64,000 bases of DNA from a bacterium (GTDB lineage: Bacteria; SAR324; XYD2-FULL-50-16). A program made the translations under genes and the position numbers. How positions within the stretch are numbered: position 1 is the first letter of the stretch; each line of letters opens with the position of its first letter. Below, piece by piece: positions 1 through 64,000 of the stretch. The stretch is taken from NCBI GenBank assembly GCA_024275165.1, contig JAJRZQ010000038.1:113649-177648 (forward strand). The letters are read 5' to 3'. Under the pieces are notes generated by a model. It saw only the letters and a list, made by a program, of their open reading frames with translations, did not search any database and was not told the DNA's origin.

Positions 1-129
1 GAGGTGGGCAATAAAAAAATCTATGACCCGAGAGCCTATTCCAAGGCAGGGGAACAGGGCATGGCCGCTCGAGTGGCCCAGGCAGCGGCAGACCTGAAAT
101 CCGCCGGAAAGACGACCTATCAGGCCTAA
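1..129 (+). CDS. fba: Class II fructose-bisphosphate aldolase, C-terminal fragment
   Basis: Frame 1 is open from the first base to a TAA at 127-129 and gives 42 residues. The segment containing NKKIYDPRAYSKAG matches the C-terminal tail of E. coli-type class II aldolase (NKKYYDPRVWLRAG in FbaA, recalled from the family), followed by a short amphipathic helix. The enzyme interconverts fructose-1,6-bisphosphate with DHAP and glyceraldehyde-3-phosphate in the cytoplasm. The catalytic zinc site lies upstream of the window, so only family membership can be judged. No clear terminator follows; the next 100 bases lead into a tRNA promoter. Confidence 0.8.
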   Translation, partial: EVGNKKIYDPRAYSKAGEQGMAARVAQAAADLKSAGKTTYQA

Positions 130-225
130 AAGGAGATCGCTGGTTGGGGCTTTTTCCTGGGGTGAAAAAAATCTTTTTGAAAATAAAGGTTTGATTAAAA
201 ATGAAAGCTTTTTTGATAAAAGCGT

Positions 226-254
226 TTGACAGTGAACTCTTCCTTGGGTAATTT
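226..254 (+). promoter_or_regulatory. Sigma-70 promoter of the tRNA-Lys gene
   Basis: A perfect -35 hexamer TTGACA (226-231) is followed after 17 bases by TAATTT (249-254), a weaker -10. The predicted start would be near 261, about 15 bases before the mature tRNA-Lys 5' end. The position and a consensus -35 fit a stable-RNA promoter. tRNA-Glu downstream could be co-transcribed from it. Confidence 0.6.
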
Positions 255-275
255 GCCTGAATACGGTTCACACCG

Positions 276-351
276 GGGCCGGTAGCTCAGTTGGTAGAGC
301 ATCTGACTTTTAATCAGACTGTCGGGAGTTCGACCCTCCCCCGGCTCACCA
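276..351 (+). tRNA. tRNA-Lys(UUU)
   Basis: 76 nt with a full cloverleaf. The acceptor arm GGGCCGG pairs with CCGGCTC (one G-U), the D-loop holds AGCTCAGTTGGTAGAGC, the anticodon loop is CTTTTAA (anticodon TTT), and the T-arm GGGAGTTCGACCCTCCC is intact. The 3' CCA is encoded (349-351). It decodes AAA/AAG lysine codons. Confidence 0.97.
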
Positions 352-463
352 TATCATAAGGTTTTTAGAGCCTTATAGAAAAACCCAGCAGCGGTTTTTC
401 TGTACATTTTCTTTCTTGCCCGTAAGCTTTTGGGGCTTTATAGAAAGTGTAGCGGATTAAGGT

Positions 464-540
464 GTCCCCATCGTCTAGTCGGCCTAGGACACCGCCCTTT
501 CACGGCGGCGACAGGGGTTCGAATCCCCTTGGGGATGCCA
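464..540 (+). tRNA. tRNA-Glu(UUC)
   Basis: 77 nt. The acceptor GTCCCCA pairs with TGGGGAT, the anticodon stem CCGCC/GGCGG encloses loop CTTTCAC (anticodon TTC), and the T-arm AGGGGTTCGAATCCCCT is intact. CCA is encoded at 538-540. It decodes glutamate GAA/GAG. It lies 112 bases after tRNA-Lys on the same strand, with no obvious separate promoter, so a two-tRNA transcript is likely. Confidence 0.97.
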
Positions 541-575
541 GAGCATGGCGGGATGGATTCATCCCGCTCTTGCTC
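541..575 (+). other. Hairpin directly after tRNA-Glu
   Basis: Beginning at the base after the tRNA CCA, GAGCA (541-545) can pair with TGCTC (571-575), and inside it GCGGGATG (548-555) pairs perfectly with CATCCCGC (560-567) around a GATT tetraloop. There is no U-tract immediately after, so it is not a classical intrinsic terminator. It may stabilise or delimit the tRNA precursor 3' end (inference). Confidence 0.5.
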
Positions 576-638
576 AGGGCGTTCAAGAGAATCAGCTCGA
601 TGGGGTCCTCTCCAACGGATTGGTCTTCTTTGTTTTAC

Positions 639-956
639 CTAGTTTTTTTCCATTTCCTTTAGTTTTTCTTTTAACTCACGGAAGCGATTCTCGCAAATCT
701 CTTGGGTTTTTTCGTATTCTGCTTGAATGCTCCTCCCGCTCATGACATCGCCTCCGCGGTGAATCCCCCGAAGATAGCTCTCAAAGTTTTTATGGGCGTG
801 AAAATAGCCGTTGGGCGCGATCACATAGCGAGCAACCATTTCTTTGCATTGATCGCACTGGACAAAAACCTTGTCCGGCTCGCCCGGCTCGCGCACGATG
901 AGGTCTCTCATTTGTTTGGATCCGCAGAGCTGGCAGGTTTGACGGTGAATTTCCAT
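639..956 (-). CDS. Small zinc-ribbon protein of unknown function
   Basis: 105 residues with two cysteine knuckles: TCQLCG near residues 8-11 and QCDQCK near 34-37, the spacing of a CxxC...CxxC zinc ribbon. The C-terminal 35 residues are charged and probably helical (EKTQEICENRFRELKEKLKEME). The start is well supported by an AGGAGG ribosome-binding site 5 bases upstream of the ATG. The gene begins 9 bases after the DASS transporter stop, so the two are probably one transcript. I recognise no family; RNA/DNA contact or a redox/metal role is possible but unsupported. Confidence 0.75.
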   Translation of the reverse strand: MEIHRQTCQLCGSKQMRDLIVREPGEPDKVFVQCDQCKEMVARYVIAPNGYFHAHKNFESYLRGIHRGGDVMSGRSIQAEYEKTQEICENRFRELKEKLKEMEKN

Positions 957-965
957 CGGGGCCTC

Positions 966-2369
966 CTAAAAGATGAAGTGGGACCAATAATATCCGCCCA
1001 CGCTTAAGGTTAAAATGAGAGAGAGGATGGAAATCACCACTCCGGGCCGTATCATGTCTTTTGCCTCCAATAGGCCGGAACCAAAGGCGATTGCGTTGGG
1101 CGGCGTGCTGATGGGCAAGGCCATGGAGGTAGAGCAATTCAAGGCGATGAGCAAAACCACAATCTGAACCTCTTGTGGTAGAGAAATAGCCAAGGGAATC
1201 AATAGGTTTGCTGTTGCCGTGTTGGACATAAAGGTAGTCATTACCGAGGCGAGCAGGCCAAAGCCGATGAGAATCACCGCGAAGTTATCCCCCCCGGGCA
1301 AGAGGTTGACAATATGTTGAGTGAGCCCGCTCTCTGCGAGCCCGACCCCTAAACAAATCCCTCCGCCCACCATGAACAAGACATCCCAACTCAGTTGTTT
1401 GAAGTCTGAACTTTTCAACAAGCCCAAACCAAAGAGTAAGATAATGGGGATGAGGCTCAAGGTGCCGACGCTCACCCCAATATAACCGGCAAAAAACCAG
1501 GCGATCACGGTGAACAGAAAAATAGCGGCAACCAGTTTTTGCTCTAAGCTTAAAGGGGTCGAGTCGCTTTCTGGAAACTCTAAAATCAACCCCTGGGTAG
1601 GATAGATCAAAAGGAGCAGTCGCCACATCAAAAACAACAAAATAAACATCAAGGGGAGGGAGGCGAGCATCCATTGGCTAAAGCTGATTTGAATGCCCTT
1701 TTCCGCCAGATAACTCAAGGCAATGGCATTGGGCGGGGTGCCGATGGGGGTCCCTAAGCCGCCTAGGTTGCAGGCAAAGGGAATGGAAAGGGCCAAGCCC
1801 TTGGCAAAGGGGTGCCCTGGGGGAATTTTATCCAAAAGGGGCAGCATAATGGCAAACATCATTGCCGTGGTTGCCGTGTTGCTCATCCACATGGATAAAA
1901 AAGCAGAGGTAAGCATGAAGCCGAGCATCACTGTAGGGGGGCGGTTTCCTGTTTTTTCCAAAAGCCAATGGGCGATGCGTTTATCTAAAGCATAGCGGTG
2001 CAACGCCGCGGCTAAAACAAAGCCCCCTAAAAAAAGCAATACCACGGAACTGAAAAAGGGAGATAAAAATTTAGCCCCCTTGACCCCATGCCCTTCTGCC
2101 TCTAAGGCCGGAACCAACCAGATCAGTTGAAACAGCAAAATAACAAAGGAGGTTAAGTAAAGGGGAATCCACTCAAAGACCCACAACAGCCCCGCGAGGA
2201 TCAAAATCACCAAGGCGATGGACTGCGGGCGGGTTAACTGGAGCGCCTGTTCTAAAAACCCCGTCTCTACAGCGAGCATAGAGAAAAAAAGCAGAGGGGG
2301 GAGGTAGTAGAGAAACTTGACATTGAGATTGCTCATGGTTGCTTTGGGGGGAGGGAGGTATGCCTTCAT
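966..2369 (-). CDS. DASS/SLC13-family Na+-coupled anion symporter
   Basis: About 467 residues, strongly hydrophobic with a dozen or so membrane segments. It carries the two SNT signatures of the divalent anion:sodium symporter family (MSNTATTAMM in the first half, MSNTATANLL in the second) and the repeated TPPNAIA motif, so the inverted-repeat fold is intact. Members import dicarboxylates, citrate or sulfate with Na+ across the inner membrane; the sequence alone does not settle the substrate. An in-frame TTG lies 27 bases further upstream (2396), but the ATG at 2369 has a good AAGGGGA ribosome-binding site, so I start there. It is the first gene of a likely pair with the zinc-ribbon protein. 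Confidence 0.85.
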   Translation of the reverse strand: MKAYLPPPKATMSNLNVKFLYYLPPLLFFSMLAVETGFLEQALQLTRPQSIALVILILAGLLWVFEWIPLYLTSFVILLFQLIWLVPALEAEGHGVKGAKFLSPFFSSVVLLFLGGFVLAAALHRYALDKRIAHWLLEKTGNRPPTVMLGFMLTSAFLSMWMSNTATTAMMFAIMLPLLDKIPPGHPFAKGLALSIPFACNLGGLGTPIGTPPNAIALSYLAEKGIQISFSQWMLASLPLMFILLFLMWRLLLLIYPTQGLILEFPESDSTPLSLEQKLVAAIFLFTVIAWFFAGYIGVSVGTLSLIPIILLFGLGLLKSSDFKQLSWDVLFMVGGGICLGVGLAESGLTQHIVNLLPGGDNFAVILIGFGLLASVMTTFMSNTATANLLIPLAISLPQEVQIVVLLIALNCSTSMALPISTPPNAIAFGSGLLEAKDMIRPGVVISILSLILTLSVGGYYWSHFIF

Positions 2370-2495
2370 ATTAGTCCCCTTTAAAACCTTCTGCAAGAAG
2401 AGAAAAAGAAGGGCCCAGCGTAGATTTAGGCACGCTTTTGGCTACTTCTTTAGGCACGCCGTAAAAGTGCCCTAACCCATTTTTTTTCGACCATT

Positions 2496-3578
2496 ATGTT
2501 TAGTTTGATTTCCCGTTTTGTCTCCCTGTTCTTTTTGTTGTCCCTACTCTTTGCGCTACCCGCGAAATCAGCAGAATACCGCCAGCCCGTGATTAGTTAT
2601 CGCGCGTTGGCCATGGGCAATACCGGGGTCGCCGCGGCAAACGATTCTTATGCCTTGTCGTACAATCCGGCGGTTTTGGCCAATGTGCGCGATTGGTGGC
2701 TCGATTTGGCCGCTTGGACGGTGGAATCCAGTCAAGGCACGACCCCTGTGGAGCTGTTGCCCACCCTGGTGACCTTAAATTATCCTTATTTGAATGAAAC
2801 CGGGCTCAGCGAAGCGGTGCGCGCTTCGTTCTTATCCCATGAAACCCCCCACATGCGAGCCAACGCGGGAGTAAATTTTGCCTCGCGGCTCAGCTCTTCC
2901 GGTTTTGCTTTTGGGGCGAACTATCTTAGAGAAATCACCATTCAGGGGTTGGAAAACAATCGTATTTTGTTCCAGCGCAATGAGCGCATCAGCCAATTTG
3001 GTTTTTCGATTCCCTTGGGCACGGGGCAATGGGTTTTGGGAGTGAGCCAAAAAAACCTGGAGCGACGCGACGCGACCAGTGACGCCAGCATTGGGGTGCC
3101 GAGTTTCGGGGCCTATGAAAAAGGGACGGGCTATGATGTGGGCCTGCTCTTTCGCGCGGCGGGGAAAAGTCAGATGAGCTTGGGCCTGGTCGCGCAAAAT
3201 GTGGGGGGAATGGATATTGGGGCTACCAAAGACGCGGAACCGCAAGAGGTTCACTTCGGTTGGAGCATGAACCTCGAATGGGGGCCTGTGCGCTTGGTTC
3301 CCGCTCTGGATGTTCGGGGGATTCAAACCACGAAAGAGAGAAAAAACCGGGTGCACGCGGGGGTTGAGTTTGGCCTTTTCCCCAATGAGACAGGGGGCAA
3401 CTTGCTCAGCCTTCGCTCAGGCTTAAACGAAGGCTATCCCACAAATGGGGTGGAATTGAACTTTTTTAACCGTAGTTTATTGCTGGGGTATACAGTCTAT
3501 TATGAGGAATTGGGAACCAAAGCGGTGAGGCAAAAAAGCAGCAAGCGGGCCTTGGCTTATCTCTCTTTAGGTTGGTAG
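2496..3578 (+). CDS. Putative outer membrane beta-barrel protein (PorV/TraF-like)
   Basis: 360 residues with a Sec signal peptide (hydrophobic run at residues 9-22, AKSA just before the likely cleavage). The mature N-terminus has the RALAMGNTGVAAANDSYALSYNPA pattern shared by FadL-like, PorV-like and UPF0164/TraF-like barrels: conserved glycines then a DxxALxxNPA motif. The remainder alternates polar and apolar residues typical of beta-strands and ends ALAYLSLGW with an aromatic C-terminal residue, as expected for BAM-assembled proteins. Substrate unknown. It is transcribed divergently from the DASS transporter and has 54 bases to the next gene. Confidence 0.6.
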   Translation: MFSLISRFVSLFFLLSLLFALPAKSAEYRQPVISYRALAMGNTGVAAANDSYALSYNPAVLANVRDWWLDLAAWTVESSQGTTPVELLPTLVTLNYPYLNETGLSEAVRASFLSHETPHMRANAGVNFASRLSSSGFAFGANYLREITIQGLENNRILFQRNERISQFGFSIPLGTGQWVLGVSQKNLERRDATSDASIGVPSFGAYEKGTGYDVGLLFRAAGKSQMSLGLVAQNVGGMDIGATKDAEPQEVHFGWSMNLEWGPVRLVPALDVRGIQTTKERKNRVHAGVEFGLFPNETGGNLLSLRSGLNEGYPTNGVELNFFNRSLLLGYTVYYEELGTKAVRQKSSKRALAYLSLGW

Positions 3579-3632
3579 CTTTACAATTTAAGGAGCGCTA
3601 CCTATACTGGAGAAAATTTTTTCCAAGTCTTT

Positions 3633-5597
3633 ATGAACCAACGACTCCAAGGCACCGATGGGATTCGCGGGCGCACCGCGCCCAGTACCAAAGGTGATCT
3701 TCCCTTGCCTTTTTACCAAAAAACCGGCCTTTTAACCCCTGAGTTTTTTGAGCTTTATCTTTACGCTTACGGCCTGCTGCTGCAAGAAAGCGGGCTCGCG
3801 CAAGCCCAAGACCCGGTCGTGCTGGGGTGGGACCCAAGGGATAAGGCCGGAACCTTTATTCAAGCGGCATTGCAAGGCTTGCGCAAGGCAGGCCTGACCC
3901 CTTGTTCCCTAGGGGTGATCCCCACCCCGGGGGTGCCTTTATACCTCTTGCGCAGCGGCGCGAAGGGGGGGGTCATGCTCACGGCGAGCCACAACCCGGC
4001 GGATCAAAATGGGATCAAGCTTTTTCATCCCTATTTGGGATTGAAGTTTTTATTGCAAGATGACCTTGCCTTGAGCGCGAAGATTTTCACCTTGGCCGCC
4101 ACGGACTTAGCCCCCCTACCTTTGTTGACCAAAATAGCCGATCATCAAGCCCAGGCGCGAGAATTTTTTCTGCAAATCCATCAAGACCCGCGCAACTCTT
4201 GGTTGCGAGCCGGGGCGGGCAAGGACTTGATTTTAGCCATTGACGCCAGTCGGGGCGCGGTCGCCCCCTTTGTGAAGGAAATTTTTGCTCCTCAAGTCGC
4301 GGAGTTGCATCTTTTTTGTTTGGATGGAGAGGTCAACCAGCACGCCGGGGTGGCGGAAATTGAAGGTTGCGAATGGATTTACGAAGAAGAGGTCGCCCAA
4401 GGGGCCTGGCAAGGTTTTGAGGCCTTAGAGGGGCTCTTTCGTTTGGCCTTGCGGCCCGAGGTGCAAGGAGGAGAAAAAAAGCTGGTGGGTTTGGTCTTTG
4501 ATGGGGATGGGGATCGCTGTTTTCGCCTAGACTATATCGTCTCTGCCCAGGCCTTGAAGGTTTCGAGCGGGGATCACTTAGGGGTGATGCAAGCGAGGTA
4601 TCTTACCGCCCAAGGCAAGCGGGGCCTGTTTGTGCATACCGTAGAGAGCGATTTGCAAATTGCCCAAGCCGCTGCCCAACTGGGCTTGGAAACAAGGCTC
4701 ACCGGGGTGGGGGATAAATGGATTTTGGCTCAGGCCTGCTTAGAGCAAATTGCCCAAGAGGCAAGCAGCAAGGAGTTGAAAACATTGGCCCAGACCCCGC
4801 CGGCAAGTTTAAGCGGCGTTCAGTTGGCCCTTGCTTATGGCGCGCAATTGCAAGCCCAGGGGGCAACCAAGCTCGAACCTAAGTTTTTGTTGGGCCTTGA
4901 AGAATCAGGTCACGCCATCACCCCCTGCCACCTGAATACCCCCTTTGGAGAAACCTACGGCTATGCGGGCAACGGCCTCAAGGCTGGGTTGAATTCCCTG
5001 GCCGCGGGCCTCGGTTTGAGCGAAGAAGAATTGATCGAGCCTTTTGTGGCCGGGGTGAAACAAACCTATTATTGCTATTTTGTGGACAAAAAAAGGCTGC
5101 TCGCCGGGAGCCGCTTCCTCGTCGCCTTTAAGCCCCGCATTGAAGGCTTGGCGCAAGAGCATCTCGGGGCGGAGATTGATTTTAGGCTGCGCCCTTTTTT
5201 AGAAGAAAAAGACCTCTTTTTTTTAGACCTCCTACAAAAAGGGGAGCGGGTGGGGGCCTTGTTTTTACGCAATTCAGGCACGGAAGATAAATCCGCTTTG
5301 TACCTACGAGGCGACCTGCGTTTTAAAGAGCCTCTGCTCGCTTTGGGGGCGGCGTTGCACCAAGAGCTTCTAATGCGCCTGAAAAATGAGCAAAGCCCCT
5401 TTTGCCGGTTTGAGCTGGATTTGCTGCGAGCGATTCAAGGAGGTACAGCGGTGGAGGCCGTAGGGCAAAACTATCCTCAGTTGCCCTTAAGCCGCCTACT
5501 CGCTGAAATGGAGCGCAAAGAGGGGGTGATTGAGCGGGAGAAGGGCCTTTTCAAAGTAACCCCAAAGGGGATATATCTGCTGGAGCAACTGAGCTAA
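3633..5597 (+). CDS. Oversized alpha-D-phosphohexomutase (phosphomannomutase/phosphoglucomutase family)
   Basis: 654 residues against about 450-480 for typical bacterial members. Family motifs in order: GTDGIRG at 7-13, the phosphoserine loop TASHNP at 117-122 (Ser119), metal-binding DGDGDR at 290-295, sugar-binding EESGH near 430, and phosphate-binding RNSGTED near 550. All catalytic elements are present, so it should be an active 1,6-phosphosugar mutase. Extra length lies between the metal and sugar loops (about residues 350-420) and in a C-terminal extension of about 75 residues ending LFKVTPKGIYLLEQLS, which resembles the wing of a small winged-helix domain (inference). The stop overlaps the next possible start by one base (TAATG). 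Sugar specificity (Glc, Man, GlcN) cannot be read from the sequence. Confidence 0.8.
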   Translation: MNQRLQGTDGIRGRTAPSTKGDLPLPFYQKTGLLTPEFFELYLYAYGLLLQESGLAQAQDPVVLGWDPRDKAGTFIQAALQGLRKAGLTPCSLGVIPTPGVPLYLLRSGAKGGVMLTASHNPADQNGIKLFHPYLGLKFLLQDDLALSAKIFTLAATDLAPLPLLTKIADHQAQAREFFLQIHQDPRNSWLRAGAGKDLILAIDASRGAVAPFVKEIFAPQVAELHLFCLDGEVNQHAGVAEIEGCEWIYEEEVAQGAWQGFEALEGLFRLALRPEVQGGEKKLVGLVFDGDGDRCFRLDYIVSAQALKVSSGDHLGVMQARYLTAQGKRGLFVHTVESDLQIAQAAAQLGLETRLTGVGDKWILAQACLEQIAQEASSKELKTLAQTPPASLSGVQLALAYGAQLQAQGATKLEPKFLLGLEESGHAITPCHLNTPFGETYGYAGNGLKAGLNSLAAGLGLSEEELIEPFVAGVKQTYYCYFVDKKRLLAGSRFLVAFKPRIEGLAQEHLGAEIDFRLRPFLEEKDLFFLDLLQKGERVGALFLRNSGTEDKSALYLRGDLRFKEPLLALGAALHQELLMRLKNEQSPFCRFELDLLRAIQGGTAVEAVGQNYPQLPLSRLLAEMERKEGVIEREKGLFKVTPKGIYLLEQLS

Positions 5598-5617
5598 TGC
5601 CCAACCTAAGGAGAAGT

Positions 5618-6313
5618 ATGCGTTTCTTTCTTACTCTTTTATTGTTTGCCTTTATCTTATGGCAGCAACCTCTGCTCGCCGCCACCAAGGTTGTCGGTGA
5701 GGTCAAAGGCAGCTATCAAGGGAAGAAAAAAGGGGCTGCCCCAAAGGTGGTGAACGAAAAGACGGTGATTCTTTCTCCGGGTACGGTGCAGCGCGTCAAG
5801 GCGGGAAAGGATCAATTAGAGATCGACTATGATCGGCTGCACCCCACGGGGAAGTTTCCGGAAGTAAAGATTCAGGGGATTCCCTTTAAGCTTGCCAAAA
5901 GAGGCGAAAAGCTCGCTTTTACCTGGAACAAGGCGACTTATGAACTCACCTGGAAAGGAAAGGGCAACCAGGTTCAATTGAGGAGCAGTAACGACTTTGC
6001 CGGCACGCCCAAGCTCTCTACGAGGGATAAAAAAGCAAAACACGCCTTGATCAAATCGGGGCTGGTGGTAAAGACAAAAAGAAAAAACGGGACCATCGCC
6101 AAATTGGAGGTCGTTCAGGTGCGGCGAGCGGGTAAAAAAATGGTCAAGTTTTCCACCAAGACCTTTGCCGATGAAAACAGCCCCGAGTACCAGATGGAAA
6201 ACAACATCATGCCCCCTGAAACCTTTAAGCAATATGAAAAAGGGGTGAACGGCGAGATTTTATTTATCTTTACCAGCAATCGCCAGGGCCAAATCTTTGT
6301 TTATTATCGTTAA
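5618..6313 (+). CDS. Secreted basic protein of unknown function
   Basis: 231 residues from the ATG at 5618, which has an AAGGAG site 4 bases upstream; an in-frame ATG at 5597 overlaps the previous stop but lacks a site. Residues 1-21 form a signal peptide (RFFLTLLLFAFILWQQPLLAA). The mature part is lysine-rich, predicted mostly beta, with no cysteines or motifs I recognise. It directly follows the phosphohexomutase, so co-transcription is likely. Its TAA overlaps the TAA of the convergent RSH gene by four bases. Confidence 0.65.
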   Translation: MRFFLTLLLFAFILWQQPLLAATKVVGEVKGSYQGKKKGAAPKVVNEKTVILSPGTVQRVKAGKDQLEIDYDRLHPTGKFPEVKIQGIPFKLAKRGEKLAFTWNKATYELTWKGKGNQVQLRSSNDFAGTPKLSTRDKKAKHALIKSGLVVKTKRKNGTIAKLEVVQVRRAGKKMVKFSTKTFADENSPEYQMENNIMPPETFKQYEKGVNGEILFIFTSNRQGQIFVYYR

Positions 6314-7713
6314 TGCTGGGGATGCTTGGAAAAATACCTCAAAAGCTCTCGTCTTGCCTTGGGCATTACCACCTGATCCAGCCATTGCAGCTTGGGGTGG
6401 GTGTGTTCCCCTGAAATCACCTGCACCACCATGCCTTCTTCTAAAATTTTATTGCGCGGGTAGCGAATCCCGTTGATCATCCCCCCTAGGGTTTTACAGC
6501 CCAATTCAGTATGGATCATGAAGGCGAAATCCAAGATACTCGCCCCATAGCGCAGCTCAATGACTTTCCCCTTGGGGGTTAAGACCTGAATGGTCTTGTT
6601 TTTGTTGTGGCGAAATACATCTTCGATCCGTACATTATCGTTGGCCACATCAATATAGAGCTGCATGATCTGTTGGAACAGCTCAGAGTGATAAACCCCT
6701 TCGTGGATCAAGGGGATCAAGCCCTTGCGGTTGGCCTTTTGAAATTCCGGAGTGACAATCTGCAACAAAACCTGCTCCCCATGAACCATGACCATGGTGG
6801 TCAGCCCTCGCCAGCCATTGGCCTTGGGATTGCTGATGAAATCGCGGATATTTAAGGGGATGCTGCGCAGTCGGGTGTGGATCTCTCCCAAGGCTTGATA
6901 GCATTGAATCGGTTCCCTGACCTCAATGACGAGGTGATCTAAAATCCGGTCCACCTCTTCTTGATGACGCAAAAGATATTGTTGGGATTTCACAAAAATA
7001 GGGGTCACCGAGAGGGCTAAACCGGGATACAGGCAAGCAGATACCTTGGCGCGGATATTTTCAATCGCCTCAATTCGCTCGTGGTAGAGGTCGCTCAAGG
7101 TTTTTAAAAGCTGATGATAGCGCCTGGGGTAGAGTTTTTTAAAGATGAGCCCGCGGATCTCTTCTTCCAATTCCAAAAGCCCTAACCCATGGGCGACTTC
7201 GCAATAGAGGGTCAGGGTTTCGTTGCAGATTTGCCGTTGTTTGAGGCGTGATAAGGCTTCTAGGTCGGACATGTTGTCGAGGCGATCTAAAAGCTTAATC
7301 AAAATGACCCGAAAATCCACCTTACCCAGTTCAAAAATCTTATAGAGGGTGAGGTTCTTTGAGTTTTTGACCTTGGTCAAGGCTTCGGTTAAGTCGGCCA
7401 CGATGGGGCCAAAGGCGGCGGCAATGTCTTCTTTGGTGTGGGGCGTGTCTTCGATGATATCATGGAGAAGGCTCGTCACAATGGTGGTGGTGTCGAGGTC
7501 GAACTCAATGGCTCGCAGGGCAACGCGAACAGGGTGGATAAAATAGGGGGCGCCATTTTTTCGGGTTTGCCCCTGGTGGGCCTTGCGAGAATATTCAACG
7601 GCCCGCTTGACCAGGGGAAGGTCGATTTTAGAGTTGCCTTGAATTTTTTCAAGCAGATCTTGTAAGGATCGGTCCAGGGCGCTCAGGGGAAGATCGACGG
7701 CAGGCAAAAACAA
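6310..7713 (-). CDS. RSH-type (p)ppGpp hydrolase with degenerate synthetase domain
   Basis: 467 residues, shorter than SpoT/Rel (about 700-740). The HD hydrolase domain is intact: H60, H84-D85 with E88-D89 (LLHDIIEDT), and the LLDRLDNM helix at 141-148 that supplies the second Asp and Asn. The synthetase region is recognisable (CYQALGEIH, then DFISNPKANGWRGL at 291-304), but the YGxRxI segment is missing and the catalytic EVQIRT has become LLQIVT. A TGS domain follows (about 375-437). The helical, zinc-finger and ACT domains are absent. Expected role: degrade (p)ppGpp without making it. Start is TTG at 7713 with GGAGAA seven bases upstream. Confidence 0.8.
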   Translation of the reverse strand: MFLPAVDLPLSALDRSLQDLLEKIQGNSKIDLPLVKRAVEYSRKAHQGQTRKNGAPYFIHPVRVALRAIEFDLDTTTIVTSLLHDIIEDTPHTKEDIAAAFGPIVADLTEALTKVKNSKNLTLYKIFELGKVDFRVILIKLLDRLDNMSDLEALSRLKQRQICNETLTLYCEVAHGLGLLELEEEIRGLIFKKLYPRRYHQLLKTLSDLYHERIEAIENIRAKVSACLYPGLALSVTPIFVKSQQYLLRHQEEVDRILDHLVIEVREPIQCYQALGEIHTRLRSIPLNIRDFISNPKANGWRGLTTMVMVHGEQVLLQIVTPEFQKANRKGLIPLIHEGVYHSELFQQIMQLYIDVANDNVRIEDVFRHNKNKTIQVLTPKGKVIELRYGASILDFAFMIHTELGCKTLGGMINGIRYPRNKILEEGMVVQVISGEHTHPKLQWLDQVVMPKARRELLRYFSKHPQH

Positions 7714-7927
7714 ACCAGTTCTCCGTTAAGAGGGTTGAAGGGGCTCTGTAGTAGGTGAGCTTGTTTTTAATGGCTAGCTTGACTGCTCCAATCCACAGCG
7801 AGGTTGAGCGAGTTGGCTTTTTTAGCTGTAGGAGGCAACCGAGCAGGACTGAAACAGCTCACCAAGGGACTTTTCCAGAGGCCTTTTTAACTTTAGCATC
7901 AACGGGGTTGATTGTCTGTAATTTAGT

Positions 7928-8467
7928 TTAGAATTGAGCGCAAAGGTCATCGCTTAGCGCAGGTACGATTTTATAATATCCTTTGCTTTTCCCCGCTGTT
8001 TTCAGCAGAGCATAAAAATCACAAAGATTCAAGCGTCTGGCTCGAACCTCATGATAAAATCGATTGGTTTTGGGAAGCTGGTTTTGGGCGCTTTGCAAAA
8101 TTTGGATCGCGTTTTGCGCTTGGCGCGCTGCCAAAGAGAGGTAATTTGGCTCATTCGAGCGCTTGAAGCTGGCAAAATAAATCTTTGCCCAGCCCTGGGC
8201 ATTGGAAGCGCGAGAGAGGTATTGGGTAAAGGGAAAGTTGGAGGGTTGAGGCCGCGCCTGCGGGCGGGATTGCCGGGGTTGAGGGGTTGTTTGCGGTCGC
8301 GCTTGTGGGTTTGTTGGTGGCGCCTGCGGCCTGGTTTGGCTCTGGGGGCGTGTTTGACTCGGGGTTGGCGCGGGCCGAGTGGTGGAGGGGGGGGCCGGCG
8401 CGGTGGTTTGTTGGGCAAATAAACTAAAGGGAAGGGCGTAGAATGCGAAGATGAAGAGCAGGGGCAT
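7928..8467 (-). CDS. Exported proline/arginine/glutamine-rich protein
   Basis: 179 residues from the ATG at 8467. Residues 1-19 are a signal peptide (LLFIFAFYALPFSLFAQ). Residues 20-80 are low-complexity, built from repeats such as TRPQ, ARPQ and PTNPQ, which look like an extended, positively charged linker. The C-terminal 95 residues (FTQYLSRASNAQGW onward) appear folded and alpha-helical, with LAARQAQNAIQILQSA resembling a TPR-like helix. The start lies one base after the stop of the CNMP/pentapeptide gene, so translation is probably coupled. The linker could span periplasm or peptidoglycan (inference). No family recognised. Confidence 0.6.
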   Translation of the reverse strand: MPLLFIFAFYALPFSLFAQQTTAPAPPSTTRPAPTPSQTRPQSQTRPQAPPTNPQARPQTTPQPRQSRPQARPQPSNFPFTQYLSRASNAQGWAKIYFASFKRSNEPNYLSLAARQAQNAIQILQSAQNQLPKTNRFYHEVRARRLNLCDFYALLKTAGKSKGYYKIVPALSDDLCAQF

Positions 8468-8468
8468 G

Positions 8469-9332
8469 TCAATTTTTTGCGGATTTATTGGGGGGACTAT
8501 CTTTGACCTCGGCAAGTTGGTCGAGCTGGGCACCGGTGAGGTCGGCCCCCATAAAGTTGGCTGATTTTAAGTCGCAATCTTTAAAGGTTACATCGCGAAA
8601 TACGGCACCGGAAAAATCAGCCTCTTGAAAATTACCCTCTTCAAAAACATTATCGGTAATCTGCGAAGCAACAAACTTCGCTTGGGTAAAGTTGGTTTGC
8701 TTTGCCTTCACTCCTTGCAGCTTGGCTCCCACCAGGTTGCAGCCGTGAAAATTGGCGTTGTTCATAAACACTTCGCTTAAATCCACCCCTTTAAAATTGG
8801 CCCCTTCCATGCTGCCGCCCCCTTCGAGCTTTTTTTTCAGCATGTCGCGCACTTGTTTGTTGCCCGTGCGCTCATTTTCTGTCGCGCTTTGGAGTTTGTC
8901 GTTGGTTTCTCGTACCCGGCCCGCTAAGACAACGGAAAAGTTCCGATAGAGCTTAAAGGCCAACAGCACATTTTGTTCACTCAAGATGCCGGCAGAGAGA
9001 CTCAATAAGATGGTGTTGGGTTGGTCTGCCGTGGCGCGGGCCGAGCGGGGGGATTGATCAATCACCCCCATTTCGCCAAAGCAGGCCCCTGGTTGCAGGG
9101 TGACCAAAACTTCTTCTTTCCCTCCGCCGATGGGGCGAGAGATGCGAACCGCGCCGTTGAGGATAATGTACATTTTATCCCCTCTGGTTCCTTCTTTAAA
9201 AATGACCTCGTCTTTTTGGAAGGGCTCGCTTTTGGCGAGTTTGAGCAGGGCTAAAAGCTCGCCGGCCGTGAAGGACTTAAAAAAGTCAACCGAAGACTGA
9301 AGCTTAATGAATAGGGCTTTAGAGAGTTGCAT
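8469..9332 (-). CDS. Cyclic-nucleotide-binding domain fused to pentapeptide repeats
   Basis: 287 residues in two modules. Residues 15-130 are a CRP-type cNMP-binding beta-roll: GxxGDxMYIILNGAVRIS, then the phosphate-binding-cassette-like segment GACFGEMGVIDQSPRSARATA. A charged helical linker (about 135-170) leads to about 90 residues of pentapeptide repeats (A/N-[FL]-x-x units such as ANFKG, VDLSE, ANFHG, ADFSG, ANFMG, ADLTG), a right-handed beta-helix. There is no DNA-binding helix-turn-helix, so this is a ligand-sensing scaffold rather than a CRP regulator. It sits between a 112-residue unknown gene (6 bases) and the RPQ-rich exported protein (1 base). Function unknown. Confidence 0.8.
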   Translation of the reverse strand: MQLSKALFIKLQSSVDFFKSFTAGELLALLKLAKSEPFQKDEVIFKEGTRGDKMYIILNGAVRISRPIGGGKEEVLVTLQPGACFGEMGVIDQSPRSARATADQPNTILLSLSAGILSEQNVLLAFKLYRNFSVVLAGRVRETNDKLQSATENERTGNKQVRDMLKKKLEGGGSMEGANFKGVDLSEVFMNNANFHGCNLVGAKLQGVKAKQTNFTQAKFVASQITDNVFEEGNFQEADFSGAVFRDVTFKDCDLKSANFMGADLTGAQLDQLAEVKDSPPNKSAKN

Positions 9333-9338
9333 AGGGGC

Positions 9339-9677
9339 CTAGGGGACTGGTAGCGAGGCCGTCAGGGAGGAGAGGAGTTTGAGCTCTCTCTGGGAGACAC
9401 AAACCCTGCGATTATAGCGTAAGAGGGGGTTGTATAGAAAAACAAAAAACCCGTCTTCAATGGATTCGATATGGATATCACTCCCGGCGACCAAAGCGGT
9501 TTGGTCTAGATCATCGAGTAGGGAAATGAGTAGTTTGGCGCGCTTGAAGCGGTTGTATTCTCTGGACTTGGCAAGGGTGTAGAAATTTTTGTTCCTGGAA
9601 AGTTTGCCCGAACGAATGCCGAGGATCAGGTTGTGTATTTCCTGAATCTCGCCTGTGGTTTGCTTCTGTTCTGACAT
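9339..9677 (-). CDS. Conserved-looking cytoplasmic protein of unknown function
   Basis: 112 residues, no signal peptide or membrane segment. The N-terminal half is basic and helical (LSRNKNFYTLAKSREYNRFKRA); the C-terminal half has a small beta-rich part (DIHIESIEDGFFVFLYNP). A CGGAG site precedes the ATG at a usable distance. The gene lies 58 bases after pyrB and 6 before the CNMP/pentapeptide gene, so it belongs to that probable operon. I do not recognise it. Confidence 0.65.
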   Translation of the reverse strand: MSEQKQTTGEIQEIHNLILGIRSGKLSRNKNFYTLAKSREYNRFKRAKLLISLLDDLDQTALVAGSDIHIESIEDGFFVFLYNPLLRYNRRVCVSQRELKLLSSLTASLPVP

Positions 9678-9735
9678 TTGTTGGTTGCTCCGAGGACTCG
9701 TTTGGACTCATTATCCAGATTTATACCCCCCTTGT

Positions 9736-10677
9736 CTAGAATTTCTGTTCTAAAGGGGTCTCCTTTTGCAATTGCGGGTGCAGCAAAGAGGTGATGAGGG
9801 CCATGCGTACCCAAACCCCATTGGCGGCTTGTTGAAAATATTTCATTCTCGGGTCGCTGTCGACCTCTTTGTTGATTTCATCCAAGCGGGGCAAGGGGTG
9901 CATGACGATGGCCTGCTCCTTGAGTAAGGGGGTTTTTGTCTTGTCGATGCGGTATTGGTTCAAGGCGTTATTATAGAGGTCCATATCCAAGAAACGCTCT
10001 TTTTGGATGCGGGTCATGTAAACGCAATCAGCGGCTCTTAAGGCGGCATTGAAGTCTTCGACCTCTTCCCAGGGGAGGTTGTGACCGGTTAAGAAGTCTT
10101 TGATGTCTTGGCCCATTCGGCAAATCGAGGGGGAGACAAAAAGAAGCTTGACTTGATAAAAACGGCCCAAGAGATAGCACAGGCTCCGCACGGTGCGCCC
10201 GTAGAGTAAATCACCCACTAAAGCGATGGTCAGGCCGTCGATTTTGCCGAAATTGGCCTGGATGGTATAGAGGTCCAGCAAACTTTGGGTGGGGTGCTGC
10301 CCTGCCCCGTCACCGGCGTTGATGACGGGGACTTGGCTCACCTTGGCGGCTCGTTTGGCCGAGCCGATCTCAAAATGGCGCAAGGCGATGACATCGGCGT
10401 AGCCGGAAAGAACCCGAATCGAATCTTCTAAGGATTCCCCCTTGGAGTGGCTGGAAAACTCCGCCGCTTTTTCCGTACTGATGACATTGCCCCCTAGGCG
10501 GTGCATGGCCGATTCAAAGGAGAGGCGGGTGCGGGTGGAGGGTTCAAAAAAAACGGTGGCCATGATTTTGTTCGGCATGAAATAAGGTCGGGGGTCCAGT
10601 TGCATTTCATCGGCGAGGCGATAAATTTGGTTTAAAAAAGCTAAGGTAAATTGTTGGGATTCAACGATATGGTGCAT
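9736..10677 (-). CDS. pyrB: Aspartate carbamoyltransferase catalytic subunit
   Basis: 313 residues, the normal length. The carbamoyl-phosphate loop FFEPSTRTRLSFESA is at about 47-61, GDGAGQHPTQSLLDL at about 125-140 and HPLPR near 265. These are the diagnostic ATCase motifs. It catalyses the committed step of pyrimidine synthesis, carbamoyl phosphate plus aspartate to carbamoyl-aspartate, in the cytoplasm. No pyrI or pyrC is adjacent; instead three unrelated small genes follow on the same strand. prmA is divergent with 131 bases between the starts. Confidence 0.95.
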   Translation of the reverse strand: MHHIVESQQFTLAFLNQIYRLADEMQLDPRPYFMPNKIMATVFFEPSTRTRLSFESAMHRLGGNVISTEKAAEFSSHSKGESLEDSIRVLSGYADVIALRHFEIGSAKRAAKVSQVPVINAGDGAGQHPTQSLLDLYTIQANFGKIDGLTIALVGDLLYGRTVRSLCYLLGRFYQVKLLFVSPSICRMGQDIKDFLTGHNLPWEEVEDFNAALRAADCVYMTRIQKERFLDMDLYNNALNQYRIDKTKTPLLKEQAIVMHPLPRLDEINKEVDSDPRMKYFQQAANGVWVRMALITSLLHPQLQKETPLEQKF

Positions 10678-10808
10678 GGCGAAGCGGGGACTAAAAGAAG
10701 TGAATGGTTTTTTGTCAATCTACTCCTTGAAGGTCGCAAGATCAATCGGGAAAGTCTTTTTCCTTTTCAAGGGGGATCGGCTCGCTTAAAGTCCATTTAG
10801 GAGGAAGT

Positions 10809-11648
10809 ATGCAAAAAAACTATCTGGAATTTTGTCTGAAAATCCCTGCCGCTAGTTTGGAGGTCATCAGCGAAAAGCTATTTGAATTTGGCGCGTTAGG
10901 GATTGAGGAGCTGGAGTCGAATGAGCCGGAGCAAGCTTGGATCAAAGCTTATTTTTCCACGGAGACGCAAGGGCTGGAACAAGCGATTAGCGGTTTGGGC
11001 GAGGGCGTGGTTTTGCACTCAAAGCAAAGTAAACCGATTTTAAATTGGCAAGAAAACTGGAAAGAGCATTTCAAACCCTTGCCTTTAGGGAATCGTCTCC
11101 TGGTACGCCCCCCTTGGGAAACAGCGCAACCAACAAAGGTGGAAATTGTGATCAACCCGGGCTTGGGTTTTGGCACCGGTTATCATGAATCCACCAGGCT
11201 CGCCCTAGAGGCCTTAGAAGAGTTGGCCCAGGCCGCCCCCTTGGGCAAGGTGATGGATGTTGGCGCCGGGTCGGGGATTTTGAGCGTTGCGGCGTTGAAA
11301 TTGGGTGGAAGCGGGGCGCAATGTTGTGAACTGGAAGCCGAAGCCTTGGCGGAAATCCCCCAAAACATGGTTCTTTCGGGCTTGAACCCCGAAAGAGCGC
11401 AATGCTTGCTCGGGGGGCCGGAGGGTTTTTCTGAGCCCTGCGACACCCTGCTGGCCAACATCACCGGGGATGCCCTTTTGGAATTGGCAGGGGAGTTTGA
11501 ACGCCTTTGCCAGGGGCGTTTGTTGCTTTCTGGAATTGTGGATGAATATATCGAGCCCTTGCGGCAACGGCTTCAGGCTCGCTTTCAGCCCCTTGGCCAT
11601 TGGCAAATTCCCCCTTGGCACGCCTTGGCCTTCCAAAAAAAGCTTTAG
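10809..11648 (+). CDS. prmA: Ribosomal protein L11 methyltransferase
   Basis: 279 residues. The PrmA-specific segment NPGLGFGTGYHESTRLAL precedes the SAM-binding motif I (MDVGAGSGILSVAAL) and motif LLANITGDALLEL (NI in place of the family's NI/NL post-motif). The N-terminal 90 residues match the substrate-recognition domain. It trimethylates L11 lysines. AGGAGG lies upstream of the ATG. The stop TAG abuts the glgX ATG with no gap, so the two are translationally linked. Confidence 0.9.
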   Translation: MQKNYLEFCLKIPAASLEVISEKLFEFGALGIEELESNEPEQAWIKAYFSTETQGLEQAISGLGEGVVLHSKQSKPILNWQENWKEHFKPLPLGNRLLVRPPWETAQPTKVEIVINPGLGFGTGYHESTRLALEALEELAQAAPLGKVMDVGAGSGILSVAALKLGGSGAQCCELEAEALAEIPQNMVLSGLNPERAQCLLGGPEGFSEPCDTLLANITGDALLELAGEFERLCQGRLLLSGIVDEYIEPLRQRLQARFQPLGHWQIPPWHALAFQKKL

Positions 11649-13685
11649 ATGGGTTCGCTTCGGTTTAGGCGAGGCAAGGCCTACCCTCTGGGGGCGAGTC
11701 GTCAAGAGGGGATCAACTTCGCGGTCTTTTCCGATGAGGCAACGAGGGTTGTTTTGGAGGTGCGTAAAGAGGGCTGGGTGGAGCGTTTTGAGTTGACCCC
11801 TCACCTGCATCAAACCGGTCATGTTTGGCATGGGGAGATTTTTGGGATCGAGCCTCCCTTTGCCTATGTTTATTTTGTCGAAAATCCCGCCTTGCCCCAT
11901 TCTTTTGAATTGCCTCTAGTCGACCCCTATGCCAAGGCCTTGACCGGGTTGGAGCAATGGGGCTACCCCCACCCCGAGGTGGCCGCTTGGTATCAAGAGG
12001 TTGAGTTTGATTGGGGGGAGGATCATCCCCCTGCCCATACCTCTTCAAAATCCATTATCTATGAATTGCATTTGCGGGGCTTTACCAAGGATGTAGGGGC
12101 CGGGGTGGACTCCCCCGGAACCTGCGAGGGGTTGGTGGAAAAAATCCCCTATTTAAAGGAATTGGGGGTAACGGCAGTGGAAATCATGCCCATTCACGAG
12201 TTTGATGAAACCGACAACCCCTTTAAGAACCCCCAAACCGGGGAAGACCTATTAAATTATTGGGGTTACGCGAGCATCAATTTTTTTGCCCCCAAGGCGG
12301 CCTATGCCCATGACCCCTGGGAGAGTCGTGGGGTCAACTCCTTTAAGACCCTGGTGAAGAAACTGCATGAGGCCGATTTAGAGGTGATTTTGGATGTGGT
12401 CTTTAATCACACCGCCGAAGGGGGCGAGGGGGGGCGAATCTTTAATTTTAAAGCCCTGAGCAAGGAGGTCTATTATCTGTTTGATGAAGATGGAGACTAC
12501 GCCAATTACTCCGGCTGCGGCAATACCCTAAACTGCAATCATCCGGTGGTGCGCAAAATGGTGCTGGATGCCTTGGTTTATTGGGTGGTCGAGATGCGGG
12601 TTGATGGCTTTCGCTTTGATTTGGCCTCGATTCTCAGTCGAGATGAAGAAGGCCGTGTCTTGCCCAATCCTCCTCTTTTGGAAGCCATTGCCAAACACCC
12701 GGTTTTGAGCGGTAGCAAGATCATTGCCGAGGCTTGGGACGCCCAAGGCCTGTATCAGGTCGGGGCCTTTCCCGCCGCGCACCGCCGTTGGGCGGAGTGG
12801 AACGGGCGCTTTCGGGATCAAGCGCGGCTGTTTGCCCGTGGGGATTCTCAATTAACCAGCGAAGTGGCTACCAGGTTGGCGGGAAGCGAAGACCTCTATA
12901 AACATTCCCAGCGCAACCCCTTTCATTCCATCAATTTTATCACCAGTCACGATGGGTTTACCTTGATGGATTTGGTGAGTTACGAAACCAAGCATAACAA
13001 GGCTAACGGCGAAGCAAATCAAGACGGCACCAATGAGAATTATTCCGCCAATTATGGGGTGGAGGGGCCGACTGCGGACTTAGCCGTCCTCCAATTGCGA
13101 AAGCGACAGATTCGCAATTTTGCCGCCTTGCTGATTTTGAGTCAGGGTACGCCGATGATTTTAGCGGGGGATGAGTTCGGCAATAGCCAGCAGGGCAACA
13201 ACAACACCTGGTGTCAAGATAACCGCTTAGGGTGGATCAATTGGTCGCAAAAAGAAACACACACAGAGATTTTAACCTTTTGGCAAAAACTCATCACCTT
13301 TCGCAAAAGCCAGAGGGCCTTTGCCAAAAAAGAATTTTACCAAGGGGTGCCCGATCCGGTGAGCGGCTTGCCCGATCTCAGTTGGCATGGAGAAAAGGCG
13401 GGGCAACCCCTGTTTGATCAACCGAGTCGGCATATCGCTTTTTTGATTGATGGAATGAGGGCCGGAGAGGTCATCGGCAGTTGTATTTTTGTGGTCTTTA
13501 ATTTTGAGGAAGAAGAAAGGTGGTTTGAACTGCCAAAGGTGAAAAGTGAGCATCCCTGGGTTTTGGTGCTGGAAACCTTTGACCCCGGTTTATTTTTGGC
13601 GGGGCAGAAGGTGGAACTTGACGCAAGGCAGGCTAGACTGGGGGTGCCTGCCTTTTCCATGAAGCTTTTAACCAGGGATTATTAA
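11649..13685 (+). CDS. glgX: Glycogen debranching enzyme (isoamylase-type alpha-1,6-glucosidase)
   Basis: 678 residues. The N-terminal CBM48-like domain (about 5-110) precedes a GH13 barrel with VIFDVVFNHTAEG-type region I (here LDVVFNHT), region II DGFRFDLAS with the nucleophile Asp, region III IIAEAWD with the acid/base Glu, and region IV NFITSHDGF. This set and the LNYWGY motif are typical of GlgX/TreX. It removes alpha-1,6 branches from limit dextrin during glycogen use. It follows prmA without a gap and is ended by a strong terminator. Confidence 0.9.
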   Translation: MGSLRFRRGKAYPLGASRQEGINFAVFSDEATRVVLEVRKEGWVERFELTPHLHQTGHVWHGEIFGIEPPFAYVYFVENPALPHSFELPLVDPYAKALTGLEQWGYPHPEVAAWYQEVEFDWGEDHPPAHTSSKSIIYELHLRGFTKDVGAGVDSPGTCEGLVEKIPYLKELGVTAVEIMPIHEFDETDNPFKNPQTGEDLLNYWGYASINFFAPKAAYAHDPWESRGVNSFKTLVKKLHEADLEVILDVVFNHTAEGGEGGRIFNFKALSKEVYYLFDEDGDYANYSGCGNTLNCNHPVVRKMVLDALVYWVVEMRVDGFRFDLASILSRDEEGRVLPNPPLLEAIAKHPVLSGSKIIAEAWDAQGLYQVGAFPAAHRRWAEWNGRFRDQARLFARGDSQLTSEVATRLAGSEDLYKHSQRNPFHSINFITSHDGFTLMDLVSYETKHNKANGEANQDGTNENYSANYGVEGPTADLAVLQLRKRQIRNFAALLILSQGTPMILAGDEFGNSQQGNNNTWCQDNRLGWINWSQKETHTEILTFWQKLITFRKSQRAFAKKEFYQGVPDPVSGLPDLSWHGEKAGQPLFDQPSRHIAFLIDGMRAGEVIGSCIFVVFNFEEEERWFELPKVKSEHPWVLVLETFDPGLFLAGQKVELDARQARLGVPAFSMKLLTRDY

Positions 13686-13706
13686 AGCTGGAGGTTGATG
13701 GAGAGC

Positions 13707-13736
13707 AAAAAAAAACCGCGGTGAGCGGTTTTTTTA
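13707..13736. terminator. Intrinsic terminator after glgX
   Basis: A run of A (13707-13715), CCGC (13716-13719), loop GGTGA, GCGG (13725-13728) and a run of seven T. The flanking A and T tracts extend the stem and make it work in either direction, so it could also end minus-strand transcripts. Confidence 0.85.
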
Positions 13737-13798
13737 TTTGAACTTCTAGGTTTGTAGCTTGCGTGTCGAAAACAAAGAAGAGGAGAGCTTTGTCAATC

Positions 13799-13960
13799 TT
13801 ATCCAATATCTCTTTTGTTGCCGCTTCCGGGTAAAAATTGGCTCAAGTGACCTAAGAGAGAGAGGGTGAAAAAAGCACCCCAAATCTGCGGTACCAAAAA
13901 AAGCAAAAGGCAAATCAACCAACCGAGGATGTAGATAAGATTCAACATGAATTCAACCAT
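13799..13960 (-). CDS. Small membrane protein (53 residues)
   Basis: From the ATG at 13960, which has AGGGAG eight bases upstream, the product is MVEFMLNLIYILGWLICLLL... with a strongly hydrophobic first 40 residues (one long or two short membrane helices) and a polar C-terminus ending GSGNKRDIG. An upstream in-frame ATG at 14002 lacks a site. The gene is isolated between the glgX terminator and MITE copy 1. Function unknown; existence is supported only by start signal and hydrophobicity. Confidence 0.45.
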   Translation of the reverse strand: MVEFMLNLIYILGWLICLLLFLVPQIWGAFFTLSLLGHLSQFLPGSGNKRDIG

Positions 13961-14204
13961 TGCGGGGCTCCCTATAACTGGTAATGTTTGAAGATGGCTC
14001 AACTTATACGGGAAATCAAACCGTTTGCCAAGAATTTTCCAGTGCTTTTTTTATATTTTTCTTTTCAAAGGGGTGAGGGACAGTTAACCTCAAAGCGAGC
14101 AATAGGGGCGAAACCTCCCGTTTTTTACTCTTTGGCGTAAAAGTAGACGAGCCTTGGGGAGGCGCCTCCGTTTTATAGATCATTTTAGTCGTTGGTTGAC
14201 TTTA

Positions 14205-14415
14205 GGAACCTCTGAAAAACTCCTTGCCTACCGCTTGAACAAGCGGTAGGCTCGTGCCCTTCGGGCTGATTATAGCCCTGGGGGCGCGTCGAGTTTTTCA
14301 GTTTTTTCGGTTGGGAATGAAACCCACAATCCCAACGCGAATCAAGAAGTCGCGCTTTTTGATTTGGCAAGGCATCCCTGCTTTGCCGGGGAACTCCGCG
14401 TTTTTCAGAGTTTCC
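14205..14415. mobile_element. MITE-like repeat, copy 1 (211 bp)
   Basis: The ends form terminal inverted repeats: GGAACCTCTGAAAAACTC on the left and, read on the other strand, GGAAACTCTGAAAAACGC on the right (16 of 18 identical). TTTA flanks both sides (14201-14204 and 14416-14419), a likely 4-bp target duplication. It has no coding capacity for a transposase. A second copy lies at 35414-35570. This copy has an extra internal segment with a perfect 12-bp palindrome GCCTACCGCTTG (14226-14237) / CAAGCGGTAGGC (14240-14251). The bases between the small membrane protein and this element (13961-14204) hold nothing I can identify apart from a short GGAGGCGCCTCC palindrome. Confidence 0.75.
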
Positions 14416-14440
14416 TTTAACTTTAGCCCAAAGGTAGCAG

Positions 14441-14602
14441 ATGGCAGAGATTCATATTGGCATTACCGTTTTTCCCGCAGAAGTGCCCCTTTACAAAAAC
14501 GAGTACACGGAAAAAAATGCTCAGGCCTCCTTTGACGAGATTCGCATTGACCCGGTTTATTGCGTATATCGCCGTTGGAACGGGGAAAGCTTACAGGGTT
14601 AA
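14441..14602 (+). CDS. 53-residue protein of unknown function
   Basis: An ATG 25 bases after MITE copy 1, preceded by a weak AAAGG site, opens 53 codons beginning MAEIHIGITVFPAEVPLYKN and ending RRWNGESLQG. The composition is ordinary for a soluble protein, not the random look of a shadow frame. Its TAA overlaps the coaBC TAA on the other strand by four bases, like the convergent pair at 6310. I do not recognise the family. If real, its promoter lies in or upstream of the MITE. Confidence 0.5.
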   Translation: MAEIHIGITVFPAEVPLYKNEYTEKNAQASFDEIRIDPVYCVYRRWNGESLQG

Positions 14603-15816
14603 GCTTCGCCTTTTTGTTTTGCCTGAATATGGTTGGCGATTCGCTTTACCAAGCGGCGAGCCAACTCTTTTTTATTGAAGCGGGGCCATTCTTCGGCCCC
14701 GTGAGCCTGGACTAAGGTAATCTGGTTTTCTTCCGCGCCAAAAACCCCACCGACTTGATTGACTTGGTTGGCCACCACCCAATCTAGGTTTTTTTCTTTT
14801 CTTTTGCGCGTCGCTTCTTCTATAAGTCGCTCGGTCTCAGCGGCAAAGCCGATGACGAGCTGGCCTTTTTGTTTGGCTTGTCCTAATTCGGCAATGATAT
14901 CGGGGTTGGGTCGCAGTTCTAAATGGGTAAGGTTGATCTTTTTGAGCTTGCCCGCTGCCGCGTTTTTAACGGAAAAATCGGCCACTGCCGCCGCCCCGAT
15001 GATGACTTGGCAGCGAGGCGCGAGGCGCTTGGCTTGGGCGAGCATTTCCAAGGCGCTCGGGGTAAGATAGCGGGTTACCCCTTCAGGGGGGGGCGCGCTG
15101 GTGGGGCCGTGGAGCAAGATTACCTCTGCCCCGGCTTCGCTTAAGGCTTCGGCGAGGGCGTAGCCCATTTTGCCTGAAGAATGGTTGCTGATATAGCGTA
15201 CCGCGTCAATGGGCTCTTGGGTTGGCCCTGCGGTGATCAAGCAGCGAATCCCCTTTAAGCTGGAGCGAGCGGTAAAATAGGCCTCTAAGCGGCGCAGAAT
15301 CTCCGCGGGAGCGAGCAGGCGACCGGGCCCCTCTTCGCCGCAGGCGAGGTTTCCCTCCTCAGGGCCCCAGATGATCGCGCCTCGTTGTTTTAAGGTGGCA
15401 AGGTGGTCTTGGGTGGCGGGGTGGAGCCACATCGCCTGGTTCATGGCGGGAGCAAAGATTAAGGGCGCTCTGGTGGCTAGGTACAGGGTGCCCAAGTAAT
15501 CTGTAGCCAGGCCCAAGGCGGCACGGGATAAGGCTTGCGCCGTGGCTGGCGCCGTCAACACGAGGTCTGCGGAACGGGCGATACGAATGTGCCCGATTTC
15601 CAATTCCTCGGCATCTGCAAAGAGGTCGGATAAGACAGCGCTGCCGCTTAAGGTTTGCAGACTCAAGGGAGTGACGAATTTTTGGGCGGCTTTTGTTAAA
15701 AGGGGGGTGACCTTTGCCCCTGCCTGGACTAAAAGACGAGCGAGTTCCAGCGCCTTGTAGGCGGCAATCCCTCCGGTGACGGCGAGTAAAATATGTTGAT
15801 GTTGCAAGGTACTCAT
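14599..15816 (-). CDS. coaBC: Bifunctional phosphopantothenoylcysteine decarboxylase / phosphopantothenate-cysteine ligase
   Basis: 405 residues. The N-terminal flavoprotein (CoaC) half starts ILLAVTGGIAAYKALELARLL, keeps PAMNQAMWLHPATQ and ends with the ACGEEGPGRL motif. The C-terminal CoaB half begins CLITAGPTQEPIDAVRYISNHSSGKMGYALA with the nucleotide-binding KKINL-type region later. It carries out two successive steps of coenzyme A synthesis from 4'-phosphopantothenate. A single gene, convergent with the 53-residue ORF. Confidence 0.95.
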   Translation of the reverse strand: MSTLQHQHILLAVTGGIAAYKALELARLLVQAGAKVTPLLTKAAQKFVTPLSLQTLSGSAVLSDLFADAEELEIGHIRIARSADLVLTAPATAQALSRAALGLATDYLGTLYLATRAPLIFAPAMNQAMWLHPATQDHLATLKQRGAIIWGPEEGNLACGEEGPGRLLAPAEILRRLEAYFTARSSLKGIRCLITAGPTQEPIDAVRYISNHSSGKMGYALAEALSEAGAEVILLHGPTSAPPPEGVTRYLTPSALEMLAQAKRLAPRCQVIIGAAAVADFSVKNAAAGKLKKINLTHLELRPNPDIIAELGQAKQKGQLVIGFAAETERLIEEATRKRKEKNLDWVVANQVNQVGGVFGAEENQITLVQAHGAEEWPRFNKKELARRLVKRIANHIQAKQKGEA

Positions 15817-15981
15817 AGGGGTAAATTATCTCAGAGAGGAGCAAAAGAAAAGGGAAAAGGGAAAAAGCATTGACGCAAATCAATGCCCTTGCTAAATGTG
15901 CTAATTTCAACCCGAAATGCGTTTTGCTTGCCCGGGGAAAAATCAAAAATCGACAGATTTATCTATTTCGAGGCTTTAACG

Positions 15982-16593
15982 ATGAACTTTACAGTCCAGC
16001 AACGAGAGGGTTCCGGCAAAGGCGCCAATCGAAAACTCCGCGCGATGGGGCTCTGCTCCGGTGTAATCTATGGCAAAAGTGGGGTAACCCTGGTGCAGAT
16101 GCGGGCTGACCAGGGGGCACGCTTTCTTGATCAGCTCCATGGCGGTGTCCAACACATTGATCTCGCGATTGAAGGTGGAAAAAAAGCCCTGTCCAAGCAA
16201 GTGATTGTGCGTGATTTTCAATATACTAAAGTAGGCAATCGGTTACTTCATGTTGATTTCATGGAGATTACCCCGGAAACGAAATTGCGCGCTGAAGTGC
16301 CGATTCGACCGAGCGATTGCGATGCCCTTAAAATGGGGGCCGTGGTGCAGGTTGTTCGTCACAGTGTTCCCGTGACGGGGAAGGTGAAGGATATCCCCGA
16401 TCATTTAGATGTCGATATCACCAACTTGACCTTTGGCGAGAGTGTGCATGTTCTAGATATTCCCTACCCCGAGGGCGTAAAGCCGGTGGTGGCGGGCAGA
16501 AACTTTACCCTCTTGACCATCGCGGGCAAGGCCCGTGCCGCTGAGGTGGAAGAAACCGCTCCCGAAGCGGAAGCCGCGGCAACAGAGGCCTAG
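15982..16593 (+). CDS. rplY: Large ribosomal subunit protein bL25 (CTC family)
   Basis: 203 residues from the ATG at 15982; an upstream in-frame start at 15883 would add 33 unrelated residues and is rejected because the family begins just before RxxxGKGANRKLRAMG. The 5S rRNA-binding domain (1-95) is followed by the CTC beta domain (about 96-185) and an acidic alanine-rich tail. The long CTC form is usual outside the enteric group. First gene of a translation cluster with pth 11 bases downstream. Confidence 0.93.
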   Translation: MNFTVQQREGSGKGANRKLRAMGLCSGVIYGKSGVTLVQMRADQGARFLDQLHGGVQHIDLAIEGGKKALSKQVIVRDFQYTKVGNRLLHVDFMEITPETKLRAEVPIRPSDCDALKMGAVVQVVRHSVPVTGKVKDIPDHLDVDITNLTFGESVHVLDIPYPEGVKPVVAGRNFTLLTIAGKARAAEVEETAPEAEAAATEA

Positions 16594-16604
16594 TCCTTGA
16601 GGGC

Positions 16605-17156
16605 ATGAAGCTTATTGTCGGCCTGGGCAACCCGGGAAAAGAGTACCACGAAAGCTTTCATAATGCGGGTTTCATGGTTTTAGACGCTCTCGCAGAAGAA
16701 TTGCCTCTCGCGACTTGGCAAGAAAAGTTCAAAGGGCTGACTTTGAAGGCTTCTCTTCAAGGTAGGCCCTTTGTTTGTTTAAAGCCTTTAACCTATATGA
16801 ATCTCAGCGGTCAATCCGTAGTGGCCTGCATGAATTTTTACAAGTTCACCGTGCAAAATTTGCTGGTTGTCAGTGATGACATGGACCTAGAATTAGGTCG
16901 TTTGCGTTTTCGCGAAAAGGGCGGCCATGGGGGGCACAACGGTTTGAGAAATATTATTGAGCTGCTGGGAACCCCCAATTTTGCCCGTCTAAAAGTCGGG
17001 ATTGGGCGGCCACGGGGAAAGGAAACGGTGGGCCATGTTTTGGGGAAACCCAAAGGGGAACAAAGGGACGCTTTTTTGACCTCCATCGGCAAAACAGCGG
17101 AATACATCAAGGAATTTATCGAAGGAAGGGCGCTACATATTGAGCCTGAGGCATAA
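16605..17156 (+). CDS. pth: Peptidyl-tRNA hydrolase
   Basis: 183 residues beginning MKLIVGLGNPGKEYHESFHNAGF, which contains the conserved Asn and the catalytic His of the family (HNAGF). KPLTYMNLSGQSV and the DDMDLELGRLRFREKGGHGGHNGLR region complete the active site. It frees tRNA from drop-off peptidyl-tRNA. GAGGG precedes the start, and ychF begins four bases after its stop. Confidence 0.96.
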   Translation: MKLIVGLGNPGKEYHESFHNAGFMVLDALAEELPLATWQEKFKGLTLKASLQGRPFVCLKPLTYMNLSGQSVVACMNFYKFTVQNLLVVSDDMDLELGRLRFREKGGHGGHNGLRNIIELLGTPNFARLKVGIGRPRGKETVGHVLGKPKGEQRDAFLTSIGKTAEYIKEFIEGRALHIEPEA

Positions 17157-17159
17157 ACA

Positions 17160-18251
17160 ATGGGAATGGAAGTCGGTATTGTGGGCCTGCCCAATGTAGG
17201 CAAGTCAACTTTGTATCAAGCGATTACCGCGGCTCCGGCAGAAGCGGCCAATTATCCATTTTGCACCATTGAGCCCAATACGGGGGTGGTCAATGTGCCG
17301 GACCCGCGGTTGAATAAACTCGCGGAGATTTTTCAACCCCAAAGAACCCTGCCCAATATCTTAAAACTCATCGATATTGCCGGTTTAGTGCGTGGGGCCA
17401 GCAAGGGCGAGGGCTTAGGGAATAAGTTTCTAAGTCACATCCGTCAAGTGGACGCCGTGGCGCACTTGGTTCGTTGCTTTGAAGACGACAATATCATTCA
17501 TGTGGAAGGGCGTATTGACCCTTTGGGAGATATCGAACTCATCAACACCGAACTCGTTTTAGCTGATTTAGAGCAGGTTGAGCGCAAGCTTGAGCGCACG
17601 GTCAAGCAGTCGAAGGGAGATAAAAAAATCGCGGCGCAAATTCCCTTGCTGAAACGGCTCGCCGCGCATCTAGGCGAGGGGCTCATGGCGCATACTTTTG
17701 CGGTGAATACCGACGAGCAACCAACCTTGGATGAATTGCAACTGATCAGCGCAAAGCCTTATTTTTATGTGATCAATGTCAATGAAGACGAATTGACCAC
17801 CACAACCTTTTTAGAGCAAAAGGTTGTGGACTTGGCGAAAAAAGAAGGGGTGCGTACGGTAAAGATCTGCTGCAAGCTCGAAGCGGAGTTGGCCGAGATG
17901 GAAGCAGAAGAGCGGCACAGTTTTTTAGACGAATTGGGGATTGATACCACAGGGTTGGAACAAATGATTCAAGAGGGGTTTCGCTTGCTCCAGCAAATCT
18001 CTTTTTTTACGGCAGGCGAAAAGGAAGTTCGCGCCTGGAATGTGAATCAAGGGGCAAAAGCCCCGGAAGCAGCGGGAAAAATCCATTCGGATATGCAGCG
18101 CGGCTTTATACGAGCCGAGGTTTACCATTACAACGATGTGGTCGAACTCGGCGGAGAGGCACAGGTGAAAGAGGCAGGCAGGCTGCGTACAGAAGGCAAG
18201 GATTACCTTGTTCAAGACGGAGACCTCATGCACTTTCGCTTTAATGTCTGA
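17160..18251 (+). CDS. ychF: Redox-regulated ATPase YchF (OBG-family)
   Basis: 363 residues. The P-loop GLPNVGKST is at 9-17, the DIAG switch at about 70-75, and N-V-N-E (NVNEDE) occupies the G4 position in place of NKxD, the substitution that gives YchF/OLA1 its ATP preference. The C-terminal TGS domain includes FTAGEKEVRAWNV and the ending LMHFRFNV. It binds ribosomes and is linked to stress and iron responses. Here it sits between pth and rpsF. Confidence 0.95.
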   Translation: MGMEVGIVGLPNVGKSTLYQAITAAPAEAANYPFCTIEPNTGVVNVPDPRLNKLAEIFQPQRTLPNILKLIDIAGLVRGASKGEGLGNKFLSHIRQVDAVAHLVRCFEDDNIIHVEGRIDPLGDIELINTELVLADLEQVERKLERTVKQSKGDKKIAAQIPLLKRLAAHLGEGLMAHTFAVNTDEQPTLDELQLISAKPYFYVINVNEDELTTTTFLEQKVVDLAKKEGVRTVKICCKLEAELAEMEAEERHSFLDELGIDTTGLEQMIQEGFRLLQQISFFTAGEKEVRAWNVNQGAKAPEAAGKIHSDMQRGFIRAEVYHYNDVVELGGEAQVKEAGRLRTEGKDYLVQDGDLMHFRFNV

Positions 18252-18302
18252 TCCTTGCCTAAAGACATTCCGTTTTTAGGCTTTTAACCGAAAGGAGATG
18301 GA

Positions 18303-18677
18303 ATGAACAACCATTATGAAATGCTCTTGATTACCGATGGCGCCTTGGCTGCTGAGGAGCACCAAGCCTTGGTAAAAAAGATCGAAGATGTGGCCACCAA
18401 AAGCGGTGGTGTCATCGACGGCGAGGTCTCTTGGGGCCGCCGCAAGCTTGCCTATGAGATGCGCAAGAGAAAATTCGGCAACTATGTCCTCATTTATTTG
18501 CAGGGAAACGGTACGGTGATTGAAGAAATCCGCAAACAAGCAGGATATGAAGAGCAGATTTTAAAGGTCTTTATTTTGTCGGTGAAAGATACGGCAAAGG
18601 CAAAAGAGAGTTTTGAAGCCTTGCTCGCCGACCCCAAAAAGACCGCTAAACTGATGACTGAATCCGTAGGAGCTTAA
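18303..18677 (+). CDS. rpsF: Small ribosomal subunit protein bS6
   Basis: 124 residues with the S6 ferredoxin-like fold motifs: [12 protein letters not shown], then [23 protein letters not shown] strong AAGGAG site precedes the ATG. S6 pairs with S18 on the 30S platform; rpsR follows after one base. Confidence 0.95.
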
Positions 18678-18678
18678 G

Positions 18679-18972
18679 ATGCCTAAAAAACGCAAGAAAA
18701 AAAATTACGCTGAGCGCGCGGCTCATCGCGAATGCCCGGTACAAAAAGCGGGTGTTACCCAATTCGATTACAAGGATATCGAGTTTTTAAAGCTCTTTAT
18801 TACCTCCAAGGGGAAAATTATCCCTCGCCGTATCAGCGGCTTGGCTGCTCGGACCCAGACTAAATTGACCGAGGCGATCAAGCAGGCGCGCAACGCAGGT
18901 CTGTTGAGTTTTTCCGAAGGCTATATCGAGCAAAACGACGAGAGCCAAGAACATTCCCACCAGAGGAGATAA
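18679..18972 (+). CDS. rpsR: Small ribosomal subunit protein bS18
   Basis: 97 residues, longer than the usual 75. The core [10 protein letters not shown]-like segment (here [21 protein letters not shown]) and [21 protein letters not shown] identify it. Extra residues sit at the basic N-terminus ([17 protein letters not shown]) and the C-terminal tail. Two bases separate it from rplI. Confidence 0.95.
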
Positions 18973-18974
18973 GC

Positions 18975-19502
18975 ATGAAGATTATCTTGAAACAAGACAT
19001 CTATAAGCTCGGCTCTTTAGGGGACGAGGTCAATGTCAAGGCGGGGTACGCGCGTAATTTTTTGATTCCCCAAGGGGCTGCCGTGCCGGTGACCAAGGCG
19101 AATCAAAAATTGATCGCCCACCAACGCTCTTTACTTGCCCAAAAACGCCAAACCGCGATTGACGAGGCAAAAGCCTTGGGCGCGAAGTTGCAAGATGCCA
19201 ACTTGGTCTTTAAGGTAAAAGCCGGTGAAAGCGGGAAACTCTTTGGCTCGGTTACCACCAAGCAGATTATTGAAGCGCTGCATGAAAAGGGGATTGATCT
19301 GAGCAAAAAAGTCGTTCAGTTGGCCTTGCCCATCAAACAGGTGGGGACATTCAGCCTGATGGCCAAACTCCACACCGAGGTGGCTTGCGAGTTTTCGGTT
19401 AAGGTCGAGGGGGAGGCCGTGGTTGCGCCCCAAGAAGCGACAGAGGAACTTAAAGCCGAGCCTGAAGCGGAAGAAGTAAAAGTGGAAGAAAAAGCGGAAT
19501 AG
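18975..19502 (+). CDS. rplI: Large ribosomal subunit protein bL9
   Basis: 175 residues. The N-terminal domain MKIILKQDIYKLGSLGDEV and VKAGYARNFLIPQGAA are diagnostic, followed by the long connecting helix and the C-terminal domain. The last 25 residues are a Glu/Ala/Lys-rich acidic extension beyond the usual 149-residue end. A GAGGAG site overlaps the end of rpsR. Confidence 0.95.
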   Translation: MKIILKQDIYKLGSLGDEVNVKAGYARNFLIPQGAAVPVTKANQKLIAHQRSLLAQKRQTAIDEAKALGAKLQDANLVFKVKAGESGKLFGSVTTKQIIEALHEKGIDLSKKVVQLALPIKQVGTFSLMAKLHTEVACEFSVKVEGEAVVAPQEATEELKAEPEAEEVKVEEKAE

Positions 19503-19513
19503 ATTTTTCGAAA

Positions 19514-19552
19514 TGGGATGCCTCCGGTGGCCTGTCCACCGGAGGCATCCCA
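19514..19552. other. Perfect 17-bp hairpin downstream of rplI
   Basis: TGGGATGCCTCCGGTGG (19514-19530) and its exact complement (19536-19552) enclose a CCTGT loop. It starts 12 bases after the rplI stop. No U-tract follows on the plus strand, so it is more likely a transcript-stabilising or processing stem than a terminator. The stem is longer and more perfect than needed for termination. Confidence 0.7.
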
Positions 19553-19740
19553 CAAAACCCCAAGCGGGGCCTGCCGTAAAAAGCTTATTGAATCAACCCG
19601 TCCGGTTCGGAAGGCTGTATATGCCCCCTGAATCTTATACCCACCCCCCCAAAAAAAATTCAAACAGCTTCCTTGTGATTTCCGCTTCTTGCCTTGCAAG
19701 GAAGGCGCAAAGGGCTCGGATACTTTCTCCTCCTTTAAAC

Positions 19741-19800
19741 AACAAACCCCGCTCAAGGCGGGGTTTGTTGGTCAACTGAACCCGCTGCAAGCGGGTTTTT
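19741..19800. terminator. Tandem terminator hairpins between convergent rplI and aclA
   Basis: Hairpin one: AACAAACCCCGC (19741-19752) pairs with GCGGGGTTTGTT (19758-19769). Hairpin two: AACCCGC (19779-19785) pairs with GCGGGTT (19791-19797) and is followed by TTT on the plus strand. Together they should end both the ribosomal-protein transcript and the acl transcript coming from the other side. The 188 bases between the 17-bp hairpin and hairpin one hold nothing I recognise. Confidence 0.75.
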
Positions 19801-19812
19801 CACTCTGAGTCC

Positions 19813-22539
19813 TTAGACCACAAAGCTAAGTTGGCCGGCCGGGGTGCGGCAATCCATGTCCGTGCCGCGGGCGCGATGATCGCATACTTCAGCGGCCGTA
19901 CCCACCATGCGGGCAAACAAGAACATGATAAAGACGATATCTTGCATCTCGCTCTCTTGAATCTTCCCGGCTTGCATGTCCTTCCATAAGAGATCTAAGC
20001 TGATGGTGGCAATGACCGCGTCGATGTTGACGCAAAAGATGTTTTTGGTCGCCCCGACGGCAAAGAGTTCTTCCACCAAATAGTGGTAGAACTCTTGGAA
20101 GGGGTTGACGGTACCGCGTTTTTCAAAGAGGCCCCAGATGAAATCTTCCCTGGGATCGATGTTTTTTGGCTTGTCTTTAAAAACAGGGTGGTTGACGCAG
20201 GGGATTTTTTCATAGTTCATGTTCCCTTCCAGTTTCGCCTGCTTTTTGTACTGATTCCACTGGTCTGCCCTATGGTGGGCCAACTGCTTTAACTTCTCTG
20301 TTTTTTCCTTACTGTCAGTTGTATAGGGATTGAAGTCCTTAAAGACATCCATTAAAAAAGCAACCGCCTCAAAGCCGTTCCCCCCATGGGCAATGCCCGT
20401 GTTGGTCATAAAGCCGGCATAGGTCACGCTGATGTTGTTTTTGGCGCTGACGCTTTCTTTGGCCCCCTTGGCGCTGATCGTCCCTGGGCCGTTGGTGATG
20501 GTCAGGTTCAACATGGCGTTGAGGGCAAAGACCTCGTTCTCTTTCCCTTCGCGGTTAAAGAGGATTTGAAACAAGCTCTCGGTGTAATCCCTGTCGAGTA
20601 CCTTTGGCTCGGCCATGCTGTGCAGGGCGGCCCAGTGGGCATTTTCAGCGGGCTTTGCCGGGGCGGATGCCACGATGATCCCGAACATACTCAAATGAGT
20701 GCCTATTTCCACCGCGTTTTTGCGGGTAATGCGGCGGCCGGTTACGCTCTTCCATTCTAAGGTTAAGAGGCTCGCGGCCAAGGCCAGAGAAAGAGCGCAG
20801 AGGGCGCTGTTTTTTTCTAAGGCGGCGGCGGCATAGGCGGTAAAGAGGTTTTCCACCCCTTTTTCCCTGCCGATGGTCAAAAGGTGCTGGGCAATGGCTT
20901 TTTGTTTTTCACTGTTTTCACATTGGGCCAAGTCCACCGACTGGGCCAATAACTCGTCCAATTTAGAGCTGTTTAAACTCACATCGTTGCCGGTGCGGAC
21001 ATAAAATAAATCAATCAAGCTGTTGATGTTTTTCTCAACGGCCTTGATCTGGTCGTTCTGCCCCGCGAGTAAGACTTCTGCGGCAATGTAGGCATTGGGA
21101 GTGGCGTGATTGGCTCGGCCTTTTTGGCTGGTCGACATATCCTCGGCAGCCAAAGCGATATAGGCGTTTAATAAGGCGTTGCCCAGTTTGTGTTCGGCAT
21201 CGGTCGGCATGACCCTGGTCAGGGCAAAGATCGCTGACTTGCCATAGGGGTATTCGACCAATTCGAGTAAGGGTTTGCCGTAAAGCTCGGTCACCTGGGT
21301 CGCGGGGTTCATCATGGTCGCGCCGGAGCGGTTGCGCATCCCTTCCCGGGGCAACTGCGCGCCCACTTGCCGAGAAACCTTTTCAATCTGCTCATCGTAA
21401 GGAGAAACGGCCTTGACGGCAGTCAGGTTTAAGCTTTCGGGGTAGTTGATATCGTGATGATTTGAAAACCAGGGTTTGAGGCTCAAGTCGCCTAGGGGCT
21501 CAAAATCGGGCTCTTGCCCCAACTCCTTTAAGACAGCGGCAACAGCGCCGGGAACATCTTGAATGCTGGCGATGCGCACCCCTTTTTTGGAAACGGTTGG
21601 ATTTTTTTCGCTAAAAAGCCCGACCCCCGTGAAGGCGTCAAACCAACCTTCCTTGCTTTCGGCGTCGTCCCCGCCGCCAGCCATGGCCCCGGCGTGGCCG
21701 CAAGCGCGGCTGAGGTTGTTTTTCCAGCGCCCGGTAACGCAGGCAATGATGGGCTTGGTGAATTTCAATTCCCCACTGGCAATCATGTCCAAGGCGACTT
21801 TTTCGTAATATCCGCCGGGCTCAATGTAGCAGAGAACCGCTTTGGTGCGGGGGTCGTTTTCCGCGCAATAGAGAAACTCGGCAAAGCCGAAGTGGATGAT
21901 GACATCCTTGCCCGAGGAAAGCACGGTACTGGTGCCATAACCGGCGACCTTCAGGTATTCGGTCATGGTGGTGGAAAAGTTGCCGGAATTGGAGTAAACG
22001 GCAATGGAGCCGGGTTTTAGGGTTTCTTCGGGTTTGTCTCCCCCCAACGCGCCCCCGACCCGTACCTGATCGTGGGCGTTGGCAATGCCTAAACAGTTGG
22101 CCCCAAAGACATCTACCCCTCGCTGTTGAGCGCCGTAACGGATCATCTTCGCGTCGTAAACGCTCACCTTTTCAGTTAAGATGATGATTTTTTTTAAGCC
22201 TTTATTGTTGGCGCAGAGTTCGGCCACCGCGTGATTGACCGCGGTTGGAGGCAGATAAATCACCCCGGTGTCAAACTCAATCCCTGCGTCAATGACTTCT
22301 TTAACCGAGCCAAAAACGGGGACATTGCCAATGGGGGTTTCCATCTCGCTGCCGCTGCGGCCATATTGCACCCCGGCGACGACATTTCCCCCTGAATAGG
22401 CGTGACTGGTGGGGGTGACGGATTTGGACTCTCCACCCAAAATATTCATTACACAGACCCGGGTGTTTTTATTCGCCAGGTCTTCTAAATTATTGACCCC
22501 GACAAAAAACGGAAAGGGGTGTTTATTCTTTGCGTTCAT
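19813..22539 (-). CDS. aclA: ATP-citrate lyase, large catalytic subunit (long, type II-like form)
   Basis: 908 residues, well beyond the ~610 of Chlorobium AclA. Residues 1-340 are a succinyl-CoA-synthetase-alpha-like CoA ligase module with the phosphohistidine at His282 in CGHAGAMAGGG. From about 390 to the end there is a citrate-synthase-like module large enough to be nearly full length; its catalytic triad is visible as His718 (GIAHGGN), His784 (VNHPVFK) and Asp840 (VNIDAV), and the terminal RTPAGQL is CoA-binding-like. With the small subunit it cleaves citrate with ATP and CoA to acetyl-CoA and oxaloacetate, the key step of the reductive TCA cycle. It starts 31 bases after the small-subunit stop. 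Confidence 0.85.
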   Translation of the reverse strand: MNAKNKHPFPFFVGVNNLEDLANKNTRVCVMNILGGESKSVTPTSHAYSGGNVVAGVQYGRSGSEMETPIGNVPVFGSVKEVIDAGIEFDTGVIYLPPTAVNHAVAELCANNKGLKKIIILTEKVSVYDAKMIRYGAQQRGVDVFGANCLGIANAHDQVRVGGALGGDKPEETLKPGSIAVYSNSGNFSTTMTEYLKVAGYGTSTVLSSGKDVIIHFGFAEFLYCAENDPRTKAVLCYIEPGGYYEKVALDMIASGELKFTKPIIACVTGRWKNNLSRACGHAGAMAGGGDDAESKEGWFDAFTGVGLFSEKNPTVSKKGVRIASIQDVPGAVAAVLKELGQEPDFEPLGDLSLKPWFSNHHDINYPESLNLTAVKAVSPYDEQIEKVSRQVGAQLPREGMRNRSGATMMNPATQVTELYGKPLLELVEYPYGKSAIFALTRVMPTDAEHKLGNALLNAYIALAAEDMSTSQKGRANHATPNAYIAAEVLLAGQNDQIKAVEKNINSLIDLFYVRTGNDVSLNSSKLDELLAQSVDLAQCENSEKQKAIAQHLLTIGREKGVENLFTAYAAAALEKNSALCALSLALAASLLTLEWKSVTGRRITRKNAVEIGTHLSMFGIIVASAPAKPAENAHWAALHSMAEPKVLDRDYTESLFQILFNREGKENEVFALNAMLNLTITNGPGTISAKGAKESVSAKNNISVTYAGFMTNTGIAHGGNGFEAVAFLMDVFKDFNPYTTDSKEKTEKLKQLAHHRADQWNQYKKQAKLEGNMNYEKIPCVNHPVFKDKPKNIDPREDFIWGLFEKRGTVNPFQEFYHYLVEELFAVGATKNIFCVNIDAVIATISLDLLWKDMQAGKIQESEMQDIVFIMFLFARMVGTAAEVCDHRARGTDMDCRTPAGQLSFVV

Positions 22540-22570
22540 GCGACTCCTTATGCCTTTTTATCTCGTTGGG

Positions 22571-23818
22571 TTATTGTTTGTTCTGCTGCTCTGCCAGCCA
22601 ATGATCTAATTGCAGGGCATAGTTCAGTACGCCAATCATAGAAGAATCATGCCCGAAGAACTGATAGGGAACCCTGAGGTTGTCCAAGACATCCCTTCCA
22701 TAAGCCATCCCCTGGATTACATTGGGGCCGCCGCGACCGACAACGACATGGACATTGGGGTTTAAATGGATGTATTCTTTTAAGCTATCGAAGATCGCTT
22801 TTAAGGTGACAAAGATATCGGTGTTGTTTGCCTTGCCGCCAATAACTAAGATAACCCTAGCTTGCTTTAACCAATGTTTAAAGGTGATGTCGGCAATGGA
22901 TTTCATTTTAGCGTAAGGGGGGTTGCCTCCAAAATCAGAAGAAATAATGGCTCCGGTGCCTAAGGTTTCGGTGGCCGCGCTGTTGGCGCCACCGCCGAAC
23001 ATAAAGGGGAGGATGCTGCCTTGCGGGTTGAGTTCAACCACATCCGATTGCCCCTGGTAGGTACGAAGGAGGTTGATCTCTGCCTCAAACTCGGTGAAAT
23101 CGACACTGAAAATCTCTTCGGGGAAGCCGAGACGGGCAACCGCCGGGTTGTCTTGGTCAAATTGAGCTTTGATATCGCAGGCAACCGGGGTGTAGCGGCC
23201 TTTTTTGTCTTTTTGCATGCGGATGGGGTTTAATTCCAGCACGGTCAAACCGTAGTTGTCATAGAGTTGCCACAGCTTAGGCAGGTGCTGCACTAAGGGG
23301 CTGATATATTCTTTAGGGCAACCGAGGTCAATTAAGGCGTCATTGATATGAAAGGATTTCACCCCCGTGGTGGGATTAAAAACGATAATTCGCTTATCCG
23401 AGTCGGGTAGGTCTTCTACTTCCACCCCGCCTTTATGGGTGATCAACATGACCGGGCAGCGGTGGATGGTGGAAACGGAGATGTTAACATAGATCTCCGC
23501 CTCCGAGGGAATAAATTCTTCAAAGGTAACGCCGTTCGCCTGAACGCTGTGATTGCCAGAGATATGCTTGGCGAAAAAGAGGTCATGCTTTGCCTGTTGG
23601 GCCTCATAGACATTATTGCAGACGCGCACTAGGCCTGCTTTGCCTTTTTTGCCCACCCCGCCTAAAAATACAGGTTTCACCACTGTTTTTTTGGCCGGAG
23701 AGGCCGCAATGAGCTGGCTAATCTCCTCATTGGAGGCTTCTTCATGAAGCACTCTCGCAGCGGGGAAATTGACCAGTTCCAGTAACTGTCTGCCCCATCT
23801 CATACCGGTTAATTGCAT
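22571..23818 (-). CDS. aclB: ATP-citrate lyase, small ATP-grasp subunit
   Basis: 415 residues. An ATP-grasp fold (about 1-240, with KPVFLGGVGKKGKAGLV and the metal/nucleotide segment LELNPIRM) is followed by a SCS-beta-like ligase domain with FMFGGGANSAATETLGTGA and VVVGRGGPNVIQGM. Equivalent to the N-terminal third of eukaryotic ACLY and to AclB of Chlorobium. It phosphorylates the His282 of the large subunit and binds citrate. First gene of the operon; a good promoter lies about 55 bases upstream of its start. Confidence 0.87.
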   Translation of the reverse strand: MQLTGMRWGRQLLELVNFPAARVLHEEASNEEISQLIAASPAKKTVVKPVFLGGVGKKGKAGLVRVCNNVYEAQQAKHDLFFAKHISGNHSVQANGVTFEEFIPSEAEIYVNISVSTIHRCPVMLITHKGGVEVEDLPDSDKRIIVFNPTTGVKSFHINDALIDLGCPKEYISPLVQHLPKLWQLYDNYGLTVLELNPIRMQKDKKGRYTPVACDIKAQFDQDNPAVARLGFPEEIFSVDFTEFEAEINLLRTYQGQSDVVELNPQGSILPFMFGGGANSAATETLGTGAIISSDFGGNPPYAKMKSIADITFKHWLKQARVILVIGGKANNTDIFVTLKAIFDSLKEYIHLNPNVHVVVGRGGPNVIQGMAYGRDVLDNLRVPYQFFGHDSSMIGVLNYALQLDHWLAEQQNKQ

Positions 23819-23874
23819 TGCTTCCTCTTTAGTATTCAGCTAAGAAAGTTAGAAAGTCTAAGGGGTTCCCCTGT

Positions 23875-23903
23875 GTTATAATCTCAACCGCCAAGTCTTG
23901 CAA
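23875..23903 (-). promoter_or_regulatory. Sigma-70 promoter of the acl operon
   Basis: On the minus strand TTGCAA (23898-23903) and TATAAC (23875-23880) are separated by exactly 17 bases. The -10 matches 5 of 6 and the -35 4 of 6. The expected start gives a leader of roughly 50 bases before the aclB ATG at 23818. This suggests acl is transcribed independently of hppA. Confidence 0.55.
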
Positions 23904-23963
23904 AGCGGGTCATAAATCGACTCCATTCCTTACCTGATCAAGAGAAATTTGCAAACCGCTTTT

Positions 23964-24002
23964 TTTAAAAAAAGGGGGAGGGGAAAGGGGGCTGAGGCCC
24001 CC
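23964..24002 (-). terminator. Possible terminator after hppA
   Basis: Directly after the hppA stop on the minus strand, GGGGGC (complement of 23997-24002) pairs with GCCCCC (complement of 23987-23992) around a four-base loop. A pyrimidine tract TTTCCCCTCCCCC and then seven T follow, so the U-run is displaced from the stem. Weak intrinsic terminator at best. Confidence 0.4.
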
Positions 24003-24009
24003 GGCGGGG

Positions 24010-26154
24010 CTAGCCTAAAAGGCCGCCGTAATTTACGAAAAAGGGGACAAAGACCAAGCTTAAAATCGCTTGTAGTTTGAGCAGAATATTTAAACTCGGC
24101 CCGGAGGTGTCTTTTAGGGGGTCCCCAACCGTGTCGCCAACCACCGCCGCTTTGTGGGTTTCTGTCCCCTTGCCGCCGAGGTTGCCTTTTTCGATGTATT
24201 TTTTCGCGTTATCCCAGGCGCCTCCAGAATTACTGGAGGAAATCGCCATTACTCCGCCGCAAACCAAACTGCCTGCCAAAACCCCGGCCAAGGCCTGAAT
24301 GCCAAAAATAAAACCCACCCCCAAGGGGGTGCAGATGATCAAGGCGGCGGGGGCGATGGTTTTAATCAAGGCGGCCCGGGTCGAAATGGCCACGCATTGT
24401 TTATAGTCCGGTTCGGCGGTGCCTTCCATGATCCCCGGAATGGTTTTGAATTGGCGACGCACCTCGGTGATCATTTCCATGGCCGCTTGTCCTACCGCCT
24501 GCATGGTCATGGCGGAAAAAAGAAAGGGCAACAGAGCCCCGACGAACAATCCGGTTAAGACCATGGGGTCTAAAAGGTTGATGTTGGCTAAAATCCCTTC
24601 TTTGCCGTCTTCTTGCAATAGGCTGTCGGCTCGGGTTAAAAAGGCGGAAAATAAAGCCAAGCTGGTCAAAATCGCCGAGCCAATGGCAAAGCCCTTGCCA
24701 ATGGCCGCGGTGGTGTTGCCTGCCGCGTCCAACACATCGGTGCGCTCACGGATTTCAGGGCCCAGTTGCGCCATTTCGGCGATTCCTCCGGCATTGTCCG
24801 AGACCGGGCCATAGGCGTCAATGGTGAGCCCGATGATCAAGGTGCCCAGCATCCCCAAGGCAGCGATTGCGACCCCGTACATCCCCGCGAAGTGAAAGGG
24901 GACAAAGATGGCGATAATCAAGGCCAAGATGGGGCCCGCGGTAGAGTAATAACCCAAGGCCAGGCCCGCGATGATGTTGGTCGCCGCTCCGGTTTGGCTG
25001 GCCTGCGCGACATGGCGCACCGGCTTATAGTCATGGCTGGTATAGTATTCTGTAAAAAGCCCGATCACCAAACCGGCGATCAAACCCGACAAGACGCTAT
25101 AATAAACCCCCATGCTGCTGTATTCGGTCCCATTGATGACAAATCCCTCGGGCAAGGACCACTGTACCAAAAAGTAGAGCCCCAGCGCCATCAAGGCGGT
25201 GGAGAGGATCAGCATATTTTTTAAGGCGGGGGCCACGGAATCGGCATCTTTTACCTTGACGAACAAAAAGGTCAAGATCGCCACGGGAACCCCTAAGGCA
25301 GAGATTAAAATCGGCAGCATCATGGCGTTGATATCCCCGGCGAAGGCAATGGCCCCAATGACCAAAGCGGCGCAGGTGGATTCGGCGCAGGAACCAAAGA
25401 GATCGGCCCCCATGCCGGCTACATCCCCCACATTATCCCCCACATTATCGGCAATCACGGCCGGGTTGCGAGGGTCGTCTTCGGGGATGCCCGCTTCCAC
25501 CTTACCCACCAAATCGGCGCCTACATCAGCGGCTTTGGTGAAAATTCCTCCGCCCACCCGGGCGAACAAGGCGATGGAGCTGCCCCCTAAACCAAACCCG
25601 GCCATGACCTCCATCAAGATATGGTTGTGCAGGGGAAGGGCCAACTCAGGAAAGAGCATTTTCAACAGCAGATAGACAAAAACCAATCCATAGAGAGTCA
25701 AGGCGACAAGAGCAAAGCCCATGACCGCGCCGGAATTGAGGGCCACCTTAAAGGCCTCGGCGATTCCCGTTTTAGCGGCCCCGGCGGTGCGTACATTACC
25801 GGCGGTGGCGATGCGCATGCCGATATTCCCCGCTAGGATGGAGGTCAAGCAACCGATGATAAAACTTAAAGCAGTGGGAATACCCTCAGCGAGGCTGTCG
25901 GTATGGGGGTCGTCAATCAAAAAGACGATCACAAGAGAAAACAAGACCATATAGATGAACATGGCCTTATAGGATTGACCTAAAAAAGCCTTGGCCCCTT
26001 CGGCAATGGCGTGGTGAATCTTGATCATCCGCTTGGATTCGGCCTCATTGGTTGCCCCGGCGTCGAGGGGAATGGCAACAATGTTTTTGGCCTTGATTAA
26101 GGCAATGATGGCCGAAAGGGTAGAGAATGCTAAAATGAGCGCAATAGACTCCAT
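24010..26154 (-). CDS. hppA: Membrane-bound ion-translocating pyrophosphatase
   Basis: 714 residues, about 16 membrane helices. The substrate-site signature [14 protein letters not shown] plus [22 protein letters not shown] is complete, as is the C-terminal [19 protein letters not shown] motif. [16 protein letters not shown] has Ala where potassium-independent enzymes have Lys, so the enzyme should be K+-dependent. The H+ versus Na+ question is not settled by reading; the AESTCAALV segment after the second motif resembles H+-pumping relatives. It hydrolyses cytoplasmic PPi and pumps ions outward. Start supported by AGGAGA nine bases before ATG. It lies upstream of the ATP-citrate lyase operon on the same strand. 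Confidence 0.95.
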
Positions 26155-26277
26155 ACTTTATGATCTCCTGCTTTGTTAGGGGGGTTCAAGCTCAAGCTGA
26201 TTTTCATCACTAAGTAGCATAAAGGGCAACTTGCTGGCAAACCCGAACTGCTATTTTTTGCCGGGCAAAATAAAGAA

Positions 26278-26505
26278 AGGCCGACTAAGTACTGAGTTTT
26301 CACCGGGGGGATGGTCCGGAATAAAAACCTTCAACGCGCTTAGTCGGCCTCGTGTCCCATAGAGAGGTATGGGGCTTGGTATGCTAGGCAATGAAAAAAT
26401 TATGCCAAAGCTCTCTGGTAACCGGAAGAAATCTTTGTCTTTCCTGGGAGCTGTACCTCGCTTCGAGGTCGCAGGCCTCGCCAAATGAACAGGATACATA
26501 TTTTA
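26278..26505 (-). ncRNA. Candidate structured RNA upstream of hppA
   Basis: Within the 511-base gene-free stretch 26155-26665 there is an unusually dense set of helices. AGGCCGACTAAG (26278-26289) pairs perfectly with CTTAGTCGGCCT (26339-26350); nested within it CCGG pairs with CCGG. CCCATA (26356-26361) pairs with TATGGG (26368-26373), or AGAGAG (26361-26366) with CTCTCT (26411-26416) enclosing GGCA/TGCC. ACCTCG (26455-26460) pairs with CGAGGT (26464-26469). On the minus strand the 12-bp helix is followed by TTTCTTTATTTT, as in a terminator with a large loop, so I favour minus orientation: a leader of hppA or a separate sRNA. It does not match tmRNA, RNase P RNA or SRP RNA by their conserved cores. 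The rest of the stretch shows no gene. Confidence 0.35.
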
Positions 26506-26665
26506 AGAAACTTTGAAAAGCCTTGGGCTAGGTGTTTTCAGAAGGGTCAAAAACCCCTCGCGACTTGATTTAAGTTTGAAAAAACTTGGCTATACTTTAC
26601 AGTCTAAGGAGAGGCTGATAGCTTGTTTTTCAATCCTTACACTGAATTTATTGTAGTTTGTTTTT

Positions 26666-27397
26666 ATGTCTTTTAAGTCGCCCAACCCTGAAACTTATCA
26701 TCAAATTGAACGGGGCTACTACGATCGAATTTTTCAAAAAAACACCGGAATCCAATCTTTGTGGCATCGTTTTAAGTTTCAAACCCTAGGGGAACTGTTA
26801 CGGGGAATTTCGTACCAAAATCTGCTCGACGCGGGCTGCGGGCCCGGCACTTTTATTTCGACTTTGCCCGCAGATAAAACCTGCGTCGGGGTGGACCTCT
26901 CACCAGAGCAAGTGGCCTACGCCCAAGAAAAGTTTAGCGCGGAAAACAAAAATTTTGTGGTCGGGGATATCTTTCATCTCCAACAAGCCGATGAGAGCTT
27001 CGATTTGATCACCTCCATCGAATTGATCGAGCACCTTACCCAAGAGCATATCGACCTCTTTTTTAAAGAGGTTTATCGCTGCTTAAAACCAGGGGGGCAC
27101 TTTCTTTTGACCACCCCAAACTACCGCAGTTTTTGGCCTTTACTCGAATGGATCGTTTCTAAGGTTTCCCCTGTTGACTATTTAGATCAACATATTACAA
27201 AATTCAATTTAAAAAGTTTAACGACTTTGTTGACCCAGTACGGCTTTCAAATAGAACAAGCCTTGACCTACCTCGGTATCGCTCCCTTTTTTGCCGCGTT
27301 CAGCGACCCCTTAGCCCGACAGATCCATCAAATCGAAAAAAATTACCCTCTTTGCCCGGGGAACCTTTTATGTCTTTTAGGGCGAAAAGATGACTGA
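26666..27397 (+). CDS. Class I SAM-dependent methyltransferase
   Basis: 243 residues. Motif I LLDAGCGPGTFISTL (about 51-65), acidic end of beta-2 GVDLSPEQV, motif II-like SFDLITSIELIEHL and KPGGHFLLTTPNY identify a Methyltransf_11/UbiG-like domain. The last 60 residues carry a membrane-proximal hydrophobic patch. The next gene overlaps by eight bases, and both neighbours act on membrane glycoconjugates, so the substrate may be a lipid or sugar in that pathway (inference). No good ribosome-binding site precedes the ATG. Confidence 0.8.
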   Translation: MSFKSPNPETYHQIERGYYDRIFQKNTGIQSLWHRFKFQTLGELLRGISYQNLLDAGCGPGTFISTLPADKTCVGVDLSPEQVAYAQEKFSAENKNFVVGDIFHLQQADESFDLITSIELIEHLTQEHIDLFFKEVYRCLKPGGHFLLTTPNYRSFWPLLEWIVSKVSPVDYLDQHITKFNLKSLTTLLTQYGFQIEQALTYLGIAPFFAAFSDPLARQIHQIEKNYPLCPGNLLCLLGRKDD

Positions 27398-28487
27398 AAA
27401 AAGCCCTGAAAGTCAATTGGCGATTCTCATTCCCACTTATAACGAGGCGGGGAACATTCCCATTTTGTTGCGGGAATTGGTGCAGGCTTTGGACCCCTTT
27501 GACTATGAAATTATTGTCATTGATGATGATTCCCCCGATTTGACCTGGCAGATCGTACAAAATTACGGTCACCTTGCTCCAGGGCGTATCTCGGTAATTC
27601 GGAGGGTCGGCAGGCGAGGTCTTTCTTCTGCGGTGATTGAAGGGATTTTAGCCACCGATGCCGAGTTTTTCTGCGTCATGGACGGGGACTTGCAACACGA
27701 TGTAAACAGCATCGCGGCCCTTTTTCAACTGGGGCGAGAGGGCATGGATGTGGTGGTGGCGAGCCGATATAATCAGGCAGGCGGGTTTGGCGAGTGGAGC
27801 CGTTTACGCCAAGGGATTAGCCGGGTCGCGACCAAAATTTCCAACTGGATTATTCGCCATGACTTAAGCGACCCCATGAGCGGTTTTTTTCTCATGCGCC
27901 GCGCCATTGCCTTGAATAAATTAAGCGAGCTTTCGGGTAAGGGGTTTAAAATCCTTTTGGATATCATCTCCACCTACCCCAAAAACGAACTCTCCATTGC
28001 CGAGGTTCCCTTTGTTTTTAAGACCCGCCTCCACGGAAAAAGCAAGCTCAATATTGGGGTCATGATGCAATTGGGGGAATTTCTCTATAATAAGGTGCTG
28101 GGGAGATACATCCCCTTTCGCTTTATCAAGTTTTTGCTGACCGGTTCTTTGGGGGCGACGGCTCACCTGGGGGTGATTTATCTTTTCCTGCCCTCTTTGG
28201 GGTACAACCAAGCCTTAATCATTGCCATTGAAGTTGCTATTGTCATCAACTTTTATATCAATAACAGCTGGACTTTTTTTGAAACCAGCTTGTCGGGGTT
28301 GGGGGCCTTGTTTGTGGGGTTGTTGAAATTCAATCTTTTTTCCCTCGCCGGGGCCTTGATCAGTTATGCCATCAGTACCCAACTCTTTGTGGGCGGGTTT
28401 CATTGGGTAGCCGCTTCGCTTTTGGGGGCTTTGGTCGCCTCTTTATGGAATTACAACCTCAACCGCATCTTTACCTGGAGTAGCTGA
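27390..28487 (+). CDS. Polyprenyl-phosphate glycosyltransferase fused to GtrA domain
   Basis: 365 residues. Residues 8-230 are a GT2 domain of the dolichol-phosphate-mannose-synthase type: ILIPTYNEAGNI, the DDDSPD nucleotide motif, MDGDLQHD as the metal-binding site, and DPMSGFFLMRR. Residues 240-360 form a four-helix GtrA-like membrane domain (FIKFLLTGSLGATAHLGVIYLF ...). It should transfer a sugar to undecaprenyl phosphate and help flip or anchor it. Start overlaps the methyltransferase by eight bases; the DUF2079 gene follows after 41 bases and is a plausible user of the lipid-linked sugar. Confidence 0.85.
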   Translation: MTEKSPESQLAILIPTYNEAGNIPILLRELVQALDPFDYEIIVIDDDSPDLTWQIVQNYGHLAPGRISVIRRVGRRGLSSAVIEGILATDAEFFCVMDGDLQHDVNSIAALFQLGREGMDVVVASRYNQAGGFGEWSRLRQGISRVATKISNWIIRHDLSDPMSGFFLMRRAIALNKLSELSGKGFKILLDIISTYPKNELSIAEVPFVFKTRLHGKSKLNIGVMMQLGEFLYNKVLGRYIPFRFIKFLLTGSLGATAHLGVIYLFLPSLGYNQALIIAIEVAIVINFYINNSWTFFETSLSGLGALFVGLLKFNLFSLAGALISYAISTQLFVGGFHWVAASLLGALVASLWNYNLNRIFTWSS

Positions 28488-28528
28488 AAAGGCGGTTCAA
28501 ATTCATCAGATCGAGGTCCAAGAAAAAA

Positions 28529-30136
28529 ATGAATCAAAGCAAACTGTTTAATTTCAGCCTGGGGCTATCTTTTATTCTCTGGTGGAGCGGCCTGGCAGGA
28601 ACGCAGGCCTACCAGGCCCCGCTGTTGCTTTGGTTGCTGCTTTTGGCCTTTTGGATCTATCAAGGTCGGTTTGTCGAGCTTTTTTCGGCCAAAATACAAC
28701 AGGCAGGGCTGGGCCTCCAGCAAGCGCAAACCCAGTCTAGGCTCATTCTTTTTTTGGGTTTGCAGGTGCTGATCTGGCTGGCCGTGGTGGTAGCTCGATA
28801 TTTTAGCTTTCACCTGCATACCTGGGATTCGGGGATCAATTCCAATGTGATCTATAATCTCTCTCAAGGGGAATTTTACCTCTCCTTTTTACGGGTCAAC
28901 AACCTCGGCGACCACTTTACCCCCTCTTATCTGCTCTTGGTCCCCCTGTATTGGATTGCTCCCCATACGCTGTGGATTATGGTTCTCAAGGTGTTTGCCT
29001 ATGGGGCGACACCCTATTTATTTTATCTTCTGGCTCGAAACGAACTCCCCGACCCGATTCAGGCGAGGCAGATCGGCATCTTAGCGGGGTTTTGGTGGTT
29101 TTTCCTTTACTCCCCCGCGGTCAATGCGATGCGTTATGAGTTCTCCCCTTGTAGCCTGAGTACCCCCTTGATTGTGTTGGCCTTTATGGCGCTAAGAAAA
29201 GAGCAATGGGGGCGTTTTTTCTTTTTTTCTTTGCTGATCTTGGGGCTCAAAGAACACTTCGGCGGGTTTTGGATCGGACTGGGTTGTTATCTGTTTTTAT
29301 CCGAGGGGAGGAAAAAAACCGGCGTGGCCCTGATTGCCGGAGGTACGCTGGTCATTTATTTGGTCATGTTCCAAATCCAGCCTTGGGCAAGGCAAGGTTA
29401 TCCGCAGTTTCGCGAGGCGGGGTATCAATTCGGCAGCCTGATCGGCCCTTTCATCGACCTGGATAAAAAAGCGATTTATCTTTTTAAGTTATTGTTGCCC
29501 TTTGGCTTTTTACCTTTGATTCATTGGCGAACCGGGATTTTGGCCGCCCCCTTGATCGGGGTCAATTTGGTGAGCGGTTATGCCAATATGTATTCGGGTC
29601 GGTTTCATTACGATGACGCCAACTCGACTCTGTTGCTGATCAGCATGGTGATGATCTTAAAAACTCCCTTGAGGTTGAAGTTGCCCCAGGGCCGCGGGGG
29701 GCAAAGTTTGCTGTTGCTTGCTTTGACCCTATTTTTTGTGTGGATGCCCTTTAGCCCCTTGCGCCAATTGCGCAAGGGGTTCCCTACGCCGGAAACCCTA
29801 ACCCTGAAAGCCGAACTCAACCGTTTTGAGCGGCAATATCCCCAGGCCGCTTTGGTGGTCGCTCCCTTTTTGGGCCCCCATCTCTTGCGGCGAGAAATCC
29901 AAGCTTTATATCACCCCAGGGCCCAACCGAGTTGCGCTGATAAATTCAGCATTTATAGTCGGCCCGGTCCGGTGGATTTTATTTTAATCCCCGCCGGCTA
30001 CAAAAGGGTGAAAGAGGTTTACGGAATCGCCGAGCCCAAAGCTTGTTTGGAATCTCTTTTAAATGACCCTCGCTATCAACTCCTACCGGGCTATAGTCAA
30101 CTCATGGCCTTTAGGCTTGTTTCCCCTCTGCGTTAG
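28529..30136 (+). CDS. DUF2079 multi-pass membrane protein (GT-C-like)
   Basis: 535 residues with about ten to twelve membrane helices. The family signature TWDSGINSNVIYNLSQG followed by NNLGDHFTPSYLLLVP occurs at about 93-140, and RYEFSPCSLSTPLI later; the acidic residue in the first loop after helix 1-2 is what DUF2079 shares with GT-C glycosyltransferases. It may use a polyprenyl-phosphate sugar made by the preceding gene. Acceptor unknown. Confidence 0.75.
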   Translation: MNQSKLFNFSLGLSFILWWSGLAGTQAYQAPLLLWLLLLAFWIYQGRFVELFSAKIQQAGLGLQQAQTQSRLILFLGLQVLIWLAVVVARYFSFHLHTWDSGINSNVIYNLSQGEFYLSFLRVNNLGDHFTPSYLLLVPLYWIAPHTLWIMVLKVFAYGATPYLFYLLARNELPDPIQARQIGILAGFWWFFLYSPAVNAMRYEFSPCSLSTPLIVLAFMALRKEQWGRFFFFSLLILGLKEHFGGFWIGLGCYLFLSEGRKKTGVALIAGGTLVIYLVMFQIQPWARQGYPQFREAGYQFGSLIGPFIDLDKKAIYLFKLLLPFGFLPLIHWRTGILAAPLIGVNLVSGYANMYSGRFHYDDANSTLLLISMVMILKTPLRLKLPQGRGGQSLLLLALTLFFVWMPFSPLRQLRKGFPTPETLTLKAELNRFERQYPQAALVVAPFLGPHLLRREIQALYHPRAQPSCADKFSIYSRPGPVDFILIPAGYKRVKEVYGIAEPKACLESLLNDPRYQLLPGYSQLMAFRLVSPLR

Positions 30137-30266
30137 TTTTTGCTTGGCTGTAGGGGGAGCCGCTTCCTCCTGTCTTGTTTGTCAAAAATGTTAAAATTTG
30201 TTCTGTTTGTTATTTTTGGCAGGAGGTTAATTGTTTATCTATTTGATTTTTATTACTATTACTTAG

Positions 30267-30282
30267 TGGCACAACTCTTGGA
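30267..30282 (+). promoter_or_regulatory. Sigma-54-like promoter upstream of amt
   Basis: TGGCACAACTCTTGGA matches the sigma-54 consensus TGGCAYRNNNNTTGCW except that the C of the -12 GC is G. The -24 half is perfect and spacing is right. The start would be near 30294, about 58 bases before the amt ATG. Nitrogen-responsive control of amt-glnK by sigma-54/NtrC is common in Proteobacteria, and rpoN is present in this window. The mismatch at -12 lowers confidence. Confidence 0.55.
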
Positions 30283-30351
30283 GTAGCTAGGGAGACTGCA
30301 GTCAAATTAACTTTAAAAATCCCTCTAAGGGCTTACTCAAAGAGATTCCCA

Positions 30352-31680
30352 ATGAAGTTTTTCCTTTTATTCGGCTTAACCCTGATTTTAGCCTTTCCCG
30401 CCTTTGGGTTGGAAGGTAAAATTGACGGAAAAGAGGTGCCGGCCTTACAATACGCGATGGATACCCTCTGGGTATTGCTTGCCGCAGTATTAGTGTTTTT
30501 TATGCAAGCTGGGTTTGCCATGGTGGAAACCGGCATGACCCGCGCTAAAAACGCGGTGAACATTATGATGAAAAATATGATGGATCTAAGCATTGGCGCC
30601 CTCAGTTTTTGGGCTCTTGGCTTTGGCATCATGTTTGGTACCGGTAATGCCTTTATGGGCACCAGCGGTTTTTTTGTCGATGCTTCTAAAGTAGATGCCT
30701 ATGCCAGCCTGGCTTGGACCTCTGTTCCCGTTTTTGCCGCCTTTATTTTTCAAGCGGTTTTTGCCGCTACCGCGGCCACCATTATCTCGGGTGCCGTGGC
30801 AGAGCGCATTAAGTTTTCTACCTACCTGATGATCTCGATTGTCGTTACCACCTTGATTTATCCGATTTCCGGCCATTGGGGCTGGGGCGGTGGCTGGTTG
30901 GGCGATGTCGGCTTTACCGATTTTGCCGGCTCCACGATTGTACATTCCGTAGGGGGATGGGCCGCCTTGGCCGCGGTTTTGGTTTTAGGCCCCCGCATCG
31001 GTAAATACGGCAAAAATGGCGAGACTCGGGTTATCGCCGGTCACAACATCCCTTTGGCCACCTTAGGGGTTTTTATTCTTTGGATGGGCTGGTACGGGTT
31101 TAATCCCGGTTCCACCATGGCTGCCGATGTTTCCATTGGGGCTATCGCGGTCACCACCACCTTGGCTGCCGCGGCAGGCAGTTTAACCGCTTTTATCTTG
31201 ACCTATTTGAAGTATAAAAGAGCCGATGTCGGCATGACCCTCAACGGCGCCTTAGCCGGCTTGGTGGGGATTACCGCGGGTTGTGCCAATGTTACCCCCG
31301 TGGGGGCTATTTTGGTTGGCGTGCTCAGTGGGTCTGTTGTTTTGGTTTCCGTACTCTTTTTAGATCGAATCAAGGTAGACGATCCCGTTGGCGCCATCAG
31401 CGTGCATGGGGTTTGCGGTGCCGTAGGCACCTTGGCCCTCGGGTTTTTAGACGCCGAAAACGGGGTCTTGTATGGCGGCGGCTTTGACTTGCTGCAAGCT
31501 CAAGCGATTGGGGTACTTTCGATTGGGGCTTGGGCTTTTGGGGTTTCTTTTGCCATTTTTAAGGCTTTAGACCTCATCATGGGTTTAAGAGTTACCCAAG
31601 AAGAAGAAGAGCAAGGCTTGGATTACGCGGAACACGGCGCGAACGCTTATCCTAATTTTAATGTCAGCACAATTAAATAA
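30352..31680 (+). CDS. amt: Ammonium transporter
   Basis: 442 residues with a cleavable signal sequence (residues 1-18) and then 11 membrane helices. Family landmarks: the helix-1 segment FFMQAGFAMVETGMTRAKNAVN, the FAGSTIVHSVGGWAAL region with Asp/His near the Phe gate, and the second pore His in DDPVGAISVHGVCG. It conducts ammonium into the cytoplasm and is gated by PII. The putative porin and the PII gene follow on the same strand, so the unit is amt-porin-glnK. Confidence 0.95.
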   Translation: MKFFLLFGLTLILAFPAFGLEGKIDGKEVPALQYAMDTLWVLLAAVLVFFMQAGFAMVETGMTRAKNAVNIMMKNMMDLSIGALSFWALGFGIMFGTGNAFMGTSGFFVDASKVDAYASLAWTSVPVFAAFIFQAVFAATAATIISGAVAERIKFSTYLMISIVVTTLIYPISGHWGWGGGWLGDVGFTDFAGSTIVHSVGGWAALAAVLVLGPRIGKYGKNGETRVIAGHNIPLATLGVFILWMGWYGFNPGSTMAADVSIGAIAVTTTLAAAAGSLTAFILTYLKYKRADVGMTLNGALAGLVGITAGCANVTPVGAILVGVLSGSVVLVSVLFLDRIKVDDPVGAISVHGVCGAVGTLALGFLDAENGVLYGGGFDLLQAQAIGVLSIGAWAFGVSFAIFKALDLIMGLRVTQEEEEQGLDYAEHGANAYPNFNVSTIK

Positions 31681-31692
31681 CGATTATCAATT

Positions 31693-31709
31693 AGGGGGAA
31701 AAGCCCCCT
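31693..31709 (+). other. Intercistronic hairpin between amt and porin
   Basis: AGGGGG (31693-31698) pairs with CCCCCT (31704-31709) across a five-base AAAAG loop, 12 bases after the amt stop. No U-run follows. It could act as a processing or stability element separating amt from the downstream genes. Confidence 0.5.
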
Positions 31710-31727
31710 CAATGTATGGAGAACTCA

Positions 31728-32543
31728 ATGTTGAAAAAAATGACGACCCTGCTTATTTTTGGCGCCTTTACTGTTTCCGGTTTGCAGGCACAAGAAGTCG
31801 AAGTCAAAGAAGGTATGACCACCAAACCCCTGGTTGGTCACCAGCATGTGGAAAATGTAGCTGAAGGTTTTGTGCCCGATGTTTCTGGTTATGTGGGTGT
31901 GGTGAGCAGTTATGTTTGGCGCGGGGTGCCTCAGGGCAACCGGGCGACCAGCGTGCAAGGCGGTATTGACTTAGCTGTTGACGGCCTGAACTTCGGCACC
32001 TGGATCGCTTCGATTGGCGGCGCTACGGGTAATGAAACCGATTATTATGTTTCTTATGAAGGGGATGCCGGGGGACTCGGTTATACCGTTGGATTGACGC
32101 TATATTCTTATGATTTTAAAGCCTTTAAGGAAATTACCAAAGATGGCAAAGGCGTTCAGGTCACCACCCAAAAAGAATTTTTCGTTGGCGCCAGCTACGG
32201 GGATTTTTCCGGAACCTATTACATGGTTCCCGCAGAAGACTCGACTTACGCAATTACCGACAAGGCAACTTCCAGCACCGCTTTAAATTTGCTGTAATTG
32301 GGTTGGGGCGGCAGCGTCGGCAAGTTTGACGCGGTTTTGACCTACAATACCGGTACCTATAACCAACAGGTGTTGACCACGGGCAATGCCCTTGAATCTA
32401 CCTCTATTTTAGCATACTCTTTGGGTAGATCCGTTTCTGAAATCGTAACGGTTTCGTTTAACGGCACCAAGGTGTTGACTAATTCGGATAAAGGAACGCA
32501 ACTCCAAGATGAATTTTGGATGAGTTTAGAGGTGGCCTATTAA
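31728..32543 (+). pseudogene. TorF-family putative porin, interrupted by an in-frame TAA
   Basis: Start at 31728 is backed by GGAG seven bases upstream. Residues 1-20 are a signal peptide; the mature part starts with DVSGYVGVVSSYVWRGVPQG, typical of TorF/Gcw_chp outer-membrane porins found beside ammonium transporters. A TAA at 32295-32297 breaks the frame after ALNLL. The same frame then continues for 81 codons (LGWGGSVGKFDAVLTYNTG onward) to LEVAY at 32543, and those codons encode the missing barrel strands with an aromatic C-terminus. No frameshift is needed, so one base change (for example CAA, GAA or TAT to TAA) explains it. Either a recent pseudogene, a sequencing error, or readthrough. 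Confidence 0.75.
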
Positions 32544-32930
<387 letters not shown>

Positions 32931-32981
32931 TTTCATTTTGGGGATGTAGTTTAAATTAGGCTATTTACGCATCGTCCTGAG

Positions 32982-33006
32982 ACCCCCTTTATGGGGGTTT
33001 TTTTTG
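32982..33006 (+). terminator. Intrinsic terminator after glnK
   Basis: ACCCCC (32982-32987), loop TTTAT, GGGGGT (32993-32998), then a run of eight or so T to 33005. Typical strong intrinsic terminator closing the amt-glnK unit. Confidence 0.9.
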
Positions 33007-33118
33007 TCCCGTATTCTTAATTACAAATAGAATATAAATTCAACAGCTTTACTTGCGCCCCTGGAGCAAGGTGCGGTAGAATAGTTCATATCCCGCAACC
33101 CGATTTAACTTTTATTTT

Positions 33119-34002
33119 ATGAAACTAATCGAAAAAATTTTACCGACTCAAGGCCAGGTTTATAAACCGAGCCAGCCCTTTTGCGCTACCTTGATCGAAA
33201 ATCAGCGCATTACCCCGCCCGAGAGTGTCGATGATATACGCCATTTGGTTTTTGATCTTACGGGCAGCGGGATTGAGTATTTAGAGGGGCAATCCATGGG
33301 GGTGGTGCCCCCGGGGGAAACTGTCGAGGGCAAACGGCATAAGGTCCGGCTTTATTCGATTTCCTCAGCGCGCTGCGGTGACGACGGAAAATGCGCCACC
33401 GTGAGCTTGACGGTGAAACGAATCCTTTACCTTGATGACCAGGGGCAAGAGAAACAGGGGCTTTCCTCAAACTACTTAACCAGTCTGCCGATAGGGGCAA
33501 AGGTCATGCTCACCGGCCCTGTGGGCCGTAAATTCCTTCTCCCCCAAGAGGACTCGGTGAACCTGATCATGGTGGCGGTGGGCACGGGCATTGCCCCTTT
33601 TCGCTCCTTCATTGAGCATATCTACCGGGAAAAAGGTGGTTGGAAGGGCTGCATTCGTCTTTTTTACGGGGCGAAAACGGGTTTGGAAAGCCTCTATATG
33701 AATCAAGAGAAAACGATATCGGCCAATACTTTACCCAAGAAACCTTCCAAGCCTTTAAGGCTCTATCAAGAGAAACCCCGGGGAAAAAAGAATATGTGCA
33801 AGATAAAATCCTCGCGGCGAAACAAACCCTCTGGCCCCTTTTAAAAGAAGGAAACTTCTGCTTTTATCTTTGTGGATTAAAAGACTTGGAAAGGGGCATT
33901 GAAAAAATATTCCGCTCCTGGGCGGAAGAAGAAAATTTAAACTGGGATGAGATGCAAAATCGGTTTAAGGCGCAGGGCCAGTGGAACATTGAGGTTTATT
34001 AA
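33119..34002 (+). pseudogene. Plant-type ferredoxin-NADP+ reductase, frameshifted
   Basis: The first frame (from 33119) encodes the FAD domain with RLYSISS (FAD-binding) and the start of the NADP domain (MVAVGTGIAPFRSF, then RLFYGAKTGLESLYMN). It then runs into nonsense. The frame one base back encodes ENDIGQYF..LSRETPGKKEYVQDKI..FYLCGLKDLERGI..QGQWNIEVY, the exact remainder of a cyanobacterial/plant-type FNR with its C-terminal Tyr. One extra A in the AAAA run at 33709-33712 would restore MNQEKNDIGQYF. The intact enzyme moves electrons between ferredoxin and NADP(H). A sequencing indel is possible. sthA starts four bases after the stop. Confidence 0.8.
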
Positions 34003-34005
34003 GCC

Positions 34006-35409
34006 ATGGCAACCTATGATCTCATCATCATTGGTTCCGGCCCTGCGGGGGAAAAAGCGGCTTTAGAGGCCAGTCGCTTGGGGGCGAAGACCGCAGTGGT
34101 CGAAAAATGGATTCATCCCGGCGGGGCGAGTGTGATTAGTGGGACGCTGCCCTCGAAATCCTTGCGAGAAACGGTGCAGTATTTACAAACCCTCTCCCAC
34201 CCAGAACTAAACGGAATCTGTGCCAAGCTGGATAAAGGGCTCACGGTACAAGATTTAATGCACTTAAAGAATGTGGTTACCCTAGGGCGAATTGATTGTA
34301 TTTTTTCTGCCTATCGTGCCTCGGAAATCGACTACTACCAAGCCAAAGCCCGTTTTACGAGCGAGCGCGAGATTTTTTGCCAGCCTGAGCAAGGGGAAGG
34401 TTATTATCTTCGAGGGGATAAATTTATCCTTGCCGTGGGTACCCATCCCTTTCAACCGGTCGATTGGCCCTTGGACCAAAAAATCATTCTAGACAGCGAC
34501 GGCATTTTAAATCTGAATCGTTTACCCAAAAAAATGGGGGTTTACGGGGGTGGGGTGATCGGTTGTGAGTATGCCACGATTTTCGGCAAAATCGGGGTGG
34601 AGGTCACCTTGATCGACCCACGGGGTACGCTCTTGAGTTTTTTGGATCATGCCATTAGCACAGAGTTGCAGGAAATTTTTATTCACAGTGGGATTTGCTT
34701 ACGCCTAGGGGAGTCGAGTGAAACCGTGACCTTAGAGGGGGAGGAGGCGGTTTTGACTTTATCGAGCGGAGAAATATTGCGTTTTGATACCCTGCTTTTT
34801 GCCAATGGCAGGCAGGGGGCGACTCAAGGGCTGGGGTTGGAAGAGCTTGGAATTGAGGTAGACGGGCGTTGTCAGTTGAAGGTGAATGATCAATTTCAAA
34901 CCAACCTGCCTCATATCTACGCGGTGGGGGATGTCATCGGCCCTCCGGCCCTGGTTTCGGTCAGCAATCGCGAGGGGAGGCTCGCCGCCCGTCACGCGGT
35001 AACGGGGCAACCGGTACGGCGGGACCATGGTTTTATCCCCTCGGCGGTCTACAGCATTCCCGAGATTGGGATGATCGGTAAAACCGAGCAAGAATTGAAG
35101 GCGGAAGGCACCCCTTACGCGCAGGGGGTTTGTTATTTTTCCGATCTGGCTAAGGGGTTGATGTTGGGGGTTAAAGAAGGTTTTTTAAAGCTGCTTTTTT
35201 GCCCGAGAACGCATCAAATCTTTGGGGTCCATATCCTGGGGCCCCAAGCAGCGGAATTGATTCACCTGGGGCAGGCGGTCATGAAGCTGGGCGGTACCTT
35301 GGATTATTTTATGGATGAGGTGCTCAATTTCCCCACCCTTTCCGCCGCCTACAAGGTGGCTGCGTTAAATGGGGTGCAAAAGGGGGATCAAATCTGCCAG
35401 AAACTCTAA
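34006..35409 (+). CDS. sthA: Soluble pyridine nucleotide transhydrogenase (Si-specific)
   Basis: 467 residues of the flavoprotein disulfide reductase family. The FAD Rossmann motif IIGSGPAGEKAALEA is at 8-22, but the redox CxxxxC is replaced (GGASVISGTLPSKSLRETV), as in SthA. The NAD(P) motif GGGVIGCEYATIFGKIGVEVTLID is at about 182-205, and HxxxxE-like C-terminal residues follow. It equilibrates NADPH and NAD+. Being next to a ferredoxin-NADP reductase suggests a redox-balancing operon. Dihydrolipoamide dehydrogenase is excluded by the missing cysteines. Confidence 0.88.
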   Translation: MATYDLIIIGSGPAGEKAALEASRLGAKTAVVEKWIHPGGASVISGTLPSKSLRETVQYLQTLSHPELNGICAKLDKGLTVQDLMHLKNVVTLGRIDCIFSAYRASEIDYYQAKARFTSEREIFCQPEQGEGYYLRGDKFILAVGTHPFQPVDWPLDQKIILDSDGILNLNRLPKKMGVYGGGVIGCEYATIFGKIGVEVTLIDPRGTLLSFLDHAISTELQEIFIHSGICLRLGESSETVTLEGEEAVLTLSSGEILRFDTLLFANGRQGATQGLGLEELGIEVDGRCQLKVNDQFQTNLPHIYAVGDVIGPPALVSVSNREGRLAARHAVTGQPVRRDHGFIPSAVYSIPEIGMIGKTEQELKAEGTPYAQGVCYFSDLAKGLMLGVKEGFLKLLFCPRTHQIFGVHILGPQAAELIHLGQAVMKLGGTLDYFMDEVLNFPTLSAAYKVAALNGVQKGDQICQKL

Positions 35410-35413
35410 AAAA

Positions 35414-35570
35414 GGAACCTCTGATTATGGCCCTTGGGGGGCATCGAGTTTTTCCGTTTTTTCGGTTGGGAATGAAATCCACAACCTCAAAGCGAATCCA
35501 TAAGTCGCGCTTTTTGCTTTGGCAAGGCATCCCTGCCCTGCTGGGAAACTCCGCGTTTTTCAGAGTTTCC
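35414..35570. mobile_element. MITE-like repeat, copy 2 (157 bp)
   Basis: Same ends and internal sequence as copy 1 (14205-14415) in the same orientation: GGAACCTCTGA at the left end and CCGCGTTTTTCAGAGTTTCC at the right. Shared internal blocks include GTTTTTTCGGTTGGGAATGAAA and GGCAAGGCATCCCTG. Copy 2 lacks about 54 bases just inside the left end, including the 12-bp palindrome; the break lies between two CTGA words in copy 1, pointing to a short-homology deletion. AAAA flanks both ends, a possible target duplication. It sits five bases after the sthA stop. Confidence 0.75.
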
Positions 35571-35939
35571 AAAACTTGATTCCTAGATTTTTTAGTTGTT
35601 TTACTCAAGAATTCGCTTCCCGGCCCGCAAGTCGCCTCTGAGTTGTTTAGGGGTTTTTGCAACAGGTTCGGCGCCCAATAGGGAACTCAGTACCTTTGAG
35701 CCCCTGCGCCCGCACTGGGGGAAGAATCCAAGCATTTGCCGCCTGCTTGCCCGCCTTGTTTTTTGTTTGGTTTTGGGCCGCCTGGTAAGGGGGATGGGCG
35801 CAGAACTTGTTCCTTTTTAAGGGTTGGTTTGGCGGTTTTAAATCCCAGAGAAAGGGGAAAAGTGGGGTTTGGGCAAGGAAAGAAGGCGGTATCCTGCCTC
35901 TAGGCTGGATTTTTTTTCCCCAAGAGGATAAAAGAGGGC
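35571..35939. other. Gene-free stretch between MITE copy 2 and msbA
   Basis: 369 bases in which I see no convincing coding frame, tRNA or repeat. Short open frames exist but lack start signals and family resemblance. The last 20 bases before the msbA ATG contain GAGGATAAAAGAGGG, which offers a ribosome-binding site. The msbA promoter presumably lies here, but no clear -35/-10 pair stands out. Confidence 0.5.
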
Positions 35940-37721
35940 ATGAATACCGCACAAAGCGCCTCGATTTTATCCCAATTATTCCGAATTTTACTGCGTCACC
36001 AGGGGCAAATTCTTGCCGGGGTCATCTGCATGATCTTCTTTGCCCTGTTTACCGTGGCTCCGGCGCTGTACATGAAAGATATTGTGGACGCGCTCGGTTC
36101 CGGTCAAATCCCTTCTTTAAGGCAATTCTTTTTTGTCGGCGGGGGCATTATCTTGGTTTTTCTTTTGAAAGGGATTTTCTTTTTCGGGCAGAGTTATTTA
36201 ATGAGCGAGTTGGGCCAAAAGATAACCCGCGATTTACGAGATCAGGCCTTTCATCGGGTTTTGGGTTTACCGCTCAATTTTTTTAACCGCACTCCTGCGG
36301 GGGATTTGATCAGCCGTTTCACCACCGATATTCAATACTTTTCTGAAGGGCTGAAAACCGTGATCATCGGCCCTCTACGCGACCTGCCGCAAATTTTGAT
36401 GCTTTTGGCCTTGATGGCCTATCGCTCTTGGCAGCTTTTTGTCTTGATTCTTATCTTATTGCCCATCGCCGCCTTTTTCATCAATCGTTTTGGTCAACAA
36501 AATCAAGAAGTAACCACTCAAAGGCAACATCAATATGGCGATTTGATCAGTCTGCTCAGTGAGACCTTGAGCGGAATCCGGGTGGTCAAAGCCTTTGGGA
36601 TGGAGCGCTATGAGTCGAGCCGCTTTGCGAAGGTGAATAATCGACTTTTTCGTTATTTTTTAGACAGCGCCAGAATCGGCAGCTATTCTTACCCTGTCTT
36701 GGAGTTTATCGGAGGGGTTTGCGGGGCCTTGATCTTAACCTATGGCGGTTATTTGATCATCCATGAGCAGATTACGGGCGGCGACTTTGCCAGCTTTATC
36801 GTTGCCTTTTTCATGATGAACGAACCGATTAAAAAGTTGAACGGCTTTACCTTAAAGGTGCAAGAAGGTTATGCGGCGGCAAAACGGATTTTTTATATTT
36901 TAGACATCCCCTGGGAAATTGAAGAAAATCAGAGTTCTGTAAAACTTCCTCTGATTCAAAAAGAAATTAAAATTGATATTCAGCAATTTTGCTATGAAAA
37001 TAAGCCTATTTTACATAATATTCATATTACCCTAAAAAAGGGGACGGTTACGGCTTTGGTCGGTGGCTCTGGAAGCGGCAAAACCACCCTGGCCAACTTA
37101 ATCCCTCGTTTTTACGAGTTGCAACCGAGCGAAGGCAGCATTTGTATTGATGGGCAAGATATTCGCAAGGTGCAGCTGGATAGCCTGCGTGGGCAAATCG
37201 CGATTGTCACTCAAGAAGTCGTGCTGTTTAACGATACCATTGAGGCGAATATCTCTTATGGAAACATAGGGGGGGATAAAAAACGCATTGAGGAGGCAGC
37301 GAAAGCGGCCTATGCTTGGGATTTTATTCAACAGCAAAAATGGGGCCTGAAAGAAGAGATCGGCGAAAGGGGGGGGATGCTCTCTGGGGGTCAGCGCCAG
37401 AGGCTTTCTATCGCTCGTGCCTTGATTAAAAACGCTCCCATCTTGATTTTAGATGAGGCGACCAGTGCCTTGGATTCGGAATCGGAAAAAGAAGTACAGG
37501 GCGCCATCGAAAACCTGATGAAAAACCGCACCAGCCTCGTCATCGCTCACCGCTTAAGCACCATCCGCCATGCCCATGTAATCCATGTATTAAAAGAAGG
37601 GCGCATTGTCGAATCGGGCACCCATGAGGAACTTTTAACCCACCAGGCAGGGGAATACCACCGCCTTTATCAAATGCAATTTCGAGACCCTCCCCCCCAA
37701 TCGACTTCTTCCAAGGAATAA
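35940..37721 (+). CDS. msbA: MsbA-type lipid A/lipid ABC exporter (fused membrane and ATPase domains)
   Basis: 593 residues. Six membrane helices span 20-310, and the EAA-like coupling motif FFNRTPAGDLISRFTTD is typical of MsbA. The ATPase has Walker A GGSGSGKTT (about 374-382), the ABC signature LSGGQRQRL (about 480) and Walker B ILILDEATSALD (about 500). It should flip lipid A-core or another lipid across the inner membrane as a homodimer. A methyltransferase follows one base after the stop. MsbA versus a general multidrug exporter cannot be separated on sequence alone. Confidence 0.82.
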   Translation: MNTAQSASILSQLFRILLRHQGQILAGVICMIFFALFTVAPALYMKDIVDALGSGQIPSLRQFFFVGGGIILVFLLKGIFFFGQSYLMSELGQKITRDLRDQAFHRVLGLPLNFFNRTPAGDLISRFTTDIQYFSEGLKTVIIGPLRDLPQILMLLALMAYRSWQLFVLILILLPIAAFFINRFGQQNQEVTTQRQHQYGDLISLLSETLSGIRVVKAFGMERYESSRFAKVNNRLFRYFLDSARIGSYSYPVLEFIGGVCGALILTYGGYLIIHEQITGGDFASFIVAFFMMNEPIKKLNGFTLKVQEGYAAAKRIFYILDIPWEIEENQSSVKLPLIQKEIKIDIQQFCYENKPILHNIHITLKKGTVTALVGGSGSGKTTLANLIPRFYELQPSEGSICIDGQDIRKVQLDSLRGQIAIVTQEVVLFNDTIEANISYGNIGGDKKRIEEAAKAAYAWDFIQQQKWGLKEEIGERGGMLSGGQRQRLSIARALIKNAPILILDEATSALDSESEKEVQGAIENLMKNRTSLVIAHRLSTIRHAHVIHVLKEGRIVESGTHEELLTHQAGEYHRLYQMQFRDPPPQSTSSKE

Positions 37722-37722
37722 A

Positions 37723-38571
37723 ATGAGTAAAGTGAAAACAAAATTCGACATGACCGAAGCAGGCCTGGAATTCGGCCTCATCTTTGCCGGTTATGCCTGG
37801 AATACCCCCTACCTGCATTATGGTTTTTTTAAAGAGGGGCTGAAACCCCTGCCGGAAAATGTGCGTGAGGCCCAGGAAAACTACACCCAGTTTTTGTTCG
37901 CTCAGTTTCCTGAAGGGGTACAAAGCGTGCTGGATGTAGGTTGCGGCACGGGGGAACTGGCCAAGCAGATGCTGGCGAAGGGTTTAAAGGTCGATGTGGT
38001 CAGCCCTGGTGGGTTTTTAACGGATCGGGTGAGAGAGAAGCTGCAAGGGAGTGGCGCGGAGGTTTTTAATTGTGGTTTTGAAGAGGTCCAAACCGATAAA
38101 CGCTATGATTTGGTGTTGTTTTCCGAGTCCTTTCAATACATTCCCGCAGAGCGGGCCTTAGCCCAGGCCGCCAAGTTTTCCAAAGCGGGTGGTCATGTTT
38201 TGGTTTGTGATTTTTTTAAGCTTAAAGCAGAAGAAAAAAGCCCCATTGGTGGCGGTCACGACTGGGATGAGTACCAAGAAGAGGCAAAACGCCATCCCTT
38301 AAAAGAACTCAAAAACCAAGATATTACCCCAGAAACGGCACCGAGTCTGGATGTGGTGGATGATTTTTTGACCCGCTTTATGGTGCCCGCTAGTTTGTTG
38401 GTGGTTCGCATGGTCGAACACAAACTGCCCTGGCTGGTCAAGCTGATCCGTTGGAAGATGGCAAAAAAAATTGAAAAGGCGCGCTATAAATACTTTGAGC
38501 GCAAGATCAATCAAGAGAGCTTTGCCAAACACAAAACCTATCGTTTGCTGTTGTACAAGGTGGACAAATAG
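37723..38571 (+). CDS. Class I SAM-dependent methyltransferase
   Basis: 282 residues. VLDVGCGTGELAKQML (about 67-82) is motif I; DLVLFSESFQYIP occupies the motif II/III position. The C-terminal third is long, basic and amphipathic (LVKLIRWKMAKKIEKARYKYFERKI), which could touch membranes. Coupled to msbA by one base, suggesting a lipid or LPS-related substrate (inference). It resembles tocopherol/cyclopropane-type small-molecule methyltransferases more than rRNA ones. Confidence 0.75.
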   Translation: MSKVKTKFDMTEAGLEFGLIFAGYAWNTPYLHYGFFKEGLKPLPENVREAQENYTQFLFAQFPEGVQSVLDVGCGTGELAKQMLAKGLKVDVVSPGGFLTDRVREKLQGSGAEVFNCGFEEVQTDKRYDLVLFSESFQYIPAERALAQAAKFSKAGGHVLVCDFFKLKAEEKSPIGGGHDWDEYQEEAKRHPLKELKNQDITPETAPSLDVVDDFLTRFMVPASLLVVRMVEHKLPWLVKLIRWKMAKKIEKARYKYFERKINQESFAKHKTYRLLLYKVDK

Positions 38572-38608
38572 CCTTGCGAGCCAGGAAGAAGAGGCCGTCT
38601 TCTCGCGC

Positions 38609-39754
38609 TTAGCGACTCAACACCGCCAGGGCCTCCAGGTGATGACTGTGGCAGTACATGTCAAAACCTTGCAAGCGGCGGAGTCGAAACCCCGAAGCCG
38701 TCAAGCGAGCCAAGTCGCGGGCCAGACTGGCAGGGTTGCAACTGATGTAAATAATTTTTTCAATGGCGCTGGAGACCGTTTGCTCTCTCAAGGCGGCATC
38801 CAATCCGGCACGGGGCGGGTCAATGAGCAGTAGGTCCGCCTGGGGCGGTAGTTTGACTTTTCCCGCCTTGGCGTGGATTGCTTTTGCGGAACTCAACCCT
38901 AGCCGCTCCAGATTGCGGTTTAAGGTTTTGACCGCCTTTTTTTCCCCCTCAAAGGCGGTGATTCGCCGGCTCGCCTGGGCTAAAGCTAAGGTGAAGGTTC
39001 CCGACCCGGCGTAATGCTCCACCGCCCAATTGGCTCCTTGGGCTTCTTTGGCCACCTCTTGGGCGATCAAGGCGGTTACCCAGGGGTTGGCCTGGGCAAA
39101 GGAGGTGGCTTGCAGTTCCAATTCGCCAAAGCCGTAATCTTCCAGCACCGCATGAGGGAAGCGGGGCAGGGTTTTGTTTTCCCCTCGAACCTTGCGCCCC
39201 CCAGCGAGAAGTTGTTTCGCTTTGGATTCCAAAAGGGAGTATTCCGCCTCGCCGTCCTTGAGTTTTGCCAACAGGGGGAGGCTCGATAAAATCCCCTTGG
39301 AGAGAGCAATACATTGCCCAATGGCCACGACTTCATGAGATTTATGTCGATTCAATCCCACCCGGCCACTTCCTGCCTTGATCAAGGCCTTGTAACGAAA
39401 ATGTTTTTGTGCTGGGCCGGCAATGATTTTTGGGTTATATTCCACTCCTTGCGCGGTTAAAACCTGAGTGAAGAGTTCTTGCTTTAGGGTCAGTTGATCG
39501 GCGTAGGTAAGGTGTAGGAGGTTGCACCCCCCGCAGTTTAGGTAGTGGGGGCAGGGGGGCTTGACGCGGTTTGCACCCGCTTCAATTACCCGGATCAAAC
39601 GGGCTTCGAGGTGCCTCTTGCCTTGACGGATCACTTCGACTTCAACCCGGTCACCGGGGGTGACCTTCCCTACAAAAACAGCCTGCCCTAAGGCGTAGCC
39701 CATGCCCCAACCAGGAGGGGCCCAGGAGTCAATCGTCAATTCAAAAAGGGACAT
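38609..39754 (-). CDS. TrmA/RlmD-family RNA uracil-5-methyltransferase
   Basis: 381 residues. An N-terminal TRAM-like domain (1-60) precedes the cluster-binding CPHYLNCGGCNLLH, the [4Fe-4S] motif of RlmD/RumA. SAM binding is at VEHYAGSGTFTLALA, and IDPPRAGLD plus IIYISCNPASLARDL hold the catalytic Cys. It makes m5U in 23S rRNA (U747/U1939 type) or tRNA. The C-terminus HSHHLEALAVLSR is the normal family end. Transcribed convergently with the preceding methyltransferase. Confidence 0.88.
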   Translation of the reverse strand: MSLFELTIDSWAPPGWGMGYALGQAVFVGKVTPGDRVEVEVIRQGKRHLEARLIRVIEAGANRVKPPCPHYLNCGGCNLLHLTYADQLTLKQELFTQVLTAQGVEYNPKIIAGPAQKHFRYKALIKAGSGRVGLNRHKSHEVVAIGQCIALSKGILSSLPLLAKLKDGEAEYSLLESKAKQLLAGGRKVRGENKTLPRFPHAVLEDYGFGELELQATSFAQANPWVTALIAQEVAKEAQGANWAVEHYAGSGTFTLALAQASRRITAFEGEKKAVKTLNRNLERLGLSSAKAIHAKAGKVKLPPQADLLLIDPPRAGLDAALREQTVSSAIEKIIYISCNPASLARDLARLTASGFRLRRLQGFDMYCHSHHLEALAVLSR

Positions 39755-39784
39755 GGTTGTTTCATCCTCAGCAAATCACCTTAG

Positions 39785-39895
39785 CCCCGGCAATGTATGC
39801 TACCCGGATTGGGGCAGGAGCAGCCTAAGCGTATGGAGCCCGGTGGAAAAGGCCGGGGAACAAGGCAAACCGGGTCTAGCCCTAGTTTAGGGTAG
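39785..39895. other. GC-rich stretch with interlocked complementary segments
   Basis: Between the RNA methyltransferase and the bfr operon, CCCCGGC (39785-39791) pairs with GCCGGGG (39852-39858), while ACCCGG (39802-39807) pairs with CCGGGT (39870-39875); the two helices interleave, as in a pseudoknot. A separate hairpin CCCTA/TAGGG with outer CTA/TAG lies at 39876-39895. Its position after bfr (minus strand) suits a 3' structure or terminator. I find no match to a known riboswitch or housekeeping RNA core. Confidence 0.35.
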
Positions 39896-39931
39896 CCCCG
39901 TAAGTAAACCAAGTCTCAAGGAGTTCAGCAA

Positions 39932-40402
39932 TCATCTTTTCATTTGGGCCTGTAAATAATTTTCAATTCCTAGGTGGGCAATGAGTTCCTGCTGGGCTTC
40001 AAGCCAGTCAATGCGCTCTTCCACCGCGGTTTGAATTTCTTCTGCCAGCTGGCGGGATACAAAATCGGCTTCGGCTTCGAGTTGGGAGATGGCCTCTGCA
40101 GCCGCCTTTTGCGTGTCGATAAAAAGCGTTCGGTCATTTTCAATGATTTCAGCGGCAGATTCCCCGATGCGTAGACTGCCTAGGTTTTGCAAATTGGGCA
40201 GCCCTTCAAGAAATAAAATGCGCTCAATCAACTTGTCGGCACGCTTCATCGCCTCAATGGAAGCGCTATACATGCTTTTATTCAAGCTCTGCAAGCCCCA
40301 ATTTTTTAAAATTCGCGCGTGTAAAAAGGTTTGATTGAGAATAATAAACTCATAATAAAGAATTCCATTGAGGGTGTTGTTGCTTTTTTCCGTGAGCCTC
40401 AT
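39932..40402 (-). CDS. bfr: Bacterioferritin, haem-binding subunit without ferroxidase centre
   Basis: 156 residues aligning without gaps to E. coli Bfr (recalled sequence). Met52, the axial haem ligand, is kept (AMKRAD) and so is Glu18, but the other di-iron ligands are lost: Glu51 is Ala, His54 Arg, Glu94 Phe, Glu127 Val and His130 Arg. It should form the haem-bearing partner in a mixed 24-mer. The ATG abuts the TAA of the ferroxidase subunit, so the two are made together. It ends ENYLQAQMKR as in other Bfrs. Confidence 0.85.
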   Translation of the reverse strand: MRLTEKSNNTLNGILYYEFIILNQTFLHARILKNWGLQSLNKSMYSASIEAMKRADKLIERILFLEGLPNLQNLGSLRIGESAAEIIENDRTLFIDTQKAAAEAISQLEAEADFVSRQLAEEIQTAVEERIDWLEAQQELIAHLGIENYLQAQMKR

Positions 40403-40894
40403 TTATGAATCTCCTTCACTAGACTGATCCATTTGCGCTTGGAGGTAATTTTGCAATCCGACCTTGTCGATCAAACCGATTTGAGTTTCGAGCCAGAAAA
40501 TATGATCTTTTTCCGTATCCCTTAAGAGTTCTTCCAATAATTCACGGGTCACAAAATCCTGGGCTTTTTCGGCCAAAGCGATAGCGTCTTTCAGTTTGGC
40601 GGCGGCCTCGACTTCATAGGCGAGGTCCAGGGCGAGCATTTCAGGTACCTTGGTAACAAATTGGTATTCTTCGCGAGCGGTTAGGTTGGGGGTTCCTTCT
40701 AAAAATAAAATGCGTTCAATCAATTTGGCGGCGTGGGAGCGCTCATGGTCCATTTCATGCCAAAGGCGCGTGCCGATGGCATTTAAACCTTGATCTTCTA
40801 AAATTTTCGCTTGCACAAAGTAAATGTCGATTGCCGTTAAATCAATGCTTAAAAGTTGATTTAGGCTGTTGATGATGGTCGAGTTTCCCTGCAT
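40403..40894 (-). CDS. bfr: Bacterioferritin, ferroxidase subunit lacking the haem Met
   Basis: 163 residues from the ATG at 40894 (MQGNSTIINSLNQLLSIDLT). Ferroxidase ligands are present: Glu51, His54, Glu94, Glu128 and His131 (one-residue insertion), with Asp at position 18 in place of Glu. The haem ligand Met52 is Arg. It is complementary to the next subunit, as in the two-subunit bacterioferritins of Neisseria, Pseudomonas and magnetotactic bacteria. Upstream in-frame codons to 40981 belong to the bfd region in another frame and are not used. bfd lies 13 bases upstream. Confidence 0.87.
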   Translation of the reverse strand: MQGNSTIINSLNQLLSIDLTAIDIYFVQAKILEDQGLNAIGTRLWHEMDHERSHAAKLIERILFLEGTPNLTAREEYQFVTKVPEMLALDLAYEVEAAAKLKDAIALAEKAQDFVTRELLEELLRDTEKDHIFWLETQIGLIDKVGLQNYLQAQMDQSSEGDS

Positions 40895-40907
40895 GTGGAT
40901 CCTTGGT

Positions 40908-41084
40908 TTATTCCAATTTAGAGTGCTTTTTTCTTTTACCGCAGGATTTAAGGTTTTGGCAACAACGGCCACAATTTTCACCTGCCCCTAAACAACGGAG
41001 GCTTTCTGTTGCGTCTATTTGATTTTTTTTGCTGTATTTTTCAACTTCGCTGCTAGAAATGTTTTTGCAGATACAAATAACCAT
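40908..41084 (-). CDS. bfd: Bacterioferritin-associated ferredoxin
   Basis: 58 residues, too short for many gene finders. It begins MVICICKNISSSEVEKYSKK and carries Cys4 and Cys6 plus the pair Cys38 and Cys41 in GENCGRC, the four [2Fe-2S] ligands of Bfd; extra cysteines lie at 31, 42 and 48. AGAGGT precedes the ATG. The protein binds Bfr and supplies electrons to release stored iron. First gene of bfd-bfr-bfr; a palindrome lies 15 bases upstream of its start. Confidence 0.85.
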   Translation of the reverse strand: MVICICKNISSSEVEKYSKKNQIDATESLRCLGAGENCGRCCQNLKSCGKRKKHSKLE

Positions 41085-41098
41085 GGCGACCTCTTGTA

Positions 41099-41112
41099 TT
41101 TCGTATATACGA
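41099..41112. promoter_or_regulatory. Palindromic operator candidate upstream of bfd
   Basis: TTCGTATATACGAA is a perfect 14-bp inverted repeat 15 bases upstream of the bfd ATG, inside an AT-rich region suitable for a promoter. A related palindrome with the same TATATAC core occurs upstream of the DUF2892 gene at 43716. A dimeric repressor site (metal- or redox-responsive) is likely; it does not match the usual Fur box. The rest of the 41113-41353 gap holds only an imperfect inverted repeat at the end of the cytochrome gene. Confidence 0.5.
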
Positions 41113-41353
41113 ATTTAATATTTTCGCTAAAGCATGTCAAGTATTTTTGTATCGGCAGATTTAAAAAATTAGGGAAGCATGAAAAATATGAGGTTGAAAG
41201 GGCGCGAGGAGGCAGGGAATGGATGCCGCTTCCCGCCTTGTTTTAGATTGGTAACGAACCATGCTCCACTGGGCGGGTGAGCTTTTGCCTGAACCTCCAG
41301 CTTCAGGCGGTTGACCTAGGCAAGGCTATTGGGAGAGGCCGCAACCGCTGCGG

Positions 41354-43015
41354 TCAATAGGCCTTGCTCAAGGAGCCAATGACCTCGACTCCGCCTCCGG
41401 CGGCTTGGGACAGGGCCTTCATCCTCGCCACTTGATCCCCCTGGGCGGCATATTGAAATAAATCCCGCAAAAAAGCGTAACCCGCCGCTTGGTAGAGCAG
41501 GCTCACTTCGAGGGTAAAGTTTCCCGTTCTGCCCCCGAGGTCGATCTCGTACTGCACCGAGTCGCTCCCTCCGGTGAAATTTGGGTCTGCGGTTGCCGCT
41601 CCATGCACCGCCACGCTTTCTGCTGCCTGGGCCGCGACAAAGCCCTTGGGGAAGAGTCGGTTGTCTTTGAGGTGGCTTGCTGCCCGGAGCAGGCCATAGG
41701 TCACTTGATGGTCGCTGTTTTGGGCAATGGTTTCATAGATTTGCACTTGCCCCCCCTGGGTGATTCGGTCGTAATGGGGCTCGTACCCGCCTTGCAGCAG
41801 GTCGGCCTCGTTGCCCGCGATCTTGCCTTGGCTGTCATAATCCCCAGAGGAGAAAAAGACTCCATTGGCGTCTTTGGCCACCAGCCTAACCCAGACCCGG
41901 CGACTGGGGTAGGCGGTCGGCAGTTTGTGGCCGCTCAGGTTTTCGATCTTTACGACCAAACTCAGCTTCCCCCCCGCAATCTGACTGGAGGCAAGGGTCA
42001 GCTTGGCGGTCTCCTGGGCCAGGTAAGCCCGATTGGCCGCCTCGTTTTTAGCCAAGGCCCCGACGCTGCCGGTGGGGGATAAGTCAGCGGCGTTGTTTTT
42101 GAAAATACCCAGCATCCAGGCGTTGGCTCCCACAAAATTGTGCCGATGGAAGGGGCTCCGTTTCGATAACATTTGAGAGGGCCGATTGCTGATGACCACG
42201 CCCCCCTGGGCTAGGGGCATATGGCAGTCTTGGCAAGAGAGATCATCATTGACATCCCCACTGCCAAACTGGCTTTCCTTCCATTCCAGGTAGGGGGTTT
42301 GCTCTGGAAACTCCGCCCCTGTGGGTTGGCTTTGAGCGTCAACCACGGGGGTAAACAGGGTATGGCAGGTGGCGCAATGCTCCGAGCTTTCCAAAGAACT
42401 GTTTTTTACGGGGGTAAAGCTGGCCCCCTGGATCATAGGGCGGTCAAAGGGGTTGTTGTAGGGGCCATAGATCCGCCGCTCCGGGCGAGGGGTTACCTGG
42501 TCGATCAGGTAGCCCCCTGAAAAACTCCCAACCGCGCCGAAGTTCCCCCCCTGAATCTGATGACAAAGAGTACAACCAACCCCTTCCATGGCAAAGTTGT
42601 GATCTGAGTTGTCAACCGATAAAACCCCGCTTCCCGTTAAGCTTAAAGTTTCTCCCCGCACCCTTGCCTCCACATTGGCAATCGGGGTGTGGCAGCGGCC
42701 GCAGGTGGCTTCAATGGTTGTTTGCAAGGTAGGGTGGGCGAGGCTTTCCGCCTGCATTTTCGCCCTCCATAAAGGGTCTTTCGCGGCATTGGCCATCATG
42801 GTTCCGCTCCATTCAGAGTACAGGGAAACCTCGTTACCGACTTCATCAACCAACCCTTCATGACAGTTTGCGCACAGGTCCGCAGTGGCGAAGCGATCAT
42901 TTTGCGAGCTGGCGCTAAAAGCTCCCTCCTGCCCCATTCCCCTGCCTCTGCCGCAGGCCGCGAGGATGAAGAGCAGCAAGACCCCGTAAAATAAACTATG
43001 CTTGTAAAGCCGCAT
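41354..43015 (-). CDS. Pentaheme c-type cytochrome lipoprotein
   Basis: 553 residues. A type II signal ends in LAAC with Cys21 as the lipidated residue. Five CxxCH haem sites: Cys48 (CANCH), Cys105 (CGRCH), Cys148 (CTLCH), Cys214 (CATCH) and Cys261 (CQDCH). The spacing and the YSEWSGTMMANAAKDPLW segment resemble multihaem cytochrome c554-like proteins. The C-terminal 260 residues lack cysteines and look beta-rich (NLSGHKLPTAYPSRRVWVRL). Periplasmic or surface electron transfer is expected; partner unknown. The ATG has GGAGGAG upstream and overlaps the end of the HAD gene by 20 bases. Confidence 0.85.
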   Translation of the reverse strand: MRLYKHSLFYGVLLLFILAACGRGRGMGQEGAFSASSQNDRFATADLCANCHEGLVDEVGNEVSLYSEWSGTMMANAAKDPLWRAKMQAESLAHPTLQTTIEATCGRCHTPIANVEARVRGETLSLTGSGVLSVDNSDHNFAMEGVGCTLCHQIQGGNFGAVGSFSGGYLIDQVTPRPERRIYGPYNNPFDRPMIQGASFTPVKNSSLESSEHCATCHTLFTPVVDAQSQPTGAEFPEQTPYLEWKESQFGSGDVNDDLSCQDCHMPLAQGGVVISNRPSQMLSKRSPFHRHNFVGANAWMLGIFKNNAADLSPTGSVGALAKNEAANRAYLAQETAKLTLASSQIAGGKLSLVVKIENLSGHKLPTAYPSRRVWVRLVAKDANGVFFSSGDYDSQGKIAGNEADLLQGGYEPHYDRITQGGQVQIYETIAQNSDHQVTYGLLRAASHLKDNRLFPKGFVAAQAAESVAVHGAATADPNFTGGSDSVQYEIDLGGRTGNFTLEVSLLYQAAGYAFLRDLFQYAAQGDQVARMKALSQAAGGGVEVIGSLSKAY

Positions 43016-43580
43016 AAAACTCCTCCCAATTGGCTACCCGCCGAAAGGGAAACTCTCCCTTTTCGTTGTGAGGCCGAGTCATTAAAAAAACTTTCGCGCC
43101 AGGATAATGTTGGGCCACATCCTGACAGTTGACGGGGTGATCGTCTAAAAAAACCAATTCTTCATTTTTATGCCGCAGCAAGCGGATCACCTGGGATTTT
43201 GTAGGGTAGCCGAGGATCGAAAAATTATGGTGCCCCCCAAGCAGCAAACCCTTAAACTTCAATCCATGAGCCCGTAGATTCGCTAAGCGAGACGCTCTTA
43301 ATTTATCCGGCAGGTTGGTCACCAACCAAACCTCGAATTGAGCGCTCAAGGCGTTGAAACTTTTTGCGTCAGCGATCAACTCCAGTTGCTGGAAGGCCTC
43401 GCTGGAGGTAAAATCTTCCCAAGCCACTTCAATATCTACATCTCCGAACTCTCCATGCATCTCCCAGGTTTTGGGGCGGTAGCCTGGGGGGAGTTCAGGG
43501 TGGTAAGTCGATCGGATATATTCCATAAAGGCTTTTTCAAAGTCTAAAATCACTCCATCCACATCTAAAAATAACTGCAT
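42996..43580 (-). CDS. HAD-superfamily phosphatase (5' nucleotidase C-like)
   Basis: 194 residues. HAD motif I is DVDGVILD (6-13) with the nucleophile Asp, motif II is VTNLP, and motif III/IV is FLDDHPVN. The small cap region (EFGDVDIEVAWEDF) matches NT5C/DUF705-type 5'(3')-deoxyribonucleotidases. Likely a soluble nucleotide or small-phosphate hydrolase. Upstream gene of the cytochrome, with which it overlaps by 20 bases. Confidence 0.78.
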   Translation of the reverse strand: MQLFLDVDGVILDFEKAFMEYIRSTYHPELPPGYRPKTWEMHGEFGDVDIEVAWEDFTSSEAFQQLELIADAKSFNALSAQFEVWLVTNLPDKLRASRLANLRAHGLKFKGLLLGGHHNFSILGYPTKSQVIRLLRHKNEELVFLDDHPVNCQDVAQHYPGAKVFLMTRPHNEKGEFPFRRVANWEEFYAALQA

Positions 43581-43696
43581 GCTGATTCAAAGCTAATTGG
43601 TTGGTCCCCTGGCACTAGGTGGATAGTGAATGTTCGGCAAAAGTGCGGATGGAGCTTGAGTTGCTGTTGGTTTTATTTTCGCTAAATAATGACTTC

Positions 43697-43735
43697 TTGA
43701 CAAGGGGTTATTATTTATGTATTCATATATACATA
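43697..43735 (+). promoter_or_regulatory. Promoter with overlapping palindromic operator
   Basis: A perfect TTGACA (43697-43702) is followed after 17 bases by TATTCA (43720-43725). The 20-bp near-palindrome TATGTATTCATATATACATA (43716-43735) covers the -10, so a bound repressor would block initiation. The half-sites read TATGTAT and ATACATA. It drives the DUF2892 gene about 90 bases downstream. Similar core to the bfd site. Confidence 0.55.
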
Positions 43736-43823
43736 TTAAATATGGAAGAAAAGCGCGGCAACGGATTGCCGCATCCCACAAACTCATTGAATTGAGTTTC
43801 AACCCTTTGGATCAGGAAAAATT

Positions 43824-44018
43824 ATGTGCCTGGAGCGCGTTCATCGTTTTTTAATGGCTTTTGTTTTGGCTCTTGGTGCCGGTTTATTGTCCCAAGGTAT
43901 CCACGAGGGGATCTATGTGATCTATTTTGTGATTGGGATGCTTTTTATTTTTGGTCTAACCAATTTTTGTCCTTCGGTGTGGTTCATGCGCAAAGCAGGG
44001 CTAAAAAAGTGCGGTTAA
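43824..44018 (+). CDS. DUF2892 / YgaP-type inner membrane protein
   Basis: 64 residues with two membrane helices (about 10-24 and 29-50). The segment FGLTNFCPSVWFMRKAGLKKCG matches the FTGFCPxxxxLKxLG end of the DUF2892 family, which also forms the membrane part of rhodanese YgaP. AGGAAAAA lies before the ATG. Its leader holds two small hairpins (GCGGCAA/TTGCCGC and AAACTCA/TGAGTTT). Family members often sit with sulfide- or metal-responsive ArsR repressors; none is adjacent here. Confidence 0.72.
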   Translation: MCLERVHRFLMAFVLALGAGLLSQGIHEGIYVIYFVIGMLFIFGLTNFCPSVWFMRKAGLKKCG

Positions 44019-44078
44019 CCCCGTACTACTCTCTTTATATTGTTCTCCTTCAGGGTTGCTCCCCTTGATTTTTTGGGG

Positions 44079-44105
44079 AAAAAGGCGGTTCTCCGCCTTT
44101 TTTTT
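44079..44105 (+). terminator. Intrinsic terminator after the DUF2892 gene
   Basis: AAAAAGGCGG (44079-44088), loop TTCT, CCGCC (44093-44097) and a run of eight T. It isolates the 64-residue gene as a single transcription unit. Confidence 0.9.
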
Positions 44106-44180
44106 ATCCAGTGCCTGAGCGATTCGTTTCCCCCTTACCAAAAAAGGTTGAATCAGGCATCTTGAACCCAAAAGGGAGTT

Positions 44181-44831
44181 ATGCAAATTCAAGCCGTTAT
44201 TTTTGATATGGATGGGCTTTTACTCGATACCGAGCCCATTTATACCCAAGTGACCCAAGAGGTGGTAAGCCCTTATGGGAAAAACTTCGACTGGTCGATA
44301 AAATCGCGGATGATGGGGCGGAGTACCGATGAGGCAACCGAAATATTAATTGCCGCTTTGCAACTCCCTTTCAGTGTCGATGAATTTCAAGCCGCTCAAG
44401 CCCCCTTGTTTTTGCGGGAATTCCCCAAGGCGAACCCCATGCCCCATGCCGTGGCCCTGACCGAGCGTCTTTGGGCCCTTCCCCTACCCTGCGCGGTGGC
44501 GACCAGCTCATCCACAGAGTTTTACCGGCTCAAAACGAAGCGGCACCAAGCTTGGTTTGAGCGCTTTCAAGCCCGGGTAACGGGGGACCAGGTTCCCCAC
44601 TGCAAACCGGAGCCGGACCTTTTTCTGGAGGCGGCTCAACGGCTGAATACAGCTCCGCGAAATTGCCTGGTTTTTGAAGACGCCCCCACGGGGGTGCAAG
44701 CCGCTAAGCGGGCGGGGATGGCGGTGGTTGCCGTGCCCGCTGTAGAGATGGATTTAGCGGAGTTTTCCAAGGCCGATGAGGTGCTTTCCAATTTGGGCGA
44801 GTTCAATTTCCAGGCCTGGGGGCTGTTGTAG
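44181..44831 (+). CDS. HAD-superfamily sugar/nucleotide phosphatase (beta-PGM/GS1-like)
   Basis: 216 residues. DMDGLLLDTEP (9-19) is motif I with the nucleophile Asp plus the general acid Asp two residues on; VATSSS is motif II, and HCKPEPDLF with FEDAPTGVQAA are motifs III and IV. Subgroup I cap helices lie between. Relatives include beta-phosphoglucomutase and pseudouridine-5'-phosphatase. Substrate not predictable. The next gene starts 35 bases later. Confidence 0.85.
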   Translation: MQIQAVIFDMDGLLLDTEPIYTQVTQEVVSPYGKNFDWSIKSRMMGRSTDEATEILIAALQLPFSVDEFQAAQAPLFLREFPKANPMPHAVALTERLWALPLPCAVATSSSTEFYRLKTKRHQAWFERFQARVTGDQVPHCKPEPDLFLEAAQRLNTAPRNCLVFEDAPTGVQAAKRAGMAVVAVPAVEMDLAEFSKADEVLSNLGEFNFQAWGLL

Positions 44832-44866
44832 TGTTTTTGGGCTGCCAGAGATTAAAGGGTCCGGTC

Positions 44867-45544
44867 ATGTTTTTATGCTTGCTCTTTGCGTTGCTTTTTT
44901 TTCCGGCTTTGAGCAATGCTCAGGGCTTTGCGTTTCAACTTTGCGTTCAGGGGGACGCCTATCGCTGCCTGAGCGAAACCCAGCGCCTGCTGTCGATGCG
45001 CGGCAATAGGTTGTCACCGGTTTTAAAATTGAGTCTTTATGAGGCGCAAGGGGAAGCGGCCTGGAAATTGAGTGACTATTCCCGGGCGGCAGAGGCAAGC
45101 CGGAATTGCCTTCAACTGGACTCGCGCCAAGCGAGTTGCAGAAAACGCTTGATTCTCAGTCAACTCGCCTTGGGAAAAGAGCAAGAGGCAGAGGCGAGCT
45201 TTCTTCAAGGCAACCCTGAAACCCTCTGGCTGCGAGCGGGGGAGGAGCAAGGGCACCAATCCCCGCGCCTCGCTCAGGGGTTGAACTATCTTTTGCCGGG
45301 CGCGGGCTTTGCCTACCTAGGCTCTTGGGGCAAGGGGCTGGGGAGTTTTTTTTTAAATGGTATTTTTTTGAAAGCCATTGCCGATGCTTGGGCAGCGGGG
45401 AACCGAGCCCAGACCTTGGTTTTTTTCACCTTTGAGGCCGGTTGGTATCTGGGCGGGGCCAAGGCGGCGGGAATCGCCGCTGAGGAGGGAAATAAAAAAA
45501 GACTACAGCGCCAGCGCATTGAATTGCTCCGCCTTTCGTTTTAA
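44867..45544 (+). CDS. Exported protein with TPR-like helices and C-terminal membrane segments
   Basis: 225 residues from the ATG at 44867 (AAAGGGT upstream); an in-frame GTG at 44831 is less likely. A signal peptide covers 1-19 (FALLFFPALSNAQ). The middle (30-130) has paired helices of TPR type (AQGEAAWKLSDYSRAAEASRNCLQLD). From about 140, LNYLLPGAGFAYLGSWGKGLGSFFLNG is a glycine-rich membrane segment similar to DUF5683-like proteins, followed by one or two more. Role unknown, perhaps envelope assembly. Confidence 0.55.
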   Translation: MFLCLLFALLFFPALSNAQGFAFQLCVQGDAYRCLSETQRLLSMRGNRLSPVLKLSLYEAQGEAAWKLSDYSRAAEASRNCLQLDSRQASCRKRLILSQLALGKEQEAEASFLQGNPETLWLRAGEEQGHQSPRLAQGLNYLLPGAGFAYLGSWGKGLGSFFLNGIFLKAIADAWAAGNRAQTLVFFTFEAGWYLGGAKAAGIAAEEGNKKRLQRQRIELLRLSF

Positions 45545-45570
45545 AGAGTCGCTGCGTAGCTAAGGTGTCG

Positions 45571-46659
45571 TCAGGCCATTTTTTCTTGCAGGGCCCGTAA
45601 CAGTCGTGCCATCTGGGCTTGCGTCCCCGCGGTAACGCGAATGCAGTCTCGCAAGGGGGCTTGGGCAAAATATCGCACTAAGATTCCCTCTTGTTCCAAT
45701 TCCTCTTTGAGCTTTTTTGCCTCATAGCCCGTGACCCGGCAAAGAATAAAGTTCGCTTCGGTGGGAAAGGGGGTTAATCCAGGGACTTTGCGGACTTCAT
45801 GCCAAAACCAATCGCGGCTTGCCTTGATTTGCTGGATTTGCTCCGCGTAGATCGGCCAATGGGCCAAGGCTTTTAAGGCAAGGGCCTCGGCCGCCACATT
45901 CACCGAGTAGGGGGGTTTGATTTTCATGAGCTCCTGGGCGATGATCGGGGCCATGAGCCCGTAGCCGACCCGCATCCCCGCGAGGGCAAAGCATTTAGAA
46001 AAGGTGCGCAGGATGATCAAATTCTCATGCTCGGCCAGGTAATCCGTCCCCTTTTCTTTTGCAAACTCGCCATAGGCCTCGTCCAATAAAACCAATAAAT
46101 CTTGCTGGAGCAGGTATTCCAAGACCTTCTTTTCAACCGGATTCCCGCTCGGGTTGTTGGGGCTGCATAAGATCACCATTTTATAAGCCGAAAAATCAAT
46201 CTCTTTGACCTCTTTTAAGGAAAGAGAAAAATCCGCTTTTCTCGGGTAAGTCTGATATTTCCCGTGGTTTAAACTCACCACATGGTCATAATATGAAAAA
46301 CTGGGGGAAAACCCCAAAACCTGATCCCCCGGCTGTAAAAAAAGCCGCATCACCAAGTCTAAGAGTTCGTCGGCCCCCGCCCCGGCCACCACTTGATTGG
46401 GGGCAAGCTTGGCGTAAGCGGCAATCGCGGCGCGCAGTTTGACCTGCGCCGGATCCGGATAGACATGGAGATATTTTTCTTCTGCCAAGGCCCGCCGCAA
46501 GTCGGGGTGCAGGCCAAAGGGGTTTTCATTGGCATCGAGTTTTAAGATTTGCTCTGGGGGGAGGCCCAGCCTTTTGGCAAGTTGATCCGGCGGCTCAATG
46601 GGGCTGTAGGGCCGCATCCGGGTAAAACCGGGGTGGAAAAATTTAGCGATGGAGCTCAT
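45571..46659 (-). CDS. hisC: Histidinol-phosphate aminotransferase
   Basis: 362 residues. Landmarks: LDANENPFGLHPDLRRAL near the N-terminus, SPNNPSGNPV, DEAYGEF, the PLP-lysine region RTFSKCFALAGMRVGYG, and FILCRV near the end. It converts imidazole-acetol phosphate to histidinol phosphate; aromatic aminotransferase activity is a known side role. No other his gene is nearby: it ends an operon with the ChaN-like lipoprotein, overlapping it by four bases. Confidence 0.9.
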   Translation of the reverse strand: MSSIAKFFHPGFTRMRPYSPIEPPDQLAKRLGLPPEQILKLDANENPFGLHPDLRRALAEEKYLHVYPDPAQVKLRAAIAAYAKLAPNQVVAGAGADELLDLVMRLFLQPGDQVLGFSPSFSYYDHVVSLNHGKYQTYPRKADFSLSLKEVKEIDFSAYKMVILCSPNNPSGNPVEKKVLEYLLQQDLLVLLDEAYGEFAKEKGTDYLAEHENLIILRTFSKCFALAGMRVGYGLMAPIIAQELMKIKPPYSVNVAAEALALKALAHWPIYAEQIQQIKASRDWFWHEVRKVPGLTPFPTEANFILCRVTGYEAKKLKEELEQEGILVRYFAQAPLRDCIRVTAGTQAQMARLLRALQEKMA

Positions 46660-47660
46660 GGCTTGGTTTTATGGGTTGAATGCGCTTTTAGGCTTTTTTT
46701 ATATTTCTCGCAAGGGTCTTCCCAATCCGAGCGAGGGGTAAACCAATAAACTTGGTGGCGACTGGGAAAAGTCCTGCCCAGGGCCTGGTCTGGGGTCAAA
46801 TAAGCCGCCAAGAGGCTGGGCTTGATGGTGACTTCCTGAAAGCCCAGATTGAGTTGCTTCAAGGTGGGGTTGAGCTTTTTTACTCGTTCATAGACCGCGT
46901 AATTGTTTTCCACATGACCATTGCCTAAAATGACCACCGTGGGCTCATTTTTGCGCTGCATGCGCACGATGGCTTCGGCCATGGCTTGGTTGCGTGCCAG
47001 CCAAGCCTCATAGAGCCCCTTTAGGACGGTCGGCTCAGACCAACCGCAATGGCCGTCGATAAAGCGTTGGCGCATTAGCGCTTCATAGGCGGGGTCTACA
47101 AAATCCCCCTGGGGGCTTTGTTGTTGTTCTAAGGGGGTCAAAGAGGCATAACCTTGTTGGGTCAGCCGATAGGCCAAGGCCCGACTGATATCGGCACCGT
47201 AGACGCGCAACCCCTGCTGGCGAGCGAGTACGATAAAAGCGGAATACTGTTTCCACAGTTTATCAGAAACCTGCTTCCAGTTCAATTGACCGCGGAGGCG
47301 TTGGAGGCGCGCTGTTTCATCGCTTGGTTTTTTCGCCTTAGGGGCTTGAACAAAAGCCATTAAAACCGGGGTTTGCCATTGGGCAAAAAACTCCATGGCA
47401 ATATCGGGTTTCCGCCCCTGTTGCAGCAGTTGCTGGATCACTTCTAATTGCAACTGGTGGTGGGTCGCGTTATCGTGGCTTTCTCCTAAATAAAGGACAT
47501 CGTATTGAGCCAAACGGCGATAAAAGGTTTGTTGTTGAATTTCTTTGCCCTGAGCGTCAAAGAGGCGGCCAATTAAGGGGTCTGGCCGCCTTGCAGGCCC
47601 TGAGGCACTACACCCGGCAAGGAAAAGAAAAACTAAAAAAGCGCATCCGTATGCTTTCAT
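46656..47660 (-). CDS. ChaN-like (DUF399) lipoprotein
   Basis: 334 residues. The lipobox FLAGC puts the lipid on Cys17. The family's YLGESHDNATHHQLQLEVI and VVILGNGHVENNYAVY (Glu/His-rich metal or haem pocket) are present. ChaN proteins bind haem and belong to the Tiki/TraB-EreA fold. A link to haem/iron uptake is family knowledge; nothing local supports it beyond the bfr operon 5 kb away. Overlaps ydiJ by four bases and hisC by four. Confidence 0.8.
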   Translation of the reverse strand: MKAYGCAFLVFLFLAGCSASGPARRPDPLIGRLFDAQGKEIQQQTFYRRLAQYDVLYLGESHDNATHHQLQLEVIQQLLQQGRKPDIAMEFFAQWQTPVLMAFVQAPKAKKPSDETARLQRLRGQLNWKQVSDKLWKQYSAFIVLARQQGLRVYGADISRALAYRLTQQGYASLTPLEQQQSPQGDFVDPAYEALMRQRFIDGHCGWSEPTVLKGLYEAWLARNQAMAEAIVRMQRKNEPTVVILGNGHVENNYAVYERVKKLNPTLKQLNLGFQEVTIKPSLLAAYLTPDQALGRTFPSRHQVYWFTPRSDWEDPCEKYKKSLKAHSTHKTKP

Positions 47661-50600
47661 TCGGCTAAATCCAAAAGGAGTTCAATGGGGTGTAAAGGTT
47701 TGTATCCTTGAAATCGTTTTACCTGGGAGCGACAAGAGTAACCGCTCACCAAGACCCAAGCGGCATCGGTGGCCGCTTGTTGCAGCCGCCCTTGCCAATG
47801 GATGTCAAAGATTGTTTTGCTTTCTTGTTGGTGCGCCCTCTCATGACCAAAGAGCCCCCCCATGCCGCAACAACCCACGGGTTGGGGTCGCAGCTCCAAC
47901 CCAAAGGCTTGAAATATTTTTTTCCACCAGGTTTCCGCCGCGGGGAGCGCGGTTTTTTCAGTGCAGTGAGCAAAAAAATGGATTGGCTTATCCGCGGTAA
48001 GCTTAGGTAAGGTGAGAAGGGGTAACTGTTTTACCAACCATTCTTCCAATAAAAAAACCTTAAAACCTGGGTCTCGCTCTAAAATCTTAGGGTATTCGTC
48101 TCGGTAGGTTAAGGCGATTGCCGGGTCGAGGCCAATCATGGGGATTTGATACTTTGCCATTGCGGCAAGTTTCGCGCTGGTTTCCTCTGCTGTTTTTTTA
48201 AAATCCCCCAAAAACCCCTTGATATGTTTTGCCTTTCCGTTTTCGCTAAAGGGCAATACCCAGAGTTTGACCCCGCAGAGGGCAAAAAAGTCGTGGAGCT
48301 TTAAGACCAAATCGCTTTCATAAAAACTGGTAAAGGCATCTTGCACCAAAAGCAGGTTTTGCTGCGGATCCAAGTGATTTAGGGAGTCGTTCCAAGTCAA
48401 GAGGGCATGCCGCTCTGCCAATCCCGCCTGAAGGTTGACCTCACTCAGTAGGGGAGGGTCAACAAGGCCAAAAAACCTTTTCAGTTTCCATTGCACTAAG
48501 GGTAAACCTAAGAGGGAATTAAAAAACTCCGCCCATTCCGCTTGGCCCTGCGCTGTTTTTTCCACTCCTTTTGCGAGGTAATCCCTTAAGGGGCGTAGGT
48601 AGCGTTGGTGGTAGAGAGCCAAAAACTTCGCTTTAAAGTCGGGGACATCCACCTTAATGGGGCATTGGCCTTGGCAGGCCTTGCAACTCAGGCAGCCTTG
48701 AAAGGCGTTGAAGACCTCGTGACTGAAGTCCGCCCCTCCAACCAGACTGTTCCAAGCTTTACGCAACCAGTTGAAGGGGTTGAAGGCTTGATAAGCGGGC
48801 TCGACGAGTTGAAAGGGGGCCGATTCTTCGCTCAGGCGCTTGATCCATTCACGGGTCAAGGCCGCCCGCCCCTTGGGGGAATGCACTCGGTCGCCGCTGG
48901 CGCGAAAACTCGGGCAGATGACCGAGCTCGCCGCATAATTAAAGCAGGCCCCATTGCCGTTGCAATCAACCGAGGCGGTAAAGGCGGCAAAAAGATCGGG
49001 GCGGATTTTGCGGTCTTCTTTGCCCCGAAAGGGGCCGTCAACCTGAACCAAAGGCTCTTCTGCCCCTAAGGGGGTGGCGATTTTACCGGGGTTCAACTGG
49101 TTATGAGGGTCAAACAACCCCTTGATGACCCGCAATTCTTGATATAGCTCGGAGCCAAAATAGCGCTCCGTGTATTGACTGCGAAACCCCTTCCCATGCT
49201 CACCCCAGATCACCCCGCCGTATTTTTGCACCAAGGTTGCCACTTCTTCAGAAATTTGCAGGAGCAAGCGCTCATCGGCTTCATCCTTCATGTCCAGAGC
49301 GGGGCGCACATGCAGGCAGCCGACATCGACATGGCCAAACATCCCATAGGTGAGCCCGTGGCCCTCCAGTAAAGCCCGAAACTCTTTGATGTAAGCGGCT
49401 AGGCGCTTCGGGGGGACAACCGTGTCTTCGACAAAGGCGATGGGTTTTCTCAAGCCTGGGGCGTTGCCCAAGAGGCCCACCCCTTTTTTCCGCAATTCCC
49501 ATAGGCTGGCGATTTCCTCTTCCCCTTCAGCGAGGTAATGCCCTATCGCCTTTGTTCGTCCCTGTTGAATGGCCTCAATCAAACCCTCGACCTTGCTTTG
49601 CAGGGGGGGGAGTTCCGCATGGATGAATTCCACGAGATTGATCGCTTTGAGTTTGGACCAATCCCCCCCTAAAAGGGGGCCCACTTGATGATAAATCTCG
49701 TCTTGCTTTGCCAGTTCCAAGATCTTGTGATCTAAGGTCTCGATAGCGGCAGGGTCGGCCAGCAAAAGCCGCTCCGCGTCTTCTAAGGCTTTTTGGAAGT
49801 CATCGTATTGGATCACCAAAAGTCGTTTATGCTGGACTAGGGGGGTCAATTTCAAACGGGCTCGGGTCAGGACGGCCAAGGTACCCTCTGCCCCAGAGAG
49901 CAGATAATTTAAATTGAAGCGGTCGCGTTTTTTATTGTAGATTTTTTCTAGGTTGTAGCCCGTAACAAAGCGGGCTAAATGGGGCAGATCGGTTTCGATT
50001 TGCAAACGGCTCCGCCGCAAAATGGCCTCAAGCCCGCGATAGATTTGCCCTACCTTGCCCGGGCTTGGTTGGAGTTGGCCCAACTTCGCCAAGTCTATTT
50101 CTTTGGTTTCCAAGCGCTCCCCTCCCACTAAGTAGGCTGTAAGGCCTAAGACATGGTCGCTCGTTTTGCCGTAGATTCGGCTCCCCTTGCCGCTGGCGTC
50201 GGTGTTGATCATCCCTCCTAAGGTGGCCCGGCTGGAAGTGGATAAGGTGGGAGCGAAAAAAACCCCATGAGGTTTTAGAATCTCATTGAGTTGGTCTAAG
50301 ACCACGCCCGGCTCGACTTCCACCCAGCCCTCGGCGAGGTTGAGTTCTCCAATTCGATTCAGGTAGCGGCTTAAATCCAAGATAATGCCGGGGCTTAAGG
50401 CTTGGCCATTGGTGCCCGTCCCTCCCCCGCGGGGGCTGAGTTTTAGAGCTTGAAATTCTTTTTTGCCCAATAGGCCTAACGCCAATTGAATATCGGACTC
50501 GCTTTTGGGGAAAATCACCGCTTCCGGCAGTACCTGGTACACGGAATTATCCGTAGAGAGGCTCAAGCGGGTGGCGAAACGAGAGTCAAGATCCCCTAAA

Positions 50601-50683
50601 AAACCCGCATAGCGCAATTGCTGTAAAAATTGAGCGGCCAAGGGATTAAGAGGGTTTTTTGCGAAAAGACGAGGAATCATCAA
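47657..50683 (-). CDS. ydiJ: YdiJ-type FAD/Fe-S D-2-hydroxyacid (2-hydroxyglutarate) dehydrogenase
   Basis: 1008 residues, the YdiJ length. The FAD-binding PCMH domain (about 50-280) has SPRGGGTGTNGQALSPGIILDLSRYL, and the FAD C-terminal domain (about 280-560) includes MFGHVDVGCLHVRP. An iron-sulfur part has CNGNGACFNY and CLSCKACQGQCPIKVDVPDF, and the C-terminal cysteine-rich domain carries FFAHCTEK and VGCCGMGGLFGHE. Such enzymes oxidise D-2-hydroxyglutarate or D-lactate and pass electrons to quinone. It leads an operon with the ChaN-like gene and hisC. Useful beside serine/amino-acid synthesis, where D-2-HG arises (family knowledge). Confidence 0.88.
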   Translation of the reverse strand: MMIPRLFAKNPLNPLAAQFLQQLRYAGFLGDLDSRFATRLSLSTDNSVYQVLPEAVIFPKSESDIQLALGLLGKKEFQALKLSPRGGGTGTNGQALSPGIILDLSRYLNRIGELNLAEGWVEVEPGVVLDQLNEILKPHGVFFAPTLSTSSRATLGGMINTDASGKGSRIYGKTSDHVLGLTAYLVGGERLETKEIDLAKLGQLQPSPGKVGQIYRGLEAILRRSRLQIETDLPHLARFVTGYNLEKIYNKKRDRFNLNYLLSGAEGTLAVLTRARLKLTPLVQHKRLLVIQYDDFQKALEDAERLLLADPAAIETLDHKILELAKQDEIYHQVGPLLGGDWSKLKAINLVEFIHAELPPLQSKVEGLIEAIQQGRTKAIGHYLAEGEEEIASLWELRKKGVGLLGNAPGLRKPIAFVEDTVVPPKRLAAYIKEFRALLEGHGLTYGMFGHVDVGCLHVRPALDMKDEADERLLLQISEEVATLVQKYGGVIWGEHGKGFRSQYTERYFGSELYQELRVIKGLFDPHNQLNPGKIATPLGAEEPLVQVDGPFRGKEDRKIRPDLFAAFTASVDCNGNGACFNYAASSVICPSFRASGDRVHSPKGRAALTREWIKRLSEESAPFQLVEPAYQAFNPFNWLRKAWNSLVGGADFSHEVFNAFQGCLSCKACQGQCPIKVDVPDFKAKFLALYHQRYLRPLRDYLAKGVEKTAQGQAEWAEFFNSLLGLPLVQWKLKRFFGLVDPPLLSEVNLQAGLAERHALLTWNDSLNHLDPQQNLLLVQDAFTSFYESDLVLKLHDFFALCGVKLWVLPFSENGKAKHIKGFLGDFKKTAEETSAKLAAMAKYQIPMIGLDPAIALTYRDEYPKILERDPGFKVFLLEEWLVKQLPLLTLPKLTADKPIHFFAHCTEKTALPAAETWWKKIFQAFGLELRPQPVGCCGMGGLFGHERAHQQESKTIFDIHWQGRLQQAATDAAWVLVSGYSCRSQVKRFQGYKPLHPIELLLDLAE

Positions 50684-50805
50684 GGCCTAGGCTGAGCGAT
50701 GCCCCTCTGCCTTTGAGCGCCAAAGGGCAAAGGGCGATCCAGTAAAAGAAGAGCTTTAAGTCTAGGCTCCGCTTGATTTACCGTCAAGCGGGCAATCTGA
50801 TTTGT

Positions 50806-51684
50806 TTAAAAATAGTAATGGGCGGATAGGGCCGGAAAGGAGCTGGTGGAAAGCTCTAAGGATTGATAATTTCCGACTTTTCGGCTGCTGATCCCGATTT
50901 CTGCGGAAAACCCAAAATTAGGCAAGGAGGTAAAAAACATTTCGGCTCCCAAAAACCCTCCTAGGTTGATGCCGCTTCCACTGATGTTGTTCGCGTCATC
51001 GGTGAGGGTCATGTAGCCTACCTCGGCACCGTAATAAAGTAAAATATTTTGGTATTTCTGAAAGATTAAACCCATGCGGTAATCCAGTGCCATAACCTTT
51101 AAGTTATTGTTGTTATAGCGTGAACTTCCAAAAGCGAAGAGGAACTCATTAAAAATCTCATCATCAAGGTAGAACTTATAACTGAGCATGTCACTCCGGT
51201 AGGAGGCGGGGCCGCCTTGACCCGAAAGGGTTGATTTGTGGGTGACATAGCCGATTCCCTCTCGTTGGCTCATCTCCACTAGGGTGTCGATGCTGGTGAT
51301 CATATTCACCTCGGAATTTGGAATTTGCAATACCCCCTGTCCCTTGGTGGATTCAATGGTGACCGATTCGCTGTTGAATTCGGTGATTTTTCCCTTTAAG
51401 ACCTCTCCATTTTTTAGGTAGAGGATGTTGGCCGCCATATTTTTTTTATGGGTCAAGTACCTTTGGTCTGAAGAACTGTCAAAATTGATTAAGTAAATAT
51501 TTGCCTTATTGATGGCATGTACCCCGTGATCCTCAATGGATTCGATGAGAATCACATCTTTTTCGTATTTGAGGATTTTCCCTACCAGGGTATCCCCCTT
51601 TTTTAAATAGATCGTCTCCGCAAAGAGTTTGCTCGTCAGCATGAACAGCAGAGAGAGAGAAAAGAGAAGAATGCGTTTGATCAT
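50806..51684 (-). CDS. Surface/outer membrane protein with two SH3-like repeats
   Basis: 292 residues with a signal peptide (1-21, LFMLTSKLFA). Two tandem repeats of about 43 residues follow: YLKKGDTLVGKILKYEKDVI.. at about 26-68 and YLKNGEVLKGKITEFNSESV.. at about 88-130, each ending in an (A/Q)INKAN/IPNSEV-type strand that looks Sm/SH3-like. From about 160 on, alternating beta-strands (FGSSRYNNNNLKVMALDYRMG, ..AHYYF) end in Phe, as in an outer-membrane barrel. I do not recognise the family. Single gene between ydiJ and nusB. Confidence 0.65.
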   Translation of the reverse strand: MIKRILLFSLSLLFMLTSKLFAETIYLKKGDTLVGKILKYEKDVILIESIEDHGVHAINKANIYLINFDSSSDQRYLTHKKNMAANILYLKNGEVLKGKITEFNSESVTIESTKGQGVLQIPNSEVNMITSIDTLVEMSQREGIGYVTHKSTLSGQGGPASYRSDMLSYKFYLDDEIFNEFLFAFGSSRYNNNNLKVMALDYRMGLIFQKYQNILLYYGAEVGYMTLTDDANNISGSGINLGGFLGAEMFFTSLPNFGFSAEIGISSRKVGNYQSLELSTSSFPALSAHYYF

Positions 51685-51815
51685 GGCCTCACCCAGATTT
51701 TGTTACTCGGTTCTTTTGAGTTTATGCAAAATAGGAACCAAGATAAAAAAGTCGCAAAAATTTAGGCGGCCTCGTTACCCTAAAGGGGCTAGGGAAAAGG
51801 TGAGGGGATGGGGGG

Positions 51816-52238
51816 TTAGGTTTTTGGCAGGCGGTTTTTCATCACCGCGACGCGGTGCAGCAAGCCGTTGACTAAACTGGTCGCTTCTGGATCAACATAA
51901 GATTTGCAGAGGTCCAAGGCTTCATTAAAGATTACCTTGGCATCGGTTTCGGGCCAATAAAGCAGTTCGGACACGGCGAGGCGCAACAGGGCATTTAAGC
52001 TGGAGCTTAAGCGCTCTTGCCGCCATTCCTGTAACGCTTCTTGGATGAAGCGATCCACTTCATTCAAGTCTGCCCAAGCTCGGGTAACGAGGCTGCGAGC
52101 AAAGGCGAGGCCCTCTTCTTTTAGGTTGGCTTCTAAGCCGATCAGGCGTTCTCCCTGGTGGCTGATTCCAGCTTGGGAACGAGAATAAAGGATTTGCAAA
52201 GCTGCAATACGAGCTTTGCGTCTAGGCGGTGCCTTCAT
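51816..52238 (-). CDS. nusB: Transcription antitermination factor NusB
   Basis: 140 residues with the NusB pattern: RRKARIAALQILYSRSQAG, LNALLRLAVSELLYWPETDAKVIFNEALDLCKSYVDPEATSLVNGLLHRVA. It binds boxA RNA with S10 during rRNA transcription. It follows parA by 20 bases and is the last gene of the phosphorylase-parA-nusB group. The usual ribH neighbour is absent. Confidence 0.93.
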   Translation of the reverse strand: MKAPPRRKARIAALQILYSRSQAGISHQGERLIGLEANLKEEGLAFARSLVTRAWADLNEVDRFIQEALQEWRQERLSSSLNALLRLAVSELLYWPETDAKVIFNEALDLCKSYVDPEATSLVNGLLHRVAVMKNRLPKT

Positions 52239-52258
52239 AAAGTTATCAATGAGTTGAG

Positions 52259-53032
52259 CTAGCGCAGGTTGAACTTATCGACCAGTTCATCCATCAAGCG
52301 AATGTAGGCCGTCGCGCCGACGCTGTTGAGCTTGTAGGTAATCACCGATTTGCCTAAGGCGCTTGCCTCGGTGATGGAGTCGTTTCGAGGAATGATGGTT
52401 TTAAATACCGAGTCACCTAAAGCAGAGTAAAGCTGCTTGCCCACTCGGCGATGCACCTCGTTTTCTTTATCGTAAAGGGTCAATAAAATCCCCGCGATGC
52501 GCAATTCTTTGTTTTCAACCTGCTCTTGCAGTTCATTAAAGGAGAGCAAAAACCGCTTTAGGGATTTCACCGCCAAACTCTCGCATTGGAGGGGTAAGAT
52601 GACCAAGTCCGAGGCGTACAGGGCGTTGAGGGTTAAATCATTGGTCGAGGCAGGGGCGTCTAAGATAATGAAATCGTAATTTTGACAGTCTTGAGAGATG
52701 CGGCGAGACAGTAATTTATAGTCTTCGATAGCGTGGTAAACCCGCCGTTCATCTTGCAGGGTGTTGATGTTGGAGAAAATAAAATGCAGGTTTTCCAAAT
52801 CCGTGCGGCGAATCAAGCGTTGCACCGGGGTTTGGGGCTCCACGAGGAGTTCTAAGGTGCCTTGGGTTTGCTCTTTCTTGACCCCGACCGAATAGCGGAT
52901 GGAAGATTGGGGGTCTAAATCGATCAGCAAAACGCTATAACCGCCAATGGCGAACGCGCTGGCTAAATTCGTGGCGCTGGTAGTTTTACCAACCCCCCCT
53001 TTTTGACTGACAAATGAAATAATCGTGGTCAT
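52259..53032 (-). CDS. parA: ParA-family ATPase
   Basis: 257 residues. The deviant Walker A KGGVGKTT is at 11-18 (both lysines kept), LIDLDPQSS is at about 36-44 and DFIILDAPAST holds the Walker B Asp. No ParB gene or parS-like repeat is nearby, so chromosome segregation cannot be assumed; such orphans position chemoreceptors, flagella, carboxysomes or other cargo in other bacteria. It lies 36 bases after the phosphorylase gene. Confidence 0.88.
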   Translation of the reverse strand: MTTIISFVSQKGGVGKTTSATNLASAFAIGGYSVLLIDLDPQSSIRYSVGVKKEQTQGTLELLVEPQTPVQRLIRRTDLENLHFIFSNINTLQDERRVYHAIEDYKLLSRRISQDCQNYDFIILDAPASTNDLTLNALYASDLVILPLQCESLAVKSLKRFLLSFNELQEQVENKELRIAGILLTLYDKENEVHRRVGKQLYSALGDSVFKTIIPRNDSITEASALGKSVITYKLNSVGATAYIRLMDELVDKFNLR

Positions 53033-53068
53033 AAATGACTTGGAGAAGGACCAATAATGAACCGCATA

Positions 53069-53770
53069 TTAGCTTAAGGGTTTAAGTTCCGTCAACTGAT
53101 TCGGCCAGAAATCCTCAAAGAGTTGAATGGCCTGTTGGATTCCCTCCTCGGTTTGTTTGCTTTGTCTACAATCCACCCATTTCCCTTGGCGCACTCCATC
53201 GCTGAGGACGAGCAAGGGGGTTAAGGACAGGTTGTTTTGCCTGAATAAGGCCCCGAGTACAGCCAACTCCATTTCGATCAGGCTCGCCCCTAGGCTTTGG
53301 TAGTGGGTGAGGCGGTTTGGCGTGAGGGCATAGGCATGGCCGACGGTCACGAGGGGGTAAGGGGGCAAATCCGGCCAGGGGGTGAAGTCCACCTTGGGCT
53401 GAAGTCCCAGTTCATGGGCCAAGCCGCTTTGGTCGATTCCCTGGTGAGAGGTAACCAACCGACCGGGCCGCCAGTCCTCTGCGCCGATCCAACCCGCGGT
53501 ACCGAGGGAGATAAACTCTTTTCCCCCGGCGGCCAGGGCGTTTTCGCCCGCCAAGAGGGCCAACCCGGCTCCCAGCATCCCGCCGAGTACGGTGATCTCT
53601 GTTCCGGCGACAAGGCAGCGAAAGCATTTGGAGGGGCCAAAGGCCTTGACCTTGCTCCCTTGCCAGTGTTTTTTTAAATTGTAGAAATATCCGAGACTAA
53701 AGCAGAGCACCACTTTAGCCGTTAGGGGGGGGAGGAGGTGTTTTTCTGGATTGATCAGGGAGTTTTGCAT
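53069..53770 (-). CDS. Nucleoside phosphorylase-family protein (PNP_UDP_1)
   Basis: 233 residues. GMLGAGLALLAGENALAAG and ISLGTAGWIG match the phosphate/ribose-binding parts of the family, and LIEMELAVLGALFRQ corresponds to the ME-pair that binds ribose hydroxyls. Could be a purine/uridine phosphorylase or an MTA/SAH nucleosidase; the specificity loop is not readable by eye. First gene of its group; divergent from the aminotransferase with 80 bases between starts. Confidence 0.72.
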   Translation of the reverse strand: MQNSLINPEKHLLPPLTAKVVLCFSLGYFYNLKKHWQGSKVKAFGPSKCFRCLVAGTEITVLGGMLGAGLALLAGENALAAGGKEFISLGTAGWIGAEDWRPGRLVTSHQGIDQSGLAHELGLQPKVDFTPWPDLPPYPLVTVGHAYALTPNRLTHYQSLGASLIEMELAVLGALFRQNNLSLTPLLVLSDGVRQGKWVDCRQSKQTEEGIQQAIQLFEDFWPNQLTELKPLS

Positions 53771-53850
53771 TTTTCCTTTGACAATAAAAAAGGAAGATTT
53801 GAAACTAAAAAGGTTTGCTTATCCAATAACCTATTCCTACGCCTTGCCCC

Positions 53851-55158
53851 ATGAACCCCATCGCCGAAGAGTTAAACCGAGAGATGCGCGAGGCGTCGCC
53901 CACGGCTTATGCCCTGTTGTCTCGTCTGGGTCGAGAATTGTTCTTCCCTAAGGGGATATTAAGCCAATCCGCGGAGGCCAAAACCAAGGCCCATCGCTTC
54001 AACGCCACCATCGGCACCGCCATTGAAAAGGGCGAGCCCATGCATTTGGCGGTCGCGGATCAATATTTCAATCTCCCCCCCGAAGAGGTCTACCCCTACG
54101 CTCCCCCGGCGGGAAGGCCGGGTCTGCGCCGAGCCTGGAAGGCTAAGATGGAGCAAGAAAACCCCAGCGTCAAGGGCAAGGCCATTAGCCTGCCGATTGT
54201 GACCAGCGCGATCACCCATGGGTTGAGCATCGCGGCAGACCTTTTTTTAGACCCCGGGGATGTGATTCTCAGCCCGGACAAGCTTTGGGGGAACTACCGC
54301 CTTACCTTTGAGACCCTGCGCCAAGCTAAGATTTCGACCTTTCCTCTCTTTAATGAGCAAGAGGGGTTTAATGTAGAGGGTTTTGCGGCAAAGCTCGCTG
54401 AGGAGGCGGCCCAGCGAAGCAAATTGGTTGTTTTGCTCAACTTCCCCAATAACCCGACGGGTTATACCCCGACGCCAGAGGAAGGGGAAAAAATCGTAGA
54501 GCTCGTCACCGAGCGGGCAAAGCAGGGGACGCATATTTTGACCCTTTGTGATGATTCTTATTTTGGTCTTTTTTATGAGGACTCCTTCAAGGAATCCCTT
54601 TTCGGTTCCTTTTGCGACGCCCATGAAAACATTTTAGCCTTAAAGCTCGATGGAGCGACCAAAGAATACTTTGCCTGGGGGTTTCGCACCGGGTTTATCA
54701 GTTTTGGAACGCCTAGCGCCAAGGCGAACCAACTTTACCAGGGCTTTGAAAAAAAGGTGATGGGTTGCATTCGGGGGAACATTTCCAATTGCAACCATGC
54801 CGCTCAATCGGTGGTGGAGCGGATGTTTGACCAAGCGGACTTTGCCGCCAATCGCGCCGAGAAGCATGAGATTATGAAGGCCCGCGCCCTGAAGGTGAAA
54901 GAGGTTTTAAATACCGCCCCCTATCAAGAGGAGTTGGTCTATTACCCCTTTAATTCGGGATATTTTATGTGTTTGAGGTTTGCAGACCTCCAGGTAGAAA
55001 CCTTGCGTTTGCATTTGCTGGAGCAATACGGAGTAGGCACCATTGCCATTGGTTTGAGCGATTTACGCATTGCCTTTAGTTGCATTGAGTTAGAAGATAT
55101 TCCCGCTCTATTTGAGTTGATTTTGCAAGGGGTTCGTGATTTGCGGGCTAAAAACTAA
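53851..55158 (+). CDS. Class I/II aminotransferase
   Basis: 435 residues. NFPNNPTGYTP is the family anchor, DDSYFGLFY holds the PLP-ring Asp/Tyr, and the Schiff-base Lys lies in LDGATKEYFAWGFRTGF (with the phosphate-binding Arg). The N-terminus FNATIGTAIEKGEPMHL is characteristic of a subgroup of fold type I aminotransferases that I cannot name. Amino donor unknown. If expressed with the divergent phosphorylase it might act in methionine salvage (speculative). Confidence 0.8.
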   Translation: MNPIAEELNREMREASPTAYALLSRLGRELFFPKGILSQSAEAKTKAHRFNATIGTAIEKGEPMHLAVADQYFNLPPEEVYPYAPPAGRPGLRRAWKAKMEQENPSVKGKAISLPIVTSAITHGLSIAADLFLDPGDVILSPDKLWGNYRLTFETLRQAKISTFPLFNEQEGFNVEGFAAKLAEEAAQRSKLVVLLNFPNNPTGYTPTPEEGEKIVELVTERAKQGTHILTLCDDSYFGLFYEDSFKESLFGSFCDAHENILALKLDGATKEYFAWGFRTGFISFGTPSAKANQLYQGFEKKVMGCIRGNISNCNHAAQSVVERMFDQADFAANRAEKHEIMKARALKVKEVLNTAPYQEELVYYPFNSGYFMCLRFADLQVETLRLHLLEQYGVGTIAIGLSDLRIAFSCIELEDIPALFELILQGVRDLRAKN

Positions 55159-55165
55159 GCCTTTT

Positions 55166-56299
55166 TCAAGGTAAGCTCAGCTTGCCCAAACGAGCCAAGC
55201 CCTTGGCGCCGGTGACCTCCGGTAGGTTGGTCGCCTGGCCGTTAAACCACTCATGGGCGAAGAGGGCAAAGGCGACCGCTTCTTTCGCGTCCGGGTTTAG
55301 GGCTTGGCTGGCGGGCAGGGGCTCTAAGGGAACCCCAACAGCCTCTCGCAGGGCGGCCAACAAAACCGGATTGTGCATTCCTCCCCCGGAGACCCAGATT
55401 TTTTCTACTGCCGGGGCGTATTGTCGGTAGGCCCGCGCGCTGCTTTGGGCCACCAAGGCGACCAAGGTTCGCATGAAGTCGGGGGGGGAGACTTGAGGAT
55501 GCTTTTGCAATAAGGCTTCGATGAAGGGGGCGCCGAATTCCTCGCGCCCCGTGGATTTAGGTAGGGGTTTGGCAAAATAGGGGTGGGTCAGCATCTCGGC
55601 CAACAAGTCGGGCAGAACCTTGCCCTGGGCGGCGATGGCGCCATCTTTGTCAAAATTCAATTTCCCCTGGGTGACCCGCTCTGTCAGTTCATTTAAGGGG
55701 GCATTGCCCGGCCCGGTATCTAGGGCAAAGACCTCGCCGCTAGCGGGGAGATAGGTAAAGTTGCTGATTCCCCCCAGGTTATGCAGGGCAAGGTTGCGTT
55801 GAGGGTCCGCAAAAAGGGCCCGATCCAGATAAGACACCAAAGGGGCCCCCTCACCGCCTTTGGCCATATCGGCAACCCGGAAGTCGGAAATCACGGGAAC
55901 CCCGGTCATTGCCGCAATCACCGCTCCTTCCCCAATCTGTAAGGTGGAATGACCCGGCACATGCCAGATGGTTTGTCCGTGACTCCCGATGATGTCGATT
56001 TCCTTAGGCGCAAGCCCTTGCACATGGCAAAATTGCAGTACCGATTGGGCAAAAAACTCCCCCAAATCAAAGTTTAAACGGCACAGCTCTTCGGGTTGAC
56101 CTAAAAAGGAGCTTTGGATTCGCTTTTTTAACGCAAGAGGCATAGGATGAGTCGCAAAGGCTTTGAGGCGGATATCCATTTTTGCCCCCTGGCCCGTGAT
56201 TTTACAGAGAGCCAAGTCCACCCCGTCCAAACTGGTGCCCGACATGAGCCCTAAGACAAGGCGGCTGGTTTTTTGACTTAATTTAATCCATTCTTTCAT
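55166..56299 (-). CDS. anmK: Anhydro-N-acetylmuramic acid kinase
   Basis: 377 residues. It starts with the ATP-binding MSGTSLDGVDLALCK; IGSHGQTIWHVPG, SDFRVADMAKGGEGAPLV, NLGGISNFTYLP and DTGPGNAPLNEL are all diagnostic. It phosphorylates 1,6-anhydroMurNAc from peptidoglycan turnover to MurNAc-6-phosphate. Its start codon is two bases from that of nagZ on the other strand. Confidence 0.95.
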   Translation of the reverse strand: MKEWIKLSQKTSRLVLGLMSGTSLDGVDLALCKITGQGAKMDIRLKAFATHPMPLALKKRIQSSFLGQPEELCRLNFDLGEFFAQSVLQFCHVQGLAPKEIDIIGSHGQTIWHVPGHSTLQIGEGAVIAAMTGVPVISDFRVADMAKGGEGAPLVSYLDRALFADPQRNLALHNLGGISNFTYLPASGEVFALDTGPGNAPLNELTERVTQGKLNFDKDGAIAAQGKVLPDLLAEMLTHPYFAKPLPKSTGREEFGAPFIEALLQKHPQVSPPDFMRTLVALVAQSSARAYRQYAPAVEKIWVSGGGMHNPVLLAALREAVGVPLEPLPASQALNPDAKEAVAFALFAHEWFNGQATNLPEVTGAKGLARLGKLSLP

Positions 56300-56301
56300 C
56301 T

Positions 56302-57735
56302 ATGCCTAAAACCTTGCCCTTGCTGTTGGGTTTTCCCGGCCGGCGGTTGAGCCGTGAGTTGGTCCACCATCTGCGCGCTTGTCGGCCCGCGGGTTTAGTG
56401 CTTTTTGCCCGCAATATTGTCAGCCTAGAGCAAACAGGCCGCCTAATCAAGGAACTCCGTGAGGAATTCGGCCCCCTGTGGATCGGAGTGGATCATGAGG
56501 GGGGGGCCATCAATCGTTTTGGCGGCTTGGCCCCTGTTCCCCCTTCGCCACGGGCTTTGGGAAGGACCGGCCGCATCGAGTTGGTGCGCCGCGGGGCCAG
56601 GCAACAAGCTGAATTACTTGCCTATTTAGGGTTGGATTTAAATTTTGCCCCGGTGCTGGACTTGTATTCAAAGCGCTCTCCCGTGATTGGCAATCGGGCC
56701 TATGGCCCCCACCCCGGGGAGGTGGCTCGCTTTGGCTTGGCGGTGACGCGAGAACATTTAAAATTAGGGGTCCTGCCCGTGGGGAAGCATTTTCCCGGTC
56801 ATGGCCGCAGCCAGAGCGATAGTCATTTTCATGCCGGGGAGGTGAAACAGGGGCAAGAAACCTTAAAACGAATGGAACTCTTGCCCTTTAAAGAGTTGGC
56901 TCAAGCGGGCTTGCCCGCCTTGATGACCGCGCATTTGCGCTTTCCCGCCTTGGACGCAGGTTACCCCGCTACCTTTTCAAAGCTTATTTTAAACGACTTA
57001 TTGCGTCAACAATGGGGCTATAAAGGGTTGATTCTCACAGATTGTTTAGAAATGGCGGCAACCAAGCGGAGTTTTAGCCCTCTCGACATGGCTCGTTTAG
57101 GCAGTCAAGCTGGGTTGGACCTCTGGCTTTCCAGTTTCAGCTTGGCGCAAAGCTTTGAGTTCCAACGGGCCTTAGCTCGGGCCTTGGAGCGCTATCCCCA
57201 AGAAAGCAGGGAAACCCGACTCACCGCGGCCCGCGGTCTTATCTCATCGCGTAGAGCCGCCCTACCGACAGAGACGGAAAACCATGCCCTTTGGGAGGCC
57301 TCTTTATCCATCCAAGGAGCCAGAAAATTTGGCCTTCTTCGAGGCGTGGTCGCCTGCGAACTCTTGGCCTCACCCTCAAAGGGGATCAATCAAGGGCAAG
57401 CGAACCACCCCCTGAAAGCCTACCTGGAACAGGCGCGACTCCCTCCCCTGGCCTGGGTTGGCGCACGCGATTTTGCCGATCTAGCCCAAGCGGCGGAGCA
57501 GGCACGGCAATCCCAATCCCTTTTTTTATTGATCTCTACAGACCTCCATTGCCGGAGCGTTTTCCCCCAACTCAAAACCTTGGTTCAAGAGCAACCCCGC
57601 TGCCTGCACCTGGTTTTAGGCAAGGAGCAGGGCTGCGTGGGCGGCGCGATTGAAGAATGGTTGCTGCGTGGGTTTAACCCCTCTGCGGGTCGCTTTCTTG
57701 CTATGAGACTTGAAAGGCGGTTGCAAAGCAGTTAG
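56302..57735 (+). CDS. nagZ: Beta-N-acetylhexosaminidase, GH3 (NagZ)
   Basis: 477 residues, longer than the usual 340. VGVDHEGGAINRF (DxEGG family start), the catalytic KHFPGHGRSQSDSHF with the His/Asp dyad, MTAHLRFPALD and the nucleophile region ILTDCLEMAA identify GH3 NagZ. The last 140 residues form an added C-terminal domain. It releases GlcNAc from GlcNAc-anhydroMurNAc. Head-to-head with anmK, both in peptidoglycan recycling. No ribosome-binding site is evident before the ATG. Confidence 0.9.
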   Translation: MPKTLPLLLGFPGRRLSRELVHHLRACRPAGLVLFARNIVSLEQTGRLIKELREEFGPLWIGVDHEGGAINRFGGLAPVPPSPRALGRTGRIELVRRGARQQAELLAYLGLDLNFAPVLDLYSKRSPVIGNRAYGPHPGEVARFGLAVTREHLKLGVLPVGKHFPGHGRSQSDSHFHAGEVKQGQETLKRMELLPFKELAQAGLPALMTAHLRFPALDAGYPATFSKLILNDLLRQQWGYKGLILTDCLEMAATKRSFSPLDMARLGSQAGLDLWLSSFSLAQSFEFQRALARALERYPQESRETRLTAARGLISSRRAALPTETENHALWEASLSIQGARKFGLLRGVVACELLASPSKGINQGQANHPLKAYLEQARLPPLAWVGARDFADLAQAAEQARQSQSLFLLISTDLHCRSVFPQLKTLVQEQPRCLHLVLGKEQGCVGGAIEEWLLRGFNPSAGRFLAMRLERRLQSS

Positions 57736-57862
57736 ACTAGCTGCAAGATACTCCCTTGAACCTCTTGTTGTTGAGCTGGTTTAGCGCAGGCGGTAAGAGG
57801 TGGGTCGAATAATAATCTCCTCCCCTAAAATAACGGGGGGCAAGCTACTTTGGAGCGGTTTT

Positions 57863-59542
57863 ATGGTCACTATGCGAATGGGTCTGGAAATGAAGATGAG
57901 CCAACAGCTCATCATGACCCCACAGCTTCAGCAGGCCATCAAGCTGTTACAACTTTCTCGGGTGGAATTAGAAGACCTGATTGACCAGGCCTTGGTGGAA
58001 AACCCCACCTTAGAAGTTGCCCCGGTGGAGGAAGAGAAAGAGGATTCTCGCGAAACCGAAGCAGCGGCTGAGGGAGAGGATTCTTCCAACTTGGTGGATG
58101 AGCAAAACCAGCTCACCTATGACGAGGAATGGCAGCATTATGTTGAATCCGGCTCGGGGGTGATTCAAGAGGCGCGGGTGCATACCCATGATACGGATGA
58201 AGACAACAACCCCCTGGAAGCCACCATCAGCAACAGCGCCAGCTTAATGGATCACCTGCTCTGGCAGTTGGAAATATCCAATTTTTCGGAGTTGGAAGTC
58301 GAATTGTGTGAACAAATTATCGGTAATATTGATGATGAAGGGTACTTAAGCGTTTCCCTGCGCGAGCTTTTAAGGAGTGATTCGCACCTGCAAAAGCTGG
58401 TGCAGCAGGCCTTGCAGGAACATAAGATTGAGCCCTTGCTCCCCGCGGAGGGAGAGCTGGATCGCTTCGACGACAAGCATCAATCCAGTCAAAAGTCAGA
58501 GCCCAAGAAAAAATCGAAAAAACCCTTGACCCCTGTTGACTTAGAAGAAGCAAAAGAAGAGGCGCCCTTGGAATTGCCCCCGGCAACAGATCGGGAGTGC
58601 GGGGTTTTAGAGCGACTGCTTCGGCGGATTCAAGCCTTTGATCCGCCGGGGGTCGGGGCGAGAGACTTAAACGAATGCCTGCAAAATCAATTAAATTACT
58701 TAGGGCTTCAAGACAGTTTAGCCGCGGCGATTCTCAATGAAAACTTGCAACTCCTAGAGCAAAAAGACTTAAAGCGCATTGCCCGTATTCATAAAGTGGA
58801 GATTACCGCTGTTTTAGAAGCCTACCAACTCATCACGGAGTTGGAGCCCAAACCGGGCCGCCCCTTTGGCGGCGAGATCACCCAATATGTGATTCCCGAT
58901 GTCTATATTTTTAAGCGGGGCAGCGAATATGTGGTGAGCATGAACCAAGAAAGCATTCCCCGTTTGCGTATCAACCCCTACTACCAAGAACTGGTGCAAA
59001 AAGAGATGGCCAAACAAAAAACGGAGGGGAAAAAAGATGAGGACATGACCGTGCTCTACATTCAAGAAAAGATGAAGACCGGGGACTGGCTGATGAAGTC
59101 CATTGAGCAGCGGCAAAAAACGATTTTCAAGGTGGCTAAATCCATTTTAAAATACCAGTACGAGTTTTTTGAAAAAGGGATAGATTACCTGAAACCCCTT
59201 GTTTTAAAAGATGTGGCTGAAGATATCGGGGTGCATGAATCCACGGTCAGCCGTATCACCACCAATAAATACATCTATACGCCTCAAGGTATTTTTGAGC
59301 TGAAATACTTCTTCACCAGTGGAATCGACCAAGGAGGGGGGGATGTGGTGAGCTCAAAAAAGATTAAAGACTACATTAAAAAAATGATCGATTCTGAAGA
59401 TCGCCGTCACCCTTTTACGGATCTCCAGATCAAAACAGAGCTGTTGAAAAACGCACGGATCAAGGTAGCGCGGCGCACGGTGGCGAAGTATCGAGAGGCG
59501 ATGAATATTCTTCCCTCCAACAAAAGAAAACAGTTGTTTTAG
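57863..59542 (+). CDS. rpoN: RNA polymerase sigma-54 factor
   Basis: 559 residues from the ATG at 57863 (GGAG upstream); the in-frame frame opens earlier at 57800 without support. The activator-interacting region I is MSQQLIMTPQLQQAIKLLQLSRVELEDLI. An acidic region II and a Lys-rich linker (about 205-240) follow. The core-binding domain precedes a helix-turn-helix VAEDIGVHESTVSRIT (about 451-466), and the RpoN box ARRTVAKYRE is at about 535-544. It directs -24/-12 promoters and needs an AAA+ activator; none is in the window. amt carries a matching promoter candidate. Confidence 0.95.
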   Translation: MVTMRMGLEMKMSQQLIMTPQLQQAIKLLQLSRVELEDLIDQALVENPTLEVAPVEEEKEDSRETEAAAEGEDSSNLVDEQNQLTYDEEWQHYVESGSGVIQEARVHTHDTDEDNNPLEATISNSASLMDHLLWQLEISNFSELEVELCEQIIGNIDDEGYLSVSLRELLRSDSHLQKLVQQALQEHKIEPLLPAEGELDRFDDKHQSSQKSEPKKKSKKPLTPVDLEEAKEEAPLELPPATDRECGVLERLLRRIQAFDPPGVGARDLNECLQNQLNYLGLQDSLAAAILNENLQLLEQKDLKRIARIHKVEITAVLEAYQLITELEPKPGRPFGGEITQYVIPDVYIFKRGSEYVVSMNQESIPRLRINPYYQELVQKEMAKQKTEGKKDEDMTVLYIQEKMKTGDWLMKSIEQRQKTIFKVAKSILKYQYEFFEKGIDYLKPLVLKDVAEDIGVHESTVSRITTNKYIYTPQGIFELKYFFTSGIDQGGGDVVSSKKIKDYIKKMIDSEDRRHPFTDLQIKTELLKNARIKVARRTVAKYREAMNILPSNKRKQLF

Positions 59543-59618
59543 TTTTCAAAAACTTATTGCGTAAAACGCATTGGAATAATTCTTTACAGCCTCACTCAAT
59601 TAAGTTATCAATTCAGCA

Positions 59619-60014
59619 ATGAACCCTCATTTACAAAAAATCATCGATTTTGCTCAACGCCTAGAGCTGGAAATCAAAGCTCAAGACAATAGCGAAGGTA
59701 TTCTCGTTGTCCATGACGAGGCGAGAGGCATCTACAACCTGATTCTTAATGTCGAGGGCGATATCTTAGTGATGGAGCAATTGCTTTACCGCTTAAAGCG
59801 ATACAGTGAGAAACACTTTTTGCGGCTTTTGCAACTCAACCGCAAACTGGTGCATGGGGCTTTTGTGGTGGATGAAGAGGCAAAACAAGTCCTCTTTCGC
59901 GATAGTTTGCAGGTAGAAAATCTAGACTTTAACGAATTTGAAGGGAGTATCAATGCCTTGAGCCTCGGCTTGGCGGAGTTCTCCTTTGAATTACTCGAAC
60001 TGAACAAAGAATAG
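59619..60014 (+). CDS. YbjN/CesT-like small protein upstream of pspA
   Basis: 131 acidic residues, no signal. The pattern GILVVHDEARGIYNLILNVEGDILVMEQLL followed by an alpha/beta C-terminal part resembles the YbjN/DUF2170 type III chaperone-like fold often found beside PspA-family genes (E. coli yjfI-yjfJ). It starts 76 bases after rpoN and two bases separate it from the PspA gene, so a pair is likely. Family assignment is tentative. Confidence 0.6.
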   Translation: MNPHLQKIIDFAQRLELEIKAQDNSEGILVVHDEARGIYNLILNVEGDILVMEQLLYRLKRYSEKHFLRLLQLNRKLVHGAFVVDEEAKQVLFRDSLQVENLDFNEFEGSINALSLGLAEFSFELLELNKE

Positions 60015-60016
60015 CC

Positions 60017-60814
60017 ATGAGTGGGTTTTTTCAGCGATTATTTACCCTAGGTCAAGCAGAAGGCCATAACCTGATCAATAAGCTTGAGGACCCGGTGAAG
60101 ATGACCGAGCAGGGGATTCGGCAATTGCAGGAGAACTTAGCCAAGGCCACCGAATCGTTTGCCCAGGTAAAGGCCGTTTCCATCCGCGCTCAAAAAGACG
60201 CGGAAAAAGCAAAGCTTGAAGCAGGGGAGTGGGAGCAAAAAGCCATGGCGCTGTTGCAGCAGGCTCAAGCAGGCAGGCTCACCCCGGAAGACGCGGACCG
60301 TTTGGCCGTTGAAGCCTTAACCCGCAAAGAAGAAGCGGAAAAAAGATATGCCTTGTCAATAGAGACGCACAGCAAACAGCAGCAGACGGTGGGGCAAATG
60401 CAGCAAAACATAGAAAAGCTGAAAAGTCAGATCGGGCAATACCAAAATGAATTGGTTACCTTAAAGGCGCGTTCCACCACCGCTAAGGCGACCGAGCGGA
60501 TCAACCGCCAACTGGCTCAGGTTGATTCCAGCGGTACTCTCTCCATGTTGGAGCGTATGCGTGAAAAGGTAGAAGAGCAAGAAACCCTAGCCCAAGCCTT
60601 TGGGGAGGTCGCTCAGAAAACCGGCAGCATTGAAGATGAAATCAATCAAGCGTTGCTTGGTTCTGGTTCCAGTCTCTCTCAGCAAAAAGCCTTAGAGGAG
60701 ATGAAAGCCAAATTGCAAACAGAACCACCTAAGTTGCAAGCAGAAACACAAGGTCCACCCGCCAACCGTGAATTGGAAGCCCTAAAATCTAAAATGGGCC
60801 TCCCCAAGACCTGA
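60017..60814 (+). CDS. PspA/IM30-family membrane-stress protein
   Basis: 265 residues, almost entirely coiled coil. It begins [36 protein letters not shown] (amphipathic helix alpha-0 and the EDP(x)KM start of the PspA core) and continues through heptads with [14 protein letters not shown]. The last 30 residues are a Pro/Gln-rich tail. It should oligomerise on the inner membrane under stress. YjfJ-like subgroup fits the preceding YbjN-like gene. Sigma-54 often controls psp genes; rpoN is just upstream. Confidence 0.85.
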
Positions 60815-60842
60815 ATTGAAGGCAAACTCTGAAGAGGAAAAG

Positions 60843-61169
60843 ATGAAGAAGTCTCAGCTAATCGACCAACTCGTCAAAGAAATGGACGAGTTCGCAGATG
60901 AAACGAACAATAAACAAAAAACCGAAATCGCGCGTGAAACGGTGAACCTTTTTTTCAACAGCGTTAAAGAAGCGGTTCGCAATGGAGACCGGGTTGAAAT
61001 TCGCGGATTTGGCAGCTTCACGGTCAAGCAGTATGACGCCTATGTTGGTCGGAACCCGAAGACAGGGGACAAGGTTCAGGTACAACCCAAAAAATTACCG
61101 GTCTTTCGCCCGGGCCGCGAACTTCGAGATATGGTCAATCGGTCTGTACCAAAGAAGAAAAAGAAGTAA
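60843..61169 (+). CDS. HU/IHF-family DNA-binding protein
   Basis: 108 residues from the ATG at 60843 with GAGGAAAAG upstream; an in-frame ATG 27 bases earlier is unlikely. The arm motif [11 protein letters not shown] and [18 protein letters not shown] are standard, with a Lys-rich tail KKKKK. There is an insertion [14 protein letters not shown] between helix 1 and helix 2. HU versus IHF cannot be settled; the extra N-terminal insertion is unusual. It is the last gene before convergent CDF. Confidence 0.88.
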
Positions 61170-61177
61170 GGGGCCCC

Positions 61178-62389
61178 CTAATACCGTACCGTATAACCCG
61201 GTTCTAGACTAAAGAAGATTTGACCTTCAATTTGCGGTTGGATTCGAGTCAAGATTATTTTTTTCAGCGTTTCATATTTGCTTTCATCTAGAGCGGGGTC
61301 CACGGAAAATTCCCAATGGATCCGTTCCATTCCCTCTTGATCACGAAATTGCAGGTCGTGAAAATCAATCAGTTCTTCCACTTCTTCCAATAGTTGATTT
61401 AAAAGCTTTGCCACTCGTTTATATCGAGGCGCGTCAAACTCCACGGGGTCAACATGAATATTGCAATCTCCGTTAAAGCGCAGATTAATGCGGTCTGCCG
61501 CTTCCGCGGCAATGTCGTGCATCTCCACCGGGCTCAGTTGGTGTAAGATCTCCATATGCATGGTGATAAAGTGGCAATCTCCATATTTATGTACCATAAT
61601 ATCATGCACATTGCCAACCATCTCGTTTTGTAAGGCGAGGTTGCGAATCTCCCAGAGGTCTTCTGCGTCGACCATTTCCCCCAACAAAGGAGAGATGGAT
61701 TCTTTGGCGATTTCGACCCCGCTCCACATGATCACGAAACTGACGACCACCCCCATGAAGCTATCGAGCCAGTAAACCCCAAAGGAGTTTGCCACCAAAG
61801 AGACCACCACCAACCCCGTGGTCAAGCTGTCGAGTCGGTGGTGCCAAGCATCGGCATGCAGGGCTTGGCTGCCAATAAGGGCGCCGAGTTCTTTAGAAAA
61901 GGCATAAAGCCACTCCTTCAGCAAAATGGTCGCCGCGACCAGACCAATGGTCAGGTAGTCGGGGTTGACGATTCGTGCCTCTTTTTGGATCAGGTCAAGG
62001 AGGTTGACCCGGAAAAGCTCAAAACCCGCCACGATCAGCAAAACCGACATAATCAAACTGGCCACCAATTCCGCCTTGGCGTGACCAAAGGGGTGCTCTT
62101 TATCGCGCGGTTTTTTGGCCCATTTAAAGCCAAAAACCACAATGACCGAGGTGAGCATGTCTCCTGCCGAATGCAGCGCGTCGGCAATCAAGGCTTGAGA
62201 GCCAATGCTCCACCCAAGGATGAGTTTTAACCCGCTTAAAAGCAAGTTCACCAGGGCCGAGACCCAACCCCCCAGATAGCCGTAGGTTGCCCGTACCGCA
62301 CGGTTTTGCACCTCTTGGGGGCGAGAGATAAACAGGCGCACTAACAGCCCGGTAATCCCTTTGGGTTGTTGGTAGACTCTTCGTTTCAT
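61178..62389 (-). CDS. Cation diffusion facilitator (CDF) efflux transporter
   Basis: 403 residues. Six membrane helices (about 40-250) carry the metal-site pairs DALHSAGD and HADAWHHRLD. The cytoplasmic C-terminal domain (about 260-345) shows DVHDIMVHKYGDCHFITMHMEI; a further 60 residues follow. It should export Zn2+, Fe2+ or Mn2+ from the cytoplasm with proton exchange; the His in place of Asp in the first pair leaves the metal open. Its ATG overlaps the lpxL-type stop by one base (TAATG). Confidence 0.88.
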   Translation of the reverse strand: MKRRVYQQPKGITGLLVRLFISRPQEVQNRAVRATYGYLGGWVSALVNLLLSGLKLILGWSIGSQALIADALHSAGDMLTSVIVVFGFKWAKKPRDKEHPFGHAKAELVASLIMSVLLIVAGFELFRVNLLDLIQKEARIVNPDYLTIGLVAATILLKEWLYAFSKELGALIGSQALHADAWHHRLDSLTTGLVVVSLVANSFGVYWLDSFMGVVVSFVIMWSGVEIAKESISPLLGEMVDAEDLWEIRNLALQNEMVGNVHDIMVHKYGDCHFITMHMEILHQLSPVEMHDIAAEAADRINLRFNGDCNIHVDPVEFDAPRYKRVAKLLNQLLEEVEELIDFHDLQFRDQEGMERIHWEFSVDPALDESKYETLKKIILTRIQPQIEGQIFFSLEPGYTVRY

Positions 62390-63315
62390 TAATCCATCTT
62401 GTCGTAGATTTGCGCCCCTAAGGCCTTTTCTTCTTCAGGTCGGGTCTTAAAGCGCCGATTAAACCAAAAATAATGATTCGGGTAGGCTTTGATGTTTTCT
62501 TCCAGCCGATTTACGATCAATTGAGCCACCGCTTGCACATCTTTGGTTTTCTCTCCCGTGAGTAAGGGTTGGTAGTCGAGGGGTTCGATATGCCCCGCAT
62601 GGGTCAAGGGGCCGGTGCGGTGAATCCAGATAAAAAACAAGGGGCGGTTTCCCTTGACCACAAAGGTGGCCAGTCCCTCGCCAATAGCGGCCTTGAGTCC
62701 GAAGAGGTCCACAAAAAGGTCTTGTTTGGGCACATTCAAATCCCCTAAAATCCCCAGAACTTGGTTTTTCTTTAAGGCGGCGAGCATTTCTTTGGTGGCG
62801 CGCTTTGATTTGCGGATCACCTGCATTCCGAATTTCGCCCGCAGCCTGTTGATAAAGCGATCCACAAAGGGGTTATACTGCTTTCCCACATAACCGTAAA
62901 AAGGGTGGCCCAGGGTGTTGATGGCGGCGCTCAAAAGCTCCCAATGGCCAAAATGGTTCCCTGCCAGCAGCGCCCCCTTGTTTTGTTTTAAGGCTTGGGT
63001 GATCAACTCGGCGCCCTCCAGGGTGACAAAACGCGATAAATCGCGGGGCTTAACCCGGTAAAGCATCAAAAATTCAAAGAGCTGGCTCCCGATTTGCTCA
63101 TAGGCGTCTTTGGCGATTCTTTCGATCTCCGCTGCTGACTTTTCCGCCCCAAAAGCAATATTCAGGTTGGTCAAAACGACCTTTTTGCGCAAGCCCAGGG
63201 CAAATAAAAAACGGCCAAAGCCCCGCCCAAAGCCCGCGAGAAAAGAGAGGGGAAAGGGCCTGAAAACCGCCAACAAAAAGCGGAGAAGAGCGTATTCAAC
63301 GAGGTGGCGCAACAT
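62389..63315 (-). CDS. lpxL: LpxL/HtrB-type lipid A acyltransferase
   Basis: 308 residues with one N-terminal hydrophobic helix. The HxxxxE catalytic dyad is NHFGHWE at about residues 118-124, followed by VGKQYNPFVDRFINRLRAKFGM and the YPNHYFWFNRRFKT C-terminal motif. It transfers a secondary acyl chain to lipid A at the inner membrane. One base separates it from kdsD upstream; with the CDF gene it forms a three-gene run. Which chain (lauroyl or myristoyl) is unclear. Confidence 0.85.
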   Translation of the reverse strand: MLRHLVEYALLRFLLAVFRPFPLSFLAGFGRGFGRFLFALGLRKKVVLTNLNIAFGAEKSAAEIERIAKDAYEQIGSQLFEFLMLYRVKPRDLSRFVTLEGAELITQALKQNKGALLAGNHFGHWELLSAAINTLGHPFYGYVGKQYNPFVDRFINRLRAKFGMQVIRKSKRATKEMLAALKKNQVLGILGDLNVPKQDLFVDLFGLKAAIGEGLATFVVKGNRPLFFIWIHRTGPLTHAGHIEPLDYQPLLTGEKTKDVQAVAQLIVNRLEENIKAYPNHYFWFNRRFKTRPEEEKALGAQIYDKMD

Positions 63316-63316
63316 A

Positions 63317-64000
63317 TTACAACCCGGCTCGAACCAGATCTTGCATGGTGATGATTCCCACCACCTTTTTCCCTTCCAAAACGGGCAAAAGGTTTAAGGG
63401 GCGTTTGGATTCCCGCATTAAGGTCAGGCATTCAACGGCATAGGTGCCCAGAGCAATGGTGACGGCTTTTGGGTTGAACATATCCTTTGCCTTTAAGCTA
63501 TGGGGGTCTTGCTGGCCGCTAAAGGCCTGGCGCAGGTCATAGCCCGTAAGCAAGCCTAAAAACTCTTCTTGATCATCGACCACGCTGACCGCGTTGACCC
63601 TTCCCTTAGAAAGGGCGGATAAAACCTGATCAAAGGGGGTGGATTCTTGGACAATCGGGTTTTCCGTTCCCTTTTTCATCAAGTCATCGACTAAAAACAA
63701 GAGGCGTTTTCCCAAACGACCCGCCGGGTGATAGAGGGCAAAGTCTTGGGGGCTGAAGTTTTTTAGCTTCATCAAGGTTACCGCCAGGGCATCCCCCACC
63801 ACTAAGGCTGCGGTGGTTGAACTGGTTGGGGCCAGGTTTAGGGCGCAGGCCTCTTGGGCAATGGGGGTAAAGAGGCGGCAATGGGAATTTTGCGCTAGGG
63901 TGGAATCGAGGTTTCCCGTAATCAGCAAGAGCTTGCAGCCGATTTTTTTTAAGCTGGGAATGAGGGCGATCATCTCATCGGATTCCCCTGATTTGGAAAG
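63317..64000 (-). CDS. kdsD: Arabinose-5-phosphate isomerase, truncated by window end
   Basis: 227 residues visible; the N-terminus lies beyond 64000. The SIS domain shows LSKSGESDEMIAL (the sugar-phosphate SGES loop), KLLLITGN and ALYHPAGRLGKRL; two CBS domains follow (about residues 100-160 and 165-227 of this fragment) ending GIITMQDLVRAGL. KdsD makes arabinose-5-phosphate for KDO, the first LPS core sugar. Coupled with lpxL. Confidence 0.9.
   Translation of the reverse strand, partial: LSKSGESDEMIALIPSLKKIGCKLLLITGNLDSTLAQNSHCRLFTPIAQEACALNLAPTSSTTAALVVGDALAVTLMKLKNFSPQDFALYHPAGRLGKRLLFLVDDLMKKGTENPIVQESTPFDQVLSALSKGRVNAVSVVDDQEEFLGLLTGYDLRQAFSGQQDPHSLKAKDMFNPKAVTIALGTYAVECLTLMRESKRPLNLLPVLEGKKVVGIITMQDLVRAGL

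Follow-up and report, generated by a model that had tools for sequence, protein, structure and literature searches.

The window analyzed here, a 64,000-nucleotide stretch of DNA, comes from a SAR324 (Candidatus Lambdaproteobacteria) genome assembled to 2.69 Mb in 47 contigs and carries, behind pyrB, a gene most likely encoding a cyclic-nucleotide receptor whose output is protein binding. This gene, referred to as gene B, encodes a fusion of a cNMP-binding domain with a pentapeptide beta-helix and lies between gene A, encoding a 112-residue protein, and gene C, encoding an exported protein. Gene neighborhoods suggest that gene B belongs to a signaling assembly at the cell envelope, in which a further protein, C4 (our own label for a membrane TPR-like protein encoded elsewhere in the genome), is a candidate member. 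Families from the genome search are labeled f1 to f4, f1 being the window's own family.

The coordinates of the three genes (Table 1) and their spacing agree with the preliminary description of this DNA: all three are on the minus strand, with 58 bases between pyrB and gene A, 6 between genes A and B, and 1 between genes B and C. An alternative in-frame GTG start for gene C at position 8533, upstream of the ATG, would overlap gene B. Given the sigma-70-like match in the gap between pyrB and gene A, genes A, B, and C could possibly be driven from a promoter of their own, as far as a consensus match can indicate. In f1, gene C has gene B on one side and a SpoT-like gene, conserved at this position in the family, on the other. 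The 467-residue SpoT-like protein has an intact HD motif (HDIIEDT) and a TGS domain, with only marginal similarity to the synthetase domain, and its C-terminal regulatory part is missing, so from its sequence it looks hydrolase-only; we do not claim it as part of the gene A/B/C system.

Table 1. Features of the pyrB-gene A-gene B-gene C region, with positions in the window
Feature	Position	Strand	Basis or remark
pyrB, aspartate carbamoyltransferase catalytic chain	9736-10677	-	TIGR00670 above cut-off; conserved upstream neighbor
Promoter-like match TAGACA-17-GATAAT, pyrB/gene A gap	9710-9738	-	sigma-70-like consensus match alone, 10/12 positions
Gene A, 112 aa	9339-9677	-	ORF; invariant SRN motif, R46, R90, E98
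Gene B, 287 aa	8469-9332	-	cNMP-binding domain followed by a long helix and a pentapeptide beta-helix
Phosphate-binding cassette of gene B, FGEMGVIDQSPRSA, residues 85-98	9039-9080	-	aligns with PKA/PKG/CRP cassettes
Long C-helix of gene B, residues 122-170	8823-8969	-	carries the CRP-like motif LAxRLRxTNxKL; probably the dimer helix
Pentapeptide repeats of gene B, about 98 residues, about five coils	8520-8813	-	Pfam match
Gene C, exported, 179 aa	7928-8467 (ATG at 8467)	-	hydrophobic signal, RPQ linker, conserved C-terminal domain
SpoT-like protein (HD, degenerate synthetase, TGS)	6310-7713	-	downstream neighbor in f1 only

Both halves of gene B matched Pfam families well above the cut-offs, i.e., cNMP_binding (PF00027; E 1.8e-19, residues 37-114, 70 bits against 27.5) and Pentapeptide (PF00805; E 7.6e-21, about residues 173-271, 73.8 bits against 20.2), and neither Pfam, NCBIfam, nor the AlphaFold model revealed a DNA-binding family or a helix-turn-helix, bearing out the architecture first described. 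An AlphaFold model built on five sequences shows a beta-roll, a single helix spanning residues 122-170, and a beta-helix predicted with confidence (pLDDT about 80-92), with the relative placing of the two halves uncertain (pTM 0.39). The best Foldseek matches of the gene B model were CRP proteins, and the sensor half resembles CRP, PKA, and PKG structures by sequence as well. Among orthologues, an N-terminal MQLxKEIF and the C-helix motif are conserved, while E87 (the ribose Glu), R96 (the phosphate Arg), and S97 of the cassette are invariant in the 14 that were aligned; the pocket thus keeps the ligand residues whose loss had been named as grounds for abandoning the sensor reading. The window's own genome has four class III cyclases, and every SAR324 genome has one or more. 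Given the invariant pocket Glu and Arg and a cyclase in every SAR324 genome, gene B likely binds a cyclic nucleotide, a prediction made from residues and gene content; an intact cassette in a cNMP-binding fold need not entail nucleotide binding.

Gene B shares the sensor beta-roll, phosphate-binding cassette, and C-helix motif with CRP/FNR regulators (Thermus CAP, 4ev0; M. tuberculosis CRP, 3d0s), but has a pentapeptide beta-helix where these carry a C-terminal helix-turn-helix. Stand-alone cNMP-binding proteins, such as Mfla_1926 (PDB 3gyd) and the C4-linked SAR324 paralogue described below, have the same sensor and C-helix yet stop after the helix, whereas gene B runs on into the pentapeptide helix. 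HetL, MfpA, and Qnr have the pentapeptide beta-helix in common with gene B; unlike theirs, the helix of gene B is short, fused to a ligand sensor, and far below every functional-subfamily cut-off. Our literature search found no description of a cNMP-binding/pentapeptide fusion, and the passages of PMC7159879 consulted for it treat systems other than this fusion. Among the other cNMP-binding arrangements observed were two stand-alone proteins in tandem, immediately preceding one that has an apparent class III cyclase domain, in an Oscillospiraceae locus (L065, 2314-4758), and, in the f4 genome G018 (L131, 1040-1915), a fusion of a response-regulator receiver with a cNMP-binding domain, which several proteins of about 300 residues in f4 genomes resemble.

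Full-length gene B orthologues, 43-59% identical, were found in 16 SAR324 genomes belonging to two families (8/10 in f1 and 8/10 in f4), with none in f3 genomes and two diverged copies in f2 (G010). In 14/16 genomes gene B adjoins pyrB or sits one gene away, and in 12/16 gene A lies between the two, six genomes of f1 and six of f4 having the order pyrB-A-B; in the f4 genomes G018 and G047, pyrB and gene B are still neighbors with no intervening gene A ORF. The gene order, whose restriction to this one genome would have spoken against a functional unit, therefore recurs in other SAR324 genomes, and its recurrence despite such low gene B identity argues that it is not due to chance. The linkage of gene B to gene C extends to six of eight f1 genomes and, away from pyrB, to the sister family f2. 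The conserved unit in f4 consists only of pyrB, gene A, and gene B, with gene C elsewhere beside C4, and in genus g7 (G007, G009) pyrB, gene A, and gene C stay together while gene B is located elsewhere. The linkages of gene B to gene A and to gene C are conserved, but the three-gene cluster of the preliminary description is not supported as a fixed triplet, given the f4 and g7 arrangements; as to a triplet independent of pyrB, only the gene B-gene C pair of f2 fits, the triplet being pyrB-linked in f1 and f4. The proposed sensing module likewise keeps its pocket residues and conserved linkage, with sensing predicted from those residues, but not a fixed set of three genes. Four f1/f4 genomes without gene B (G001, G005, G039, G040) also lack that pyrB type at the threshold used; since a gap in a metagenome-assembled genome is indistinguishable from true absence there, we did not score these as losses. 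Outside SAR324, no full-length gene B relative was found in plasmids, in a pattern-limited scan of genome contigs, or in the 77 genomes examined from one other phylum, a search that was not exhaustive. The domain types are known ones, and their combination with these neighbors is, within the reach of the searches, restricted to SAR324.

Gene A had no relative in Pfam, NCBIfam, or the PDB, and its profile matched eight f1 and six f4 genomes, with one further, marginal match in f3 (E 0.009). Its AlphaFold model (pLDDT 81.9) has an alpha-alpha-beta-beta-beta-alpha order; fold matches to eL38 and SRP14 (alpha-beta-beta-beta-alpha; Z of at most 4.9 over 54 residues) were too weak and were left out as evidence of function. 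Gene A resembles PyrI in its small size and its tight placement after pyrB, and in some f4 genomes it lies 2 bases from pyrB or overlaps it, so that the two probably form one transcription unit there. We nevertheless rejected PyrI as its identity because gene A has no Pfam match, no sequence similarity to PyrI, and no conserved Cys, and because PyrI_C is absent from all 58 genomes searched.

Gene C matched no Pfam family. Its conserved part is the C-terminal domain of about 90 residues (about 7931-8206) with two invariant Cys, and a profile of this domain was positive in 46 of 52 SAR324 genomes and negative in all six other genomes of the search. The protein is exported, as first described, but the long basic Pro/Gln linker in that description is specific to this genome, the corresponding segment in orthologues being different, short, or absent. 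In f3 the domain is preceded by lipobox-like signals (LTACS, LAACS). The C-terminal domain is class-wide in SAR324, occurring as a probable lipoprotein in lineages other than that of this genome. A weak relative with the motif positions kept (E 5e-5 before being added to the profile) lies in f2 between the two gene B copies, far from pyrB (L100, 8507-10797). Gene C adjoins C4 in all f3 genomes (12/12, tail to tail) and all f4 genomes (8/8, same strand) inspected, and the f3 pair itself adjoins an Era-like GTPase gene (L070-L078, L136).

C4 consists of one or more N-terminal hydrophobic segments, a long acidic linker, and a TPR-like C terminus. In all eight f1 genomes inspected a stand-alone cNMP-binding protein is encoded immediately before it, and in several a NUDIX hydrolase gene follows, the three forming an apparent operon (L122, 1278-3796, and similar loci). 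This stand-alone protein, the closest cNMP-binding paralogue of gene B, is the second-best gene B match in f1 genomes (41-51% identity), and in a tree of cNMP-binding domains its clade sits beside the gene B sensors (support 95/94, to be read with caution regarding long branches). The linkages of gene B to gene C, gene C to C4, and C4 to the gene B paralogue thus form a closed chain of conserved neighborhoods, which is the chief extension of the preliminary description. The chain spans different lineages, with B, C, and C4 together in no single genome and gene B in f4 unlinked to either; we infer it from association, and the complex itself is a proposal. In the window's own genome (C31; L121, 10347-11758), C4 lies behind a stand-alone cNMP-binding protein and is split into two overlapping ORFs by a frameshift or an assembly error, being intact in relatives. 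In f2 (G010; L128, 9841-10521), the upstream neighbor of C4 weakly resembles LpoB/GNA1162-type lipoproteins (E about 0.01), a hint from similarity that C4 may work with envelope lipoproteins.

From these data we infer the ligand binding, dimerization, partner, output, and signaling direction of gene B as follows. Gene B would be a cytosolic, probably dimeric CRP-type receptor in which the pentapeptide beta-helix replaces the DNA-binding part. A cyclic nucleotide, most likely cAMP or cGMP supplied by a class III cyclase of the cell, would bind the intact cassette and re-set the long C-helix, so that the beta-helix is presented or hidden. The beta-helix would in turn bind a protein partner, most likely, judged from gene neighborhoods, within an envelope assembly of membrane-anchored C4 and the gene C protein. 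Gene A may be a small accessory co-made with the receptor, and the co-location with pyrB is a conserved operon for which no functional link is claimed. That a dimeric cyclic-nucleotide receptor acts through its pentapeptide helix on a C4/gene C complex is our best-supported guess at the pathway, held tentatively and at somewhat less than an even chance; a SAR324-specific, envelope-spanning second-messenger assembly running from receptor through beta-helix to C4 and a periplasmic lipoprotein-family partner we put forward with low confidence.

Two rivals to the envelope link remain live. A cyclic-nucleotide-controlled gene B might direct its beta-helix at an enzyme that works on nucleic acids, in the way that MfpA and Qnr target gyrase, or at another cytosolic enzyme, its neighbors being bystanders in a stable housekeeping operon. 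The weak matches of its pentapeptide helix to Qnr and MfpA models (E 1e-5 to 2e-8), its persistence alone in genus g7, and the different downstream operon partners in f1 and f4 are consistent with this, whereas the helix has only about five coils, lacks Qnr-type loops, and falls far short of the subfamily score cut-offs (34 bits against 240 for Qnr, 25 against 360 for MfpA); such a target would also make the B-C-C4 chain a mere coincidence, and we consider it unlikely, though a serious competitor. A less probable reading is that gene A, gene B, or both take the place of PyrI in regulating aspartate carbamoyltransferase, in a cyclic-nucleotide-dependent manner, coupling a second messenger to pyrimidine synthesis. 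It would account for pyrB being the most constant neighbor of gene B (14/16), for the tight or overlapping pyrB/gene A junctions in f4, for the occurrence of this pyrB type only in genomes holding gene B, f2 included, and for the absence of PyrI from every genome. PyrI-free aspartate carbamoyltransferases are common, however, and f2 has pyrB and gene B unlinked with no gene A, which is also missing from G018 and G047 and has neither conserved Cys nor PyrI similarity; moreover, the phylogenetic profiles are confounded by common ancestry and incomplete metagenome-assembled genomes.

An anti-phage effector role of the Pycsar kind appears very improbable. The PADLOC PycTIR (E 4e-9) and PycC (E 1e-4) models do weakly match the cNMP-binding part, but the match is confined to the common sensor domain, with the TIR or membrane effector part absent; no cyclase gene was present among the neighbors examined, and gene B is stably conserved beside pyrB across two families.

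The outputs of known bacterial cyclic-nucleotide receptors are mostly DNA-binding, kinase-like, channel, or enzyme domains. A conserved receptor with a pentapeptide beta-helix as its output, if real, would represent a different type of output and one way of controlling a pentapeptide protein. The envelope-spanning assembly, if true, would be constructed from three as yet undescribed families, those of gene A, gene C, and C4. For SAR324, a largely uncultured lineage, the neighborhood chain offers a common, testable context for three of its protein families.
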